From positions 1-64,000 of the forward strand of contig JAAYKH010000011.1 of the NCBI GenBank assembly GCA_012522475.1: a stretch of 64,000 bases of DNA, in the 5' to 3' direction. Source of the DNA: Chloroflexota bacterium. GTDB taxonomy: Bacteria; Chloroflexota; Anaerolineae; Anaerolineales; Anaerolineaceae. The notes below the pieces were generated by a model. The model saw nothing but the letters and a program-made list of their open reading frames with translations. It made no database searches and had not been told where the DNA came from. Positions 1-64,000 of this stretch are shown here, one piece after another (position 1 is the first letter of the stretch; the number at the start of each line of letters is the position of its first letter). Position numbers and translations under genes: made by a program.

Positions 1-2
1 AT

Positions 3-368
3 ACCTTAGGCAGCACCACTGCGCTTGAGTACACGGTTGAAAACCTGGAAATCAACGGGATTAATTTTCATACCAACACGGTCAGCGGCACAGCCGATCA
101 GGGCAAACAGGTGTCTCTTTCAGTATTTGCAAGAGGAGAATTTATAGAAGATTGGATCTTCACCATAATTACTGTTGACAATACAAAGGAATGGAGCTTT
201 GATTTCTCGAGCCTTATTGAGGGCTTCCCGGTACCCGTAGAAGAGATCTATGCCCATTCACGTATAGAGGATGACCGTGGAAATGCAACTGTTATTGACT
301 TGTTAGAAGATTATCAATATCCGGTTGAACCGTTATACCAGCAATATTTCCCATTGTGTCTCCATTGA
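3..368 (+). CDS. 3' end of a larger hypothetical protein truncated by window start
   Basis: Frame is open from base 3 through the listed GTG-start ORF (LGSTTALEYTVENLEINGINFHTNTVSG...PLCLH*); followed by a terminator-like hairpin. Confidence 0.6.
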   Translation, partial: TLGSTTALEYTVENLEINGINFHTNTVSGTADQGKQVSLSVFARGEFIEDWIFTIITVDNTKEWSFDFSSLIEGFPVPVEEIYAHSRIEDDRGNATVIDLLEDYQYPVEPLYQQYFPLCLH

Positions 369-402
369 TCCGGGCACTTGCCTAACTCTCTAAGTTCGTG
401 TT

Positions 403-440
403 AAAAGCCAGGATGGGCACCGCGTCCATCCTGGCTTTTG
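403..440 (+). terminator. Rho-independent terminator-like hairpin
   Basis: aaaagccaggatgg-gcaccgcg-tccatcctggctttt, near-perfect inverted repeat with T-run. Confidence 0.7.
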
Positions 441-475
441 GAGGGAATTCGCTTCGGATTACATGTTTGGGTAAT

Positions 476-690
476 TTATAAGGATTGTTTTTCAGAAAAT
501 TGACATGAAAACGAAAAAGAGCGATGATCTAACACCCTAGCCACAACATAGGTTCTGGGTGAGTTCCATTTCAATCGCAGAGTTTCTTTGATTTCTCTCA
601 CGATCAGTCTCCTTTGTGCCATCTTTGCCTCCTCAGTTTCTTGGTTTTGTGATGGGGTCAAGCTTGACACATTTTCTTGTTATTGACCAA
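476..690 (-). pseudogene. Possible decayed IS21-type transposase (IstA) N-terminal fragment
   Basis: Minus-strand peptide MAQRRLIVREIKETLRLKWNSPRT... resembles an IstA N-terminus but ends without the downstream HTH or DDE core. Confidence 0.3.
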
Positions 691-1001
691 TCTTGTTATT
701 CGATTCCGGAACTTATCAAAAAATGGGAGGCTTACTCCGGAATCAGTGGATGACATCCTCCGGTATTCGTGGTTGATTTCCCGAGAATTATGCAAACCAA
801 CTGTCATTGCTTCTTGTTCGGATATTGTCAGCTCTAGTAACGTTATCACTTGAACTAACGATTTTTTACTCTGGTCAGATTTCAGATGAACTAATGCGTA
901 TTCCTATAGTAAGATTATTTGCAAGGCAATGCGTGTCTCTGAAAAATAAAAGGATTATTGTATAATTACTGATATCAAAACATTTTTGTCTGGAGGTAAC
1001 G

Positions 1002-1826
1002 ATGCGCAATGAATGGTCCCAAGGGACAGTGACAGTTCGTGAAGGAATAGAGCTATTCTACACCCGCACAGGGCATGGAGAAAAACCCGCCCTAGTTCTT
1101 GCCCATGGATTAACAGATAGCGGTTTGTGCTGGCACCAGCTTGCCGAGGATCTTGAATCTAATTATGACATCATTATGTACGATGCCTATGGCCATGGTA
1201 AATCGTCCCGAGTCGATCCTGGTAAACGCTTTGACCTGGTCGCAGACCTGAATGATTTGATCGATGGATTAAATCTGAATCGCCCAGGGATCATCGGCCA
1301 TTCGATGGGAGCAGCCACCGCAGCCGCTTTCGCCGCGCATTATCCAAACAAGCTTGCGCTCCTCGTCCTTGAAGACCCTCCTTGGACCGATGGATCAAAT
1401 GATCAAAAAAAACCAACCAGAAGCCTGCAAGAATGGAAACAACAAAACATAGCAGCAAAAAAGAAGACCCTTAAAGAACTCCAAAACCTCAAGCAGAGGG
1501 AATCACCCAACTGGGAAGAAACTATCCTCCCAGACTGGGCGCAAGCAAAACTCGATGTTGACCCTGTCTTTTTCGATCATATCTCGTTCGATCCTGGCAG
1601 CTGGGAGGACGTGGCAAGTAAAATCACTGCCCCCACATTAATCATCACCGGAGATAATGCTCTGGGTGCCATTGTGACCCCTAAGCTCGGTGTAAAAGCT
1701 ATCCAACTGCTCGATCAAGGTGAGTTCGGTCACATCAGTGCTGCCGGTCATTGCATTCGATATGAGCAGTATCAACCGTATCTCACCATGATACAGGTCT
1801 TTCTAAAGCGGAATATGGCCCAATAA
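1002..1826 (+). CDS. Alpha/beta hydrolase
   Basis: GHSMGA nucleophile elbow, HGxT oxyanion segment, C-terminal GH(I) region. Confidence 0.9.
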   Translation: MRNEWSQGTVTVREGIELFYTRTGHGEKPALVLAHGLTDSGLCWHQLAEDLESNYDIIMYDAYGHGKSSRVDPGKRFDLVADLNDLIDGLNLNRPGIIGHSMGAATAAAFAAHYPNKLALLVLEDPPWTDGSNDQKKPTRSLQEWKQQNIAAKKKTLKELQNLKQRESPNWEETILPDWAQAKLDVDPVFFDHISFDPGSWEDVASKITAPTLIITGDNALGAIVTPKLGVKAIQLLDQGEFGHISAAGHCIRYEQYQPYLTMIQVFLKRNMAQ

Positions 1827-1832
1827 GGTCCC

Positions 1833-2501
1833 ATGGCGAACACCACCATAAAAATTCCTCAACCGGTAGCAAAACGACTGGTCCTGCTCGCAGGAAATAT
1901 TGGGGCTGGTAAAACGTCGCTCACCGAGCGGATTGGGGAGCAATTAGGCTGGACGACTGCCTTTGAATCCGTTGTTGATAACCCCTACCTCCCTGATTTT
2001 TACCAGGATATGGGAACCTGGTCTTTTCATTTGCAAATCTACTTTCTGGTGCATCGAGCGAAACAGCACAGGCATTTGTCCGAGGTGCCGGAATCAGTCA
2101 TCCTGGATCGCAGCATTTATGAAGATGCTCACATCTTTGCACGCGCCCTGCACCACATGGGCAATTTAACCGATCGGGATTATGAAGCATATTTACGACT
2201 TTTCAGTCTGGTTGTTGAAGGTTTGCCCAAACCTGACCTGTTAATTCATCTTCAAGCGCCTGTACCCGTCTTATTGCAACGCATTCGCCGACGAGCCAGA
2301 AGCATTGAAGCATCAATTGATGAGTCCTATTTGTCCCTTTTAGAAAAATTCTATATCGAATGGATTGAGAGCTTTGACCTGTGTCCGGTATTGACACTTC
2401 GCAGTGATGACCTTGATTTCGTCCACCAAACCAGCCATTTAAATATTGTGGTAGAACGCATCAACGATCTTCTCTCGGGCAGAGAAGAAATGGTCTTCTA
2501 A
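1833..2501 (+). CDS. Deoxynucleoside kinase family protein (dGK/dAK-like)
   Basis: P-loop GNIGAGKTSL, DRSIYED motif, RIRRRAR lid. Confidence 0.9.
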   Translation: MANTTIKIPQPVAKRLVLLAGNIGAGKTSLTERIGEQLGWTTAFESVVDNPYLPDFYQDMGTWSFHLQIYFLVHRAKQHRHLSEVPESVILDRSIYEDAHIFARALHHMGNLTDRDYEAYLRLFSLVVEGLPKPDLLIHLQAPVPVLLQRIRRRARSIEASIDESYLSLLEKFYIEWIESFDLCPVLTLRSDDLDFVHQTSHLNIVVERINDLLSGREEMVF

Positions 2502-2652
2502 ATCAAAATTGCTTATAAGCTCGGCACATTAAGCACCCTTTAAATCTCCACCAGGTCATTTCAAAACCCACCGTATCAACATAAACCTTAAATAATTAAT
2601 ATCATTGTCTTCGGTAAAAGTCTGACACAAAGACTCAAAGTGTAAGGAAAAC

Positions 2653-3504
2653 ATGAAAAAGCCAATCTTTGCTGTGTTAATCGCCCTGCTCGTGGCCACG
2701 CTGGCGTGCTCGCTTGAAAATATCCGCTTGGATACAATTGACCGTCAAATCGTGTTCGTTTCAGAACCCATTCCCCAAAACGCGCTTGAGACCGAATTGG
2801 TTTTTAAAATGACCGGCGGAAAATTCATAATCACCCCGGACGCAGATACCCTGGTTGAGGGAAGCATTAAATACAATGTCGAAGCCTGGAAACCTGAATT
2901 TGTCCGGTGCAATAATTACGTTGAGATCAAGCAGGCCGATCCTTTTCGCCTTCCTGGAATTCCTCTCGGCGACGTTGAGAACATATGGGCATTAGGGTTG
3001 ACCAATTCACTCCCAATTCGATTAACGATTGAGGGCGGTGCCAGTGAAAACACCTTTGACCTGACGGGTTTACAGCTTTCGCGGTTAAAAATCGCCCAAG
3101 GCGCCAGCGATACCACCATTCGCTTTGATGCGCCAAATCCCATCGTATTACAAAATTTCAGCTTTAATACTGGTGCTTCGTCTGCCAAGCTTTTCGGCTT
3201 GGGCAATGCCAATTTCCAGGAAATGAAAATGTCCAGCGGTGCCGGTAATTACACCCTGGATTTTTCAGGGGAGCTAAAACAGGATGCCAGCGTAGAGATC
3301 AATTCGGGAGTCAGCACCATCACGATTATCATTCCTGCTGGCATGAAAGCAGTTGTCAACAATCAGGGCAAAGCCAGCAATATCACCCCGCAGGGCACCT
3401 GGTTGTTATCCGAGCAAACCTATTCCACCCTGAATGAAGGCCCCACGCTGACCATCAATCTTAATTTGTCTGTTGGCAATATCAATTTGATTAACGAGGA
3501 ATAA
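2653..3504 (+). CDS. Lipoprotein, toast-rack/LiaF-like beta-repeat protein
   Basis: Lipobox LVATLAC; repetitive beta-rich body with GGASENTFDLTGLQLSRLKIAQGASDTTI pattern. Confidence 0.65.
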   Translation: MKKPIFAVLIALLVATLACSLENIRLDTIDRQIVFVSEPIPQNALETELVFKMTGGKFIITPDADTLVEGSIKYNVEAWKPEFVRCNNYVEIKQADPFRLPGIPLGDVENIWALGLTNSLPIRLTIEGGASENTFDLTGLQLSRLKIAQGASDTTIRFDAPNPIVLQNFSFNTGASSAKLFGLGNANFQEMKMSSGAGNYTLDFSGELKQDASVEINSGVSTITIIIPAGMKAVVNNQGKASNITPQGTWLLSEQTYSTLNEGPTLTINLNLSVGNINLINEE

Positions 3505-3640
3505 ACCATATTTTAACTGCTTTTTATCCCTCAGGTATGCATCAATTTTATATACTATATTCTTATTTTAAGTAACCCAAAACGATTGCGGTTTTCTCGC
3601 CCTATTGACAGGCAGCGAAATATATGTTTTAATATAAGTG

Positions 3641-3677
3641 CTCACTGGTCGGGTGCCCCCCTCACCCGGTCGGTGAG
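3641..3677. terminator. Strong hairpin between convergent genes
   Basis: ctcactggtcgggtg-cccccct-cacccggtcggtgag inverted repeat allowing G-U pairs. Confidence 0.4.
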
Positions 3678-3769
3678 TTACTTTAAAAGCGCAAACACCT
3701 GCCGGTTTCCAGCTTGATTCTTTTTTTTACTATCAACGCAAACCAAATTCGAATTTACTAAATTAAATT

Positions 3770-5644
3770 CTATTGCGTCAAATAAACCTGGTTTGTACGG
3801 ATATATTCAAAGATTTTTGGGAGCAAGTAGTATCGATAACTGCGGTTTTGCCGCACGCGTCGGCGAATCTGATCTGCAGAAATTTCTAACAAGGGCGCAG
3901 TCACAAAATTCAGTTTACCTTTAAGGCCCGGCAGGGCAGTACATAATTTGCTTAAGTCGATTTCATCACCAGGACGCCGCATCACACCAATACCATCCAG
4001 GTTATCCAGAAACTCTTCAGCTTTGTGCCAATTCGGAAGGTCATGGAGCGAATCTCCGCCCATCAGGTAAATCAACGCCTGGTCGGGATAGTCCTGCTTT
4101 AAAAGTTTGACGGTATCCACAGTATAATGCGGCCCAGGTCGGTCAATGTCCACTCTTGAGAGGGCAAAGGTATTGTCATCTTGAATCGCAAGCTCAACCA
4201 TCGCCAGTCGATCGGATAATGACCCAATCTCCTGGCCGCGTTTGTGGGGCGGATCGGGCGTCAGTACCCAAACCGTAACATCTAACCCCAACTGATCGCG
4301 CGCTTCTGCTGCCAGAATTAAATGCCCAATATGTGGCGGGTCAAAAGTGCCGCCAAAAATACCCAGGCGTTTTTTTGTCATCAATAAATCCTGCCACTCT
4401 AATTCATATTCACCGATACGCACTGTATCCCCCTCTTCCACCCCGGCTTCTCGCAAGGCTTCATCCACACCGATGTATTCCATCAAACGTTGGAAACGTC
4501 TCACCGATTCCCCGTGCTCCCAATAAGTCATCGCGGCTGCCCGCTCAATGGCAGAACCGTGCACAACCCAGCCACGCTCTGCTTTGTGAACCGTAAACTT
4601 TTGTGGATCATCCTCAACCCGGTAAACTGGTAATTCTTCAACTGCCTGCGGTTCTGGAGCATCCTTTAAGAGCTTTGCAGCTCGCCACAGTAATTGATCA
4701 ACGTTTTCATGGGTCACTGTGGAAACCGGGACAGCTTCAAAGCCCAGTTTTTTTAACGCATCTGCAATCGAGGGCCAGCGTTCTTGAACCTGGGGTAGGT
4801 CCATTTTGTTAAAGACAACAACTTGCGGTTTTTCAGCAATTTTCTCATCAAACAGGGCCATCTCGCTATTGATCTGCGAGAAATCAGAGAGCGGGTCTTC
4901 AGAAAGTCCATCCAGCATGTGAATCAACACCCGAGTTCGTTGGATATGTCGTAAGAAGGTATATCCCAGCCCAACGCCTTGAGAAGCGCCTTCAATCAAC
5001 CCGGGAATATCCACCAGCACCAGGGTCGTATCCATATCCAGCCTGGATACGCCCAGGTTCGGCGTCAACGTTGTGAAGGGGTAATCAGCAATTTTTGGCT
5101 TCGCATTCGAAACAACAGCTAACAAGCTGGATTTTCCGGCATTGGGCACGCCAACAATACCAATATCTGCAATCAGTTTCAATTCCAACCGGATTGTTTT
5201 CGCTTCTTCGGGCTCGCCGCGTTCAGCCATACGGGGCAGCTGGTTGCGGCTGGTAGCAAAATTTTGGTTACCACGTCCCCCACGTCCGCCTTTGGCAATC
5301 ACCAACCTCTGATCTGGCTCCACCAGGTCACCCAATAAATGGCCCGTATCAGCATCATAAACCAGTGTACCCGGGGGCACATCAATGATCAGGTCTTTGG
5401 CAGACTTCCCCGTCATATTATTCGGCCCGCCAGGGCGCCCGTCTTTGGCAATAAATTGTGACCGGTGGCGAAAGTCAAACAATGTATTCTGTTTAAGGTT
5501 AACGGTCAAGATCACATGGCCGCCACGTCCACCATTACCCCCGTCTGGGCCACCGTGGGGTCGATATTTTTCGCGATGGAAATGCACCATCCCATCCCCA
5601 CCCCGGCCAGATTGCACAGAAATTATTGCTTCATCAAAATACAT
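3770..5644 (-). CDS. obgE-nadD: Obg-family GTPase fused in frame to nicotinate-nucleotide adenylyltransferase
   Basis: N-terminal Obg glycine-rich domain, GVPNAGKSSLL G1 motif and C-terminal Obg domain; then MTKKRLGIFGGTFDPPHIGHL NadD motif in one open frame. Confidence 0.9.
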   Translation of the reverse strand: MYFDEAIISVQSGRGGDGMVHFHREKYRPHGGPDGGNGGRGGHVILTVNLKQNTLFDFRHRSQFIAKDGRPGGPNNMTGKSAKDLIIDVPPGTLVYDADTGHLLGDLVEPDQRLVIAKGGRGGRGNQNFATSRNQLPRMAERGEPEEAKTIRLELKLIADIGIVGVPNAGKSSLLAVVSNAKPKIADYPFTTLTPNLGVSRLDMDTTLVLVDIPGLIEGASQGVGLGYTFLRHIQRTRVLIHMLDGLSEDPLSDFSQINSEMALFDEKIAEKPQVVVFNKMDLPQVQERWPSIADALKKLGFEAVPVSTVTHENVDQLLWRAAKLLKDAPEPQAVEELPVYRVEDDPQKFTVHKAERGWVVHGSAIERAAAMTYWEHGESVRRFQRLMEYIGVDEALREAGVEEGDTVRIGEYELEWQDLLMTKKRLGIFGGTFDPPHIGHLILAAEARDQLGLDVTVWVLTPDPPHKRGQEIGSLSDRLAMVELAIQDDNTFALSRVDIDRPGPHYTVDTVKLLKQDYPDQALIYLMGGDSLHDLPNWHKAEEFLDNLDGIGVMRRPGDEIDLSKLCTALPGLKGKLNFVTAPLLEISADQIRRRVRQNRSYRYYLLPKIFEYIRTNQVYLTQ

Positions 5645-5706
5645 CGTAATTTATCTTTTTCTTTAATCGATCCCTTACCAAGTGTGAATCTTACCGCATT
5701 AAGCAC

Positions 5707-5742
5707 AAAATGGGGTCGCCCTGATGAGCGACCCCATTTTTT
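5707..5742 (-). terminator. Terminator hairpin after cpgS-like gene
   Basis: aaaatggggtcgc-cctgatga-gcgaccccatttttt. Confidence 0.7.
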
Positions 5743-5757
5743 AGATATCAGAAACAA

Positions 5758-7074
5758 CTACCCAAACTTCTTCTTCAGTAGCGTTGTCAATGAAGGTTCA
5801 CCAATTTCTTGCAGTTCGTAATGTACGCGAATCATTGGTTTGTTAATTTTGATGACCCGGTTCAAGTCAATCGGAGTGCCCGAGATCACCAGGTCTACAT
5901 CGGCTGCATTGACCGTTGCTTCCAGGTCGCGCACCATCTGCCCCCCATAACCCATTGCTGGCAGTACCCGCCCGATACTTGGGAATTTCTCAAAAGTCTC
6001 ACGGATAGAACCAACAGCATAGGGGCGTGGGTCAACAATTTCTGCTGCACCAAATCTCAGGGCCGTTATATAACCTTCACCAAAAGGCATATCACCATGC
6101 GTATGCGTTGGGCCATCCTCAACCACCAGCACACGCTTGTTGCGAATTACCTCGGGGTCGTCCAGCAGCATCGGGATTGCACCTTCAACCACCACAGCTT
6201 TCGGGTTGATCTTATTTAGATTATGCCGCACCGTAATCACATCCTCAAGATCGGCTGTATCAACCTTATTAATCACAAATACATCCGCCAACCGAGCATT
6301 GGTTTCGCTGGGATAATGCTTAAGTTCATGCCCAGCTCGATGTGGGTCAGCGACAACAATGAGCATATCACTGGCGTAGAAGGAGAAATCATTGTTACCT
6401 CCGTCCCAAACAATGATATCCGCTTCCTTTTCAGCTTCGCGCAAAATGGCTTCATAATCCACACCGGCATACACAACGGTCCCATTATCAATGTGAGGTT
6501 CGTACTCCTCACGCTCTTCAATGGTGCATTCGTGTTTGTCCAGGTCGCTGTAATCGGCAAAACGCTGCACTTTTTGTTTCACCAGATCGCCATAGGGCAT
6601 GGGGTGCCGGATAGCAACAACTTTCAGACCCATCCCCTGCAAAATCGATGCGACCCGTCGGCTCGTCTGGCTTTTTCCTGCACCCGTCCTGACAGCACAC
6701 ACTGAAACCAATGGCTTTGTTGATTTGATTTGCGTCTCCCTGGTACCCAGTAAACGAAAATCCGCGCCCAGGGCATTCACCAGGGCCGCCTGGTGCATCA
6801 CATGCGCATAGGTCACATCGCTATAAGCAAACACGACCTCATCAATTCTTTCCTCTTTGATCAACGTCGCCAGTTGTTCTTCCGGCAAAATCGGTATGCC
6901 AGCCGGGTAAAGTTCTCCTGCCAATTCTGCCGGGTACTTACGGTCTTCAATATTGGGGATCTGGGTGGCAGTAAACGCAACGACCTCATATTTCTCATTT
7001 CCACGGTAATATGTGTTGAAGTTGTGGAAATCACGCCCTGCCGCACCCATAATGATCGTTCTTATTTTTTTCAT
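5758..7074 (-). CDS. Cyclic 2,3-diphosphoglycerate synthetase-like GTPase/ATPase
   Basis: N-terminal MGAAGRDFHNFNTYYR, CAVRTGAGKSQTSRRV P-loop, VINKVDTAD; matches remembered cDPG synthetase family features. Confidence 0.75.
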   Translation of the reverse strand: MKKIRTIIMGAAGRDFHNFNTYYRGNEKYEVVAFTATQIPNIEDRKYPAELAGELYPAGIPILPEEQLATLIKEERIDEVVFAYSDVTYAHVMHQAALVNALGADFRLLGTRETQIKSTKPLVSVCAVRTGAGKSQTSRRVASILQGMGLKVVAIRHPMPYGDLVKQKVQRFADYSDLDKHECTIEEREEYEPHIDNGTVVYAGVDYEAILREAEKEADIIVWDGGNNDFSFYASDMLIVVADPHRAGHELKHYPSETNARLADVFVINKVDTADLEDVITVRHNLNKINPKAVVVEGAIPMLLDDPEVIRNKRVLVVEDGPTHTHGDMPFGEGYITALRFGAAEIVDPRPYAVGSIRETFEKFPSIGRVLPAMGYGGQMVRDLEATVNAADVDLVISGTPIDLNRVIKINKPMIRVHYELQEIGEPSLTTLLKKKFG

Positions 7075-7116
7075 ATAATTTTCTCCTTTTTACTCGTTGA
7101 TGTAAACATAAAATAA

Positions 7117-8874
7117 TTACATGATGCTGGGCGCCTTAATTCCCAGAAATTTCAAGCTGGTCGCAATGACCTGTTGAGCAGCTGCCACCAGCCGCAAGCG
7201 ATAATCACGTACATCGGGCGCTGCGTTCAGCACCTGGCAGGTGTTGTAAAAATCGTTAAATACCCTGGCTATTTCAAAGGATAAGTTCGCAATGATCAGC
7301 GGCCGGTATTCCTCTGCAGCCCGCAAGACATCGCCAGGCAACCTGGTCATTAATTCAATCAGGTCCACTTCAGCTTTGTGCAATTCATCTGGGAAAACCG
7401 CTTGAGGCGGGAGAGATTGCCCGGCTTTTCGTAAAATGCTGCCTGCGCGCACATGTGCATATTGGATATATGGCGCAGCCTGACCGTTAAAATCCAGTGC
7501 CGCATCCCAATCAAAGGTGACCACTTTAGCGTTATCCCGCGCAAGCATGGTGTACTTCAATGCGCCCAGCGCAACCGCTTCAGCGATCTCGTGCTTAATC
7601 GCCTCGGTTAATTCCGGGTTCTTTTCTTCAACAATCGTCTTTGCACGCCGGGTGGCTTCCCGCACCAGGTCGTCAAACAGCACCACCGTCCCCTCACGAG
7701 AGGCCATCGTCACATTTCCTGGCAGGTTCACCAATTCATACGCCAGGTGATGGAGTTTGTCCGCCCATTCAAAACCCATCACTTCCAGGGTTTTAAAAAT
7801 TTGCTTTAAATACAAAGACTGCCGCACATCGATCACATAAATAGACTGATCAAGGTCGTATTCGGCAAACTTTTGAATTGCTAAAGGCAGGTCTTTCGTC
7901 GAGTACAGCGATGAACCATCCGATCGCAGCACAACCAGAACACGGTACTCGTCCTCGGTACCCAGAATTTCATCCAGGTCAATGATCACCGGCCCTTCCG
8001 GTCGCTCATCCCGCGCCAGCCCTTTTTGGATTAATGCATCCACCAACCGCGCGCCAGATTCCTCAACTTCGCTTTCAAAATACAAGCGATCAAAGGATTC
8101 ATCTAACTGGGTGTAAATCTGATCAAACCCTTCTAACGACCATTGGCGAGTTTTTTGCCACAGCGCGATAATCTCAGGGTCGCGCTGATTCCAGCGGGCA
8201 TACAGGGCTCGAACCTCAGCTTCGTTTTCAGGGTCCTGGAAGAGCTGATCCGCCTCGGCATAAATTGCATTCATCCAATGGGTGCGGTCCTCATCCGGGG
8301 TTTCGCCGGCGTGGTTCTTCATGTAATTCCACATCCATTTGATCACGTGCAGCCCAATATCACCCAGGTAGTTGGCGCGAATCACTTCGTATCCAGCTCC
8401 CTCTAAAATTCGGCAAACACTGCCCCCCAAGATCACGTTTCTCAGATGCCCCACATGAAAGGCCTTGTGCGTATTGGGCTGGGAATATTCCACCATAACC
8501 GTTTTATCCCGACCCGGGTGACGGCCATAATCTGCGCCCTGCTCCAGGACCGTGTCAATCACCCGCTGAGCATAAGTTGCGGTGGAAAAAAACAGGTTCA
8601 GATACCCCTTAACAGCTTCAACATGTGAAAATCCGCCCAGGTCGTCCCCTAAATAGGCTTGAATACCCTCAGCCAGTTCTTGCGCCCGTTGAGGGACACT
8701 TATCTTTTTTCCCAACCGTGCCTCAGCCGCAGCCAATGGAAACAAAGGCACAGCTAAGCCCCACTCACCGCTGAAGGGAATTTGCCTGAATTCCAGGTTG
8801 CAATCATCAATTCCCTCAGATTGTAAGTACGTCTTTATTTTTAATTCAACCAATGATTTTTCTTGATCAAACAT
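7117..8874 (-). CDS. argS: Arginyl-tRNA synthetase
   Basis: EYSQPNTHKAFHVGHLRN (HIGH-type) motif, DALRG-type C-terminal anticodon domain. Confidence 0.95.
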   Translation of the reverse strand: MFDQEKSLVELKIKTYLQSEGIDDCNLEFRQIPFSGEWGLAVPLFPLAAAEARLGKKISVPQRAQELAEGIQAYLGDDLGGFSHVEAVKGYLNLFFSTATYAQRVIDTVLEQGADYGRHPGRDKTVMVEYSQPNTHKAFHVGHLRNVILGGSVCRILEGAGYEVIRANYLGDIGLHVIKWMWNYMKNHAGETPDEDRTHWMNAIYAEADQLFQDPENEAEVRALYARWNQRDPEIIALWQKTRQWSLEGFDQIYTQLDESFDRLYFESEVEESGARLVDALIQKGLARDERPEGPVIIDLDEILGTEDEYRVLVVLRSDGSSLYSTKDLPLAIQKFAEYDLDQSIYVIDVRQSLYLKQIFKTLEVMGFEWADKLHHLAYELVNLPGNVTMASREGTVVLFDDLVREATRRAKTIVEEKNPELTEAIKHEIAEAVALGALKYTMLARDNAKVVTFDWDAALDFNGQAAPYIQYAHVRAGSILRKAGQSLPPQAVFPDELHKAEVDLIELMTRLPGDVLRAAEEYRPLIIANLSFEIARVFNDFYNTCQVLNAAPDVRDYRLRLVAAAQQVIATSLKFLGIKAPSIM

Positions 8875-9097
8875 GGGCTCTATGATTTATAAATAGCACG
8901 TCTTTGACAGTAGATATTATATCACCAGCCTCAAAGAACAAAGCGTGATCTCTACATATCCTCACTGTTCAGGTTTAACGGTGCACAGATTGCGTATTTC
9001 TACCTTGGTGCTTATTTTTTTCGCCGTCTGCCTGCGTTAGCGTTTGACAGTCCTGCCGAGGGGCTATTTACCGCCCTCCAGCTTTTATAAGCACAAA

Positions 9098-9121
9098 GCG
9101 GGAGCAAGATGTGCTCCCGCT
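9098..9121 (-). terminator. Hairpin downstream of rpsT
   Basis: agcgggagca-agatg-tgctcccgct; weak U-tract. Confidence 0.45.
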
Positions 9122-9159
9122 GCAAAGCAACTGGTCGACAGGGAATTAATAGGTTGGCA

Positions 9160-9423
9160 TTAATCCATGCTGTTAAGTCGCTGCATCAGCCGACTTTTCT
9201 GGCGGGCAGCTTTATTTTTATGGAAAACGCCTTTTGCCGCGGCTTTATCCAGGGCCCTTGTGGCAACCAGGGTTGCCTCGCGAGCGTCGTCCACATTGCC
9301 CTGCTCTATAGCCAATCTGGCTTTCTTCAGGGCGGTCCGGGCACTTCCCCGGTAAACACGATTATGGTCGCGTCGCTTTTTGTTTTGACGATTGCGCTTG
9401 ATTTGCGATTTAATATTTGCCAA
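9160..9423 (-). CDS. rpsT: 30S ribosomal protein S20
   Basis: MANIKSQIKRNRQNKKRRDHNR... characteristic S20 sequence. Confidence 0.95.
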   Translation of the reverse strand: MANIKSQIKRNRQNKKRRDHNRVYRGSARTALKKARLAIEQGNVDDAREATLVATRALDKAAAKGVFHKNKAARQKSRLMQRLNSMD

Positions 9424-9520
9424 GGTCTAACCTCCAATAACTTTCTGGATTTCTATCAAATTTTCACGAGTGTAAATTCTACCTGAAGCAAGCGTATTTG
9501 TCCAGCCATTTTTCCGGGTT

Positions 9521-10846
9521 TCACCCTTCTTTTTGAATTGTTTCCATATATTCACGAATCTTTGGGATGGCTGTCAACTTCTCATAAAAGAAATTGTTCA
9601 CCACGTTAATCACTTCATCCCGGGCGGCCTCTGCCTCGGCATTCAGTGCATCGTAGGTCTCCATATTTTTAATTGCATCCCTGAAGCGCAAAATACGCCT
9701 GACAATTTCAGCTTCCCGGGTATCTTCCATCACTCGGATTACTTCCATCATCAATTCCTCAGCCTGACGAATCAACTGTTCGGTTTTAAACGGTGCATTG
9801 GCGGCAATGGCATCATCCACCGTGCGGATTAACGACCACACCTGGTACAGCAAAGATGCCGGCTCATCAAACAGTTCTCGCAGGAAAACCGCTTCAGGAT
9901 ACTGGCCTGTCAACCGGAATATATTGTACATACGCTTAGCGGCCTTCCCGTAATTGACCTGCTTGGTAATATATTTTTTAACCTCACCTTCCAGCGCAGC
10001 CACATATTCATCCAGCGCATCAGCGCTGACGTGTTGGGCCAGCTTGGAGAAGATCGGCACAGATTCAGCCTGCAGGTAGATTTCCTGGAAATAAGGGTCC
10101 AAATACCCGTCCAGGGGCGTAATCGAGCCGTCAGGCGCCTCCCAGGTCACGTCCAGCATATTGCTGGCGTTTGCCAGCGCGCCGTTAATCGGGTCAGCCA
10201 CCACCCAATCCAGCTTGCACCAGCCGGGGTCCTGGGCAGCCTGTTCCCACAAGATTTCAAACGGCTGACCGTCCGGTGTAAAACCCACCTTTTTCCCGGC
10301 TTCAATTTCATCTGGTTCCCAGGAGATCGGGCTGTCGGTCCGGTATGTGCGCTTGCCTTTGATAAAATCTGCCGGGTACGAACCCATCTTCACCTCGATC
10401 AACTGGTAAGTCGCTCCCTGCGCCGTGGAGAGCGCCTTTTCGCGCATAATCTCCGCCAGAATCTGGCAGGCTTCTTCTTTTGTCTGAGCGATGATGTTCA
10501 CCCGTTCAAAATAATCGGCATCGCCCGGAAAACGTTGAATTTTCGATTGTGCCGATGACCCCGAAAGCGCCAGCGCAGTCTCCACCCGGCCCGGTTCATC
10601 GTAAAATTCAACTAGGTTGCCAATCTTGCGGAAATATTCCAGCCGTTCGGGGCTGAAATCCAGCATGGCCACGTTCTGGCCAAACACGCCAGTCCGCTCC
10701 CAAAAGACGATATCTTCGTCGCTTTCTTTTGCCTTCTGGATCGCCGCCAACCATTCCAGGGCTTCTTCTTCATCCATTTCAACATTCAGTCGGCTGGCCG
10801 AGTCGATGACATCCTGTATATCTTTGTTTGAAAACTGGTTACTCAA
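9521..10846 (-). CDS. Conserved-looking hypothetical protein with nucleotidyltransferase-like GS...DxD signature
   Basis: LSGSSAQSKIQRFPGDADYFERVNI; long open frame with RBS-like upstream; no confident family. Confidence 0.75.
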   Translation of the reverse strand: MSNQFSNKDIQDVIDSASRLNVEMDEEEALEWLAAIQKAKESDEDIVFWERTGVFGQNVAMLDFSPERLEYFRKIGNLVEFYDEPGRVETALALSGSSAQSKIQRFPGDADYFERVNIIAQTKEEACQILAEIMREKALSTAQGATYQLIEVKMGSYPADFIKGKRTYRTDSPISWEPDEIEAGKKVGFTPDGQPFEILWEQAAQDPGWCKLDWVVADPINGALANASNMLDVTWEAPDGSITPLDGYLDPYFQEIYLQAESVPIFSKLAQHVSADALDEYVAALEGEVKKYITKQVNYGKAAKRMYNIFRLTGQYPEAVFLRELFDEPASLLYQVWSLIRTVDDAIAANAPFKTEQLIRQAEELMMEVIRVMEDTREAEIVRRILRFRDAIKNMETYDALNAEAEAARDEVINVVNNFFYEKLTAIPKIREYMETIQKEG

Positions 10847-10997
10847 AAGTTCACCTCCAACATCCGTCGTTTATTTTCATCATACACAATTTTGACCTGA
10901 GTTGTCAAGTATTTTATCGTTGTCTTTTTACCGGTATTTCAGCAATAATGTCCCCTTTCGTCACACTTAATCGTATAATGAGATTCCAATCAAAATT

Positions 10998-11376
10998 GAC
11001 CAGGTCAGCCGGATGGACGCGGGCGCATGGCGCCCGAGGAAAGTCCGCACACCACAGGGCAGCATGCCGGGTAACGCCCGGAAGCACGTAAGTGTTTGGA
11101 ACAGGGCCACAGAGAGCATACCGCTCACTTAAGGTGAGCAAGGGTGAAAGGGTGGTGTAAGAGACCACCGGCGGGGTCAGCAATGTCCTCGGCCAGGCAA
11201 CCCCCATGCGGTGCAAGGTCAAGCAGGAGAGAAGCCCGTTTCGGGCGGGAGCAGCCCGACTCCCAAGCATCTCCGGGTAGATCGCACGAGCTGACGGGTG
11301 ACCGTCAGCCCAGATAGATGTCCATCCAGGCGGGTTTCCCGCCGGACAGAATGCGGCTTACAGGCTGGCCTGGTCT
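10998..11376 (+). ncRNA. rnpB: RNase P RNA (bacterial type A)
   Basis: GAGGAAAGTCC, ACAGGGCCACAGAGA, and 3' ACAGAATGCGGCTTACAGGCTGGCCTGGT core motifs; P1 pairs gaccaggtcagcc (10998-11010) with ggctggcctggtc (11363-11375). Confidence 0.95.
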
Positions 11377-11425
11377 TTTGTTTGGTAAATCCCCGACTAA
11401 TTTCTTTGAATTGTCCCCGCCGTCC

Positions 11426-12175
11426 TCATGGAGCACTTTGCAAGCAAACCAGCAGTGCCTTCAAGCGGCCTTCCGGAGCTCTGGGGATGATCGCCAGCAC
11501 GTACTGTTTGCTGGCTACGAGCTCATCAGCACTGATCTGCAGCGTGTGCACGCCCTCGGGTACCTGACTCTGCAACAGGTAGCCGATCCCTGTGGGATGC
11601 AACACCAGCAGTTCTTTCAGGAATGCCACCGTTGAATAGGTCTGCGTGGCGCTCGGGATGGGCGCATCGTGTAGAAATGCACGTTTGAAGAGGAGCGCAA
11701 GCTCATGCCCGGCAGGGTAAGTCAGCGGTTTGATGGGCGCTGCTCCCCCAACCTGCCCGGTCCTGGCGTCAGGGACATCAGCCCAGTCGTTGATCTCCCC
11801 GGCGTAGATCGCTTGCAGGTTATCCAGGCTAAGCGCGGTGACCGGCACATCTGCACCTGCAACAATGACGATTTCCTCAACACCCATCACCGCCACATAG
11901 GGGTCGTCTTCCAGACGTTCCCCCAGTCGCAATATCAAATCGCTGTCCGCCAGCGATAAATCCGCCGGGGATTGCACCTGCGTATAGATGCCAAAATCAG
12001 AGATGTTCTGTGCGCAGTCGGCCAGGCGCGTCGTCCAGTGTTCCATTGCCGGGGTAATTTGCAATGTGATCACCTCGGGCTGGGGCTCTCCCTCCCAATC
12101 AGACGGTGCTGAGACACAGGCCGTTAATAAAAACGCCAACACCAGGCTGAATAAAATCAATCTTACCGGTTTCAT
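11426..12175 (-). CDS. Periplasmic substrate-binding (PstS/PBP-like) lipoprotein
   Basis: Start reassigned to MKPVRLILFSLVLAFLLTAC lipobox; VTALSLDNLQAIYAGEINDWADV motif typical of PBP-like domain. Confidence 0.75.
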   Translation of the reverse strand: MKPVRLILFSLVLAFLLTACVSAPSDWEGEPQPEVITLQITPAMEHWTTRLADCAQNISDFGIYTQVQSPADLSLADSDLILRLGERLEDDPYVAVMGVEEIVIVAGADVPVTALSLDNLQAIYAGEINDWADVPDARTGQVGGAAPIKPLTYPAGHELALLFKRAFLHDAPIPSATQTYSTVAFLKELLVLHPTGIGYLLQSQVPEGVHTLQISADELVASKQYVLAIIPRAPEGRLKALLVCLQSAP

Positions 12176-12179
12176 CGAG

Positions 12180-13004
12180 TTACCGCAGCACCCAAAGGAC
12201 AATCGTGATCGTTCCCAGCAGGCAGCAATATGCAGAAAAATATATCAGTGAGTTTTTTGCAAGGAATTTTAACAGCCAGCGAATAGCGATATAACCCACC
12301 ACCATTGCGGTTAGAAAACCAATCGCCATGATCGGTAAAAAGTTCCCCAAATCCGGCACCTCCCTCACCAGCTTATAGGCAGAAAGTCCGCCCGCTGCCA
12401 GCATAATCGGGATGGACATCAAAAACGAGAACTTGCCAGCCACTTCTCGGCGCAAATGCCACAGCATCCCTCCGGAAATCGTTGAACCGGAGCGAGAAAT
12501 TCCGGGAAACAGGGCAAACATTTGCATCCAGCCCATCGTCAATGCGGTCAGGAAGGAAATATCGTTTGAATCGCCGATCTTCTGGCTCACCTTTTCAGCC
12601 AGGAGCATCAGCCCAGCCGTCACCAACAAACCAATTCCGGCAACCAGGGGTGAGGAGAAAGCCTTCTCGACTACGTAGGAAAATAACAGCCCTGCTAATC
12701 CAGCCGGAATTGTTGCCACAATCAGCAGCCACCCCATCCGGGCAGCATGCGTGGCAAAGAGCTTGCCCGCCAATAACTGCTTGAAAAAGTCAAACAGGAT
12801 GCTTACCAGGTCTTTCCAAAAGGAAAAAATTCCCGCCACCAGCGTGCCAATTTGCACCAAAACATTGAAAATAAACGCCTCTTTTGCTGGTAGCTGCCAG
12901 TTGAAAAAATAAGGCAAAATCACCAGGTGACCGGAGCTCGAGATGGGCAGAAATTCGGTGATACCTTGGATGATCCCTAAGATAATGGCCTGGATGATAG
13001 ACAT
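12180..13004 (-). CDS. uppP: Undecaprenyl-diphosphatase
   Basis: MSIIQAIILGIIQGITEFLPISSSGHLVI and PGISRSGSTISGG motifs; start at ATG 13004 rather than ORF-track start. Confidence 0.95.
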   Translation of the reverse strand: MSIIQAIILGIIQGITEFLPISSSGHLVILPYFFNWQLPAKEAFIFNVLVQIGTLVAGIFSFWKDLVSILFDFFKQLLAGKLFATHAARMGWLLIVATIPAGLAGLLFSYVVEKAFSSPLVAGIGLLVTAGLMLLAEKVSQKIGDSNDISFLTALTMGWMQMFALFPGISRSGSTISGGMLWHLRREVAGKFSFLMSIPIMLAAGGLSAYKLVREVPDLGNFLPIMAIGFLTAMVVGYIAIRWLLKFLAKNSLIYFSAYCCLLGTITIVLWVLR

Positions 13005-13018
13005 AGGCTGCTCCCGTT

Positions 13019-14143
13019 CTATGACTTCAAATTCGATAGATAAGCCCTGGCAAAGCTGGTAAAGTTTCCCGCAATGATCGCCTCTCGCAATCGGGCTGTC
13101 AGATTCAACAACGTGTGAATGTTGTGAATTGAAAGCAGTGTGCCCGAGAGCATTTCGCGGGCCTGAATCAGGTGGCGAATATATGCTCGTGAATGCGTTT
13201 GGCAAGTGTAGCAGGTACAGGTTTCGCTGATCGGGCGCTCATCGCGGGCATATTGAGCATTCATCACGTTCACGCGTCCGGTATCGGTCATAGCGGCATG
13301 GTGCCGGGCCAGCCGGGTTGGCAGTACACAATCGAAAATATCAATTCCCAGATCCACGCATTCCACCAAATCCTGCGGCGTTCCCACCCCCATCAAATAG
13401 CGAGGTTTGTCCTGTGGCAAAATCGCATTAACCACGTCAATCATTGCGTGCATCTCAGGTTTGGTTTCACCCACCGAAAGTCCACCGATGGCATTGCCCG
13501 GCAGGTTCAAATCTGCAATAAACGCTGCTGATGCAGCGCGCAAATCAGGGAAAACGCCGCCCTGGACAATTCCAAATAAGGCCTGATCTTCTCGCGTCTT
13601 GGCTGCCAGGCAACGCTCCGCCCAGCGATGGGTGCGTTCCATGGCGCTCAGATTGTAAGCGCGATCGTAAGGTTCCGCACATTCATCAAAGGCCATAATC
13701 ACGTCCGCTCCGAGGTTCTCCTGGACCGCAATAGATGTCTCCGGTGTGAAACGATGCGTTGAACCATCGATATGGCTTTTAAAGATCACCCCATCCTCAT
13801 CAACCTGACGTGTATTCGCCAGTGAAAACACCTGAAAGCCCCCTGAATCCGTTAAAATCGGGCCGTCCCAGGCCATGAACTTGTGCAATCCGCCCATTCC
13901 AGCAACCAGCGCATCGCCTGGCCGCAAGTAAAGATGATACGTATTGGCCAGGATGAGTTTTGCGTCCAGTTCGACCAGATGGCGTTGCGTCAACGATTTG
14001 ACGGTGCCCTGGGTGCCCACTGGCGCAAAAATCGGCGTGGGAATGTCACCATGCGGGGTATGAAACACACCTGCACGGGCCCCCCCATCCTGGGCCAGCA
14101 GTTCGAAGGTGAAAAGGGCTGGTTTTATTTCGGGTGTTTGCAT
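13019..14143 (-). CDS. tgt: Queuine/preQ1 tRNA-ribosyltransferase
   Basis: ILTDSGGFQVFSL, FGIVQGGVFPDLR, GGLSVGE, zinc site CTCYTCQTH. Confidence 0.95.
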   Translation of the reverse strand: MQTPEIKPALFTFELLAQDGGARAGVFHTPHGDIPTPIFAPVGTQGTVKSLTQRHLVELDAKLILANTYHLYLRPGDALVAGMGGLHKFMAWDGPILTDSGGFQVFSLANTRQVDEDGVIFKSHIDGSTHRFTPETSIAVQENLGADVIMAFDECAEPYDRAYNLSAMERTHRWAERCLAAKTREDQALFGIVQGGVFPDLRAASAAFIADLNLPGNAIGGLSVGETKPEMHAMIDVVNAILPQDKPRYLMGVGTPQDLVECVDLGIDIFDCVLPTRLARHHAAMTDTGRVNVMNAQYARDERPISETCTCYTCQTHSRAYIRHLIQAREMLSGTLLSIHNIHTLLNLTARLREAIIAGNFTSFARAYLSNLKS

Positions 14144-14280
14144 TGGTTTCGGTCTTAAACTTAATCTTGATTGATGATTATACCTTAGGATCTCTATGGC
14201 TCGTGGGGTCATTCAGTTTCGGCAACCTTCGGCTAAATAGCCACTTGCCCGACCTTTAAGAGCCGGCTATACTAATTCTG

Positions 14281-14952
14281 ATGAACACATTTAATGCGAA
14301 TTGGCTGCGAGTTGAACTGCACCTGCACACAGCTGCCTCGGCAGACAGCCTGGTCACGCCTCAAAACCTGGTTAAACATTGTCAACAGGTTGGCATCAAT
14401 CGAGTGGCCATCACAGACCATAATTGTATTAAGGGTGCGTTGGCCGCCCATGCACTGGCGCCAGAATTGGTTATTGTCGGGGAAGAAATCGAAACCACTC
14501 AGGGCGAGCTTCTCGGTTATTTTATGACCGAGCCTATCCCCCCGGGGCTTGAACCCATGCAAGTTATCCAGCGCCTGCGCGATCAAGGCGCGCTGATCAG
14601 CGTTTCTCATCCTTTTGACCGTATCCGCAGCGCTCAATGGACCGAAGCACAGCTTTTAGCCATCACACCCCATGTGGATGCAATTGAAATTTTCAACGCT
14701 CGCTGCCTGTCCAATCATCCCAATCAGCAGGCTGCCGCCTTTGCCCAGGCCCATGGTTTACCTGGCACAGTCGGCTCCGACGCGCACAGTTTGGTTGAAG
14801 TTGGGCGCGCAACGTTGCTGATGCCCCCTTTTGAAGGTGCAGCCGAATTTCTTTTAGCCCTAAAACATGCCCAACCCCAAACTCGCCTTTCCCCAGCCCA
14901 TGTACATTTTTACTCAACCTATGCAAAATTAGTGAAAAGGCTGAAAAAGTAA
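14281..14952 (+). CDS. PHP-domain metal-dependent phosphoesterase
   Basis: VELHLHTAASADS, ITDHNC, GEEIET, SHPFDR, GSDAHS motifs. Confidence 0.85.
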   Translation: MNTFNANWLRVELHLHTAASADSLVTPQNLVKHCQQVGINRVAITDHNCIKGALAAHALAPELVIVGEEIETTQGELLGYFMTEPIPPGLEPMQVIQRLRDQGALISVSHPFDRIRSAQWTEAQLLAITPHVDAIEIFNARCLSNHPNQQAAAFAQAHGLPGTVGSDAHSLVEVGRATLLMPPFEGAAEFLLALKHAQPQTRLSPAHVHFYSTYAKLVKRLKK

Positions 14953-15198
14953 TTTTAGCCTGTTTCCCCATGAACGCTTTTTATAAAGAAAAACAAGCTA
15001 ACTGGAGTAACACTTAAGCATCGGCAGCAAATGTTTCCCCTTCTCCTTATGGTTGGATTTTAATTGTTAGATATTTCCATTGCTCATCAGTGTAAAAATA
15101 AATCTTGTAGATGTTTATTAATTTGACAAACTTGATCATATTTGTTATAATTTCAGTACAAATATATTAGCAGAAACATTTAGAGTTAGGAGAAAATT

Positions 15199-15990
15199 AT
15201 GATTAAAAAATCTGCTAGAAATATCCAAATATTAATATCATTGTTGTTGGTGTTAGGTGCTCTGTTTGTATTTCGACAAAACGTGGCTGCACAAGGGTCC
15301 GGAGCGATCTGGACTACCAACGAAACTTGTGGTAACCCACAAAATGTCAACCATTATTCAACAGGGGATGCTGTGTATATTAATGGGGCAGGCTTTAAAT
15401 CCGGCAAATATAACTGGACCATTACCGGGCAGCCTGGAGGTGCATCCAACCATCCTGGCATCATTGTTGCCAGTGGCAGCTTTACTGTAGATGAGTCAGG
15501 CTCTTTTTGTTTTCTTGCTTATATAATTGGGCAGGAAGATGGTGGTGTATATAAGGCTACGTTTGGCAATAAAAAGGATAACTATAGTGTGAATCAAATC
15601 ACACCTGATCCAGATCCTGATCCCGATCCAAAGGGTGACCCAGATCCACATGGAGACCTAGACCCTGATCCCGATCCAAAGGGTGATCCAGATCCACATG
15701 GAGACCCAGATCCTGATCCCGATCCAAAGGGTGACCCAGATCCACATGGAGACCCAGACCCTGATCCCGATCCAAAGGGTGACCCAGATCCGCTTGAGGA
15801 GCCAGACCCAGCCTCGGAACCAGATCCAGTGCAAGGATCGGCGCCTGTGTTAGCTCAATCAGTTCCTGCACCGGTTATCGCCCCAGTCACCGGGCCCGCG
15901 TCATCACCCACAGGTTTGATCCTCTCAGCAGTGTCTATGTTTGGCCTTTCGGGTCTCTCACTCGGTATCTGGTTAAAACGACGCAAATAA
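15199..15990 (+). CDS. Surface protein with Asp-Pro repeats and APVTG-TM-KRRK sorting-like tail
   Basis: N-terminal signal sequence, four 16-aa DPDPDPKGDPDPHGDP repeats, C-terminal APVTGP...hydrophobic...LKRRK. Confidence 0.8.
   Translation: MIKKSARNIQILISLLLVLGALFVFRQNVAAQGSGAIWTTNETCGNPQNVNHYSTGDAVYINGAGFKSGKYNWTITGQPGGASNHPGIIVASGSFTVDESGSFCFLAYIIGQEDGGVYKATFGNKKDNYSVNQITPDPDPDPDPKGDPDPHGDLDPDPDPKGDPDPHGDPDPDPDPKGDPDPHGDPDPDPDPKGDPDPLEEPDPASEPDPVQGSAPVLAQSVPAPVIAPVTGPASSPTGLILSAVSMFGLSGLSLGIWLKRRK
15613..15804 (+). repeat. Four tandem 48-bp in-frame repeats (16-aa Asp-Pro-rich unit)
   Basis: gatcctgatcccgatccaaagggtgacccagatccacatggagaccta and three near-identical copies, the last degenerate at its 3' end. 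Confidence 0.95.
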
Positions 15991-16030
15991 TAAACGAAAT
16001 TTAGATTAAATGACTTAAACAATAAATAAA

Positions 16031-16062
16031 ACAGGAGGCGTTATGTGAAAACGCCTCCTGTT
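16031..16062 (+). terminator. Terminator hairpin
   Basis: acaggaggcgtt-atgtga-aaacgcctcctgt(ttct). Confidence 0.8.
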
Positions 16063-16134
16063 TCTCGTAAAGACCGATAAAATTTCTACCAGCATCTTTA
16101 CATAACTCACAAATAATGTTAAAAGTGCACTTTT

Positions 16135-17016
16135 ATGTTAAACAAAAAGGATAACTCAATACTTTTCCTGGTTCTTGGCATCGTCCTGGCTGTTATTGGT
16201 GTAATTCTGACCGCCCTGTTGATTATCCAGTATGGGCCAAAAAGATCGCCAGCAACAGTCTCCGAAGAGCTAATTGAGTTATTTCAGACAACACCTTCCC
16301 ACACAGCAACACAGGCGCTTCAACACATTTCAAATTCAACGCCAATTTCACCTTCAGCAACCCCTTCCGACCTACCGACCCCATCTCAAACACCAGAATG
16401 GATGGTCTATGAGGCAATTGATCTTCGCGATCAACCCATTGACGCTTTGCTCACTATGCGCTGTAATGATGACCAAGTCTATCTGCCTCCATTTAATGTC
16501 GTCCCATATTCACCAGAACTTATCGATAGCGGCATCTTTTACAGCGTTTTAAATTTCTCTATCGCCTGGGAGCATTTGGGCTTTTACGGATTGTGGGTCC
16601 ACTCAGGACAAACCCAAACTTTAGAAAGCTTGCCGGCTTACCCGCTTCAACTCTATCTCGAAAACGATGCGCGCGGTTACCGAAGAACCCAAGATGATTT
16701 TCAACAACATCTCCAGGCTTGTTTGCTTGGCGCTGAACTTCGTCTTCGCCAGGAAGGTACAATTTCTATCAACGAAGTTGTCGCAGCAGTCCGTATCCCC
16801 CCAACTGCAGTTGATGAAGTAAGTCGCCATCCTATGGACCTGGTCCCCTATCTGGCTGAGAATTTCCCGGATAGTGGGTTTGATCAAATGCAAGCTCCCG
16901 GGTTGATATTTTACTTTTGCGGACGTCAGCTCACCGCTGAAGCCTACAATTCTGAGCTCGATTACTGGACGCAATCTCGCATCATCATCGGCTTTATGCC
17001 GGCCGGTTTGGAATAA
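16135..17016 (+). CDS. Membrane-anchored putative sortase-like (class E/F-like) protein
   Basis: N-terminal TM; Ser/Thr/Pro linker; ordered LWVHSG ... LIFYFCG ... SRIIIGF resembling sortase His/Cys/Arg. Confidence 0.5.
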   Translation: MLNKKDNSILFLVLGIVLAVIGVILTALLIIQYGPKRSPATVSEELIELFQTTPSHTATQALQHISNSTPISPSATPSDLPTPSQTPEWMVYEAIDLRDQPIDALLTMRCNDDQVYLPPFNVVPYSPELIDSGIFYSVLNFSIAWEHLGFYGLWVHSGQTQTLESLPAYPLQLYLENDARGYRRTQDDFQQHLQACLLGAELRLRQEGTISINEVVAAVRIPPTAVDEVSRHPMDLVPYLAENFPDSGFDQMQAPGLIFYFCGRQLTAEAYNSELDYWTQSRIIIGFMPAGLE

Positions 17017-17095
17017 TTTCCATTGCAGGGCAAGATTTAACAAGGCACTTATTCGGACGCGAATGACAGTTCAAGTTATGCTCACGAGAAGGGGC

Positions 17096-17419
17096 TTACC
17101 TGCTCTTTGTGCTTTCATCAATCCAGTCTAAATAAGCTGCAGACCCTAACACGATCGGCAGGCAAAGAATTTCAGAGTTTTCATAGGTGTGCTGTTCAAG
17201 CACGGCTGATTCAACCTGTTTGTAAAGAGGCAGCCTGGTTTTTACATGCAATAGCCATTCCTTTTCTTTGTGGAGGCTGTCCTGCCAGTTGAAAAAACTT
17301 TCAGTGGGCATTATTTGCACGCAGGCAGCCAACCTCGCGTCCACCAGCATCTGTGCTAAACGTTCAGCCTCTTCCCGGCTGCCTGTCGTTATGGTGATTA
17401 AACAATAGTTGTGGGGCAT
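17096..17419 (-). CDS. cutA: Divalent-cation tolerance protein CutA
   Basis: CLITITTGSREEAERLAQMLVDARLAACVQI, KTRLPLY, YLDWIDEST. Confidence 0.9.
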   Translation of the reverse strand: MPHNYCLITITTGSREEAERLAQMLVDARLAACVQIMPTESFFNWQDSLHKEKEWLLHVKTRLPLYKQVESAVLEQHTYENSEILCLPIVLGSAAYLDWIDESTKSR

Positions 17420-17624
17420 ATTTTCCATCCTTTCCTTGCAAGTCGCCCAATTGCTTTCAGCAAAAAAAGCATAACTCACATTCTTTTTTACTCAGGTTCA
17501 GTCGTTTACAAGAATTTGCCAGAAGCCTGTACCAGCCTTATAATTAAGATAAGTTTTTTACATGCTCAAGTTTTTTTGAGCAACCAGGGGTGGTTTTTGT
17601 CAGGAAGTTGATTAAGAGGTCACG

Positions 17625-18488
17625 ATGCATGCACAAAATCAACCGAAATATCCCGTTTTTGTTATGTGCGGGAGGGATCTGCAGAGGCGGGAATTATTGC
17701 AGACGATCGACCCCAAAGAGAAGTATAAATCCAAGGCTTTACTGCCGTTTCTTGGCAAACGTTTGATCGATTGGCAGTTAGAAGCCCTGCAACAGTCTCC
17801 GTTTATTGAGGGGCTTTACTTGATTGGATTATCTGAACTGGATATCAGCTTTGACTTTCCTGTTCACTATGTCCCGGTTAAAACGACAGCAGCATTTGCT
17901 GACAAGCTCACCGCCGGCATTGATTATCTCAACGCAATTGGCAAGAGCCCAGAGCTGGTAATCATCAGCTCATCCGATGCTCCTGGCATCCAAACAGCCC
18001 ACATCAACCAATTTTTCAAGGGTCTTCAGGCGTTGCCAGGCAGTGAATTCGTGCTCTCGGTGGTTCCTGAAGATGTGATTGAGGCTGTCTTTCCCGGTTC
18101 ACGCCGGGTAGTGCTGCGTTTTAGCGACCACCAGCTTGTCCCCGGCGAGCTGTACGCATTAAGCCCACGCGCGATTCGAACAGGGCAAGAAATTATTGCC
18201 GGGATCAGCACCCGTCGCCGACAGATCAACCGCCGGGCACACAACATCAACGCCATGCCGGTGATTCGCTTGCTGGCTAAAAAACCGCTCATGTGGGGGA
18301 TTATCATTAAATACCTGCTCGGACTGGCGACGATGTCCGATGCAGAACGGGTTTTCTCAAAGACCTTTGATGCTCAAACCCGGGGTGTGATCGTCGCAGA
18401 TGCCGGTTTTGGCATGGACATCGACCTTCCCGAAGATTACGAGCGCCTGAAAGCTTATGTGCGGGCTCAATTAAGTGATACGGGGTAA
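17625..18488 (+). CDS. Nucleotidyltransferase family (MobA/GT-A-like) protein
   Basis: YKSKALLPFLGKRLIDWQLEAL; DADVGFGMDIDLPEDYERL-like C-terminal segment. Confidence 0.7.
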   Translation: MHAQNQPKYPVFVMCGRDLQRRELLQTIDPKEKYKSKALLPFLGKRLIDWQLEALQQSPFIEGLYLIGLSELDISFDFPVHYVPVKTTAAFADKLTAGIDYLNAIGKSPELVIISSSDAPGIQTAHINQFFKGLQALPGSEFVLSVVPEDVIEAVFPGSRRVVLRFSDHQLVPGELYALSPRAIRTGQEIIAGISTRRRQINRRAHNINAMPVIRLLAKKPLMWGIIIKYLLGLATMSDAERVFSKTFDAQTRGVIVADAGFGMDIDLPEDYERLKAYVRAQLSDTG

Positions 18489-19035
18489 TTAAGAAATAGG
18501 TTAAGGTCACTGTCTGTGGTTGGCAGATGGCGTCCATCCATGCTGAACCACCTTTCCCTTTGTTATCGGTCTCCATTCACGGTTCAGTTTTCACCACACA
18601 GCTTCAAGCTGCCAACATGAAGAATTCATCGCTCAACTTACTATATATTCCAATTAGAGGGTGATGAATGAGTTTTTACAAGGTACAGACCTTATTGCTA
18701 CTGCTTTAATACATATTGTGGTCAACTCCATTAGTATGTGCTTTTTCAAGTCTTTTATTCGCCTGCCAAGAGGAGAAAACCAACTCAATTCCACCAGTCA
18801 AACAAGATGCCCATAAGTACAATTATTGTCTGATACGTAGTTTTCCTTAACATCAAAACATACAACCACAATTTGATCTTATGATATTATAAGCAAGACT
18901 CTAAGGAATTAAAGTTCAAAGCAGTACAAAGAAGTAGTTTTAACAGGTAAACTAAGCATACTTTCATTCAGCTTAACCAAAAGTGAAAGAAAGAGAACCA
19001 TTTTAAGCCAAACTTTATTTTAAGGAGAAAACATT

Positions 19036-19881
19036 ATGAAAAAAGTAGCATTAGTTATGGCCTTTTTGTTAATTTTCACACTAACTGCTTGTAGTAGTAA
19101 AACAGAGGCTAGTGAACCCAAAGAGACAAAAGACAACTCGGGTGGTAACGGCTTTGTCTATGAGCCTAAAATGCCAGTACCAAAAGACCTACCAGTCTAC
19201 CCAGGAGCTGTTCTTTGGAGTGAGGTGGAGGGAGCTTGGGAAGGTGCAGATAGTGGAAATTGGATGTGGCTTTACAATTCAGAGGGAAGCGGAAACGAGA
19301 TTGTTGAGTTTTTCAAGACCGAACTGGAAGCCATGGGATTTGAAATTGGCACAGCACATGCGACACAAGAAGAGTTTGGTGTTTCTGATGTAGATTTTAT
19401 TGTGGCTGTCGGCTTTTTAGATGACGGAATATCTGACCCTACCCCTGATACTCCTGGGCGTGGCTATATGATAACATTAAATCTTGAAGCATGGGAAAAC
19501 CGATCAGCAAAAGCACCAGTAGAACCTGAAAACCCTGATCCTGGCTATGTATATGAACCCGGAAGAGCTATACCAGAAGGCTTACCTGTTTATCCAGGTG
19601 CGGTTTTGACCTTTGATACAGAAGTATGGTCGGCCGAGGGAACAGCTTGGATGTGGATGTATGAGGGGGCTGGTAGTGCGAAGGAGATTCTTGAGTTTTT
19701 TCAAGCTGAATTTGAAAAGTTGGGCTTTGAAATTGAGGAAACATTTGCAGACGACTTCGAGGTTTTTCTTCATGACACAACGGAAACAGTACATCTTGGA
19801 TGGTCGGCTGACGAAAGTGATGACCTGAGTCGGCTTGGCTATATGATTACAGTCAACCTTGATGGATGGGATAACCGATAA
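19036..19881 (+). CDS. Lipoprotein with two tandem copies of a VYPGA-type domain
   Basis: Lipobox LIFTLTAC; two homologous halves (PKDLPVYPGAVLW... / PEGLPVYPGAVLT...), each ending (G)YMIT(L/V)NL. Confidence 0.8.
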   Translation: MKKVALVMAFLLIFTLTACSSKTEASEPKETKDNSGGNGFVYEPKMPVPKDLPVYPGAVLWSEVEGAWEGADSGNWMWLYNSEGSGNEIVEFFKTELEAMGFEIGTAHATQEEFGVSDVDFIVAVGFLDDGISDPTPDTPGRGYMITLNLEAWENRSAKAPVEPENPDPGYVYEPGRAIPEGLPVYPGAVLTFDTEVWSAEGTAWMWMYEGAGSAKEILEFFQAEFEKLGFEIEETFADDFEVFLHDTTETVHLGWSADESDDLSRLGYMITVNLDGWDNR

Positions 19882-19999
19882 TTTGTAAAGATAGACAAAG
19901 AAAGGAAAGCCTCTCTATTCTTTGTTGAGACTAAATAGCCCAAATTAGAGGGTGGTCACTAGACTCTCGCATCATATAGTAATTGACACTTAATGATTA

Positions 20000-20037
20000 G
20001 CATATATTGTGGTTGATTCTCACAATATATGCTTTTT
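20000..20037 (+). terminator. Terminator hairpin after duplicated-domain lipoprotein
   Basis: gcatatattgtg-gttgattct-cacaatatatgc-ttttta, perfect 12-bp stem. Confidence 0.85.
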
Positions 20038-20315
20038 ATAATGACAATTTGGTGGTTTAAATGGAGGGATTGAAAATCATAACATCTTTAAGCTAATCAT
20101 TACACGATAAAACCATCATAAAGAATCGAAAATATCAAGCAGAGACGGGCGATATTTGCACTAAATACCCGTGTAATAGCCATATGTGGGCGTTCCAGCT
20201 ATCACCCGTTGTATGGAATATAGGCTCAACTTACCCCCGTTACAGCCTATCTTCACCATAAGGGGTATAATCCGATGGCTAAAAATATCGAATTGATTTT
20301 GAGAAGTTTATTAAA

Positions 20316-21377
20316 ATGTTAGAAAAACTTACAGGAATCCTTCAACGCTTTGAAGACATTGAAAAACAGTTGGCTGTAGTGGGCGATGACTATACCACTG
20401 CAATAGAGCTCTCTAAAGAACGGTCTGATCTGGAGCCGCTGGTCACGCAGGCACGCGATTATCAACAAACCTTGGCGCGCATCGATGAAACCAAAACCCT
20501 GCTGGAAGCTGACGATGAAGAATTGCGCAGCCTGGCAGAATTAGAACTCGATACGCTCAGGGAGAAGTGCAACCAGCTTGAAGCCAGGCTAAAAAGCTTG
20601 CTCGTTCCTAAAGACCCACGCGATCAGCGCAACGTTATCATGGAAATTCGTGCCGGCGCTGGCGGTGACGAGGCCGGCCTATTTGCCGCGGACCTCTTCC
20701 GGATGTATTCCCGCTATGCTGAACGACAGAACTGGCACAGCGAGATCCTTTCCCTGCATGAAACCGGCATCGGCGGGATCAAAGAGGTCAGTTTTATAAT
20801 CAAAGGCAAGGGCGTTTTTTCGCGCTTGAAATTCGAGTCGGGCGTTCACCGCGTCCAACGGGTTCCTGAAACCGAGTCTCAGGGGCGGATACACACCTCT
20901 ACAGTTACCGTTGCTGTATTGGCCGAAGTCGACGACGTCGAAATCAACATTCCAGATTCAGATATCAACATCGACGTTTTCAAATCCGCAGGCGCTGGTG
21001 GTCAAAACGTACAGAAAAATGCCACAGCAGTCCGCATCACCCACCTGCCCACGGGTATGGTTGTCGCCTGCCAGGATGAACGCTCGCAGCTTCAAAATAA
21101 AACTCGGGCAATGAGTATCCTCAAAGCACGCTTATTTGAAATCGAAGAACAAAAAAAGCAAGCGCAAGAAGCCGCCACCCGTCGCTCGCAAATCGGCACC
21201 GGTGAACGTTCTGAGAAAATCCGCACTTACAACTTCCCGCAGAGCCGTGTCACGGATCATCGCATCAACCTGTCATCCTACGATCTGGGCGGCGTTTTAG
21301 ATGGCGATATCGACGCGTTTATCAACGAGCTCACGCTCGTAGACGAGGCTGAAAAACTGACCCTGGTGGAGGAGTAA
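20316..21377 (+). CDS. prfA: Peptide chain release factor 1
   Basis: GAGGQNVQKNATAVRITHLPTG, RVQRVPETESQGRIHTS. Confidence 0.95.
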   Translation: MLEKLTGILQRFEDIEKQLAVVGDDYTTAIELSKERSDLEPLVTQARDYQQTLARIDETKTLLEADDEELRSLAELELDTLREKCNQLEARLKSLLVPKDPRDQRNVIMEIRAGAGGDEAGLFAADLFRMYSRYAERQNWHSEILSLHETGIGGIKEVSFIIKGKGVFSRLKFESGVHRVQRVPETESQGRIHTSTVTVAVLAEVDDVEINIPDSDINIDVFKSAGAGGQNVQKNATAVRITHLPTGMVVACQDERSQLQNKTRAMSILKARLFEIEEQKKQAQEAATRRSQIGTGERSEKIRTYNFPQSRVTDHRINLSSYDLGGVLDGDIDAFINELTLVDEAEKLTLVEE

Positions 21378-21381
21378 CCCC

Positions 21382-22257
21382 ATCAACCTGCTGGAGACTC
21401 GGAAATTTCTCAAGGAAAAACTGGCATTGGCCGGTTGCGATTCTCCCGGTCTGGTCAGCCTGGTTTTACTGGAGCATACCCTCCAGCAGCCCAAGAGCTG
21501 GCTGCTCAGTCATTCCGAGTACAAACTCACACCCCAGCAACGAAACGCCTTACAAGAAAGCACACAACACTATCTCCAGGGTACCCCGCTGCCCTATATC
21601 CTGGGTACTTGGGAATTCTTCGGGCGCAGCTTTATCGTCACACCCGACGTCCTCATCCCCCGACCTGAAACCGAAATCCTGGTCGAGCTGGCTCTGGAGC
21701 ATACTCGCGCCTTGCAATCGCCGCTCGTCGTCGACGTCGGTACCGGCTCTGGCTGTATCGCCATCAGCCTGGCCGCAGCGCAGGATACGGCAACCGTTTT
21801 GGGGGTGGACCTTTCCTTGCGGGCTCTGCAAATTGCCCGACGGAATGCCCAGCGCTGGGATCAGTCCCGGGTGCACTTTCTCCAGGCCGATTTGCTGTCG
21901 CCGTCGCCGGTCAAATTTGATTTAATTTGTGCCAACCTGCCCTACATCCCCACCCAGGCCCTGGCTGGCTTGTCCGTATCCCGCTGGGAACCGCAGTTAG
22001 CCCTGGATGGCGGGGCTACCGGTTTAGAAAGCATTCACCGCCTATTGGCACAAGCCCAATCCCGGTTAAGCCCAAACAGTGTGATCCTGCTTGAAATTGA
22101 ATCCACCCACGGCACTGACGCCCTAGATGCCGCCCAGGAGTTTTTTCCCCACGCACGCCATCGTTTGGTGCGCGATCTGGCCGGACACAACCGCATTTTA
22201 GAAATCCACACAGCCGATGCAGGCAACCCACAAGATGGGGCACTAAACAATGGTTGA
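21382..22257 (+). CDS. prmC: Release factor glutamine methyltransferase (start codon uncertain)
   Basis: NLPYIPT (NPPY-type), VDVGTGSGCIAISLA; homologous-looking N-terminus extends upstream of the first TTG at 21427. Confidence 0.85.
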   Translation: MNLLETRKFLKEKLALAGCDSPGLVSLVLLEHTLQQPKSWLLSHSEYKLTPQQRNALQESTQHYLQGTPLPYILGTWEFFGRSFIVTPDVLIPRPETEILVELALEHTRALQSPLVVDVGTGSGCIAISLAAAQDTATVLGVDLSLRALQIARRNAQRWDQSRVHFLQADLLSPSPVKFDLICANLPYIPTQALAGLSVSRWEPQLALDGGATGLESIHRLLAQAQSRLSPNSVILLEIESTHGTDALDAAQEFFPHARHRLVRDLAGHNRILEIHTADAGNPQDGALNNG

Positions 22258-22876
22258 TACTCGCATCCTCACCGTTGATGACCCCCAGGCCATAGCCGCC
22301 GCAAAACAGACCATTGACCAGGGCGGTGTCATCGCTTTTCCCACTGACACCATCTACGGTGTGGCGGTTGACGCCTTCAACTCGCAAGCCATCAAAGCGC
22401 TTTATGCTGCCAAACAGCGACCAGATGAAAAAGCCCTGCCCGTTTTAATCGGTGATGCTCACCAGCTAACACAGCTTATACAGCATACCGATCAACGCCT
22501 GCACCGCATTGCCGCTGCATTCTGGCCCGGTCCATTAACCCTAATCCTCCCCAAAAAAATCGGGGTTCCCGCCGAACTTTCGCCTTACCCTACCATCGGT
22601 GTCCGTATGCCAAACCTGGTATTTACCCTGGCCTTGCTGCGAGAAACTGGCCCACTGGCTACCACCTCAGCAAACCTTTCCAGGGGCCCCAATCCAGTTG
22701 ATGCTGCCAGTGTCATCAGCCAATTGGGCGAGCATATTGACTTGCTCCTGGATGGCGGGTCCACACCCGGTCCAACTGCGTCGACAGTCGCAGACCTCAC
22801 CGGTCCGGTTATTCAAATCTTACGCGCTGGGCCAATCTCTCTTGCCGAATTACAGTCCATCGCTGATCCAGGCTAG
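22250..22876 (+). CDS. L-threonylcarbamoyladenylate synthase (Sua5/YrdC)
   Basis: GGVIAFPTDTIYGVAVDA, KQRPDEKALPVLI, TTSANLSRGP, GSTPGPTASTVADL. Confidence 0.95.
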   Translation: MVDTRILTVDDPQAIAAAKQTIDQGGVIAFPTDTIYGVAVDAFNSQAIKALYAAKQRPDEKALPVLIGDAHQLTQLIQHTDQRLHRIAAAFWPGPLTLILPKKIGVPAELSPYPTIGVRMPNLVFTLALLRETGPLATTSANLSRGPNPVDAASVISQLGEHIDLLLDGGSTPGPTASTVADLTGPVIQILRAGPISLAELQSIADPG

Positions 22877-22927
22877 GCCTTCTTTTTACCTGCACCCCGG
22901 TCGTTCTTGATCTTCATCAATTTATTG

Positions 22928-24331
22928 TCATTCAACCGGTTCACGGGGAATTGACGATCCCGGTAGGTCTGGCAATTCACCCTCCTGTGGTAGCTCCTCC
23001 TTAGATGGGTCCGGAGGCGATTCCAGCAGTACATCCGGGATTTCCGTTTCAATCTGGCGAACCCGCGGGTTGAGATACGCTGCCGCACTGGCGGCCATCA
23101 AGACGAAACCACTGCAAATCATCATCAACCCAATGCCGCGTCCACTTCCAACCCCAATCCATCGACCGATGAAGGTGTCTGCCAGCGCACCGCCCTCAAC
23201 CAGCCAGGGGTTAAAAGCCTGATCGGCCAGAACACCGCTGAGAATATATGCCAGGGGCATCATCGAAAGCGAGATCATATTGCGTGTGGCAAAAACTCGC
23301 CCCTGAACCTCTGGGGCAACCTTTTTAGCAAAGATCGCGGAGCTGGGCCCCGTGGAAAAGGGGATGAAAAACATCAATATAAAGAGTCCAGCGCTAACGA
23401 AAATCAGTGAGGGTTGCCATCCCGCCACACAAAAGCCAACCGAGGCCAGGGCGATGAACCCAATCACGGCTCCGATTAAATTCTTTTTCGGTCCGCCCCA
23501 GATGCTCATCAGAAGGCTCCCGGCCAGCATACCAACCCCTGCCACAGTTTGAGCGGTGCCAAATTGAGTTGCAGTGCCAAATGAAAGCACCAATGGGCCA
23601 ATCATTGCGCTGGATAAGTTGGCTGTAAAGTTCACGACCGCAAAATAAAACAACAACCCCAGCAACCCTTTTCGTTCGGCCAGGTATTCCCAGCCAAAAA
23701 TCACGTCTTTGATGATCGCATGCTTATCGTCAGGGTCAAAGTCTTTTCTTTCAGGCTGGGGGATCTTCACAATCACCAGGGTCAAAATCGCAAACAGGTA
23801 GGTCACCACATCAATTAAGATGATCGCTTTCATACCGACACTTGTAACCAGGATGCCAGCTAGGAGCGGGGTCAGAATCGATTCGATAGCGCTGCCCATC
23901 TGCACCATGCTGTTAGCCCGCGAAAGCTGGTCTTTTGGCACCAGCATCACAATTGACGCCGAATACGCCGGCTGTTGAAATGCAGCAAAAATCGAACCCA
24001 GAAAGCTGATCAGGTAAACCGTCCAAACTTCCATCCGCCCTGACAGCAAAAAAATGGCGGTTGCAAAGGTGATGACACCCGAAAGTGAATCTGAAATCAG
24101 CATGATCTTTTTGCGATTCCATCGGTCTGAAAGCGCACCTGCCACAGGCGATAAAATCACCCGTGGCAAAATTGCAAACAAACCTGTAAGCGCAAAGGGT
24201 GTGGCCTGTCCAGTTTGTTCAAAGATCCATACCGCCAGCGCAAAGCCGATCAATCCCGAGCCGATCATCGAACCGAGCTGTCCCAGCCAGATGATAAAAA
24301 AAGTTTTCATCCCCTGTGTAGATTTGTGCAT
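22928..24331 (-). CDS. MFS transporter (MefA/DHA3-like)
   Basis: Twelve-TM-like pattern, GALSDRWNRKKIM motif A, QGRVFATRNM. Confidence 0.85.
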   Translation of the reverse strand: MHKSTQGMKTFFIIWLGQLGSMIGSGLIGFALAVWIFEQTGQATPFALTGLFAILPRVILSPVAGALSDRWNRKKIMLISDSLSGVITFATAIFLLSGRMEVWTVYLISFLGSIFAAFQQPAYSASIVMLVPKDQLSRANSMVQMGSAIESILTPLLAGILVTSVGMKAIILIDVVTYLFAILTLVIVKIPQPERKDFDPDDKHAIIKDVIFGWEYLAERKGLLGLLFYFAVVNFTANLSSAMIGPLVLSFGTATQFGTAQTVAGVGMLAGSLLMSIWGGPKKNLIGAVIGFIALASVGFCVAGWQPSLIFVSAGLFILMFFIPFSTGPSSAIFAKKVAPEVQGRVFATRNMISLSMMPLAYILSGVLADQAFNPWLVEGGALADTFIGRWIGVGSGRGIGLMMICSGFVLMAASAAAYLNPRVRQIETEIPDVLLESPPDPSKEELPQEGELPDLPGSSIPREPVE

Positions 24332-24547
24332 CGTTTTCCTTTACATTGTGTCCGCAATGACCTTCCCACAAAGAGCTTGTGGGAGGGAACTCAACCAAAA
24401 CTCATTCATGTCGATCACACGCCGGGCAATTATTTGGATTTCCAAAAGTTCAGCAGTCAGCCATTACCGATTAAATTATTTGATACAACGCATCAAGTTT
24501 AATATCGCATGGCACGCCTGTCAAACAATTTGAGCGATCGCTGGAAT

Positions 24548-24580
24548 TAAAAACACTCCTTTGTGAAAGGAGTGTTTTTA
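24548..24580. terminator. Bidirectional terminator hairpin
   Basis: aaaaacactcct-ttgtga-aaggagtgttttta. Confidence 0.8.
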
Positions 24581-24607
24581 TGTAAGATTCTTACCAGGAT
24601 GAACAGC

Positions 24608-25585
24608 CTATTTATCCTGACCGGGTACATCTTCGGGCTGCGTGAGTGTTTCCAGCTCAGCTTTGGCAGCCTTCTTTTGTGCTCTGCGTTTGAGGAAATA
24701 CCGCACCAGGAAGTACACCACAATACCCAGCGGGATCAGGAAGGGCAAGCAAAAAATGCCAAACCAGATTAATGAATCCACAACGCTTTGCCCAACTTCA
24801 ATCAGCGCTTCAACAGCAGCTTTGACTGTCCCTTTGGGCTCCCAACCGACGATCTCAATCGGTTGTAATGAGCGTTTGGCAATGATGTCCACTGAAAGTG
24901 CCGAAAGGGCCGCAGATTCTTCTAGGTAGCGCATCCGACCTTTGACAATTTCAATTTCTCCCCGGTAATAGGTGAGCTCGCCGAAGATATCCACCACGTC
25001 CTGCGGATCCTTAGCCTCTTCCATTAACTCAGCCAGCGCTTTTTCAGCCGCCTCCAGATTACGCAACCGGGATTCGAGGTCTGTGAATTCAGCGGTCACA
25101 TCCTGGCCGGAGATATTCTCTGAAATAATGTCTTCACGTGGGTTAGGTGTTAGGTCTTTGATTGAATCCATAATCGAATTCAAACGGCCTGCGGGTACCC
25201 GTACCATAATACTGGCTGTCGGCAAGCTACCCCGATCTGTGTTCGTTTTATACAGGTTGGAAGAGACCACAAAGCCACCGGATTGCTCGGCTATATCAAT
25301 AATTTTCTGCATTGTTATTTCCGGGTCTTCAACCGAAATTCGCATATCGGCGTTATAGATCACCATACGCTCGATTGCTTTTGCTGATTCGCCCAGCCCC
25401 GAAACAAGGCTGCTCTCTTCTTCAAAAGCAAAGTCCGCTTGAACTCCCATTTCATAACTTTCAGCCATTGGTGCATCCGGCACCCTCCACATTTCATCGC
25501 TCGCGGCCGATTTAGGAGCGCAGGCTCCAGCCAATAAGCTGACCCCAAGAAAGACAATTATTAACCATACTCGTTTTGTATGCAT
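24608..25585 (-). CDS. DUF4349-domain lipoprotein
   Basis: Lipobox LLAGAC; YNADMRISVEDPE...SGGFVVSSN, coiled segment, C-terminal TM; start moved to MHTKRVW with RBS. Confidence 0.85.
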   Translation of the reverse strand: MHTKRVWLIIVFLGVSLLAGACAPKSAASDEMWRVPDAPMAESYEMGVQADFAFEEESSLVSGLGESAKAIERMVIYNADMRISVEDPEITMQKIIDIAEQSGGFVVSSNLYKTNTDRGSLPTASIMVRVPAGRLNSIMDSIKDLTPNPREDIISENISGQDVTAEFTDLESRLRNLEAAEKALAELMEEAKDPQDVVDIFGELTYYRGEIEIVKGRMRYLEESAALSALSVDIIAKRSLQPIEIVGWEPKGTVKAAVEALIEVGQSVVDSLIWFGIFCLPFLIPLGIVVYFLVRYFLKRRAQKKAAKAELETLTQPEDVPGQDK

Positions 25586-25693
25586 CAGATTCTCCTCACT
25601 CTCTTGATTCATTATCATTATACATATATTTTATTAACGTCCAAGTTGGAAAAATAGTTCCCAAGTCATAAGTGGTGTTGCAGAGCAAAGGTT

Positions 25694-26425
25694 TTACCAA
25701 CCCTTTGCCAAACGTTCAGCATGCAAAGCTGGTAAACCTGCCGACCTTATCCGCGTTTGAACCCGCTTAATATCATAGGCAACTCGCTGGAATGTCCAGC
25801 TCACATCGCTATCATCATAGATCATATAGGCAGGACGAGGGTCTCGATCACGCGGTTGCCCAACCGACCCGGGATTGATGATACATTTATTCGTCAGAGA
25901 AAATGGTTCACCTTCAACCATCGAGCGATATCGAATGGAAGCCAGGTCCACATCAATTAATGAAAAAATACCTGGCACATGGGTATGCCCAACCAGGCAA
26001 AATTTCGTCTCAAAGTAAAGCATGTTCTGACGGGCAGTCTCCCGATTCAGAAGGTATTCCCATACCGGGTTGCGCGGGCTGCCATGCACAAGCGTAAATT
26101 CATCAACTTCCACACGCTCGGGCAATGCTGATAACCACTGCTTTTTCTCATCCGTTAATTGTGTTCGCAACCATTCCAATGAAGCACGCGCTGCATCATT
26201 AAATGTCTCTACCGGGATTTCATCTAAAATTGCTGCATCATGGTTGCCCTTAATACAAACCAGCCCGGGTAAACAATCGATTATCTCAATACATTCATTA
26301 GGGTCAGGGCCGTAACCAACAATATCACCCAAACACCAAACCTGCGAAATTTCACCTGCATCTGCCAGCACCGCTTGTAACGCGGGTAAATTAGCGTGCA
26401 CATCAGCGATAATCAGGGTTCGCAT
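25694..26425 (-). CDS. Metallophosphoesterase (YfcE/MJ0936-like)
   Basis: IIADVHANLPAL, GDIVGYGPDPNE, GNHD, GHTHVP, NPGSVGQPRD. Confidence 0.9.
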   Translation of the reverse strand: MRTLIIADVHANLPALQAVLADAGEISQVWCLGDIVGYGPDPNECIEIIDCLPGLVCIKGNHDAAILDEIPVETFNDAARASLEWLRTQLTDEKKQWLSALPERVEVDEFTLVHGSPRNPVWEYLLNRETARQNMLYFETKFCLVGHTHVPGIFSLIDVDLASIRYRSMVEGEPFSLTNKCIINPGSVGQPRDRDPRPAYMIYDDSDVSWTFQRVAYDIKRVQTRIRSAGLPALHAERLAKGW

Positions 26426-26428
26426 GCC

Positions 26429-27643
26429 TTAGGGCATAAAGAAGGTGAAAGCCCAGTTACCATCATCTGCGGTTACTGCTGAGTAAGATCCCATAACCAC
26501 CACCCAGGTATTGCCCGGCTTCAGCCTGAAAACTTCACCTGAGGTATCGAAAAATTGAATGGGCTGGTTCCGGTTGGGGGTTTTCCAGGTAATGTCGTAA
26601 GCCAAACCGTCACGGAAGACAACCGCCCGTTTTCCATCATAGTTGTCCCAAATAGCCATATCGTGCAGGGTGGGAGCAATTTCATCGTAGTTAGCAAAGA
26701 TCACTACCACATTTGCAAAAGCCAGCTGCTCATCGGTAATTCGGTCTACCAACGGTATCATGTCAATCGCCTGGCCGGTTTCATTATCAGTCCAACGCAG
26801 GTAATAACCACTTTCTTTATCGTAACGCCATTCTTCAGGGTTTACAGTAGAGAACATGGTCTTTATTTCCACCGCAGTCTCACCACCCCCTGGCACCTCC
26901 GGGTCAAAAGCCATCCCTTCTAAAAGGTAACGTTGTTGAACAACACCCCGCCTGGCAGCAATTTCTGTCAGCGCTGCAGAATCACCAAAAACACTGATGA
27001 CCTGCATGCGCCCATCATCGCACAGACCAGGACACAATTCTTTGCTGCTAATCATCCGGTTTTCAAGGATTTCAGCAATGTGATCTCGCACGGTGACATA
27101 AGCACCTTCCATTCCCAAGATGCCCTCGTAAAGGCTTGTCAGGTAAGGGTCAATCATTCGTCCTGATCGCACCGGCCCGATTGTATCCGCGTCCTGCCCA
27201 TAATAAAGAGCAATAAAACGGTTGCCCCCCGTACCGATATAATATTCGAATACCATATCTGCAAAGGAAAGCCCGGAGTGAGGCCTGCCAGAAATTGGGT
27301 AATTTGCAACCTTAACAAGGATCGGGCGGCGATCCAGAATAGAGGGATCATCTACAACCAGGCCCGTTAATGGGTTCACATTTTCCGGGAAATCCACCGG
27401 CCCTGAGGGTTGTACCACGGGCAGGGGTGTTGCTGTGAAAGTTGCCGTAGCAGTGGGCGCAGCCTCAGTTTGCGTGGCAGTTGGCAATTGTTCCTCTACA
27501 TCTTTTGGCATCGCAGCCAGGGTTTGAGCCGCATAGGTCGCCGCCAATTCAAGGTCAACTGAAGGTTTTCCACTGCAGGCAGCCATCAAGATCAGCATGC
27601 TTCCTAAGAGGATCATTTTTAAGTGTGATTTGGTTTTCAACAT
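26429..27643 (-). CDS. DUF3048-domain (YerB-like) lipoprotein
   Basis: Lipobox LMAAC; NPLTGL, RPILVKVANYPISGRPHSGLSFADMVFEY, RFIALYYGQ. Confidence 0.9.
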   Translation of the reverse strand: MLKTKSHLKMILLGSMLILMAACSGKPSVDLELAATYAAQTLAAMPKDVEEQLPTATQTEAAPTATATFTATPLPVVQPSGPVDFPENVNPLTGLVVDDPSILDRRPILVKVANYPISGRPHSGLSFADMVFEYYIGTGGNRFIALYYGQDADTIGPVRSGRMIDPYLTSLYEGILGMEGAYVTVRDHIAEILENRMISSKELCPGLCDDGRMQVISVFGDSAALTEIAARRGVVQQRYLLEGMAFDPEVPGGGETAVEIKTMFSTVNPEEWRYDKESGYYLRWTDNETGQAIDMIPLVDRITDEQLAFANVVVIFANYDEIAPTLHDMAIWDNYDGKRAVVFRDGLAYDITWKTPNRNQPIQFFDTSGEVFRLKPGNTWVVVMGSYSAVTADDGNWAFTFFMP

Positions 27644-27751
27644 TCTTTTTACCTCAGGTTTACACTTTATCGTATTTTTAAAACAATAATCAATTATATT
27701 CTGTGAATACAAATACGCAAATACGTCTAACAGAAAGAAAATTGCTTTCGT

Positions 27752-29623
27752 CTACAGCCTGACACGGTCAATAATTTCAGCCACCATGTCATAACGGCTG
27801 AAAGGAGGCATGAAATATACACCCTGATAATCGGAACGCAATTCATCAATCAGTTCAACAGCAATATGGGCGCCCTCCTTAGCTGCATCCTCACCAGCCA
27901 TCGCCATACGTTTCTGAATCTGCTCAGGGATCAAAATGCCAGGCACTTCATTGTGCAAAAAACGTGCATGCCGCTCGGTAACCAGGGGTAAAATACCCAC
28001 CAGAATAGGGATATCTAGTGGGCCAACTTCTTGTTCATACCGATTTACAAAATTGCGTGCTCTTTGTACATCAAACACCGGTTGGGTCAGGAAAAAATCC
28101 ACACCAGCATCAATCTTTTTCTTGATAATTCGGATTTCTCGAACCGGGTCATTCGGCGCCAGATCCAGCGCCGCACCAACAAAAAAGGTTGTCGGTTGCC
28201 CAATCAGGTAGCCTGAATGATCCACGCCGGCATTAAACTGCTGCTTGATTAAGCCAATTAAGCCTGTGGGCACCAGGTCATAAGAATCACTGGCATCCGG
28301 ATAATCTCCAATCGCGGTTGGGTCGCCCATAATCACGAATACATTGCGCACGTTCATGGCATGGGCAGCCAGCAAATCGCCCTGCACACGCAGCAAATTG
28401 CGGCCTCGGGTTGGGAAATGTAATGTGGTCTCAATCCCAAATTCTGATTGGATCAAATGACACACAGCCCAGGCGCTCATGCGCATGCGCGCCATCGGGC
28501 TGTCCGCAACCTCGATAACATCGGCGCCTGCATCTGCCAGTAAGGAAGCCCCAGCCAAAAGTTTATGCGTGGAAAGTCCCCTGGGCGGATCCATCTCAAC
28601 TGCAATCACGAATTTTCCTGCTTCCAATTTTTGTGCCATTTGCGAACAACTTTCCGCGGGTTCCTGCTCAACCTCAACAACCGCTTCAAAGTCTGAGACA
28701 ACGCTCACGACCGCGTCCCTGGGTGTGTTTTCCACGGTCTCTGCAATCATCGCGATATGGGCTGGGGTTGTCCCACAGCAACCACCGATGACATCAGCGC
28801 CAGCACGCCACAAAGAAAGTGCATAGTCATGGAAGTATTCCGGCCCCGCAGGGTACATAATCCGACCACCCACCTTCTCAGGGAAACCCGCATTCGGCAT
28901 CACAGAAAAACGCCCGGAGGGTACTGCACTCTTCATCATGCGCAAAATACGTAATAACTGCACCGGACCGCCCGAACAATTCACTCCGATCACATCAACC
29001 CCGTACTCATTCAGTTTCTGAGCCACTTCCTGAGGTGTGTTTCCCAACAATGTTCGTCGATCGCGGGTGAAGGTCATCGAAGCAATCACCGCCATGCTGG
29101 GGTCCACATGCCGGGCTGCATTAACGGCCTCTCTAACCGCGTAAAGGTCTACCATCGTCTCAATAAGAATCAAATCTACGCCAGCATTAACCAGGACAGA
29201 AATTTGTTCCACGTAGACATCAAAGGCTTCCTCAGGCTGAATGCGTCCAAAAGGCGCCAGGGGCACCCTTAACGGCCCTACATCGCCTGCAATCAACACT
29301 TCTTTGAAGGACGCCATGACAACACGTTTTAATAAATTAACTGCGGCGGTGTTGATTTCTTCAACCCGGTCAACCAGCCCATGGCGGTCCAATTTGGTGC
29401 GATTTGCGCCGTAAGTGTTCGTTTTGATGATCTCTGCACCCGCTTGAATATAATCGCGATGAATCTCTGCCACAATAGCAGGGTGGGTCAGATTCAACGC
29501 GTCAAAACAAGCGTCAATTTTCACACCGCGATCATGCAAAAGGGTTCCCATCGCACCGTCAGTAACCAGTGGACGGTCTGCGTTTGCCAATCGGCTTGCA
29601 AATTTGTTTTTGGTTTCTGCCAT
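27752..29623 (-). CDS. Bifunctional homocysteine S-methyltransferase / methylenetetrahydrofolate reductase
   Basis: DGAMGTLLHDRG, GGCCGTTPAHI Zn site, followed by MTHFR-type EMDPPRG...FFLTQPVFD. Confidence 0.93.
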   Translation of the reverse strand: MAETKNKFASRLANADRPLVTDGAMGTLLHDRGVKIDACFDALNLTHPAIVAEIHRDYIQAGAEIIKTNTYGANRTKLDRHGLVDRVEEINTAAVNLLKRVVMASFKEVLIAGDVGPLRVPLAPFGRIQPEEAFDVYVEQISVLVNAGVDLILIETMVDLYAVREAVNAARHVDPSMAVIASMTFTRDRRTLLGNTPQEVAQKLNEYGVDVIGVNCSGGPVQLLRILRMMKSAVPSGRFSVMPNAGFPEKVGGRIMYPAGPEYFHDYALSLWRAGADVIGGCCGTTPAHIAMIAETVENTPRDAVVSVVSDFEAVVEVEQEPAESCSQMAQKLEAGKFVIAVEMDPPRGLSTHKLLAGASLLADAGADVIEVADSPMARMRMSAWAVCHLIQSEFGIETTLHFPTRGRNLLRVQGDLLAAHAMNVRNVFVIMGDPTAIGDYPDASDSYDLVPTGLIGLIKQQFNAGVDHSGYLIGQPTTFFVGAALDLAPNDPVREIRIIKKKIDAGVDFFLTQPVFDVQRARNFVNRYEQEVGPLDIPILVGILPLVTERHARFLHNEVPGILIPEQIQKRMAMAGEDAAKEGAHIAVELIDELRSDYQGVYFMPPFSRYDMVAEIIDRVRL

Positions 29624-29640
29624 TGCAACCTCTCCTGAGT

Positions 29641-32600
29641 TTATGCCCGCATCAATTGTTCTACCCGGCTGGTGCCCACATTAAAGTACTTTGCATCTGG
29701 GTGATGGACAATAATCGCCGCTGTAGACTGCTCAGGCACCAATTGGTAGGCCGAGGTCAGGTCCATCCCCAGGACCGATTCCACTGGCAAGAGGTCAAAC
29801 ACCTTGCGATGATCCTCAAGCTCGGGAATGGCAGGATAGCCCCAGGAGTAGCGCTTACCCCGCTCGGGCTCCAGACCAAGTTCTCGCCGAATATGTGTAT
29901 GCAGGTAATCTGCGGTCGCCTCCGCCATCTGTACAGCCAAGCCGTGCAGGAAATAAGCCTCAGCATATTCACCTTCAGCTTCCATCGCAGCGAAACGCCG
30001 GGTCGCCTCGTGCCCAACCGTGACCACCTGCAGTGCAACCACATCAATTTTCCCCGTTTCACGCGGAGTAAAATAATCTGCCAGGCACAACGCCTGATCG
30101 CCCACTTGTCGGGGAAAGACAAAGCGGGTCAGCTCTTGTCGTTCTCCTTGCGCTATGCTTTGCGGGTCAAAAATCAACAAAGCATCGCCTTCCGCCTGAC
30201 AGGGCCAATAGCCATAGACGCCCTGGGGTTTCAACCAACCCTCTTGCTGAGCAGATTTTCTCATCCGTATCAAACGTCGATCAAATTCAGCCTTACGCCG
30301 CTCCCAGGCTTCGCCATGAGCGTTTTTTGCGCCCCATGAAAGCCGGTAGAGCTCATTAATTGAAAGGTGTTCACCCACCATCGCCAGGGGCATATCCAGA
30401 ACCGCACGTGGTCCCCAATGCGGGGGTGAGGGTAAGTTCTCCAATACTGCCACACGCCGATCCCGATTCACTTGCGATGGCGCCTTTTTATTCCCCAATT
30501 CTCTACCATGCTCAAAATCCGCTGCTTTATGGGTTTTTTCCACCAATTCTGCCCGCTTATCAGCGTTCATCAAAGTATCCATCGTCGCCAGGCCATCAAA
30601 AGCATCCTTGCAATAGTAAACCCCAGGCGGATAATAACGGCCCTGTTCTGTTAACAAAATCCGCTTGCCAAATCGGGGGTTAATGGCTGCACCACCAATT
30701 AATACCGGTATTTCCAGCCCGCGCCGATCCAGCTCATTGACGATCAGAGGCATCTGTTTGCTGGTGCTGACCAGTAAGGCGCTCAACCCGATAGCATCTG
30801 CCTTTTCTTCCACCGCCCGGGAGATGATCGACTCAGCAGGCACCTGTTTTCCCAGGTCAATGACGTTATAACCGTTATTAACGAGGATAGTTTTGGCTAA
30901 GTTCTTGCCGATGTCGTGCACATCGCCGTAAACCGTTGCTAAGACCAGCTTGCCCTTGGCAACCCCTGCTTTCTTTTCCAGGAAGTTCTCTAAATAGGTC
31001 ACCGCAATCTTCATGACCTCGGCACTTTGCAGCACAAAGGGCAAAATCAGTTCGCCGGCGCCAAATTTATCGCCCACATCTTTCATCGCCGGCAAGAGTA
31101 CGTCATTTAAGACGGTCACAGCCGTCACAGCTTTTGGCGTTTTGGGGTCTCGCTCCAGGATTTCATCAATATCTGTCTCAACTTGCGACTTGTAACGGTG
31201 CAGGATGCGCCAGTGTAACCGCTCTTCCGGTGTCAATGTCTCCAGGTCAACTCCCCCCTGATTTTCGTCAACGCCCGTATCCTCAACCGTCTCAAAATAC
31301 GCAATCAACCGTGTCAGGGCTTCTTCATGTCGATTGAAGATCAAATCCTCAGCCAGCTGCCGTTCCCGGGTTGGAATTTCAGCATAGGGTTTAATGGGCG
31401 CTGGGTTAACGATCGCCATATCCAAGCCTGCTTCAACAGCATGATAGAGCATCACACTGTTCAAAACCGCGCGGGCGGGTCGTGAAAGGCCAAACGAAAC
31501 ATTGCTCACACCCAATACAGTCAGCACGCCTGGCAGAGCTTCCTTGACACGCTGAATACCTTCCAGCGTTTCGACCGCTGAATCTCTCAACTCTGGGTCG
31601 CCCGTCGCCAGCGTAAAGGTCAACGCGTCGTACACCAGGTCCTCAGGGCGTAAACCATATTCGCCAACAGCTAGATCGTAAATCCGTTTTGCAATCTCCA
31701 GTTTTCGCTGCGCAGTTTTGGCCATGCCCTCTTCATCAATGGTTAGTACAATCACAGCGCTGTTAAACCGTTTGGCCAAGGAAAAGATTCTGCCCGCTTT
31801 TTCCACCCCCGCTTCAAGGTTCGTTGAGTTAATCAAGCTGCGCCCCGGGTTGGTTTTTAGCGCCGCTTCGATCACCTCTTGCTCTGTTGAATCGATCACC
31901 AGCGGTACCGGTACTGCATTGGAGAGTTTTTTAACCAACGTTTGCATCAATTCGGCTTCGTCAGCCCTCTCGGTCAACGCAACGCACAGATCCAGTCCAT
32001 GAGCGCCACGATCCACCTGCTCGCGCGCGATCTCGATGACCGCGTCAAATTCGCCGTCCATCAGCAACCGCTTGAATTTACGCGATCCCTGGGTATTCAA
32101 TTGTTCACCAATCAGGAAGGGCGCCGGCACCTGTATCATGCTTACCGCTTGAACCGGTGAGGCCAGTTCAGCACTTGGCGCAGGTACAACGGGCTTAGGT
32201 TGGTTGCGATCTAACCTGGCATCGATTAATGCAATATGATCCTCCCGTGTGCCACAACAACCGCCAATCACCCGCACGCCATATTGGTTAACAAATTCCA
32301 ATAACAAATCAGCAAAGGGTTCTGGCTCCATGGGGTAAACGGCGACCCCATCCACGTTCAGAGGCAAACCAGCATTAGGAATGCAGGAAACAGGAAGCTT
32401 AGAGTTTTCCGCCAGGTAACGAATCGGCTCGCGCATATAGTCCGGACCGGTGGAGCAGTTCAGCCCGATCACATCGATTCCCATCCCCTCCAATATCGCC
32501 AAAGCCGCGGCAATATCCGTACCCATCAGCATTCGACCGGTGGTATCCAGCGTGATTTGCGCCTGAATGGGCAGCGCCTGCCCAGTTTTTGAAAAAGCCG

Positions 32601-33171
32601 CCTGAAGGCCGAGGATGACAGCTTTGGCTTCCAAAATGTCCTGTGAGGTTTCAATCAAAAGCAGGTCAACGCCGCCTTCAATCAAACCCACAGCTTGTTC
32701 ACAAAACACGTCGACCAGGTCATCAAAGCTGATATCCGCCATGGTCGGGTCCTCACTCGAGATCAACTTACCGCTGGGACCAATCGAACCCGCTACAAAG
32801 CGCGGTTTTTCCAACGTGGCGTATTCGTCGGCCAATTTGCGCGCCAACCCCGCAGCAGCGCGATTGATCTCCAATACGCGCTCGCCCAATCCAAACTCAC
32901 CCAGCGTCAGACGATTCGAGCGAAAGGTATCTGTTTCGATCACATCAGCGCCGGCTTCTAAAAAGGCTCGGTGAACTTTTTCAACGACCTGGGGACAGGT
33001 GATAACCAGGTAATCATTACAACCTGCGGTGCGCTCACCGCCGAAATCTTCGACGGTCAGGTTTTGCCGATCAAGGTTGGTACCCATGGCGCCATCAAAC
33101 AAGAGCACACGTTGGTCCAGAGCATCCAAATAACCGTCATTTTTTTTAATAGATTTTTGTTCCAGTGTCAT
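29641..33171 (-). CDS. metH: Cobalamin-dependent methionine synthase
   Basis: DGAMGTNLDRQ, GGCCGT, pterin-binding domain, DVHDIGKN B12 motif, C-terminal activation domain. Confidence 0.95.
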   Translation of the reverse strand: MTLEQKSIKKNDGYLDALDQRVLLFDGAMGTNLDRQNLTVEDFGGERTAGCNDYLVITCPQVVEKVHRAFLEAGADVIETDTFRSNRLTLGEFGLGERVLEINRAAAGLARKLADEYATLEKPRFVAGSIGPSGKLISSEDPTMADISFDDLVDVFCEQAVGLIEGGVDLLLIETSQDILEAKAVILGLQAAFSKTGQALPIQAQITLDTTGRMLMGTDIAAALAILEGMGIDVIGLNCSTGPDYMREPIRYLAENSKLPVSCIPNAGLPLNVDGVAVYPMEPEPFADLLLEFVNQYGVRVIGGCCGTREDHIALIDARLDRNQPKPVVPAPSAELASPVQAVSMIQVPAPFLIGEQLNTQGSRKFKRLLMDGEFDAVIEIAREQVDRGAHGLDLCVALTERADEAELMQTLVKKLSNAVPVPLVIDSTEQEVIEAALKTNPGRSLINSTNLEAGVEKAGRIFSLAKRFNSAVIVLTIDEEGMAKTAQRKLEIAKRIYDLAVGEYGLRPEDLVYDALTFTLATGDPELRDSAVETLEGIQRVKEALPGVLTVLGVSNVSFGLSRPARAVLNSVMLYHAVEAGLDMAIVNPAPIKPYAEIPTRERQLAEDLIFNRHEEALTRLIAYFETVEDTGVDENQGGVDLETLTPEERLHWRILHRYKSQVETDIDEILERDPKTPKAVTAVTVLNDVLLPAMKDVGDKFGAGELILPFVLQSAEVMKIAVTYLENFLEKKAGVAKGKLVLATVYGDVHDIGKNLAKTILVNNGYNVIDLGKQVPAESIISRAVEEKADAIGLSALLVSTSKQMPLIVNELDRRGLEIPVLIGGAAINPRFGKRILLTEQGRYYPPGVYYCKDAFDGLATMDTLMNADKRAELVEKTHKAADFEHGRELGNKKAPSQVNRDRRVAVLENLPSPPHWGPRAVLDMPLAMVGEHLSINELYRLSWGAKNAHGEAWERRKAEFDRRLIRMRKSAQQEGWLKPQGVYGYWPCQAEGDALLIFDPQSIAQGERQELTRFVFPRQVGDQALCLADYFTPRETGKIDVVALQVVTVGHEATRRFAAMEAEGEYAEAYFLHGLAVQMAEATADYLHTHIRRELGLEPERGKRYSWGYPAIPELEDHRKVFDLLPVESVLGMDLTSAYQLVPEQSTAAIIVHHPDAKYFNVGTSRVEQLMRA

Positions 33172-33209
33172 ACCTGGTCCTCCCGATGCCGAAGCTGTTA
33201 AAATTTACC

Positions 33210-33246
33210 CAAAAAAACAACAGCCTCTCATTGAAGGTGAGAGGCG
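33210..33246 (-). terminator. Expression-platform terminator of S-box leader
   Basis: Minus strand gcctctca-ccttcaa-tgagaggc followed by tgttgttttttt. Confidence 0.85.
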
Positions 33247-33268
33247 ATGATCAGTGTGCTTCATTTCA

Positions 33269-33379
33269 CCTCATCTTTCAGAACATCTCAAGTTGATGTC
33301 TGCCGGAATTGGCACCTGCGATAGTTTTCGCGGTTGCCGAGGTATCATCAGGCCGGTCCCTTCACCTCTCTGGATGAGT
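33269..33379 (-). promoter_or_regulatory. SAM-I (S-box) riboswitch aptamer upstream of metH
   Basis: Minus strand ctcatccagagaggtgaagggaccggcctgatgatacctcggcaacc...aggtgccaattccggcaga...gaaagatgag: canonical S-box core. Confidence 0.96.
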
Positions 33380-33411
33380 CGCTAATGTGACAAATCTTAT
33401 CACAATTGATT

Positions 33412-34266
33412 TTATGAGTCAATCAGGTTAAGCTTCCCATCCGCCGTTTCCCGTTTTATCACATCGATCACGCCCCTGGCTGTCACAAATCCGGGGTCAA
33501 CCGGCATAATGAAATTGCGCTTATAAAACTCCCCTACCAATGAAATTTCTTTTTGAATTGCGGTTAAATCCATCGTATGCCCAATCAGGATGATGTCGCT
33601 CAGTCCGGCGGCATCCGCAGCGTTGATAGCAATCACAGCAATCACCTGCGCCACCAGGCGCACAAGCCCGGCAGCCAGGTCTTCGCGGTCAAAATCCTTC
33701 CCCTGAATCAATTTTCCCAGGTTGACCGCGTTGGCATTTTCTGGCAATTTACCGATTTCGCCACCAACGGCTTCGCTGATCATAATATCAACTTTATTGG
33801 CATCGCCTGAAAGCGCCAATCGGTTAATCGCATCGACATCGCTCGTTCCAAGGATTAAATTTGAAAGCCCGATCAGGGTGCCACCCCCCACAGCAGACCC
33901 GGTCACATGCTGGGCTGAATCGCCGTGCGCCGCGACCATGGCAGTTCCTGTACCAGCGCTCACCACCAGTCCTGCTTCTAGTCCGGCTGCAGCCAGGCCT
34001 CCCAACCCCAGTGCGCACATCTCGTCCACCTTATAAAGGGGGTATCCGTCGAGAACACCGGGCAAAGCACGATAATGACCGCCCGTTACGCCGATCACCG
34101 ACTTTTGATACAGAGCATCGCCAACCACATCTAACGCCTTCCGAATCTGGTCCACAGCCAGCGGGTAAATCTTTTCCAGTTTACGCAAATGAAACCCAGA
34201 GTCGTCTTGCCAAACCAGGTCAATGTTTGTCGTCCCCATATCCACTGCGATATAATTTGCTTTCAT
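33412..34266 (-). CDS. Type II pantothenate kinase-like protein
   Basis: AVDMGTTNIDLVW phosphate-binding, VSAGTGTAM, GSAVGGGTLIGL, IILIGH motifs. Confidence 0.75.
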   Translation of the reverse strand: MKANYIAVDMGTTNIDLVWQDDSGFHLRKLEKIYPLAVDQIRKALDVVGDALYQKSVIGVTGGHYRALPGVLDGYPLYKVDEMCALGLGGLAAAGLEAGLVVSAGTGTAMVAAHGDSAQHVTGSAVGGGTLIGLSNLILGTSDVDAINRLALSGDANKVDIMISEAVGGEIGKLPENANAVNLGKLIQGKDFDREDLAAGLVRLVAQVIAVIAINAADAAGLSDIILIGHTMDLTAIQKEISLVGEFYKRNFIMPVDPGFVTARGVIDVIKRETADGKLNLIDS

Positions 34267-34407
34267 GAACCGCTCCAGAAAAATCGTTAATCTGGCTAGA
34301 TTTTACCGCGTTCTATTTCTCTTGGGCAGTTTTTACAGGGATCACTAAAATTTAATCGATCATTCCTTGGTGTTATGCGTTACAATAATTAACAGCAGGA
34401 GACGACC

Positions 34408-34815
34408 ATGAAATTCGATGAGAAATCAGCTTTTATAAATAGCTTTTTACCGCTCTCAGTGGTGCTAACCTTGGTCGGATGGGTGAGTTTAATCCTCGTC
34501 GTCCGACATACTTTGCCCACACTGGGCCCGCGCTGGCTGTTTTTTTTCCTGATCGTAGCTGCCTTGACTGGCCCGGCCATCCCACTAACTTATTACCTTA
34601 ACCTGCGTTTTCCCAGCAACCCCCCGGCAGAAGGATTGGTCATCATCCGCCAAGCCCTATGGTTTGGGGTTTTCGGCAGCACGTTAACCTGGATGCAGCT
34701 CGGAAGGGTGTTAACACCTGCTCTGGCAGTAGTCATGGCCGGGGTTTTCATCCTGATTGAATATCTCTTGCGTTTATTTGAACGCAGTCGTTGGCGGCCC
34801 AAAGACGATGCTTAA
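34408..34815 (+). CDS. Small integral membrane protein
   Basis: Multiple hydrophobic segments; RBS aggaga upstream. Confidence 0.65.
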   Translation: MKFDEKSAFINSFLPLSVVLTLVGWVSLILVVRHTLPTLGPRWLFFFLIVAALTGPAIPLTYYLNLRFPSNPPAEGLVIIRQALWFGVFGSTLTWMQLGRVLTPALAVVMAGVFILIEYLLRLFERSRWRPKDDA

Positions 34816-34827
34816 CCTTGCAAAAAT

Positions 34828-36201
<1,374 letters not shown>

Positions 36202-36247
36202 CGGCTGTTGCGCTTGAAAAGATCACTATAGAAAAGACAGGCATATT

Positions 36248-37492
36248 ATGAAATCAGATCTTCAAAACTATCTTGCACAACAACAAGCTGATGCCCTATG
36301 GGTCACTGGCCCGGCGCAGCACAATCCTTTTATGATGTATCTAACCGGCGGGGGACATATAACGCAGGCGGATCTCATCCTCCCCGTTGGAGGCGAACCC
36401 TTGCTTTGCCATGCCCCGATGGAACGTGATGAGGCTGCAAAAACAGGCCTGAACACCCTCAGCTACAGCAAATACCCCATTAAAGAACGGCTGGCACAAG
36501 CTGAAGGCGATCGCCTAACTGCCCATGCTTTGCTCTACAAGTCCATTTTTGAAGAGGTCGGGCTGACCGCCGGCAAAGTTATCCTCTATGGGTTGACTGA
36601 TGCCGGGAAAATGCTCTCCACCGTCAACAAACTCCAGGATCTATTGCCTGGTTTATCTTTCCATGGCGACCACAATGACGCCATCCTTTTACAAGCCATG
36701 GCGACCAAAGACGCCGATGAGATTGAGCGCATCCGAAAAATGGCAGGTGTGGTCATCGAGGTTGTCTCACGTGTGGCAGAATTCCTCACCAGTCACCAGG
36801 TGAGCAACAATTTGCTAATGAAAGAGATTGGCGAGCCTTTGTTGCTTGGTGAGGTCAAAGCTAATATTAATCTCTGGCTGGCGGAACTGGGCGCTGAAAA
36901 CCCCAACGACACCATATTTGCCATCGGCCGCGATGCCGGTGTACCCCACAGCAGCGGCAATCCTACGGATCCCATGGCCCTTGGGCAGACCATCGTTTTT
37001 GATATCTTCCCTTGTGAGAAGGGCGGAGGGTACTTCTACGATTTCACCCGCACCTGGTGCCTGGGATATGCCCCGGATGAAGCCCAGGCCCTATACGACC
37101 AGGTCAAATCTGTTTACGACCAAGTGACCTCAGAACTGAAAACCGATGTGAATGCAGCTCATTATCAAGATCGCGCTTGTGATCTGTTTGAAGCAATGGG
37201 CCACAGCACGATCCGGCAAGACCCGACGATTGAATCGGGCTATGTTCACTCATTGGGGCACGGGCTGGGCCTGCATATTCATGAAAAACCCTGGTTCAGC
37301 CAAAAGAACGACCCCACCAACATCCTGGCGCCGGGTTCGGTTTTCACCATTGAGCCCGGGCTGTATTATCCTGAAAAAGGTTTGGGTGTTCGGTTGGAAG
37401 ATTCCTATTATGTCACGCCCTCGGGAAAATTTGAGAAGTTTATCGACTACCCCATGGAGTTATGCTTATCGATGGGTAAAAAGAAAAGGTAA
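36248..37492 (+). CDS. M24 family aminopeptidase P / Xaa-Pro dipeptidase
   Basis: VFDIFPCEKGGGYFYDFTRTW, HSLGHGLGLHIHE, FTIEPGLYYP. Confidence 0.9.
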   Translation: MKSDLQNYLAQQQADALWVTGPAQHNPFMMYLTGGGHITQADLILPVGGEPLLCHAPMERDEAAKTGLNTLSYSKYPIKERLAQAEGDRLTAHALLYKSIFEEVGLTAGKVILYGLTDAGKMLSTVNKLQDLLPGLSFHGDHNDAILLQAMATKDADEIERIRKMAGVVIEVVSRVAEFLTSHQVSNNLLMKEIGEPLLLGEVKANINLWLAELGAENPNDTIFAIGRDAGVPHSSGNPTDPMALGQTIVFDIFPCEKGGGYFYDFTRTWCLGYAPDEAQALYDQVKSVYDQVTSELKTDVNAAHYQDRACDLFEAMGHSTIRQDPTIESGYVHSLGHGLGLHIHEKPWFSQKNDPTNILAPGSVFTIEPGLYYPEKGLGVRLEDSYYVTPSGKFEKFIDYPMELCLSMGKKKR

Positions 37493-37498
37493 GCGCTT

Positions 37499-38524
37499 AT
37501 GTCTCTGCCACCAGCACGTATCCTTGGTATCGAAACCTCCTGCGATGAAACCGCCGCTGCCGTCGTCAGTGACGGTCGTGTCGTTAAATCCAATGTGGTC
37601 GCCAGCCAAATCGACCTGCACGCACAATATGGTGGCGTGTTCCCCGAACTGGCCTCGCGTGAACACGTCAAAGTCATCGATGTCGTCGTCAGCGAGGCAT
37701 TACGTCAGGCGCATGTTAACCCCCAGGAAATTGATGCCATCGCCGTCACGCAGGGACCGGGGTTGGCTGGATCGCTGGTAGTGGGTCTCAACTTTGCCAA
37801 AGGCCTGGCGCTCGCTTCCGGTAAGCCCCTGATCGGCATCAATCACCTGGAAGGTCACATTTATTCTGCCTGGCTGAATCCAACCAACACTGCAACCCAT
37901 CAACCGCCCCGGTTTCCATTGCTGGCGTTGCTGGTTTCCGGCGGGCATAGCGAACTAATTCTGATGACAGACCACCTCACCTATCAACGTTTGGGCGGCA
38001 CACTGGATGACGCCGCTGGTGAGGCTTTTGACAAAATCGCTCGCTTGCTCGATTTACCCTATCCTGGCGGGCCTTCCGTCCAGGAAGCCAGCGCTGCAGG
38101 GAAAGATACAGCCTTTGCTTTTCCTAAAGCCATGCTGGAAGATAGCTGGGATTTCTCGTTCAGCGGCGTAAAAACAGCCGTCCTCCGAACCGTTGAAGCC
38201 CTGCAGGAAGAGGGACGTCCGCTGCCTGTTGAGGATTTAGCCGCCAGCTTCCAGGCGGCGGTAATCGATGTTTTGGTGGAAAAAACTCTTCTGGCCGCCC
38301 AGGAACACAAGGTGCGAGAAATCATCGTCGCCGGGGGTGTTTCTGCCAATCAGCGCCTGCGTGAAAAATTCCTGGCCGAAAGCAAGCATCCGGTGCACAT
38401 TCCACCCCTCTTTTTATGCACAGACAACGCCGCCATGATTGCCGGCGCAGGCTATTTTCATTATGTCAAAGACGACTTCAGTCCCTTTGATATCGATGCC
38501 CTGCCGACCTGGCCGCTTTCTTAA
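37499..38524 (+). CDS. tsaD: tRNA N6-adenosine threonylcarbamoyltransferase
   Basis: ILGIETSCDETAAAVV, GINHLEGHIYS, SGGHSEL, GGVSANQRLRE. Confidence 0.96.
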   Translation: MSLPPARILGIETSCDETAAAVVSDGRVVKSNVVASQIDLHAQYGGVFPELASREHVKVIDVVVSEALRQAHVNPQEIDAIAVTQGPGLAGSLVVGLNFAKGLALASGKPLIGINHLEGHIYSAWLNPTNTATHQPPRFPLLALLVSGGHSELILMTDHLTYQRLGGTLDDAAGEAFDKIARLLDLPYPGGPSVQEASAAGKDTAFAFPKAMLEDSWDFSFSGVKTAVLRTVEALQEEGRPLPVEDLAASFQAAVIDVLVEKTLLAAQEHKVREIIVAGGVSANQRLREKFLAESKHPVHIPPLFLCTDNAAMIAGAGYFHYVKDDFSPFDIDALPTWPLS

Positions 38525-38562
38525 CATCGCAAGATGTAACCAATTAACTGTTCAATCATCCA

Positions 38563-39168
38563 ATGAGTAATTCTAACAACGCCGAAGCTATTGATCTGGC
38601 TGCTTTACAACGCAAGGACAAACGCGCCTTTGCCCAATTGGTGGCTGCATATTCAGATAAAATCTACCGGCTGGGACTGAAGATGCTCGCTAATGAACAG
38701 GATGCTGAAGACGTGCTGCAAGAGACCTTTCTAAAAGCCTACCATCATATTGAAACCTTTGAAGGTCGCTCAAAGGTATCAACGTGGCTTTATCGCATTG
38801 CTGTTAATGAATCCCTCATGTTGATTAGAAAGCGCAAGCCCACACACGTCAATCTGGCTGACGGGATTGAAACCGTCGAGGGTGAGGTCATACCCAAACA
38901 GATTGTCGATTGGTGCTGTTTGCCGGAGCAAGAACTCATGAGCAAGGAAACCTACCGGATCATCAATAAAGGCATCCAATCCCTATCGGATGCTAACCGG
39001 GCGGCTTTCCTCCTGCGAGATATCGAAGGGCTCTCAACCCGGGAAGCTGCCGAAGTGCTTCAGATCAGCGAATCGGCGCTCAAGATCCGCTTGATGCGCG
39101 CCCGCCTGACGCTGCGTGAGGCCCTCACCGAGTATTTCGCTGGCAAAATACCGGGGACCGCCCGATGA
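38563..39168 (+). CDS. ECF-type RNA polymerase sigma factor
   Basis: NEQDAEDVLQETFLKAYHHI, LYRIAVNESLM, LRDIEGLSTREAAEVLQISESALKIRLMRARLTLR. Confidence 0.93.
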   Translation: MSNSNNAEAIDLAALQRKDKRAFAQLVAAYSDKIYRLGLKMLANEQDAEDVLQETFLKAYHHIETFEGRSKVSTWLYRIAVNESLMLIRKRKPTHVNLADGIETVEGEVIPKQIVDWCCLPEQELMSKETYRIINKGIQSLSDANRAAFLLRDIEGLSTREAAEVLQISESALKIRLMRARLTLREALTEYFAGKIPGTAR

Positions 39169-39434
39169 ACAAGCATCTGCTCAGCGGCTGCCAGGAAATA
39201 ATAAAACACATCAACGCCTATATCGACGGCGAATTAGATTCATCGCAGTGCGCACAGCTTGAAGCTCATATCGACGCCTGTACAGATTGCCAGATTGTAT
39301 TTAACACTTTGAAAAAAACTATTCAGCTCTGCCAGGGTGATCGCGAGCAGATCTCCCTGCCGCCGGAGGTCCGTCAGCGCCTCCTGGACAGTTTGGGCTT
39401 AGGTGATGAAAATGACGACAAAGATGCACAATAA
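39165..39434 (+). CDS. Zinc-finger (zf-HC2) anti-sigma factor
   Basis: HINAYIDGELDSSQCAQLEAHIDACTDCQ; ATGA overlap with sigma gene. Confidence 0.85.
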   Translation: MNKHLLSGCQEIIKHINAYIDGELDSSQCAQLEAHIDACTDCQIVFNTLKKTIQLCQGDREQISLPPEVRQRLLDSLGLGDENDDKDAQ

Positions 39435-39522
39435 TGGACATCCAACTGGCTCACAACCCGGCCAGCAGAAAGAAAACAAAGACACGCATTGCAAAACTTA
39501 TGCACTCCGGTTTCGCACCGAT

Positions 39523-39624
39523 ATGATCTGCCCACGCTGCCAATCTGAAAAACTGGATTACAACAGCATGTTACAGCGCGTCTGTCCCCGGTGCGGCATC
39601 GTTGAAACCGGGGCGTTTACCTGA
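39523..39624 (+). CDS. Tiny zinc-ribbon protein (start uncertain; ORF open from 39403)
   Basis: MICPRCQSEKLDYNSMLQRVCPRCGIVETGAFT: two CPRC-type knuckles. Confidence 0.4.
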   Translation: MICPRCQSEKLDYNSMLQRVCPRCGIVETGAFT

Positions 39625-39667
39625 TAACACAATAACCTCCGGTGGAGGTTAGAAAGGTACTTAAGCT

Positions 39668-40090
39668 ATGGAAAGTAAAGTCGTTTGGAATGGGGGTCTG
39701 ACTTTCACCGGTAGTTCGGATTCAGGCATCCAGATTCCTCTGGATACCATTCCTGCGCTTGGCGGGTCAGAAGAGAGTCTACGACCACTGCAGTTATTTG
39801 CAATTGGGCTGGTTGGCTGCACCGGTATGGACGTGATTTCGATCCTGCAAAAAAAGCGTCAGGAGGTCACCGCTTTCGAAGTCAGTGCACAAATTCAAAG
39901 AGCTGAAGATCACCCCAAAGTCTTCACAAAAATCCTTCTTGAGTATAAAGTGACGGGAAAAAATTTGGATCTCAAAGCCATTGAACGTGCGGTAGAGCTT
40001 TCCGAAACCCGCTATTGCCCTGCTCAGGCCATGCTCGAAAAAACAGCCGAAATCAGCAGTAAAATCACCCTCATCGCAGCAGAAGATTAG
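39668..40090 (+). CDS. OsmC family protein
   Basis: LFAIGLVGCTGMDVISILQKKRQEV, ERAVELSETRYCPAQAML. Confidence 0.9.
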   Translation: MESKVVWNGGLTFTGSSDSGIQIPLDTIPALGGSEESLRPLQLFAIGLVGCTGMDVISILQKKRQEVTAFEVSAQIQRAEDHPKVFTKILLEYKVTGKNLDLKAIERAVELSETRYCPAQAMLEKTAEISSKITLIAAED

Positions 40091-40138
40091 AACGTCACTC
40101 TTCGGTGCCGCTATAATAAATCGAACCGCTTTTTCAAC

Positions 40139-41458
40139 CTAGCCTGATTCATCGTGGTCGGGAATGAGCTTTTCAACCTCCCGTAAGGGTGTAATCCGGT
40201 ATGCAACCAGACTTACAACCGCAATCAAAATCCCGCTCAATAGCATGATCAGGGACATCCCTCCGCCAGGTTCTGAGCCAAATATCGAACTCAACAGGAG
40301 GGTCAGCCAGCTTTTCGGTGCCTGCAAGGCTGGCTCAAAAACCTGGTCTGCCAGGGGGCCTGCGATAGCCATAGATATTGGCGCTGTGATCTGGGCAATG
40401 AAGCGCCGCACCGAGAATACCCGGCCCTGAACTTCAGGCGCGACCTTCAATTGCCAGATAGCCTGGTTGGATCCATTGATGATAGGCAACATAAACAACA
40501 TCACAAAATGCCCGGCCAGCCAGTAAGGCACTGCCCTGCCCAGCCCAACCATCCCCAATCCGAACAATCCGCTCACCATCCACCCAACAATCACCCCGTT
40601 GATCTTCTTTTTTGCGCCGCCCCAGGCTGTCAGAACCAATCCGCCCAGCAGCCCACCGATTGCACCGGCGGATTGCACAGAACCAAGGATAGTAGCATTG
40701 CCACTGGTGCTTGCCAGCACCATGGGCGTCAGCAATGTATAACCCACCGTGAAAAACAGGTTCCCCATAAAGAACATCAATTGCAGGTACAGCAGGCTGG
40801 GTCGATCAAACAGATAGCGAAATCCATAGACAAGCTCCCCTATGAAGGCGCCTTTGGTGTGGCCCCTGTGCTTCTTTTTCGGCTCAGGAATGATGACAAC
40901 CATCAGCAATAACAAAGCGACTGCCAGAGTCACTAGGTCGATGATGATAATGCCGCTGATGCTGATCAGCGGCAACAAAAAGCCCGCCAATATGGGCGCG
41001 AAGATCCCAACACCCGATTCTGCCATAGAGATCATCCCACTGGTGCGGGCATAATGCTTTTTGGGCACCATCAGGCTGATTGCGGCTGAATAAGCCGGCC
41101 ATTGAAAGGCGCCAAAGAGCCCCCCCACAAGACCCGTCAAGTACAGGTGCCAGATTTGCAGGCGGTCGGAAAGCAATAAAACCAGGATGACCACCGTTAC
41201 CACGCCCGCGCCGATATCGCTCAGCGCCATTACCAGTTTCCGGTTCCAGCGATCCACCAGCACGCCGGCAAACGGGGAAAAAACGATCAATGGTGCAAAG
41301 GTGAAAAAACCGATCATCGCCAGCGGTGTCGCCTGGCCGGTCTTTCCCCAGGCCCAGATACCCATGGCAAAATGGGTCATCTGCGAGCCAATCATGGAAA
41401 ACAATTGTCCGACCCAAACCAGGATAAAACCGCGTAAACTGTCTAGTTTTGATGCCAT
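40139..41458 (-). CDS. MFS transporter (MefA/DHA3-like), paralog of 22928..24331
   Basis: GVLVDRWNRKLVM, similar N- and C-terminal halves to first MFS. Confidence 0.85.
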   Translation of the reverse strand: MASKLDSLRGFILVWVGQLFSMIGSQMTHFAMGIWAWGKTGQATPLAMIGFFTFAPLIVFSPFAGVLVDRWNRKLVMALSDIGAGVVTVVILVLLLSDRLQIWHLYLTGLVGGLFGAFQWPAYSAAISLMVPKKHYARTSGMISMAESGVGIFAPILAGFLLPLISISGIIIIDLVTLAVALLLLMVVIIPEPKKKHRGHTKGAFIGELVYGFRYLFDRPSLLYLQLMFFMGNLFFTVGYTLLTPMVLASTSGNATILGSVQSAGAIGGLLGGLVLTAWGGAKKKINGVIVGWMVSGLFGLGMVGLGRAVPYWLAGHFVMLFMLPIINGSNQAIWQLKVAPEVQGRVFSVRRFIAQITAPISMAIAGPLADQVFEPALQAPKSWLTLLLSSIFGSEPGGGMSLIMLLSGILIAVVSLVAYRITPLREVEKLIPDHDESG

Positions 41459-41656
41459 AAGCACACACTTTCTGATTTAATTTCTATTTTCGCATCAAAC
41501 GATAATTATGCTCACAAACCCTTCATCCCCGCCCTCAGGAGATTTAAGTCATTGGAGGTTTTCATGTCAGTTAACGTCTTGTGCAAAGACAGATCGTCAT
41601 GTATTATAAACCACGAATAAATTGAAAACTTTCGTAAGTTCAACATCCGATCATTA

Positions 41657-41755
41657 GGGTGGGTTGGCGAAAGGTTAATAAACTAAGACCAATTTAAATC
41701 GATCAAACTCCGCTGGCTTCCTCACCAACCCATCTTACGGCTACCTTCGCCAGAA
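41657..41755. repeat. Putative intergenic repeat/MITE-like inverted element
   Basis: gggtgggttggcgaaaggt ... ctcaccaaccc...taccttcgcc: imperfect inverted repeat of a GGGTTGGCGAAGG motif. Confidence 0.35.
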
Positions 41756-41806
41756 TGCGTTCAACAGGCGTTATTAACGGGTAAAATTAGGTTGATTGAG
41801 GTCAAT

Positions 41807-43300
41807 ATGACGAATTATAAACCTACACGAAAGCTTGTATTGCTCCTGTGTGCTGTTTGCCTGCTGGCGGCTTGTTCTCCCCCCCAAGAGGAGATTCCAA
41901 CGCCCACACCAAGCATAACCCCGACGGCAACAGCAACGGCCACCTTAACACCGACACCAGTACCATCACCGACGCCCACACCCCTGCCGCTTGACGGCAA
42001 ACAGACGCAGTACCGCATTGATGCCACCATCAATTATTACAACCGTTTTATCTCGGTCACCAGTCAGTCAATCTTCACCAATAAAACCAATGTGCCTATC
42101 GATGAAATGGTGTTCATTGTCTATCCCACCATCTTCCAATCGATATTCATGCGCTCTGTTAAACTCGGTGACGGTACACCTGTCGACGATTACCGTTGGG
42201 AGGGTCACCACATGGTCATCCCCCTCGAAACGCCTCTGCAACCCGGTGAGCAAATCACCATAACGCACGACTTCGAGCTCTATATGCCCGACCGGACGGG
42301 CGTCTTCGGGCAAACCGGTCGCCAATTGCTCCTCTCTTACTGGTACCCCACCATCCCACCTTTTGATGAGCAGCAGGGTTGGCTGGCCTATGATGTTTCG
42401 CTGGTCAACAGTATGTTCGTGGGCGAACATCAGGTATTCGAATCGGCTGATTATGACGTAACCATTAAATTTACCGATCGGGCGGAAAATATGGTCATCG
42501 CTGCTGGGGCTATGCCCGTTTTTGAAGATGACAGTTACCGCATCTCACTCCCCCTGGGGCGCACCTTTGTTCTGGCGATCAGCGACTCTTACAAAATCAT
42601 CACCCGCGAGGTTGACGGCGTTCAAATCAGGGGGTTTTCATTGCCCGAAGTGGTCGAATCCTCTGAGGTTGCTGTCGATCTGGCTGAAAAAGCCTTGCGC
42701 CTGTATTCTGAGCTATTCGGGCCCTACGAGCGGGATGTGCTCAGCGTCGTCCAGGCAGACATGGGCATCAACATGGAGTTTGACGGCCTGATCCTGATCC
42801 AAAGCAGTTTTTACTGGCTCTACCGCGATCCACCCCGTTCAGATTTGCATATCATCGTCCCCCACGAGGTTTTGCATCAATGGTTCTTCAGCCTGGTAGG
42901 CAATAACCAGGCCATGGAACCCTGGCTGGATGAAGCCATCGCCACCTATGCTGAAGCTCTTTTTTACGAGCGCTATTTCCCTGAAGACCTGGAATGGTGG
43001 TGGGATACACGCGTGCATGCACATTTACCTGCTGGCAGTATTGATACGTCGATCTACATCGCGGGCGGTGTGCCAGAGTACTTCAACCGCGCCTATCGCC
43101 GTGGCGCGTTATTCTATCGTGATCTGCGAGAAGCGATCGGTGATGAAATCTTTTTCAGCTTTTTACTTGACTACGCCCAATCGCATCGTTACAAAATTGC
43201 CACAGGAGAAGGTTTTTTCAACACACTTAATCAACATACAAATGCCGATTATTCGACCGTCATTGAAGAATATTTTACAAATCCACCCGGTGCGCCATAA
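41807..43300 (+). CDS. M1-like zinc metallopeptidase lipoprotein
   Basis: Lipobox LLAAC, Pro/Thr linker, HEVLHQWF ...EPWLDEAIATYAE zinc motif. Confidence 0.88.
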   Translation: MTNYKPTRKLVLLLCAVCLLAACSPPQEEIPTPTPSITPTATATATLTPTPVPSPTPTPLPLDGKQTQYRIDATINYYNRFISVTSQSIFTNKTNVPIDEMVFIVYPTIFQSIFMRSVKLGDGTPVDDYRWEGHHMVIPLETPLQPGEQITITHDFELYMPDRTGVFGQTGRQLLLSYWYPTIPPFDEQQGWLAYDVSLVNSMFVGEHQVFESADYDVTIKFTDRAENMVIAAGAMPVFEDDSYRISLPLGRTFVLAISDSYKIITREVDGVQIRGFSLPEVVESSEVAVDLAEKALRLYSELFGPYERDVLSVVQADMGINMEFDGLILIQSSFYWLYRDPPRSDLHIIVPHEVLHQWFFSLVGNNQAMEPWLDEAIATYAEALFYERYFPEDLEWWWDTRVHAHLPAGSIDTSIYIAGGVPEYFNRAYRRGALFYRDLREAIGDEIFFSFLLDYAQSHRYKIATGEGFFNTLNQHTNADYSTVIEEYFTNPPGAP

Positions 43301-43396
43301 CCCGGTTTGCATATAAAGGGCCCAAAAAAGCCGATTTATTGATAAGCCCCATGCTTGACAAGCATGTTTTTGATGATATGATGCCTAATTAATAAT

Positions 43397-44599
43397 ATGA
43401 CGAACGAAGATCCAAATTCAAAAGAAAACAACCCACTCACGGAGCCTGTTGAGCTTGAAACAACTGCACCTGAAAGCTCTGGTGCCGCTGAACATCAGAC
43501 CGCGGGTTTTGGGTTGCGCTCTTTTTTCAACCGACCAAAGACCATCAAAACAGCCCTGCTGGCAATCACAGGGGTTGTAGCCTTCTTGCTGATTTGGGGG
43601 GTCGGCGCGTTAATTGTGCATGCCACCTTCCCATCACCAGAGCCAACCCCGGTACCCACAACCACCCGACTTGCCCTGCCAGAGGGGCTGGCTACCCCTG
43701 CCTTTTCAGCTGAAAACCAGTTAAGTGGTTTATTGCGCTTGCTTGAACTCCACATTACCCCGGTTGTGGAAGTGGCAAAGCGCTACGAGGTAGAACAATA
43801 TACGGTCCAAAAAGGTGACACCATCTTTGGAATTGCCGAAAAATTTGGTTTAAAGCCTGAAACCGTGCTGTGGGCCAATCGCTATGTAATTGGTGACATT
43901 CCAGACGGGTTAAGTGTTGGCGTTGAATTGTTTATTTTGCCCATGGATGGTGTTTATCACCGCTGGTCTGAAGGAGAGGGATTGAACGGCGTAGCCTCGT
44001 TTTACGGCGTTAGCCCCGATACAATTGTCGATTACCCCGGCAACAACCTGAACAGAGACAGCGTGGGCGATTATGCGAACCCCAACATTCCACCCGGAAC
44101 AATGCTGGTCGTCCCGGGCGGCGAGCGTCCGACCGTCGCCTGGATTGTCCCGCGAGACAATCCCGCCTCTGGCAGTTCCTACCTTGGCCCGGGCGCCTGC
44201 GGCGGCATCCTCTATGGAGATGTTGGTACCGGCACCTTCACCTGGCCAACATCAGAAACCTGGATTTCGGGTTATGAATACAACCCACCTGTTCACAACG
44301 GGCTGGACTTTGCCGGCCATTCTGGTAATCCCATCTTCGCATCCGATTCTGGCGTGATCGTCTATTCCGGCTGGTCAGACCGCGGTTACGGCAACCTGAT
44401 CGTCATCGATCACGACCGTGGCTGGCAGACGTTTTATGCCCACCTTCTGGATGGTTCATTGCTGCCCTGTGGTTCTAATGTGCAAAAAGGACAATTAATC
44501 GCTGCATTGGGGAGTACTGGCATGTCCACCGGCCCCCATCTGCACTTTGAATTGCGACTGAACGGTCTTCCGGTAAACCCCTGGCAATTCCTCAACTAA
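43397..44599 (+). CDS. LysM + M23 (LytM) peptidase with TM anchor
   Basis: YTVQKGDTIFGIAEKFGLKPETVLWAN LysM; HNGLDFAG, HLHFELRLNG M23 motifs. Confidence 0.93.
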   Translation: MTNEDPNSKENNPLTEPVELETTAPESSGAAEHQTAGFGLRSFFNRPKTIKTALLAITGVVAFLLIWGVGALIVHATFPSPEPTPVPTTTRLALPEGLATPAFSAENQLSGLLRLLELHITPVVEVAKRYEVEQYTVQKGDTIFGIAEKFGLKPETVLWANRYVIGDIPDGLSVGVELFILPMDGVYHRWSEGEGLNGVASFYGVSPDTIVDYPGNNLNRDSVGDYANPNIPPGTMLVVPGGERPTVAWIVPRDNPASGSSYLGPGACGGILYGDVGTGTFTWPTSETWISGYEYNPPVHNGLDFAGHSGNPIFASDSGVIVYSGWSDRGYGNLIVIDHDRGWQTFYAHLLDGSLLPCGSNVQKGQLIAALGSTGMSTGPHLHFELRLNGLPVNPWQFLN

Positions 44600-44715
44600 T
44601 CACTGTAAAAACACACCGTATGAGCACCCCTGGATATTAACTGACCACAAGGTTACTTCCAGAGTTTTACGTGACCCCTTCTAAAAAGGTACTGAGAGTA
44701 TCAGTCCCCTCCAAT

Positions 44716-46188
44716 TCAACCGTCCGGATCAATCGGGATTAAGCTTCTGCCATCCGGGTTCTCGCTGGCTAAAACCATCATCTCGCCTTTAACCAGCCAT
44801 CCCCGATAGGGTTGATCACCGCGGATTGGACGCCATCCAGAAAGTTCAAACGGTACAGGTCCATCTGCCTCAATCCACTCCCCATTATATTTTCGAGCAA
44901 CATGGATATGTGTACCCGTCGCTCTGCCCCCCTCGCAGGAAGGAAAGCCCAACGGATCCCCTGCACGAACCTGCGTCCCAACCGGAACCCGGCCCTCTTT
45001 AGCGATATGCAGGTAAAGCACCACCCAACCGGTACGCTCATCGCCATCTCTATCCAAATCAAGGAGCAGCAAACCGTTGCCATCCCGCACCACCAGACCA
45101 TCCGCCACGGCAGTGGTCGGCACTGTGGCAGGAGAGCAGCCAGACACCGTCGATGGCGGTGCAAAATCAAGCGCTGTCCAGGGCTCCATACTGCCCCAAC
45201 CGGTGTGCGGCCCGCCAGTGAAGGCCCAGGACTTATCCAAGGCAAAAGGTAAGAACATCTCTGGCTGCTGCAACGAACCAGGGATATGCGGCTCCACCTC
45301 CCACGGGTCGCCAAACAGGGTTTGATATGTCAGGCTAAAACCATCCGGACCGATAGCTCGATAAAAGTCCGCCGTCTCCATGGTTTGCGAAAAAAAGTGC
45401 TGCAGTGCGACGGTCGCTGCGTTTTGCCATGGGTCTGGTCGCACCAGCGAGCCATCCGCCAGTTCAAATTCAAGCAGGTCTCCTTTTCGCCAGCGATAAT
45501 AGCTGTCATTGAGCAGGTCTGCAGCATGGGAAAGTTGCAGGTAAACCCCGGTCCAGTAGTTTGTCTCCAGCCCAAGGATGTTTCGTTCAACCACGGGGGC
45601 AAGTTCTGGCTGGGTAAACGCGCCGCCTAAATAATCCAATAGTGCCAGTTGCACTTTCGGGCTGATCGAGTAATTCAAGCCAATATAATCCACAATCTCG
45701 CCTGCAGTTCGTTTGCCACTAAAAGCCCAGGCTGTATAGGATTGAATCCATCCTTCAGATTGAGCAACAAAGGCGGTAGCATCGAACCCGGTTGCATCCG
45801 GTCCGTTCACAAACACAGCATCAGGGATCATCTGAAACGGAGTCCCCCACAAAGATTGGTAATAAATCGGGATTTGCATGGGCATTCCAGGCGGCATGGT
45901 GCTGGCATCTTCAGGGATGATCGGGTTTGCCTTGCGAATTTCATCTTCAGTTGTGTTGAAACGCGCCGCCAACGCAGGCAGCGTATCGCCAGTTTGGGCA
46001 ATGTAATCGACCAACTCCCCGGGTTGATAGGCCGGACGGGTTGGAAAGGGCGTCATATCTACAGCAATTTCAGTTTCGCCTTCATCAACTGGTGTTGGGT
46101 AAATCATTGTTGCCGGCATCGAAGGCGAACAGGCTGCCAAAATGGATATGATGATGCACAGGGTCAAATAAATCTTCAGGTTCTTCAT
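44716..46188 (-). CDS. LysM/M23-like lipoprotein, tandem paralog 1
   Basis: Lipobox ILAAC; YIAQTGDTLPALAARFNTTEDEIRKAN LysM; GTHIHVARKYNGEWI. Confidence 0.88.
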   Translation of the reverse strand: MKNLKIYLTLCIIISILAACSPSMPATMIYPTPVDEGETEIAVDMTPFPTRPAYQPGELVDYIAQTGDTLPALAARFNTTEDEIRKANPIIPEDASTMPPGMPMQIPIYYQSLWGTPFQMIPDAVFVNGPDATGFDATAFVAQSEGWIQSYTAWAFSGKRTAGEIVDYIGLNYSISPKVQLALLDYLGGAFTQPELAPVVERNILGLETNYWTGVYLQLSHAADLLNDSYYRWRKGDLLEFELADGSLVRPDPWQNAATVALQHFFSQTMETADFYRAIGPDGFSLTYQTLFGDPWEVEPHIPGSLQQPEMFLPFALDKSWAFTGGPHTGWGSMEPWTALDFAPPSTVSGCSPATVPTTAVADGLVVRDGNGLLLLDLDRDGDERTGWVVLYLHIAKEGRVPVGTQVRAGDPLGFPSCEGGRATGTHIHVARKYNGEWIEADGPVPFELSGWRPIRGDQPYRGWLVKGEMMVLASENPDGRSLIPIDPDG

Positions 46189-46294
46189 TGCAAAAGGGTG
46201 TTTATTTAAAGCTAACCACACGGGTTAAGCAAGAGTTTCATTAACTGTGGTTCCAAAACCAAGTCCTTATGGAAAAGATGCCTGGCGATGGTTC

Positions 46295-47944
46295 TCAATC
46301 ATCCCGGGCAATGTGTGTGTTATAGGTTGCTGAGGTACTTGCATAAATAATCTCGGTACCACGCGTCAGCCAGCCCTTATAAATCTCACTGGAAGCTCGG
46401 GCGGTCCACCCGCTCAGGACAAATGGCAGGGGCCCATCTGCAGGAACCCATTCGCCATTATAGCGCCGAGCAATGTGAACATGCGTCCCAGTCGAACGAC
46501 CTCCTTCGCACGAAGGGTGCCCGATACGATCGCCGACCTCAACCCATGTGCCAACCGGGACTCTGTCCTTGGTGGCAATATGTAAATACAGCAGGGTCCA
46601 GCCTGTTTGCTCGTAGCCATCCCCATCCATGTCAACCACCACCACACCATTCCCAGAACGGACCACCAGTCCAGAAATAGAGGCAACCACCCAGGCAGGA
46701 GATTCATGGCACCCCGTTTCAGAACTGGGTGGCGCAAAGTCAAGCGCAGCCCATACATCGGCAGCACTCCAGGCTGCATGCGGTCCGCCGGTAAAAGCCC
46801 ATTTGATGTTCGGTTCAAAAGGCAAAATCATCGTTGGTTGCACCACATCTGCTGGAATCAGCGGTTCAACCTGCTGCGCCCGAATCCACGGGTTGCCAAA
46901 CATTTGCTCATAAAAGGTGAAAAAGTTGTCTTCCGCATAAATTAATTGCGCCCAATTATCATAGTTGTATAAATAAGTAAATGCGTTCATCAACCCAACG
47001 GAGCCCGCGTTCAATTCCGGCGCCAGGCGTAAAAATCGCCCATCATTAAAGCCAATCACCAAGCGGCGGCCTTCCTTCCAGCCGTAATAACCATCCATAA
47101 CCCGGCTGGCAAACCAGGCAGCCTGCTGATAAAGATCCTGCACGTCTTCATTCTGATAGCCCATTGGATAGTCAATGGCTTGCTGGCTTTGGGGGAACCC
47201 ATACACCCAGCCGGATTGATACTCTAAAAAAGCCAGCAGCAACCTGGGGTTGAGCGAAAATTCAATCGCGATCCTCGCAATCACATCTGCACCGGAGGTG
47301 ACCCCGGTTGTCCCCAGATATTATGAGTGAGTCGCCAGGTAGCCGCCCGCTTCTTCAACAAAACCTTGAATATCAAAATCAATCGTTGAAGGTGAGAAGG
47401 TAACCTCACTGTCTGGAAGCAGTTTGCTGCGCGAGCTGGTTTCTCCTAACCGGTTGGGAATGATTAACAGTTGCCCGGGTGGGATTAAACCGTGTCGTTC
47501 AATCGGCAGAGGAGACCTGATCTCATCAATATTGACGCCAAAGCGTAAACTAACCACGGAAAGGCTGTCACCAGCGTTCGTATAATAAAGGATATCGGGG
47601 TCATCACTGGGCGGGATGATCTGTCCCTGGGTGGGCAGCGGCAATAAGGGCGCCTGCTCGGCTGGCGTTGCATCCAGCACTGGCGGAAAGGTGTCTTCTG
47701 GTAGTGATCCATGCAACTCTGGTGCTGAAACCGCAACAGCAGGCGCAGTTGATAAGGCCAATGTGGGCGTCACCACCGGGGCAGTCCACTGGGATGAATC
47801 TGGCGCTAAAACCGGGTAGGCCAAACCACCACCGATAACCCCGGATAGGACCACACCAGCCGCGAGCAAGCCAAAAAAGCGCCTCACCCGCCGTTTGAAA
47901 TAGCGATGCCTAGCGCTGGATTGCGTTTTGCGCGATGCGCCCAT
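46295..47944 (-). pseudogene. LysM/M23-like protein, tandem paralog 2, split by one in-frame TAA (47321-47323)
   Basis: ORFs 47321..47944 and 46295..47284 lie in the same frame; GGYLATHS*YLGTTGVTSGADVIARIAIEFSLNPRLLLAF aligns to intact paralogs. Confidence 0.85.
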
Positions 47945-49436
47945 TCCAGGCCTCCAATGTCACATCCCCTTTGGTCAGGTAACCGTCATATTCCACACCA
48001 AAACCTGAAGAAACCCATCCATCCATCACAAATGGCAGATCACCATCCGCGGCGATCCACTCTCCATTATACCGTCGGGCAATATGAAGGTGAGTTCCGG
48101 TAGAAAAGCCGCCCTCACAGGAGGGATGTCCAACCCGATCCCCTGCTTCCAAATAGGTGCCTGCATCGACCCGTTCTCGCGAATCCATATGCATATACAA
48201 AATCGACCACCCCGACTGCCAGGCGCCGTCACCCTCCAGTTCCTGGATCACAGCGCCATGCCCAGAGTAGACAACTTCACCCGGCGCCACAGCCACCACC
48301 CAGGCTTCACTGGGAAAGCACCCCAGGGCTTCGCCTGGCGGCGCAAAATCCAGCGCTGCCCAGGCAGAACCACCGCTCCAGCCACCATGCGGACCACCCG
48401 TATATGACCAAACTGCACCCGTTTCAAAAGGCAACTGCAGTTCTGGCTGTACCAGGTTTTCAGGAATGAACGGTTCAATTGCCTGCTCGAAAGGATAGCC
48501 AAAAAGACGGTAATATGTTGCAAAAACGCCGCCTTCCGAGACTGCCCATTCCCAATCTGCCCGTGTGGTCAGATAGCGCATCAAATTCAACACACCAGCC
48601 GTTCCAGGGTTGATGGTTGGCTCAACCTCAACAATGCTGGAATCTGAAAGCGTCCATATGCTGATGGCTTCAATTTTCCACAGGTAATACCCTTCATTTA
48701 ACATGTCGGCAGCCCAAGCCAATTGCTTATAAAGCCCGCTTTGTGCTGCATCAAAATACAGCATGGGGTAACTCAGCGTCTCCTCACGCGGGTTACGATC
48801 TGTTAGCCATTGACTCTGAAACTCCAAGACGGCCAGCAACAAGCGGGAGTTTACAGAGAAGAGCAAAGACACATGCTCCACAATTTCAGCACCGCTCAAA
48901 CTGACTTCATCAACTTCTTCAAAATACTCTGAAAGGTATCCTCCTTGGGCGGACACAAGCTCTGTCACATCAAAGCCAGCATTGCTGGGGCTGTTAATCA
49001 ACTCAGAATCTGGCAGAATTTTAAAAGCAGGCGCCACCGCATCGTAGGATGGCGGCGGAATAATAAGCACCTGCCCCACATCAATCAGGTTAGGGTCAGT
49101 GATACCATTCGTTTCAATGATTTGGTTAATCGAAACCTGGTGGATCTGAGCAATCTTCTTCAGAAAGTCACCCTGCTGAACTACATAGGTAAGCGTTTCA
49201 CTTCTGGGTGTGGGTAAAACGATGGGTGGGTTGGGCGTCGGTGTGGATGCGATGATCACCGGAACAAAATGCGCCTCGGATTCACGGACTTCATCCGCAA
49301 ATGGGTTTATTTCCGGCGCATTTTCTTCATTCCAGGAAGCCTGCCACGGTGTTGAACCCGGCCCGGGCTTGTAACACCCGTTCAGAACACTCAAACTAAC
49401 CATACCGATAATGACGAGTATATTTCTAAAGCGCAT
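47910..49436 (-). CDS. LysM/M23-like lipoprotein, tandem paralog 3
   Basis: Lipobox VLNGC; YVVQQGDFLKKIAQIHQVSINQIIETN LysM; GTHLHIARRYNGEWI. Confidence 0.88.
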   Translation of the reverse strand: MRFRNILVIIGMVSLSVLNGCYKPGPGSTPWQASWNEENAPEINPFADEVRESEAHFVPVIIASTPTPNPPIVLPTPRSETLTYVVQQGDFLKKIAQIHQVSINQIIETNGITDPNLIDVGQVLIIPPPSYDAVAPAFKILPDSELINSPSNAGFDVTELVSAQGGYLSEYFEEVDEVSLSGAEIVEHVSLLFSVNSRLLLAVLEFQSQWLTDRNPREETLSYPMLYFDAAQSGLYKQLAWAADMLNEGYYLWKIEAISIWTLSDSSIVEVEPTINPGTAGVLNLMRYLTTRADWEWAVSEGGVFATYYRLFGYPFEQAIEPFIPENLVQPELQLPFETGAVWSYTGGPHGGWSGGSAWAALDFAPPGEALGCFPSEAWVVAVAPGEVVYSGHGAVIQELEGDGAWQSGWSILYMHMDSRERVDAGTYLEAGDRVGHPSCEGGFSTGTHLHIARRYNGEWIAADGDLPFVMDGWVSSGFGVEYDGYLTKGDVTLEAWNGRIAQNAIQR

Positions 49437-49440
49437 GGAA

Positions 49441-50619
49441 TCAATGACTCCCCTCAGGTAAACAGTAATAAAGATAATACTCTCTTTCAGCAGTTTCAAT
49501 AGCGCTGTAAAACTTTTTGGCTGCTTCGCTCACCATTACCGCTTCTTCAAGCGCCTGCACCGCCACAGTTGACCAAAACCGTGGCAGCACCATCAAAGGC
49601 GCCGCCATTGCCATTTCAGGTTCACCCAATGGAATCCAGTTGTACATGATCGGTCCGCGAGAATAAACAGTGAAACCAACCTGATAACCTGCCTCAGTTG
49701 CCATAGCGATGGCTCGTTCGTCAAAATTTCCACCAGGCCACACATGAGCAATCGGCCGGGTTCCAAAACGCGCTTCAATCACTTCAATCGGTTTATAAAG
49801 TTCTTCCTCAATTTGCGCTGTTGAGATGTAATCTTGAATATAAATATGGTTATATCCATGAGATTGCACATCCAAACGCCCCGTACTGGCTAAATCTGTC
49901 ATCGTCTCCCAAACACTGTCGCGAGTACTGTCCGCGGCAATCCAGCCCAGGGTCAGCGTCCAGTCCATGTCTTCCAGGTAAGGCATGAACAATTCTGTCA
50001 CGCCAGGGCGACGATCATCCAGGATTAACAACATCGAACGCTCGGGGATTGCCTGGTTGTGATCAAGAAAGCCGACCAGTTCTTGTGTTGTTATCGTTGA
50101 AAAGCCTAGTTCTGCTGCGGTTTCCATAAATTTCTCAAAATAAGCTGTCGTAATTGAGGTCGTATCGTTAATCGGTCGATCGGGCTGAACAATCGAGTGA
50201 AACATAATAGGTACAACAACCGTGCCAGGTGTGCTCTTTTCTTCGCCCAAACGATTTTCAAGGTGCTGACAAGGGTTATTCAAGTATGTAACAGGGGAAA
50301 CGTCTGGTTTCATCGACTCGGGAAAAAATATTTCGGGTAACGACGGCGCAGAATCATGATGAGCACCATTTCCCTGAAGGGGGCCATTGGTGTAGTTTGT
50401 CAGCGGGGTTGGCGCCGTTGTAGATTGTGGCGTTGGTTGTTCCACTGTGGCTATCTCAACGACGGTTAATTCAGGGGCAAAGTCCACCTGGGCTTCTGAC
50501 ATGTCGGGTGTGACGGAAGGGTCATTGGTTGCTCCTGAGCAACCCAAGAGGGCAACGCTGATAAAAAGGAGGGTACCGACAAACGATTTTTGTAAAAGGA
50601 CCCTTAAATACTGTTTCAT
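49441..50619 (-). CDS. Polysaccharide deacetylase family lipoprotein
   Basis: Lipobox ALLGC; VPIMFHSIV, LILDDRRPGV, QSHGYNHIYI, WPGGNFDE. Confidence 0.82.
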   Translation of the reverse strand: MKQYLRVLLQKSFVGTLLFISVALLGCSGATNDPSVTPDMSEAQVDFAPELTVVEIATVEQPTPQSTTAPTPLTNYTNGPLQGNGAHHDSAPSLPEIFFPESMKPDVSPVTYLNNPCQHLENRLGEEKSTPGTVVVPIMFHSIVQPDRPINDTTSITTAYFEKFMETAAELGFSTITTQELVGFLDHNQAIPERSMLLILDDRRPGVTELFMPYLEDMDWTLTLGWIAADSTRDSVWETMTDLASTGRLDVQSHGYNHIYIQDYISTAQIEEELYKPIEVIEARFGTRPIAHVWPGGNFDERAIAMATEAGYQVGFTVYSRGPIMYNWIPLGEPEMAMAAPLMVLPRFWSTVAVQALEEAVMVSEAAKKFYSAIETAEREYYLYYCLPEGSH

Positions 50620-50732
50620 ATAGCTTTGATTATACCGAAATTTATTCTGAAAACTCGTTTGCGAAAACGCATGGTTTTCAGGTAAAATAGAAGAATAATT
50701 CGAATTTATCCTTGGCTTGTGGAGAGATACTG

Positions 50733-51857
50733 ATGAAAAAATCGATTTGGCCTTTGCTTCTGATTTTCTTTGTTCTGGGTGGCCTGGTGATTCTGCTGCT
50801 TGGAAAGGTGATTTTACCGCCAGAGTCGCGCCCTGAAACTGTTCAGGCCATCAGTGAAAAATGGACAGAGTCCGGACATGCTGACAGTGATTCGTTCGCC
50901 TTTCATTACTGGGACGAATATGATCCACCTGAAATCCCGGGCTTTTGTGCAAAATGCCACAGCACATACGGCTATCTTGACTACCTGGGTGAGGACGGCA
51001 GCCCAGCCTATGTCGTTGATTCTGCTGTACCGATCGGCTCAGTAATCACCTGCCAGGTCTGTCACAACCCGAGCGCTCACGAGAAAGATCTGACCCTGTT
51101 TCCGTCAGGCGCTGAAATCGAAGGGCGCGGGATGAGCTCGAATTGTGCCGAATGCCACCAGGGATATAACGCAGGTGATGATGTTGCCGCAGCAATTACG
51201 AGCCTTCCAGAAGATGAGGTTAATGACGACCTGGAATTTATCAGTGCCCATTACAAGGTTGATGGTGCATTACGCTTTGGCGATGACGTAAAGATCGGGT
51301 ACCAGTATCCTGGCAAGGTCTATGCTGGTTTCTTCCAACATGTCTCGAAATACCAGAACTGTACCGACTGTCACGATCCGCACTCCCTGCAGGTCACGCC
51401 CAGTGATTGCGCTGCTTGTCACTCTGTTGTCACCGATTATTCTAATCTGCACGATATTCGTGAAGCAGGCAGGCCCGATTATGACGGCGATGGAAATACC
51501 ACCGAAGGCATCCATTACGAAATTGTAACCCTGCACGAATTGTTACATGAAGCCATCCAGGTTTACAGCCTTGATATCATCGGCGAACCGGTTGTCTACG
51601 CTTTCCGCTATCCTTACTGGGTTGTCGATACGAATGGCAATGGCGTTGCTGACCCGGATGAGATCAACTACGGTAACCTTTATACAAGCTGGACGCCGCG
51701 ACTTGTAAAAGCTGCTTACAATTTCGATCTGATCGTTCATTCTGCTGGCGCTTTTGTGCACAACCCACAGTACACCCTCCAGTTGCTTTACGATACAGTT
51801 GAAGACCTGGCAGGCGTTGTCAACGTCGATATGACAAACCTGGTCAGACCAGAATAA
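50733..51857 (+). CDS. Membrane-anchored multiheme cytochrome c (five CxxCH)
   Basis: CAKCH, CQVCH, CAECH, CTDCH, CAACH; N-terminal TM. Confidence 0.88.
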   Translation: MKKSIWPLLLIFFVLGGLVILLLGKVILPPESRPETVQAISEKWTESGHADSDSFAFHYWDEYDPPEIPGFCAKCHSTYGYLDYLGEDGSPAYVVDSAVPIGSVITCQVCHNPSAHEKDLTLFPSGAEIEGRGMSSNCAECHQGYNAGDDVAAAITSLPEDEVNDDLEFISAHYKVDGALRFGDDVKIGYQYPGKVYAGFFQHVSKYQNCTDCHDPHSLQVTPSDCAACHSVVTDYSNLHDIREAGRPDYDGDGNTTEGIHYEIVTLHELLHEAIQVYSLDIIGEPVVYAFRYPYWVVDTNGNGVADPDEINYGNLYTSWTPRLVKAAYNFDLIVHSAGAFVHNPQYTLQLLYDTVEDLAGVVNVDMTNLVRPE

Positions 51858-51879
51858 GTAATAAAAATCAGTTCATAAA

Positions 51880-51913
51880 AAAAGGCTGCCTGGCGTTTCC
51901 AAGCAGCCTTTTA
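51880..51913. terminator. Bidirectional terminator between convergent genes
   Basis: aaaaggctgc-ctggcgtttccaa-gcagcctttt. Confidence 0.8.
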
Positions 51914-51932
51914 TTGTTCAGAGGTTTAGTAA

Positions 51933-53267
51933 TCAAGCCATCTCATATTTTTCAGAGAAAATTTTGGTGTTGCCCACATCCAGGCTACGCAGAGCACCTT
52001 CCACAGCCGCAATCATCGGCGTTGGCCCGCACAGGAAGAAAAGATATTGCCATTGTTTATAATCCTCGGGCAAATGCCGGGCTAGAATGTCCGCGGTAAT
52101 ATACCCGCTTTCCCCTTCCCATCCTTCGGGCGGACGCTCGAGGACGTGTATCACTTCAAGGCAATCCAACTCTTTTTCCAACGCTGCCAGTTCGTCTCTG
52201 AAAATCACCGTGTCCCAGGAGGGGCTCCCATAGAAGAAGATCACCGGATTACAATGGCCACGGTCGCGCATGGTTCTCAAAATGCTCAACACAGGCGCTG
52301 AACCAATCCCACCGGCGATTAACACCAAATTATTGTCCTCATGTTCATCCAGGCTGAAGGTGCCATAGGGCCCATCCACATAGATCCGATCGCCCGGCTT
52401 CATCGCCTGGACAGTGCTGGTGAAATCGCCCAATTTCTTAATCGTAAAGCTGATTAGTCGATCATCACGGTCTGAGCTGGATGAAAATGAAAACGGGTTT
52501 TCCCGAAATATAAAAGGAGATTCAACCGTAATCCAACCAAATTGACCCGCCTGGAACTTAAAGCCCTCATGCCCATCTGGACGCACATACAAAGACCAGG
52601 AATCGCCCAACTCCTTGACAACATGATCGACCACATACGGATGTTTGACCATGATGATCGGCCGCGCGACGCGGATGTAGACGATCACCGCTACCCAAAT
52701 TGCCGTCAAAATTAACCAAAGCACACGCTGGTAAGTCAACGACAGATAATAATTCACTCTGAACATATGAAACAAACCCAACCCTACCGCAACCACGGTC
52801 ATGGCGTCATGCAACCAGCGCCAGATATCATATTTCATTTTGATATCCTCCCGCCAGCCTGAAGTGACGATCAACACCATCATCGCCAGCAGTGCAATCA
52901 AGCCTGCGCGTGCCCGCCAGGGTGCACTGGCAAAATTTAATAGACTTAAAGTTTCAGGGTTGTTGATAAACAATAATACTGGATGAATAACAGCTAAAAT
53001 AAATGCTAAGATCGATAATTTGTGATGGATGGTATACAGCTTCTCCATTGGGAAATGCCTGGTGATAAACTTTACCCGTGATGTTGGAATCGTTTGTAAA
53101 CCCAACAAGGACATGGTAATAAAACCTATCCCAACTGAAATCTCTCGCATAAGCTCCCGTTCCGGTGGACGGGGGAAGATAATCAGCAGTACTAAGGGCA
53201 AAAAGACCAGTACTGCAAAAAGAGCCAACCAAAGTTTTGCATAAAGTGATTTTTTCAAAACAACCAT
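51933..53267 (-). CDS. Ferric-reductase-like transmembrane protein with FAD/NAD(P) ferredoxin-reductase domain
   Basis: Histidine-bearing TM segments (TIHHKLS, VIHPVLL, WLHD, LGLFHMF); ENPFSFSS, IAGGIGSAPVLSILR, FLCGPTPMI. Confidence 0.9.
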   Translation of the reverse strand: MVVLKKSLYAKLWLALFAVLVFLPLVLLIIFPRPPERELMREISVGIGFITMSLLGLQTIPTSRVKFITRHFPMEKLYTIHHKLSILAFILAVIHPVLLFINNPETLSLLNFASAPWRARAGLIALLAMMVLIVTSGWREDIKMKYDIWRWLHDAMTVVAVGLGLFHMFRVNYYLSLTYQRVLWLILTAIWVAVIVYIRVARPIIMVKHPYVVDHVVKELGDSWSLYVRPDGHEGFKFQAGQFGWITVESPFIFRENPFSFSSSSDRDDRLISFTIKKLGDFTSTVQAMKPGDRIYVDGPYGTFSLDEHEDNNLVLIAGGIGSAPVLSILRTMRDRGHCNPVIFFYGSPSWDTVIFRDELAALEKELDCLEVIHVLERPPEGWEGESGYITADILARHLPEDYKQWQYLFFLCGPTPMIAAVEGALRSLDVGNTKIFSEKYEMA

Positions 53268-53418
53268 CCTTTCATTTTGGCTGTGTCATTTTGCTATTAA
53301 AACCAGAGATTCGAATGGTTTGATTTTACCTTAATTTTAAAGATTTTCGGTTAATTGCTTCGGGTTTGGTCTTTGGTTTTTGTGTTAGGAAAAGTTAAAA
53401 AGTGAACTCTAAAACCAT

Positions 53419-53734
53419 TCAGAGGGAGGCCAACCGAATGGCCCAATTATTGCTCCCACCAAATCCGGATCCTCCACAATCTTTTTCTCTTTCAGTAAAG
53501 CTTTTTTTCTTGCTTTCTGCTTGTGAGGATAATTTGGCCGGTGTCCTACGGTTATAAGCGATAGTGGAATTTTGGGGATCTTCTCGAAAGACCTTTAATA
53601 GGGCAAAGAAGCGTGTTTTACCAATCTCCAACACTTTCTAAATTTCCGTTCGTGATAAGGCTCCCTGACAATAACTATGGAAAAAGGCGCGTACTTGGTC
53701 GTCCGTCAATCTTTTGTGAGGTTGAGACATCGAT
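53419..53734 (-). pseudogene. Decayed transposase N-terminal fragment, copy 1
   Basis: Pieces LTDDQVRAFFHSYCQGAL... and VLEIGKTRFFALLKVFREDPQNSTIAYNRRTPAKLS in broken frames; no DDE catalytic core. Confidence 0.6.
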
Positions 53735-53790
53735 TCCTCCAGTTTCTGAGGAATCTACCCAATCATATATCTTTTGTGACAATTTCAACA

Positions 53791-53834
53791 GTTCACTTTT
53801 CAGCTTTAAATGGTTCAATTTTGAAGTTTAAATG
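53791..53834. repeat. Two tandem 22-bp units at element end, copy 1
   Basis: gttcacttttcagctttaaatg / gttcaattttgaagtttaaatg. Confidence 0.8.
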
Positions 53835-53952
53835 ACAAACGCGCACTTACGATTGACCATCACCCCTGTTACGGGTAAAATGGATTGAGGCTATTTGTAA
53901 ACCTTACATCTCACGCCTCCTAAAGTCATTATGCCTGAAAGGAGAAACGGAA

Positions 53953-54594
53953 ATGAAGAATAAATCCCCTATCATCAAAGTCAATATCTTGGTTTGTTTT
54001 CTGGTTATATTGCTGTTAACAGCGTGCGGCCCAGGCAAGCCCGTGCAGAATGTGAGAGAAGATGAATCCACTACGGTTGATGTCCCAGCCGACCCCCCCA
54101 CAGAAAGCGAGAGCCAGCCACCTTCTGATGAAGTCGTTTGGATGGAAGACATGGTTTACCCGGGAGCAGAATTTTTGCTGGAAGTGGATGGGATTGGCGG
54201 ACCGATGAGTCCATGGCGATTCTATACGGTACCCAATGCCAGCGGGGAAGAGTTGGCTGAATATTACAAACAGCAGCTCTACTGGTTTGATGTTGAACGT
54301 GATGAAATCGTTGATGGAATCAGATACCTAAGTTTGACACATCCTGAGCCTATGGCTTTTATGGACAGTGTTGAGGTGGACGGTCTTGAGGCTATTGAGG
54401 AGATGAAAGAGATCTCGAAAGCCATGGATGGATCTTTACTGAGCGTAGAGGTTGCCCATTCTAATTACGGTCATGGTATGGACCGCTTGGGTTTTGCTGT
54501 TGCCGCGCACGGCATCGCTGATCAGATCCCTCCAAACACAACCATCATCGTTCTGGAGTATTATAAGGATTTATACTCCCTATTAGATTATTAA
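53953..54594 (+). CDS. Lipoprotein with a single VYPGA-type domain
   Basis: Lipobox LLLTAC; DMVYPGAEFLLEV...ASGEELAEYYKQQL similar to halves of 19036..19881. Confidence 0.75.
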   Translation: MKNKSPIIKVNILVCFLVILLLTACGPGKPVQNVREDESTTVDVPADPPTESESQPPSDEVVWMEDMVYPGAEFLLEVDGIGGPMSPWRFYTVPNASGEELAEYYKQQLYWFDVERDEIVDGIRYLSLTHPEPMAFMDSVEVDGLEAIEEMKEISKAMDGSLLSVEVAHSNYGHGMDRLGFAVAAHGIADQIPPNTTIIVLEYYKDLYSLLDY

Positions 54595-54715
54595 CCTGCC
54601 CCTGATTGGCTAGTGTAACATTTTTTCTGTGAAACCATAAAAATGTAGATGACACTATCCTTTCAAAAGTTAGCCCAACAACCAGGAAAAGATAAAAAAG
54701 TCTCCAAGAGTGGTT

Positions 54716-54952
54716 TTAAATTACCAAGTGAATAACTGGAAGAACTGGCAGCCTGGCACAACAAGCCATTTCGTCCATCTGTAGTTGGACGCGCGTTATG
54801 AAAAAGTTAGTTAGGTGAGAAGCGTACGGGATGCGCCCTAATAAAGCTCCCTGACAATAACTATTGAAAAAGGCGCGTACTTGATCGTCCGTCATCTTTT
54901 TGTGAAGTTGAGACATCGATTTCTCCAGTTTCTGAGAAATCCACCCAATCAT
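54716..54952 (-). pseudogene. Decayed transposase N-terminal fragment, copy 2
   Basis: MSQLHKKMTDDQVRAFFNSYCQGALLGRIPYAS, near-identical at DNA level to 53654-53734 then diverging. Confidence 0.6.
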
Positions 54953-54976
54953 GCATCTTTTGTGATGATTTCAACG

Positions 54977-55042
54977 GTTCACTTTTCAGCTTTAAATGGC
55001 TTACTTTTCAAGTTTAAACAGTTCGCTTTTGAAGTTTAAATG
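54977..55042. repeat. Three tandem 22-bp units at element end, copy 2
   Basis: gttcacttttcagctttaaatg / gcttacttttcaagtttaaaca / gttcgcttttgaagtttaaatg. Confidence 0.85.
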
Positions 55043-55082
55043 TATCGTTGATTTTTTAATCGAAAACCATGTATAATAAAGT

Positions 55083-55565
55083 ATGGCTCAGACAATCTAT
55101 ACTGTCGGGCATAATAGCCTGAATTTTATGCAGTTCATGTCACTGATCCAGGCCAACAACATCACCCACATCGTCGATATTCGGAGCATACCTTACAGCA
55201 AATATGCGCCCTGGAGCGATAAGTCGCGCTTGGCTGATTTATTGCGACCCTTCAAAATTAATTACACTTATTTAGGTCACAAACTTGGGGGTAAAAATAT
55301 CCGGTCGGGGAAATTTTCCAATCAGAAGCGATTGCCTTCGCAAGCGGTATATAACGAAGGCATTAAAGTATTGGTCGAGCTCTCAATGCGAAGCCACCTG
55401 GCCATTATGTGCGCCGAAGGCGATCCCGGAAAATGCCATCGTCAGCATACAATCGCTCAAACACTGCTTGAATCCGGCGCGAAGGTCCTTCACATCCTGA
55501 AAGATGGAAGCATCAAAGAAGCGTGGAGAGTGGAAAGCGCACCAGACCAACCCACCCTGTTTTAA
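55083..55565 (+). CDS. DUF488 domain protein
   Basis: YTVGHNSLNFMQFMSLIQANNITHIVDIRSIPYSK, MCAEGDPGKCHRQHTIA. Confidence 0.92.
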   Translation: MAQTIYTVGHNSLNFMQFMSLIQANNITHIVDIRSIPYSKYAPWSDKSRLADLLRPFKINYTYLGHKLGGKNIRSGKFSNQKRLPSQAVYNEGIKVLVELSMRSHLAIMCAEGDPGKCHRQHTIAQTLLESGAKVLHILKDGSIKEAWRVESAPDQPTLF

Positions 55566-55643
55566 TCGGTATTAAAATTTACTGTATAATTGGGAGATCT
55601 AAACCACCTGTTTCATGCCTTAACCAAGTAGCGAGGTGAAGCT

Positions 55644-57233
55644 ATGTCAAAACGAAAACTGGTTCCTCTGATCATCATCCTTTTAATCATCCTGTCTGGA
55701 TGCCATTTCCCCAACAAACCCTGGGTCCTGGTTGAGTTCACCAACCTTGAAGATGAGCAGCAGGTACTTCTAAACGAAGAGCTCCACATTATCGCTCTGG
55801 CGCGATCCTCACAAGGTATTGCCAAAGTTGAACTGTTTATCAACGGCACATTGGAAAGCATCGATGCACCCATCATGGGTCATCCTCGCGAACATACCGT
55901 TGACCTGCCTTTTATCCCTACTGCGGAAGGCGATTTACGCATTACAGCGATAGCATCTGACCGTAAGGGGACAGTTTCAGAACCTCTCACCATTAACCTG
56001 ACTGTGGTCACATCCCTCGATGAGACCGATGCAGAAACCACGCTGACCCCAACGATATCTCAAGAAGAGCTCGCTCAAACCCAAACAGCCCAGGCGGGTT
56101 GTACTAACAGCGCTTCGTTTGTCGAGCATATCACCATTCCGGAGGGGACGCAGATTTCTGCCAACACAAATTTCTCCAAGATCTGGCGAGTGAACAATAA
56201 CGGTACCTGTGATTGGGCCGGCTACCAGGTGATCCACTCAAACGGTAACCCGATGGCTGCAAATTCACCTCAAGCGTTACCGATCGTCAAAGCGGGTGCT
56301 AATGCGGATATTGTCATCGAGATGGCGGCACCACCAACGCCAGGAAGCCACTCGGCTGTCTGGCGCATTCAGGCCGGTGATGGGTCTTTGTTCGGCCCGG
56401 ATCTCGTTGTCAGCATCAATGTCCCTGAACTCCCAACCTCTACCCCCATGCCAACGACAACCCCTACCCAAACACCATCGCCAATACCAACAGCCACACA
56501 AACATGGACACCTATCCCTCCTTCAATCAGCGTCCAGCAAATCACAGAGCAGATCTCCATCCCGTCCCAGTCCACAGGTTTCAAAACCCTCACTTGTCCC
56601 AGCGGGTCAATGGTTGTTTCGGGTGGGTTCTCTCATGATTCGGGTATCTACGTTTGGCAATCGATAAAAAGCGACAATGGCTGGCGTATCACCGCTACCA
56701 ATTCGCACACAAAAACCAGGAAATTAACCATTACAGCCACCTGCTTATTCAATTCGAATGGAACCAGCAGCGCTGCCATCCAAGAAAAACCTGCAAAGGC
56801 AAACGACCTGACCAAAATCACAGTTAGCTGCCCTTCCGGGTCGCTTATCACCGGGGGCGGTTGGGCAGTAGAAAATAATACGCCAATTACAGTCACCAAT
56901 TCATCTAAATCAGAAAACGGGTGGCAGATCGAAATCTTTAATTCAACGAGCAAGTTGCCAAAGGTCACAGCTTATGCTATCTGTATGTCTGGTGTCCCTG
57001 GCGCCACATATCAAATGGAAAACGCAAAGAACGATGTGCCACCAAACAGCACAGCCGGTGCGAATAAGATTTGCCCCTCTGAAAGTAATTTAACCGGGGG
57101 CGGATTCTCAATTGACAGGGAATTGGTGCTGTACCACTCGGCAATTGACGGTGATGGCTGGATAAATTTTGTTTCTAACCCAACCGGTGAGGAGAAACGT
57201 TTGGACACTTTTGCCATCTGCTATCAACCCTAA
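55644..57233 (+). CDS. Lipoprotein with Ig-like domain and NBR1-type Ig-like (FW) domain
   Basis: Lipobox ILSGC; EHITIPEGTQISANTNFSKIWRVNNNGTCDWAGYQV...ADIVIEMAAPPTPGSHSAVWRIQAGDG. Confidence 0.8.
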   Translation: MSKRKLVPLIIILLIILSGCHFPNKPWVLVEFTNLEDEQQVLLNEELHIIALARSSQGIAKVELFINGTLESIDAPIMGHPREHTVDLPFIPTAEGDLRITAIASDRKGTVSEPLTINLTVVTSLDETDAETTLTPTISQEELAQTQTAQAGCTNSASFVEHITIPEGTQISANTNFSKIWRVNNNGTCDWAGYQVIHSNGNPMAANSPQALPIVKAGANADIVIEMAAPPTPGSHSAVWRIQAGDGSLFGPDLVVSINVPELPTSTPMPTTTPTQTPSPIPTATQTWTPIPPSISVQQITEQISIPSQSTGFKTLTCPSGSMVVSGGFSHDSGIYVWQSIKSDNGWRITATNSHTKTRKLTITATCLFNSNGTSSAAIQEKPAKANDLTKITVSCPSGSLITGGGWAVENNTPITVTNSSKSENGWQIEIFNSTSKLPKVTAYAICMSGVPGATYQMENAKNDVPPNSTAGANKICPSESNLTGGGFSIDRELVLYHSAIDGDGWINFVSNPTGEEKRLDTFAICYQP

Positions 57234-57360
57234 CCTGGCATCCGTTCAACCTTTAACAATCCGATGCAGGCACTTTAATCACGTGCCTGCATTTTTTGTG
57301 AAAGCGCCGAGTTTTGAGTATAATAACCTGGCCACTAACAAATATGAGGTTACTGAATTT

Positions 57361-58359
57361 ATGCAAAATCTTTTCAACCAGGCATTAATCGCCAAAACAA
57401 GAGCTGCGCAAACTGCAGAAATAATCCAGCCCGTTCAAATTGGAAACACGTTTCTTCAAAACGAATTGGTCTTTTTTATCAAACCCGAGCTGCTCGATAT
57501 TGAGGATGACGCAAAGGTTTTAAACAGCCTGAAAATGATTGGGGACTTGTTCGCGAAGTATCAGGTTCAGGTTAATGGCTTAGTGATCCTGCCTGGAAAG
57601 GTTTTAGCAGATTATGAGACCATGAATCGACATTATGGGTTCATTAACCAACTTTCACGCCAGGCATCGACGATGGTCAACGACGAAATCCGGCAAGAGA
57701 TGTTCCAGTCCCTGAACGTTGAAGATCATGGTGATCACAAGATTCTAGGAGGACATGAGTTCTTAGAAACTTATTCAAGCGACGTGGAAACATTGAATAA
57801 ACTCTGGTTTGGCCAGGGCGCCCAAAAACTCCGCAGCGGGTTTTATTTTGTAGCCATCAACTATAACGGTGATCCGATCCTGCTCATCAATGGTTTTAAT
57901 CCCTCTCAGTTATTGCATTTCACCCGTGAGGACCACCGAATCATCCTGATGTTAATTCACAGCGATACGGATTGGTACGACCTCAAATTCAACCTGGTTG
58001 GAGACACCTTCCCAGCCCAAGCAAACCTCGATTCGATCCGCGGTCAGCTATTTGCCCACTCAGACCGTTTTGGCCTGGATGACGTTGGGATTAACAGCAA
58101 CGGTGTTCACCTTTCAGCCGGGCCCTTCGAAGCAGCTTTTGAAATCATCAATTTTTTCGGAGATATCCTGCCCTATAACCCCCACACCGACCCCCCGCTA
58201 GTGACAAAGCAGGCCATAAATAGCGGCATAGACCCTGCCATAGCTATGTCGCTTTTAAATAATCCCGAAATTGGTGAAAGCGATCTGTTCTCTGAAACAG
58301 AGAACCTTAATACAGATGCCGCTATTAAGGTTGCCAGAGAAAAATTCATTAATCCATAA
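57361..58359 (+). CDS. Divergent nucleoside-diphosphate-kinase-like protein with large insertion
   Basis: NELVFFIKPELL (LIKPDA-like), TFPAQANLDSIRGQLF (PGTIRGDF-like), NSNGVHLSAGPFEAAFEIINFF (NxVHGSDSxExAxxEIxFF-like). Confidence 0.65.
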   Translation: MQNLFNQALIAKTRAAQTAEIIQPVQIGNTFLQNELVFFIKPELLDIEDDAKVLNSLKMIGDLFAKYQVQVNGLVILPGKVLADYETMNRHYGFINQLSRQASTMVNDEIRQEMFQSLNVEDHGDHKILGGHEFLETYSSDVETLNKLWFGQGAQKLRSGFYFVAINYNGDPILLINGFNPSQLLHFTREDHRIILMLIHSDTDWYDLKFNLVGDTFPAQANLDSIRGQLFAHSDRFGLDDVGINSNGVHLSAGPFEAAFEIINFFGDILPYNPHTDPPLVTKQAINSGIDPAIAMSLLNNPEIGESDLFSETENLNTDAAIKVAREKFINP

Positions 58360-58375
58360 ACAACGCGAGGTAGTC

Positions 58376-59428
58376 ATGATATCTATTTTAAAATCTTATT
58401 TGTATCAAGAAATTCATCAACAACCAGATGTGATCAACCGGATTCTCACCCAGCCGCAAGATGCCATCAGCGAGCTGGCGCAACAAATCCGGGCACGCGG
58501 GATCGAGCACATTTACATCGCAGCCCGCGGCACCAGCGATAACGCCGCTCGCTACGCGCAATACCTGCTTGGGGCGCACAACCAGATGGTCATCTCCCTG
58601 GCATCACCCAGCCTTTTCACACTTTACCGCCAGCCCCCCAACCTCACTAACACCCTGGTTGTGGGGATTAGTCAAAGTGGGCAGAGCCCGGATATCGTCT
58701 CCGTTCTAGAGGAAGGCAAAAAGCAAGGTGCATTAACTGCAGCCATCACCAACACTGCAGATTCCGCGCTGGGAAACATCGCTGATATCACCCTCGACTT
58801 GCAGGCAGGTGAAGAACGTTCGCTGGCAGCCACGAAAACCTTCACCGCCCAAATCGCCAGCCTGGCGCGCCTGTCCGTGGAGCTCAATCCAACCGAGGAA
58901 CTTCGCCGCGATCTGGCAGAACTCGCCAATGGTTTTGATCAGGTCTTTCAATCGGAGGAACCAATCAGCCAGCTGGTCGAACGCTACCGTTACATGGCCC
59001 AATGCGTGGTCATCAGCCGGGGGTTTAATTTTGCCACGGCTTGTGAATTCGCTATCAAAATGAAAGAACTCACTTACATTCCCACAGATCCCTATTCCAG
59101 CGCAGATTTTCACCATGGTCCTTTTGCCCTTATCGACCGCGGCTACCCAGCGTTCTTAATTGCGCCCAGCGGTCTGCTGGTCTCGGAATTTAAGGCCTTG
59201 GTTGAAAAGCTCCAGCAACGTGCAGCTGAAGTAATCATGATCAGCGACCATCCTGACCTGCTTGCCCTCACCGAACACACCATTGTCCTTCCCAACACCG
59301 TGCCTGAGTGGCTTTCGCCACTCACAACCATTGTTCCCGGGCAGCTATTCGCCATGTATTTGGCGCATACACGCGGGATAGATTTTGATAAACCGCGCGG
59401 ACTGAACAAAGTTACTGAAACCTGGTAA
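58376..59428 (+). CDS. SIS-domain sugar isomerase (GlmS isomerase-domain-like, no glutaminase domain)
   Basis: ARGTSDNAARYAQYLL, GISQSGQSPD, EERSLAATKTFTAQI, SRGFNFATACEFAIKMKE. Confidence 0.92.
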   Translation: MISILKSYLYQEIHQQPDVINRILTQPQDAISELAQQIRARGIEHIYIAARGTSDNAARYAQYLLGAHNQMVISLASPSLFTLYRQPPNLTNTLVVGISQSGQSPDIVSVLEEGKKQGALTAAITNTADSALGNIADITLDLQAGEERSLAATKTFTAQIASLARLSVELNPTEELRRDLAELANGFDQVFQSEEPISQLVERYRYMAQCVVISRGFNFATACEFAIKMKELTYIPTDPYSSADFHHGPFALIDRGYPAFLIAPSGLLVSEFKALVEKLQQRAAEVIMISDHPDLLALTEHTIVLPNTVPEWLSPLTTIVPGQLFAMYLAHTRGIDFDKPRGLNKVTETW

Positions 59429-59430
59429 GT

Positions 59431-59468
59431 AAAAACGCCACTGGTGATCCCCCTCCTGTGGCGTTTTA
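59431..59468 (+). terminator. Terminator hairpin
   Basis: aaaaacgccac-tggtgatccccctcct-gtggcgtttt. Confidence 0.75.
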
Positions 59469-59482
59469 TGACTCATTATTTA

Positions 59483-60061
59483 TTAAATATCCTGTAAAAT
59501 CAGTTCGTCCAATCCCCGTTTAGGCACATGATGAACATCTTTTTCATCCCGATAGTAGGTGGTTTCAGCGCCCTCTTCAATAATATCGACCACAACTGTT
59601 TCCGCTGGTTTCCCCAGGGCAATCACCAACAGGAGTTGATACCGCTCCGGAAGCCCCAGTGCATGGGATAAGGCGTCTCCCCTTGTCGACCCAATCATGC
59701 AGCCGCCCAAACCCGCCTCAACCGCCCCTAATAGTATGCTTTGAGCCGCAATGCCATGGTCAATGCCAAAACCGGCACTGATTGCAGTATCCCCCAAAAT
59801 CAAGATATATGCACTGGGTCGTTCGCCCAGCGCTGGTCCTGGCCAATCCTGCAAATCGCCCGCCCAGCCCAAATGCGGAAAAATTAAATCTTTCATCTCT
59901 GGTGTATTTCTCAACCAGAATTTTAAAGGCTGCCTGTTTCTGGCGGAAGGTGAATATTGAGCCAGGCGGATCAATTCACGCAGCGTTTCGCTGTCAATTC
60001 GGTAACGCTCATCAAATCGTCGATAACTGCGGCTGTTTTGAATCAGGTTGATTAATTTCAT
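59483..60061 (-). CDS. Nitroreductase family protein
   Basis: SRSYRRFDERYRIDSETLRELIRLAQYSPSARNRQPLKFWL, GLGGCMIGS. Confidence 0.92.
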   Translation of the reverse strand: MKLINLIQNSRSYRRFDERYRIDSETLRELIRLAQYSPSARNRQPLKFWLRNTPEMKDLIFPHLGWAGDLQDWPGPALGERPSAYILILGDTAISAGFGIDHGIAAQSILLGAVEAGLGGCMIGSTRGDALSHALGLPERYQLLLVIALGKPAETVVVDIIEEGAETTYYRDEKDVHHVPKRGLDELILQDI

Positions 60062-60394
60062 AATGATTGCTCCTTGTTGTATTTTGTGTCCACTTTAAAA
60101 TTAAACCGGGTTCTTTTATCATTTTCCAAATCATTTTATTGGCCATCTCGCTAATTGGAAAAGGCGGCCACACTACCCAATAATTATAACGAGATACCAG
60201 AGTCGACGATCATAAAAAAGCCCGGTTGGGCCCCAACTTCAAGGGCGCAAAGAAACGCAAGTCTATCCCATCGAAAATGGGCAACCCTGCTAAATCAACA
60301 AACCAAGAAACCAAATATTTTAAATTTGGGTATCAAACGCTGTATTAATTCGTGCAATGAATGGGGAATTCATGCAAATGGTTGGGTAACCTGG

Positions 60395-61612
60395 TTAGCG
60401 ATGATAGGTATCCGTACTGACAAGGCCGTTTTCCACACGCCAGATCGGGTGTGTTTCTGCAAATTCAGGTTCAACCATGGCAAGGTCTGTTGTCGTTAGC
60501 ACAGCTTGCTCACAGTCTGCCAAGCCTTTCAACAGGTCTTTTCGACGTTCCGTGTCCAGTTCAGACATAATCTCATCCAGCAGCAAAACCGGCCATTCAC
60601 CGCTACGTTGATGCAGCCAGTTGACCTCTGCCAATTTCATTGCCAAAAGCGCTGTGCGTCCCTGCCCGCGAGAGCCGAAATCGCCCAGGTCAATTTGGTT
60701 GCTGAGAAACCGCAGTTCATCCCGGTGCGGTCCCACGGTGGTCATACCTCGGGCAATCTCTTCTCCCTGGTTTTGCTTCAAAGCTTCCAGCAGCCCGTCT
60801 TGAATCTCTTCAGATGAAAACCCCGATCGGTCGGCAATCGTCTTCACGGGCAACGCCATCTGTCCATCAGAAACAACAAGCGGGTCGTAAGCCGGCTGGT
60901 AATCCAATCGCAAAACTTCCTGACCGCGGGTCAAAGCATAATGGACGCGTTGGGCTTCAATTTCCATTTCTCGGATAGCAAGAATTCGTTCCCGCATAAT
61001 GAAAGCGCCATGCCTGGCGAGCATGCCATCCCAAACCGCCAGTTGTCCGCGATCTCCGCCGCGTTCGGCCAGTTGTTTAAGCAGTGCATTACGCTGAGAT
61101 AGCGTTTGCGAATAGTCGCCAAGGTGCCTGACATATTGGGGCGACACCTGGGAGATCAGCATATCCAGGTATCGCCGCCGTTCTGCAGGCCCCTCCTCGA
61201 TGATCCTAGCCATTTGAGGCAGAAACAACACCGCATTTAAAGTGCCAATGACCTCACTGAGCTTGCGTTTAACGCCATCCAATAAAACTTCTTTCCTGAA
61301 ACGTAGGTTTCCATTGATGCTGTTGGGTTCCAGAATTAATCGCACCTCAACCCGATGCGTTTGATCCCCCCTTTGGACTTCGCCAACAATTCTGCTGACA
61401 GCAATGTGATCATCAATCGCAGCAAAACTGATCAATTGACGATCAGTGCTGGCATGAAACGAAGTAAACGTTGATAATAAATAAATTGCTTCAAGCAGGG
61501 TTGTCTTTCCCTGTGCATTATCACCCACCAACAGAAAGATTTCCCGGGGAAGCTCAAGGTCCAACCGGGAAAAGCTGCGAAAGTTCGTCAGTGATAAATG
61601 TTTTAAATGCAT
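60395..61612 (-). CDS. recF: DNA replication and repair protein RecF
   Basis: LTNFRSFSRLDLELP, VGDNAQGKTTLLEAIYLLS, GPHRDEL, LLLDEIMSELD. Confidence 0.95.
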   Translation of the reverse strand: MHLKHLSLTNFRSFSRLDLELPREIFLLVGDNAQGKTTLLEAIYLLSTFTSFHASTDRQLISFAAIDDHIAVSRIVGEVQRGDQTHRVEVRLILEPNSINGNLRFRKEVLLDGVKRKLSEVIGTLNAVLFLPQMARIIEEGPAERRRYLDMLISQVSPQYVRHLGDYSQTLSQRNALLKQLAERGGDRGQLAVWDGMLARHGAFIMRERILAIREMEIEAQRVHYALTRGQEVLRLDYQPAYDPLVVSDGQMALPVKTIADRSGFSSEEIQDGLLEALKQNQGEEIARGMTTVGPHRDELRFLSNQIDLGDFGSRGQGRTALLAMKLAEVNWLHQRSGEWPVLLLDEIMSELDTERRKDLLKGLADCEQAVLTTTDLAMVEPEFAETHPIWRVENGLVSTDTYHR

Positions 61613-61618
61613 GGATAA

Positions 61619-62128
61619 CTAAGTGGTTTCCATTTCATCTTCATCCTGGTCCGGGTGCCAGATTTGCTCTGCCCGGTCTGTATATAACACCCCATTGATA
61701 TGATCAATTTCATGCTGGAAAATCCTCGCCAGCCAACCCTCTGCCCGGATTTTCACATTTTTTCCATGCCGGTCCTGGCCGCGCACCGTCACCACCTGCG
61801 CTCGTTCTACCTCGCCGATAAATTCCGGGACAGACAGACAACCTTCTATTCCCAATATGGTTTCTTCAGATTGACTCACAATTTCAGGATTTACCAACGC
61901 GTATAATTGCTTCGGAATGCTATCATCGTCCTCATTGCCAAACTCAACGACAATCACTCGCTTGGAAACACCAACCTGAGGCGCAGCGAGTCCCACACCC
62001 GGGGCCACACGCATGGTTTCAACCATGTCATCAATTAAAATTTGCAATTCTTCATCAAAAACCTCAACCGGTTGTGCCTTTTGACGTAAGACGGTTTCAG
62101 TATAAGGATATATCTTTCGAATGCTCAT
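61619..62128 (-). CDS. def: Peptide deformylase
   Basis: GVGLAAPQVGVSKRV, EGCLSVPE, FQHEIDHINGVLY. Confidence 0.96.
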   Translation of the reverse strand: MSIRKIYPYTETVLRQKAQPVEVFDEELQILIDDMVETMRVAPGVGLAAPQVGVSKRVIVVEFGNEDDDSIPKQLYALVNPEIVSQSEETILGIEGCLSVPEFIGEVERAQVVTVRGQDRHGKNVKIRAEGWLARIFQHEIDHINGVLYTDRAEQIWHPDQDEDEMETT

Positions 62129-62189
62129 CGTATTTGCTCCCGTTGCATTTTACCAGTAAATTTTCATGACCGTTATCAACGATCTGTTT

Positions 62190-63887
62190 TTATTTAGAGG
62201 AACTGATTTTACCCCGATCAAGTCGATGTGTCGTCTGCGATTCAGCAGCCTTGCGATGATAAGCCGCAATCCATTCCGAAAACCGCTCCCGTTCCGCGTC
62301 AATTTCAAACTGCTTGACCTTGTCCAACCGTTCACCCATTCGGTAAAAAATATCTTCCTGAACCCTGGCTGGGTCGTATACATGGTCAAAGGAGAGGCGC
62401 GTGTTACCCACAATGATATACACCGTGCCAAAGTTGAATAAAAAACCCCAAAAGCCCAGTCGTTCATATTCAATGCTGAGTACGTTTTCCAGGGGAGCAG
62501 ACCGCCGTTGAATTTTTCCCAGGGGTTTACGGTCTAAATCGATGACCTGGTCTTGGGTCACCATAAAAACATCGTTACGCCAGTCTGCGTAGACGTATAG
62601 CATCCACAGGAAGATAACAAACAGAAACACGACAATCAACGCCAAAGTTTCTGTAATCGGAAGAAAAGCCAGCCGTCCCCCCAGGCGCAGTATAGCGGCT
62701 GCTACCATTAAAGCCGTCAAGAGAAGGGGCAAAAACAGGCCTCGGATGAGAACAAACCAGTGTTTACGATAGGTAATTGCGCCGTCATGCTCATACCGTA
62801 GCCTAATAAAGTCTGAAAACAACCAGGTGAAAAAACCGGGTTCTTTCAATTCCAGTTCTGCTTCCAGCGATGCCTGGCGTGCAGTTTCCACCTCGACGAC
62901 ATCCTCAGCATCAGCGGACAAATTTAATAGTTCCTGCAATTTTCGGCTCATGATGCGCGCTTCTTCACGCCTGTTCACAGATTGCAAACGGCGCCAGTAA
63001 GATTCGATCATGCTGGCCGTTTCCTCAGCATACGCAATTTCCCGCAAACGGATCGTGCCCACATAAGTGGTCACCACCACATCTCCAAAGCCTAATAAGG
63101 TTCCCAATCGGGAGCGATGAATGCCCACCGACATAATCGCTCGCAATGGCGCTTCCTGGCGGCTATCATGAATAAAAGCGACTTTTTCAATCCATACCAC
63201 ACGTTTATTCGTCACGATGAAAAAGTCGTTTTGCCAATCGTTGTAGGCCCAAATCGACCACAATAAGCAGGCGGTTAAGCCTGTCGCGAAGGTAATCCAT
63301 CCATAACTACGCCCTGGCAGCCAGAACCATTGGAAAAACACAGAAATCAGCACCACAAACACACCCACGAGCATCGGCGGAATCAATCTCGACCACATGA
63401 TGGCAGGATGCCGGCGGGTCATCACATGGACGTGTTCATCTTCATGTAACCAGGGTAATGAAACCTGAGATGCCAGCTGCCGGCTTTGAATGGCTACGTC
63501 CAGCATTGCTTCAAGATCAGTTATTTGATCATAGATTTCTGCATAACGCTTGTACTCAAGGGCGAGGACGACCGTTACCCCACAAGAAACTGCCCGATAA
63601 GCGTGGGGATCATCATACAAAAGCGCTTCCTCACCAAAATAATCACCCCCGGAGAGGTTCGCCATTAAAATTTCTTCATCAGCCAGATCGAAAAATAATG
63701 CCACCCGACCCTCATAAAGGACGTACATCGCCTCTGGTGAATCCCCGGTATCAAAGATCACCTCACCATCGCGATAAACCCTCGCGATGAATGAATCAGC
63801 TAAAAACTGTATTTCTTCGAGGGCAAGTTGAGAAAATATCGGAACCTCTGATAGGGTTTCAATAACTGTCTCTCGCCTGATGTCCAT
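62190..63887 (-). CDS. Cyclic-nucleotide-binding domain protein with two bacterial PH-like membrane modules
   Basis: CRP-like N-terminus GGDYFGEEALLYDDPHAYRAVS; two TM-pair + (D)WRND(F)FxVT(N/Q)xxVxxxxR modules. Confidence 0.82.
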   Translation of the reverse strand: MDIRRETVIETLSEVPIFSQLALEEIQFLADSFIARVYRDGEVIFDTGDSPEAMYVLYEGRVALFFDLADEEILMANLSGGDYFGEEALLYDDPHAYRAVSCGVTVVLALEYKRYAEIYDQITDLEAMLDVAIQSRQLASQVSLPWLHEDEHVHVMTRRHPAIMWSRLIPPMLVGVFVVLISVFFQWFWLPGRSYGWITFATGLTACLLWSIWAYNDWQNDFFIVTNKRVVWIEKVAFIHDSRQEAPLRAIMSVGIHRSRLGTLLGFGDVVVTTYVGTIRLREIAYAEETASMIESYWRRLQSVNRREEARIMSRKLQELLNLSADAEDVVEVETARQASLEAELELKEPGFFTWLFSDFIRLRYEHDGAITYRKHWFVLIRGLFLPLLLTALMVAAAILRLGGRLAFLPITETLALIVVFLFVIFLWMLYVYADWRNDVFMVTQDQVIDLDRKPLGKIQRRSAPLENVLSIEYERLGFWGFLFNFGTVYIIVGNTRLSFDHVYDPARVQEDIFYRMGERLDKVKQFEIDAERERFSEWIAAYHRKAAESQTTHRLDRGKISSSK

Positions 63888-64000
63888 GTTACAAGTATAA
63901 AACAAGTTCAGGCTTTAATAAACACTTTTCCAAAACCAGGAGCTATCGAGGTATGATTGTTGCCGCATTCATCATCTTGTTTCACTTAACTGATAAGCAC

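Follow-up and report, generated by a model that had tools for sequence, protein, structure and literature searches.

A predicted sortase-fold protein and an adjacent, APVTG-bearing predicted surface protein: a gene pair conserved in Anaerolineaceae

The window, i.e. the whole stretch of 64,000 nucleotides that was analysed, belongs to a 2.26 Mb genome and contains two adjacent open reading frames, ORF A and ORF B (Table 1). Their coordinates and shared strand in the initial annotation proved exact on re-reading, and the distance between them, estimated there at about 145 bp, is 144 bases. ORF A terminates in ...VIAPVTGPASSPTGLILSAVSMFGLSGLSLGIWLKRRK, so that the APVTG motif, hydrophobic stretch and LKRRK tail described earlier are indeed present in an LPxTG-like layout. 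The protein is predicted to be exported and carries at its C-terminus all three elements of an LPXTG-like sorting signal (an xPxTG motif, a hydrophobic segment and a basic tail). The NCBIfam model LPXTG_anchor (TIGR01167) scores 14.6 bits on ORF A, below the curated cut-off of 15.9. This model is uninformative in this genome, since ORF A is one of 11 matches in a whole-genome scan, mostly weak and mostly to unrelated proteins.

Between the predicted signal peptide and the sorting signal, ORF A consists of a globular domain of 101 residues and a repeat region. The domain was modeled by AlphaFold2 with a pLDDT of 90.6 and contains 8 strands. A structure search of the PDB gave no match to this domain at E≤1e-3, and the weak matches are assorted Ig-like β-sandwiches. 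As these are generic folds below significance, we do not assign a binding function to the domain. The Asp-Pro repeats noted previously are real, and in related proteins P/T/E-rich stalks take the place of this Asp-Pro-rich stalk. Matches of ORF A to PARP and MSCRAMM models in Pfam and NCBIfam were discarded as compositional, due to the DP repeats.

Table 1. Positions in the window of the features of ORF A, ORF B and their flanking elements
Feature	Position	Strand	Basis
Promoter of the pair, TTGACA-17-TATAAT, 12/12 consensus positions, TG before −10	15123..15151	+	promoter scan; sister loci
ORF A, 263 aa, predicted surface protein and substrate	15199..15990	+	sequence; orthologues
Signal peptide-like N-terminal segment of ORF A (MIKKSARN..LLLVLGALFVF..NVAAQ)	15199..15294	+	sequence; orthologues share layout
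Globular domain of ORF A, 101 aa, all-β, putatively displayed	15295..15597	+	AlphaFold2
Asp-Pro-rich repeat stalk of ORF A (DPDPDPKGDPDPHG units)	15601..15834	+	sequence
APVTG, predicted recognition and cleavage motif of ORF A	15880..15894	+	sequence; orthologues carry [AS]PxTG at equivalent place
Hydrophobic segment and LKRRK tail of ORF A sorting signal	15895..15987	+	signal-rule scan; TIGR01167
14-bp hairpin between ORF A and ORF B	16029..16063	+	ΔG −22.9 kcal/mol, z −6.6; similar-sequence hairpin in three sister loci
ORF B, 293 aa, predicted sortase-fold cysteine enzyme, family 1	16135..17016	+	sequence; homologues; AlphaFold2; Foldseek
Sole N-terminal transmembrane segment of ORF B	16162..16233	+	sequence; hydrophobic in homologues
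Thr/Ser/Pro-rich linker of ORF B, poorly conserved	16234..16398	+	homologue alignment
Predicted catalytic domain of ORF B, residues 89–293	16399..17013	+	AlphaFold2 of residues 86–293; Foldseek
His156 (WVHSG), predicted catalytic His just past strand β4	16600..16602	+	invariant in families 1 and 2; AlphaFold2 strands
Arg220 (AVRIPP), sole Arg invariant across both families	16792..16794	+	alignments of families 1 and 2
Cys262 (FYFCGR), predicted nucleophile near end of strand β7	16918..16920	+	invariant in families 1 and 2; AlphaFold2 strands
Arg282 (QSRIIIGF), predicted catalytic Arg, residue 2 of strand β8	16978..16980	+	kept in family 1, missing from family 2; AlphaFold2 strands

The promoter upstream of ORF A has counterparts in the three sister loci, so that a consensus-like promoter precedes ORF A in each of the four Brevefilum loci. 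The intergenic terminator of the initial annotation is only partly borne out: the hairpin is real, but its U-tract is weak on the forward strand and the scanner calls a terminator only on the reverse strand. The suggestion that the two genes are transcribed separately found no support. In the sister genus the gene pair is 17–19 bases apart or overlapping, and the hairpin therefore does not demonstrate separate transcription. The two genes are probably carried on one transcript, with the hairpin lowering the yield of the enzyme.

The pair is preceded by a PHP gene in this window. In the Brevefilum genomes that carry the pair, it is followed by CutA and then by an NTP-transferase-like gene. In two genomes without ORF B (G005, locus L156, and G011, locus L161), the PHP gene adjoins the NTP-transferase gene, with no ORF A, ORF B or CutA between them. 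From this adjacency the A-B-CutA block looks like an accessory cassette, and the loci in these two genomes are apparent empty sites. Two other regions of the window, both on the reverse strand, are of note: a single 624-residue frame (3770–5644) combines an Obg GTPase (GTP1_OBG, MMR_HSR1, DUF1967) with a NadD-like cytidylyltransferase domain, and three similar exported proteins, LysM/M23-peptidase-like in appearance, are arranged in tandem at 44716–49499.

ORF B contains all elements previously listed for it, namely one N-terminal transmembrane segment, a Thr/Ser/Pro linker and the blocks LWVHSG, LIFYFCG and SRIIIGF in this order. Its sequence is not recognizable as that of a sortase. Pfam and NCBIfam gave no family match to ORF B even at E=10, and none of 20 homologues matches any sortase model (Pfam PF04203 up to E=10; NCBIfam); the PF04203 search proposed in the initial annotation thus does not place ORF B or its homologues in that family by sequence model. 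Searches of PDB sequences with ORF B, its homologues and a profile returned chance-level matches only. A profile-profile comparison (hhalign) of the ORF B family with classical PF04203 sortases of the same order yielded a probability of 1–3%, which is not significant.

A scan of genome contigs with ORF B as a single protein gave no match, and homologues were gathered by genome search and profile search. The named relatives are from Anaerolineaceae, Brevefilum among them. A first alignment of five sequences shows 61–32% identity to ORF B. The 20-row alignment of this family (family 1) shows H156, C110, C196 and C262 to be invariant; R282 occurs in each row that extends over the position, one row being incomplete. 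The additional invariant cysteines, C110 (16462–16464) and C196 (16720–16722), possibly form a disulfide. Family 1 is limited to two genera of one family; two samples, 400 genomes from the order and 400 from the phylum, gave no convincing match outside these genera.

The structure of the ORF B domain (residues 86–293) was predicted with AlphaFold2 from 16 aligned domains, resulting in a model with a pLDDT of 91.5 and a pTM of 0.90. A Foldseek search of the PDB with this model identified 46 matches at E≤1e-3, every one of them a sortase, of classes A–E. A non-sortase fold, named at the outset as the outcome that would count against the assignment, was thus not obtained. The matches have probabilities of 0.98–1.00 at 8–13% identity, with modest TM-scores of 0.30–0.50 and an rmsd of 6–8 Å. 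The same model had no match at E≤1e-3 in a library of viral structures. In model numbering, His71 (His156) comes two residues past the strand at 65–69, Cys177 (Cys262) lies close to the end of strand 171–178, and Arg197 (Arg282) is residue 2 of strand 196–204. These positions agree with the triad of SrtE1, where His251 follows β4, Cys320 ends β7 and Arg329 is the second residue of β8 (PMC5148588). Predicted fold and triad layout therefore favor a sortase identity for ORF B, whereas the sequence does not. Judged from the model, ORF B is sortase-like with a predicted sortase fold, and is not a PF04203 protein as that family is modeled.

The family-1 profile weakly matches a 328-residue frame elsewhere in this genome (contig C56) and in two congeners. 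This second family (family 2; G000:C56:8183-9085, L091 and L095; relatives L089, L092 and L097–L104) is homologous to ORF B according to hhalign (96.8%, E 2.5e-10; also 95.9%, E 5.7e-9). It has 11 members across four genera of Anaerolineaceae, with one copy in this genome. Wherever the upstream gene is readable, its product combines a stalk rich in Pro and Thr with a GGxGN-type motif (GGHSN once), a hydrophobic segment and a basic tail. The histidine and cysteine are kept in family 2, and the position of the sortase arginine is occupied by Ser or Ala in all 11 members, which may indicate a different chemistry. Seven columns are invariant over both families (H156, S157, G158, E176, R220, C262 and G263); the arginine common to both is thus R220, not R282.

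To describe the gene upstream of the enzyme, 459 ORFs of at least 100 residues from 18 sources were scanned by a rule combining motif, membrane segment and basic tail. Eighteen ORFs match, 17 of which are immediate upstream neighbors of ORF B homologues and one of which is unrelated, giving a background of 1 in the 442 remaining ORFs. The pairing thus exceeds chance. With four extra loci (L019, L022, L024 and L027) included, and the N-masked L051/L016 and a few loci starting at a contig edge excluded, a protein with the tripartite signal ([AS]PxTG or [PL]PT[VI]G) lies immediately upstream of the ORF B homologue at every one of the 21 loci where the upstream gene can be read. The adjacency that characterizes a dedicated sortase-substrate pair is therefore conserved. 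The signal is kept while the rest of the partner varies: ORF A shares its 101-residue domain with four other partners, the partner at L042 has a different one, and those of the PPTVG group have no domain comparable to that of ORF A.

The signal also follows the phylogeny of the enzyme. Mapped onto the tree of the enzymes, the signal types [AS]PxTG, PPTVG and GGxGN require 2 changes, the minimum possible, and PPTVG and GGxGN each make up one side of a branch (support 100/99 and 100/100, respectively). Among 16 Brevefilum genomes, strong matches to a Brevefilum-type signal profile were found only in this genome (G000), G004, G007 and G012, the four with ORF B. The same search detected no second copy of the ORF A-type signal in this genome. 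The surface-display pair proposed in the initial annotation is thus supported, the substrate pairing strongly so, by synteny, by agreement between motif and enzyme clade, and by co-occurrence across genomes. One of the genomes, G004, has a near-identical second copy of its substrate (L143; G004:C14:54013-54141), near the border of the stretch examined there, and no enzyme copy was seen beside it. As a near-copy of the paired substrate, it was not accepted as evidence of action in trans.

Most genomes of the genus have no classical sortase: PF04203 is absent from 13 of the 16 Brevefilum genomes, including the pair carriers G004, G007 and G012. The genome studied here has two: one is part of a large DUF11 fusion protein, and the other has a PPYTG protein of its own as neighbor. 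In the former (L001; G000:C63:21742-25146), the PF04203 domain is at the C-terminus of a 3053-residue open frame that has DUF11 repeats, with LPDTG just before the domain; very long frames of this kind that match a sortase are found repeatedly across the order. The latter (L002/L066; G000:C44:2843-6217) lies directly 3′ of the gene for a repeat protein whose C-terminus carries PPYTG, a hydrophobic segment and RKRK, and forms another adjacent pair with it.

Taken together, we consider it probable that ORF A and ORF B are dedicated partners in a sortase-like display pair, in which ORF B most likely cleaves the ORF A signal and anchors the protein as sortases do. ORF A would leave the cytoplasm by means of its signal peptide and stay membrane-bound through the C-terminal hydrophobic segment and LKRRK. 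Membrane-anchored ORF B would recognize APVTG, with Cys262 attacking the motif, aided by His156 and Arg282, and cutting probably after Thr, at the Thr-Gly bond. ORF A would then be transferred to an amine of the cell envelope, rather than released by hydrolysis, and its β-domain displayed on the Pro-rich stalk. The strong promoter would drive ORF A, and the hairpin probably holds the enzyme below its substrate, possibly by damping read-through into ORF B. Several observations count against this reading: no sequence model sees ORF B as a sortase, the TM-scores are modest, family 2 is without the sortase Arg, and the two PF04203 sortases of this genome could in principle process ORF A.

It is conceivable, but unlikely, that ORF B cleaves the signal only to release or trim ORF A; transfer and hydrolysis are indistinguishable from sequence and fold, and the Ser or Ala at the Arg position of family 2 would suit such an activity. 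However, all three triad positions are kept in family 1, and an acceptor may be present, as a MurG-like gene (249.7 bits, just under the cut-off of 250.25) and a UppP gene suggest that lipid II is made. If instead one of the two PF04203 sortases of this genome anchors ORF A, ORF B could be a catalytically dead partner, serving as chaperone or receptor. The invariance of His and Cys over two very distant families is unlike a dead enzyme, and three genomes that carry the pair are among the 13 without a PF04203 sortase, which makes this role less likely still. Least probable of all is that the two genes are simply neighbors in an operon and that ORF B processes other proteins. The hairpin does separate the genes here, but such an arrangement would leave unexplained the pairing at every readable locus, the agreement of motif and clade, and the single copy of the signal in this genome.

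As a dedicated display pair, ORF A and ORF B would be of a known kind, a sortase with its substrate, and would appear to be a new variant that sequence databases miss, found here only in Anaerolineaceae. If this is correct, a whole branch of sortases has been missed by model-based annotation, and most Brevefilum genomes, where PF04203 reveals no sortase, may nonetheless, in part, be capable of anchoring surface proteins. The three clade-tracking signal types would amount to naturally occurring enzyme-tag pairs, possibly orthogonal to one another and useful for protein ligation. The sortase Arg is usually treated as required, and an Arg-less branch would make its role directly testable in natural homologues. 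More tentatively, ORF B could be the founding member of a new sortase class that is deeply split into two branches, although we would put this at somewhat less than an even chance: one branch would use His-Cys-Arg on xPxTG or PPTVG, while the Arg-less branch would act on GGxGN with a His-Cys pair or with the arginine of the VRIPP motif (Arg220 in ORF B), giving orthogonal display pairs in one cell.

ORF B resembles the sortase superfamily (PF04203, classes A–F) in its N-terminal membrane anchor, its predicted fold and the placement of the triad after β4, at the end of β7 and at the start of β8, and in a neighbor that carries the motif, hydrophobic segment and basic tail. It differs from the superfamily in its W[IVM]HSG histidine motif, the His-Cys distance of 106 residues, the two extra invariant cysteines and the lack of any PF04203, NCBIfam or PDB sequence match, as well as in partner signals of the xPxTG or PPTVG type. 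The likeness to class E/F sortases claimed initially holds for the sortase blocks, by fold and layout, but not for the class, as the Foldseek matches span classes A–E without preference, the profile-profile probability is 1–3%, and the motif is xPxTG rather than LAXTG. Assignment to class E/F was accordingly rejected for lack of support. The class E enzyme SrtE1 of Streptomyces coelicolor (PDB 5cuw; Foldseek E 4.0e-4; PMC5148588) shares the triad placement; it recognizes LAXTG, whereas the motif here keeps the Pro and changes the Leu. LAXTG is lacking in the partners, which have [AS]PxTG or [PL]PT[VI]G.

A parallel in organization is AbpA-SrtB of oral streptococci, in which an accessory sortase and its one substrate are encoded side by side, the signal is unusual and function has been demonstrated experimentally (PMC4974636). 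The pair described here is likewise adjacent and unusual in its signal, and probably dedicated. Unlike ORF A, AbpA has an LPKTS signal without a hydrophobic domain, and SrtB is recognized as a sortase B, while ORF B is unrecognizable by sequence. The co-occurrence of a C-terminal signal with its processing enzyme is also reminiscent of the GlyGly-CTERM/rhombosortase system (PMC3237569), to which the GGxGN motif of family 2 is superficially similar. Rhombosortase belongs to the rhomboid intramembrane serine proteases, whereas family 2 proteins have one predicted membrane segment and are homologous to ORF B.
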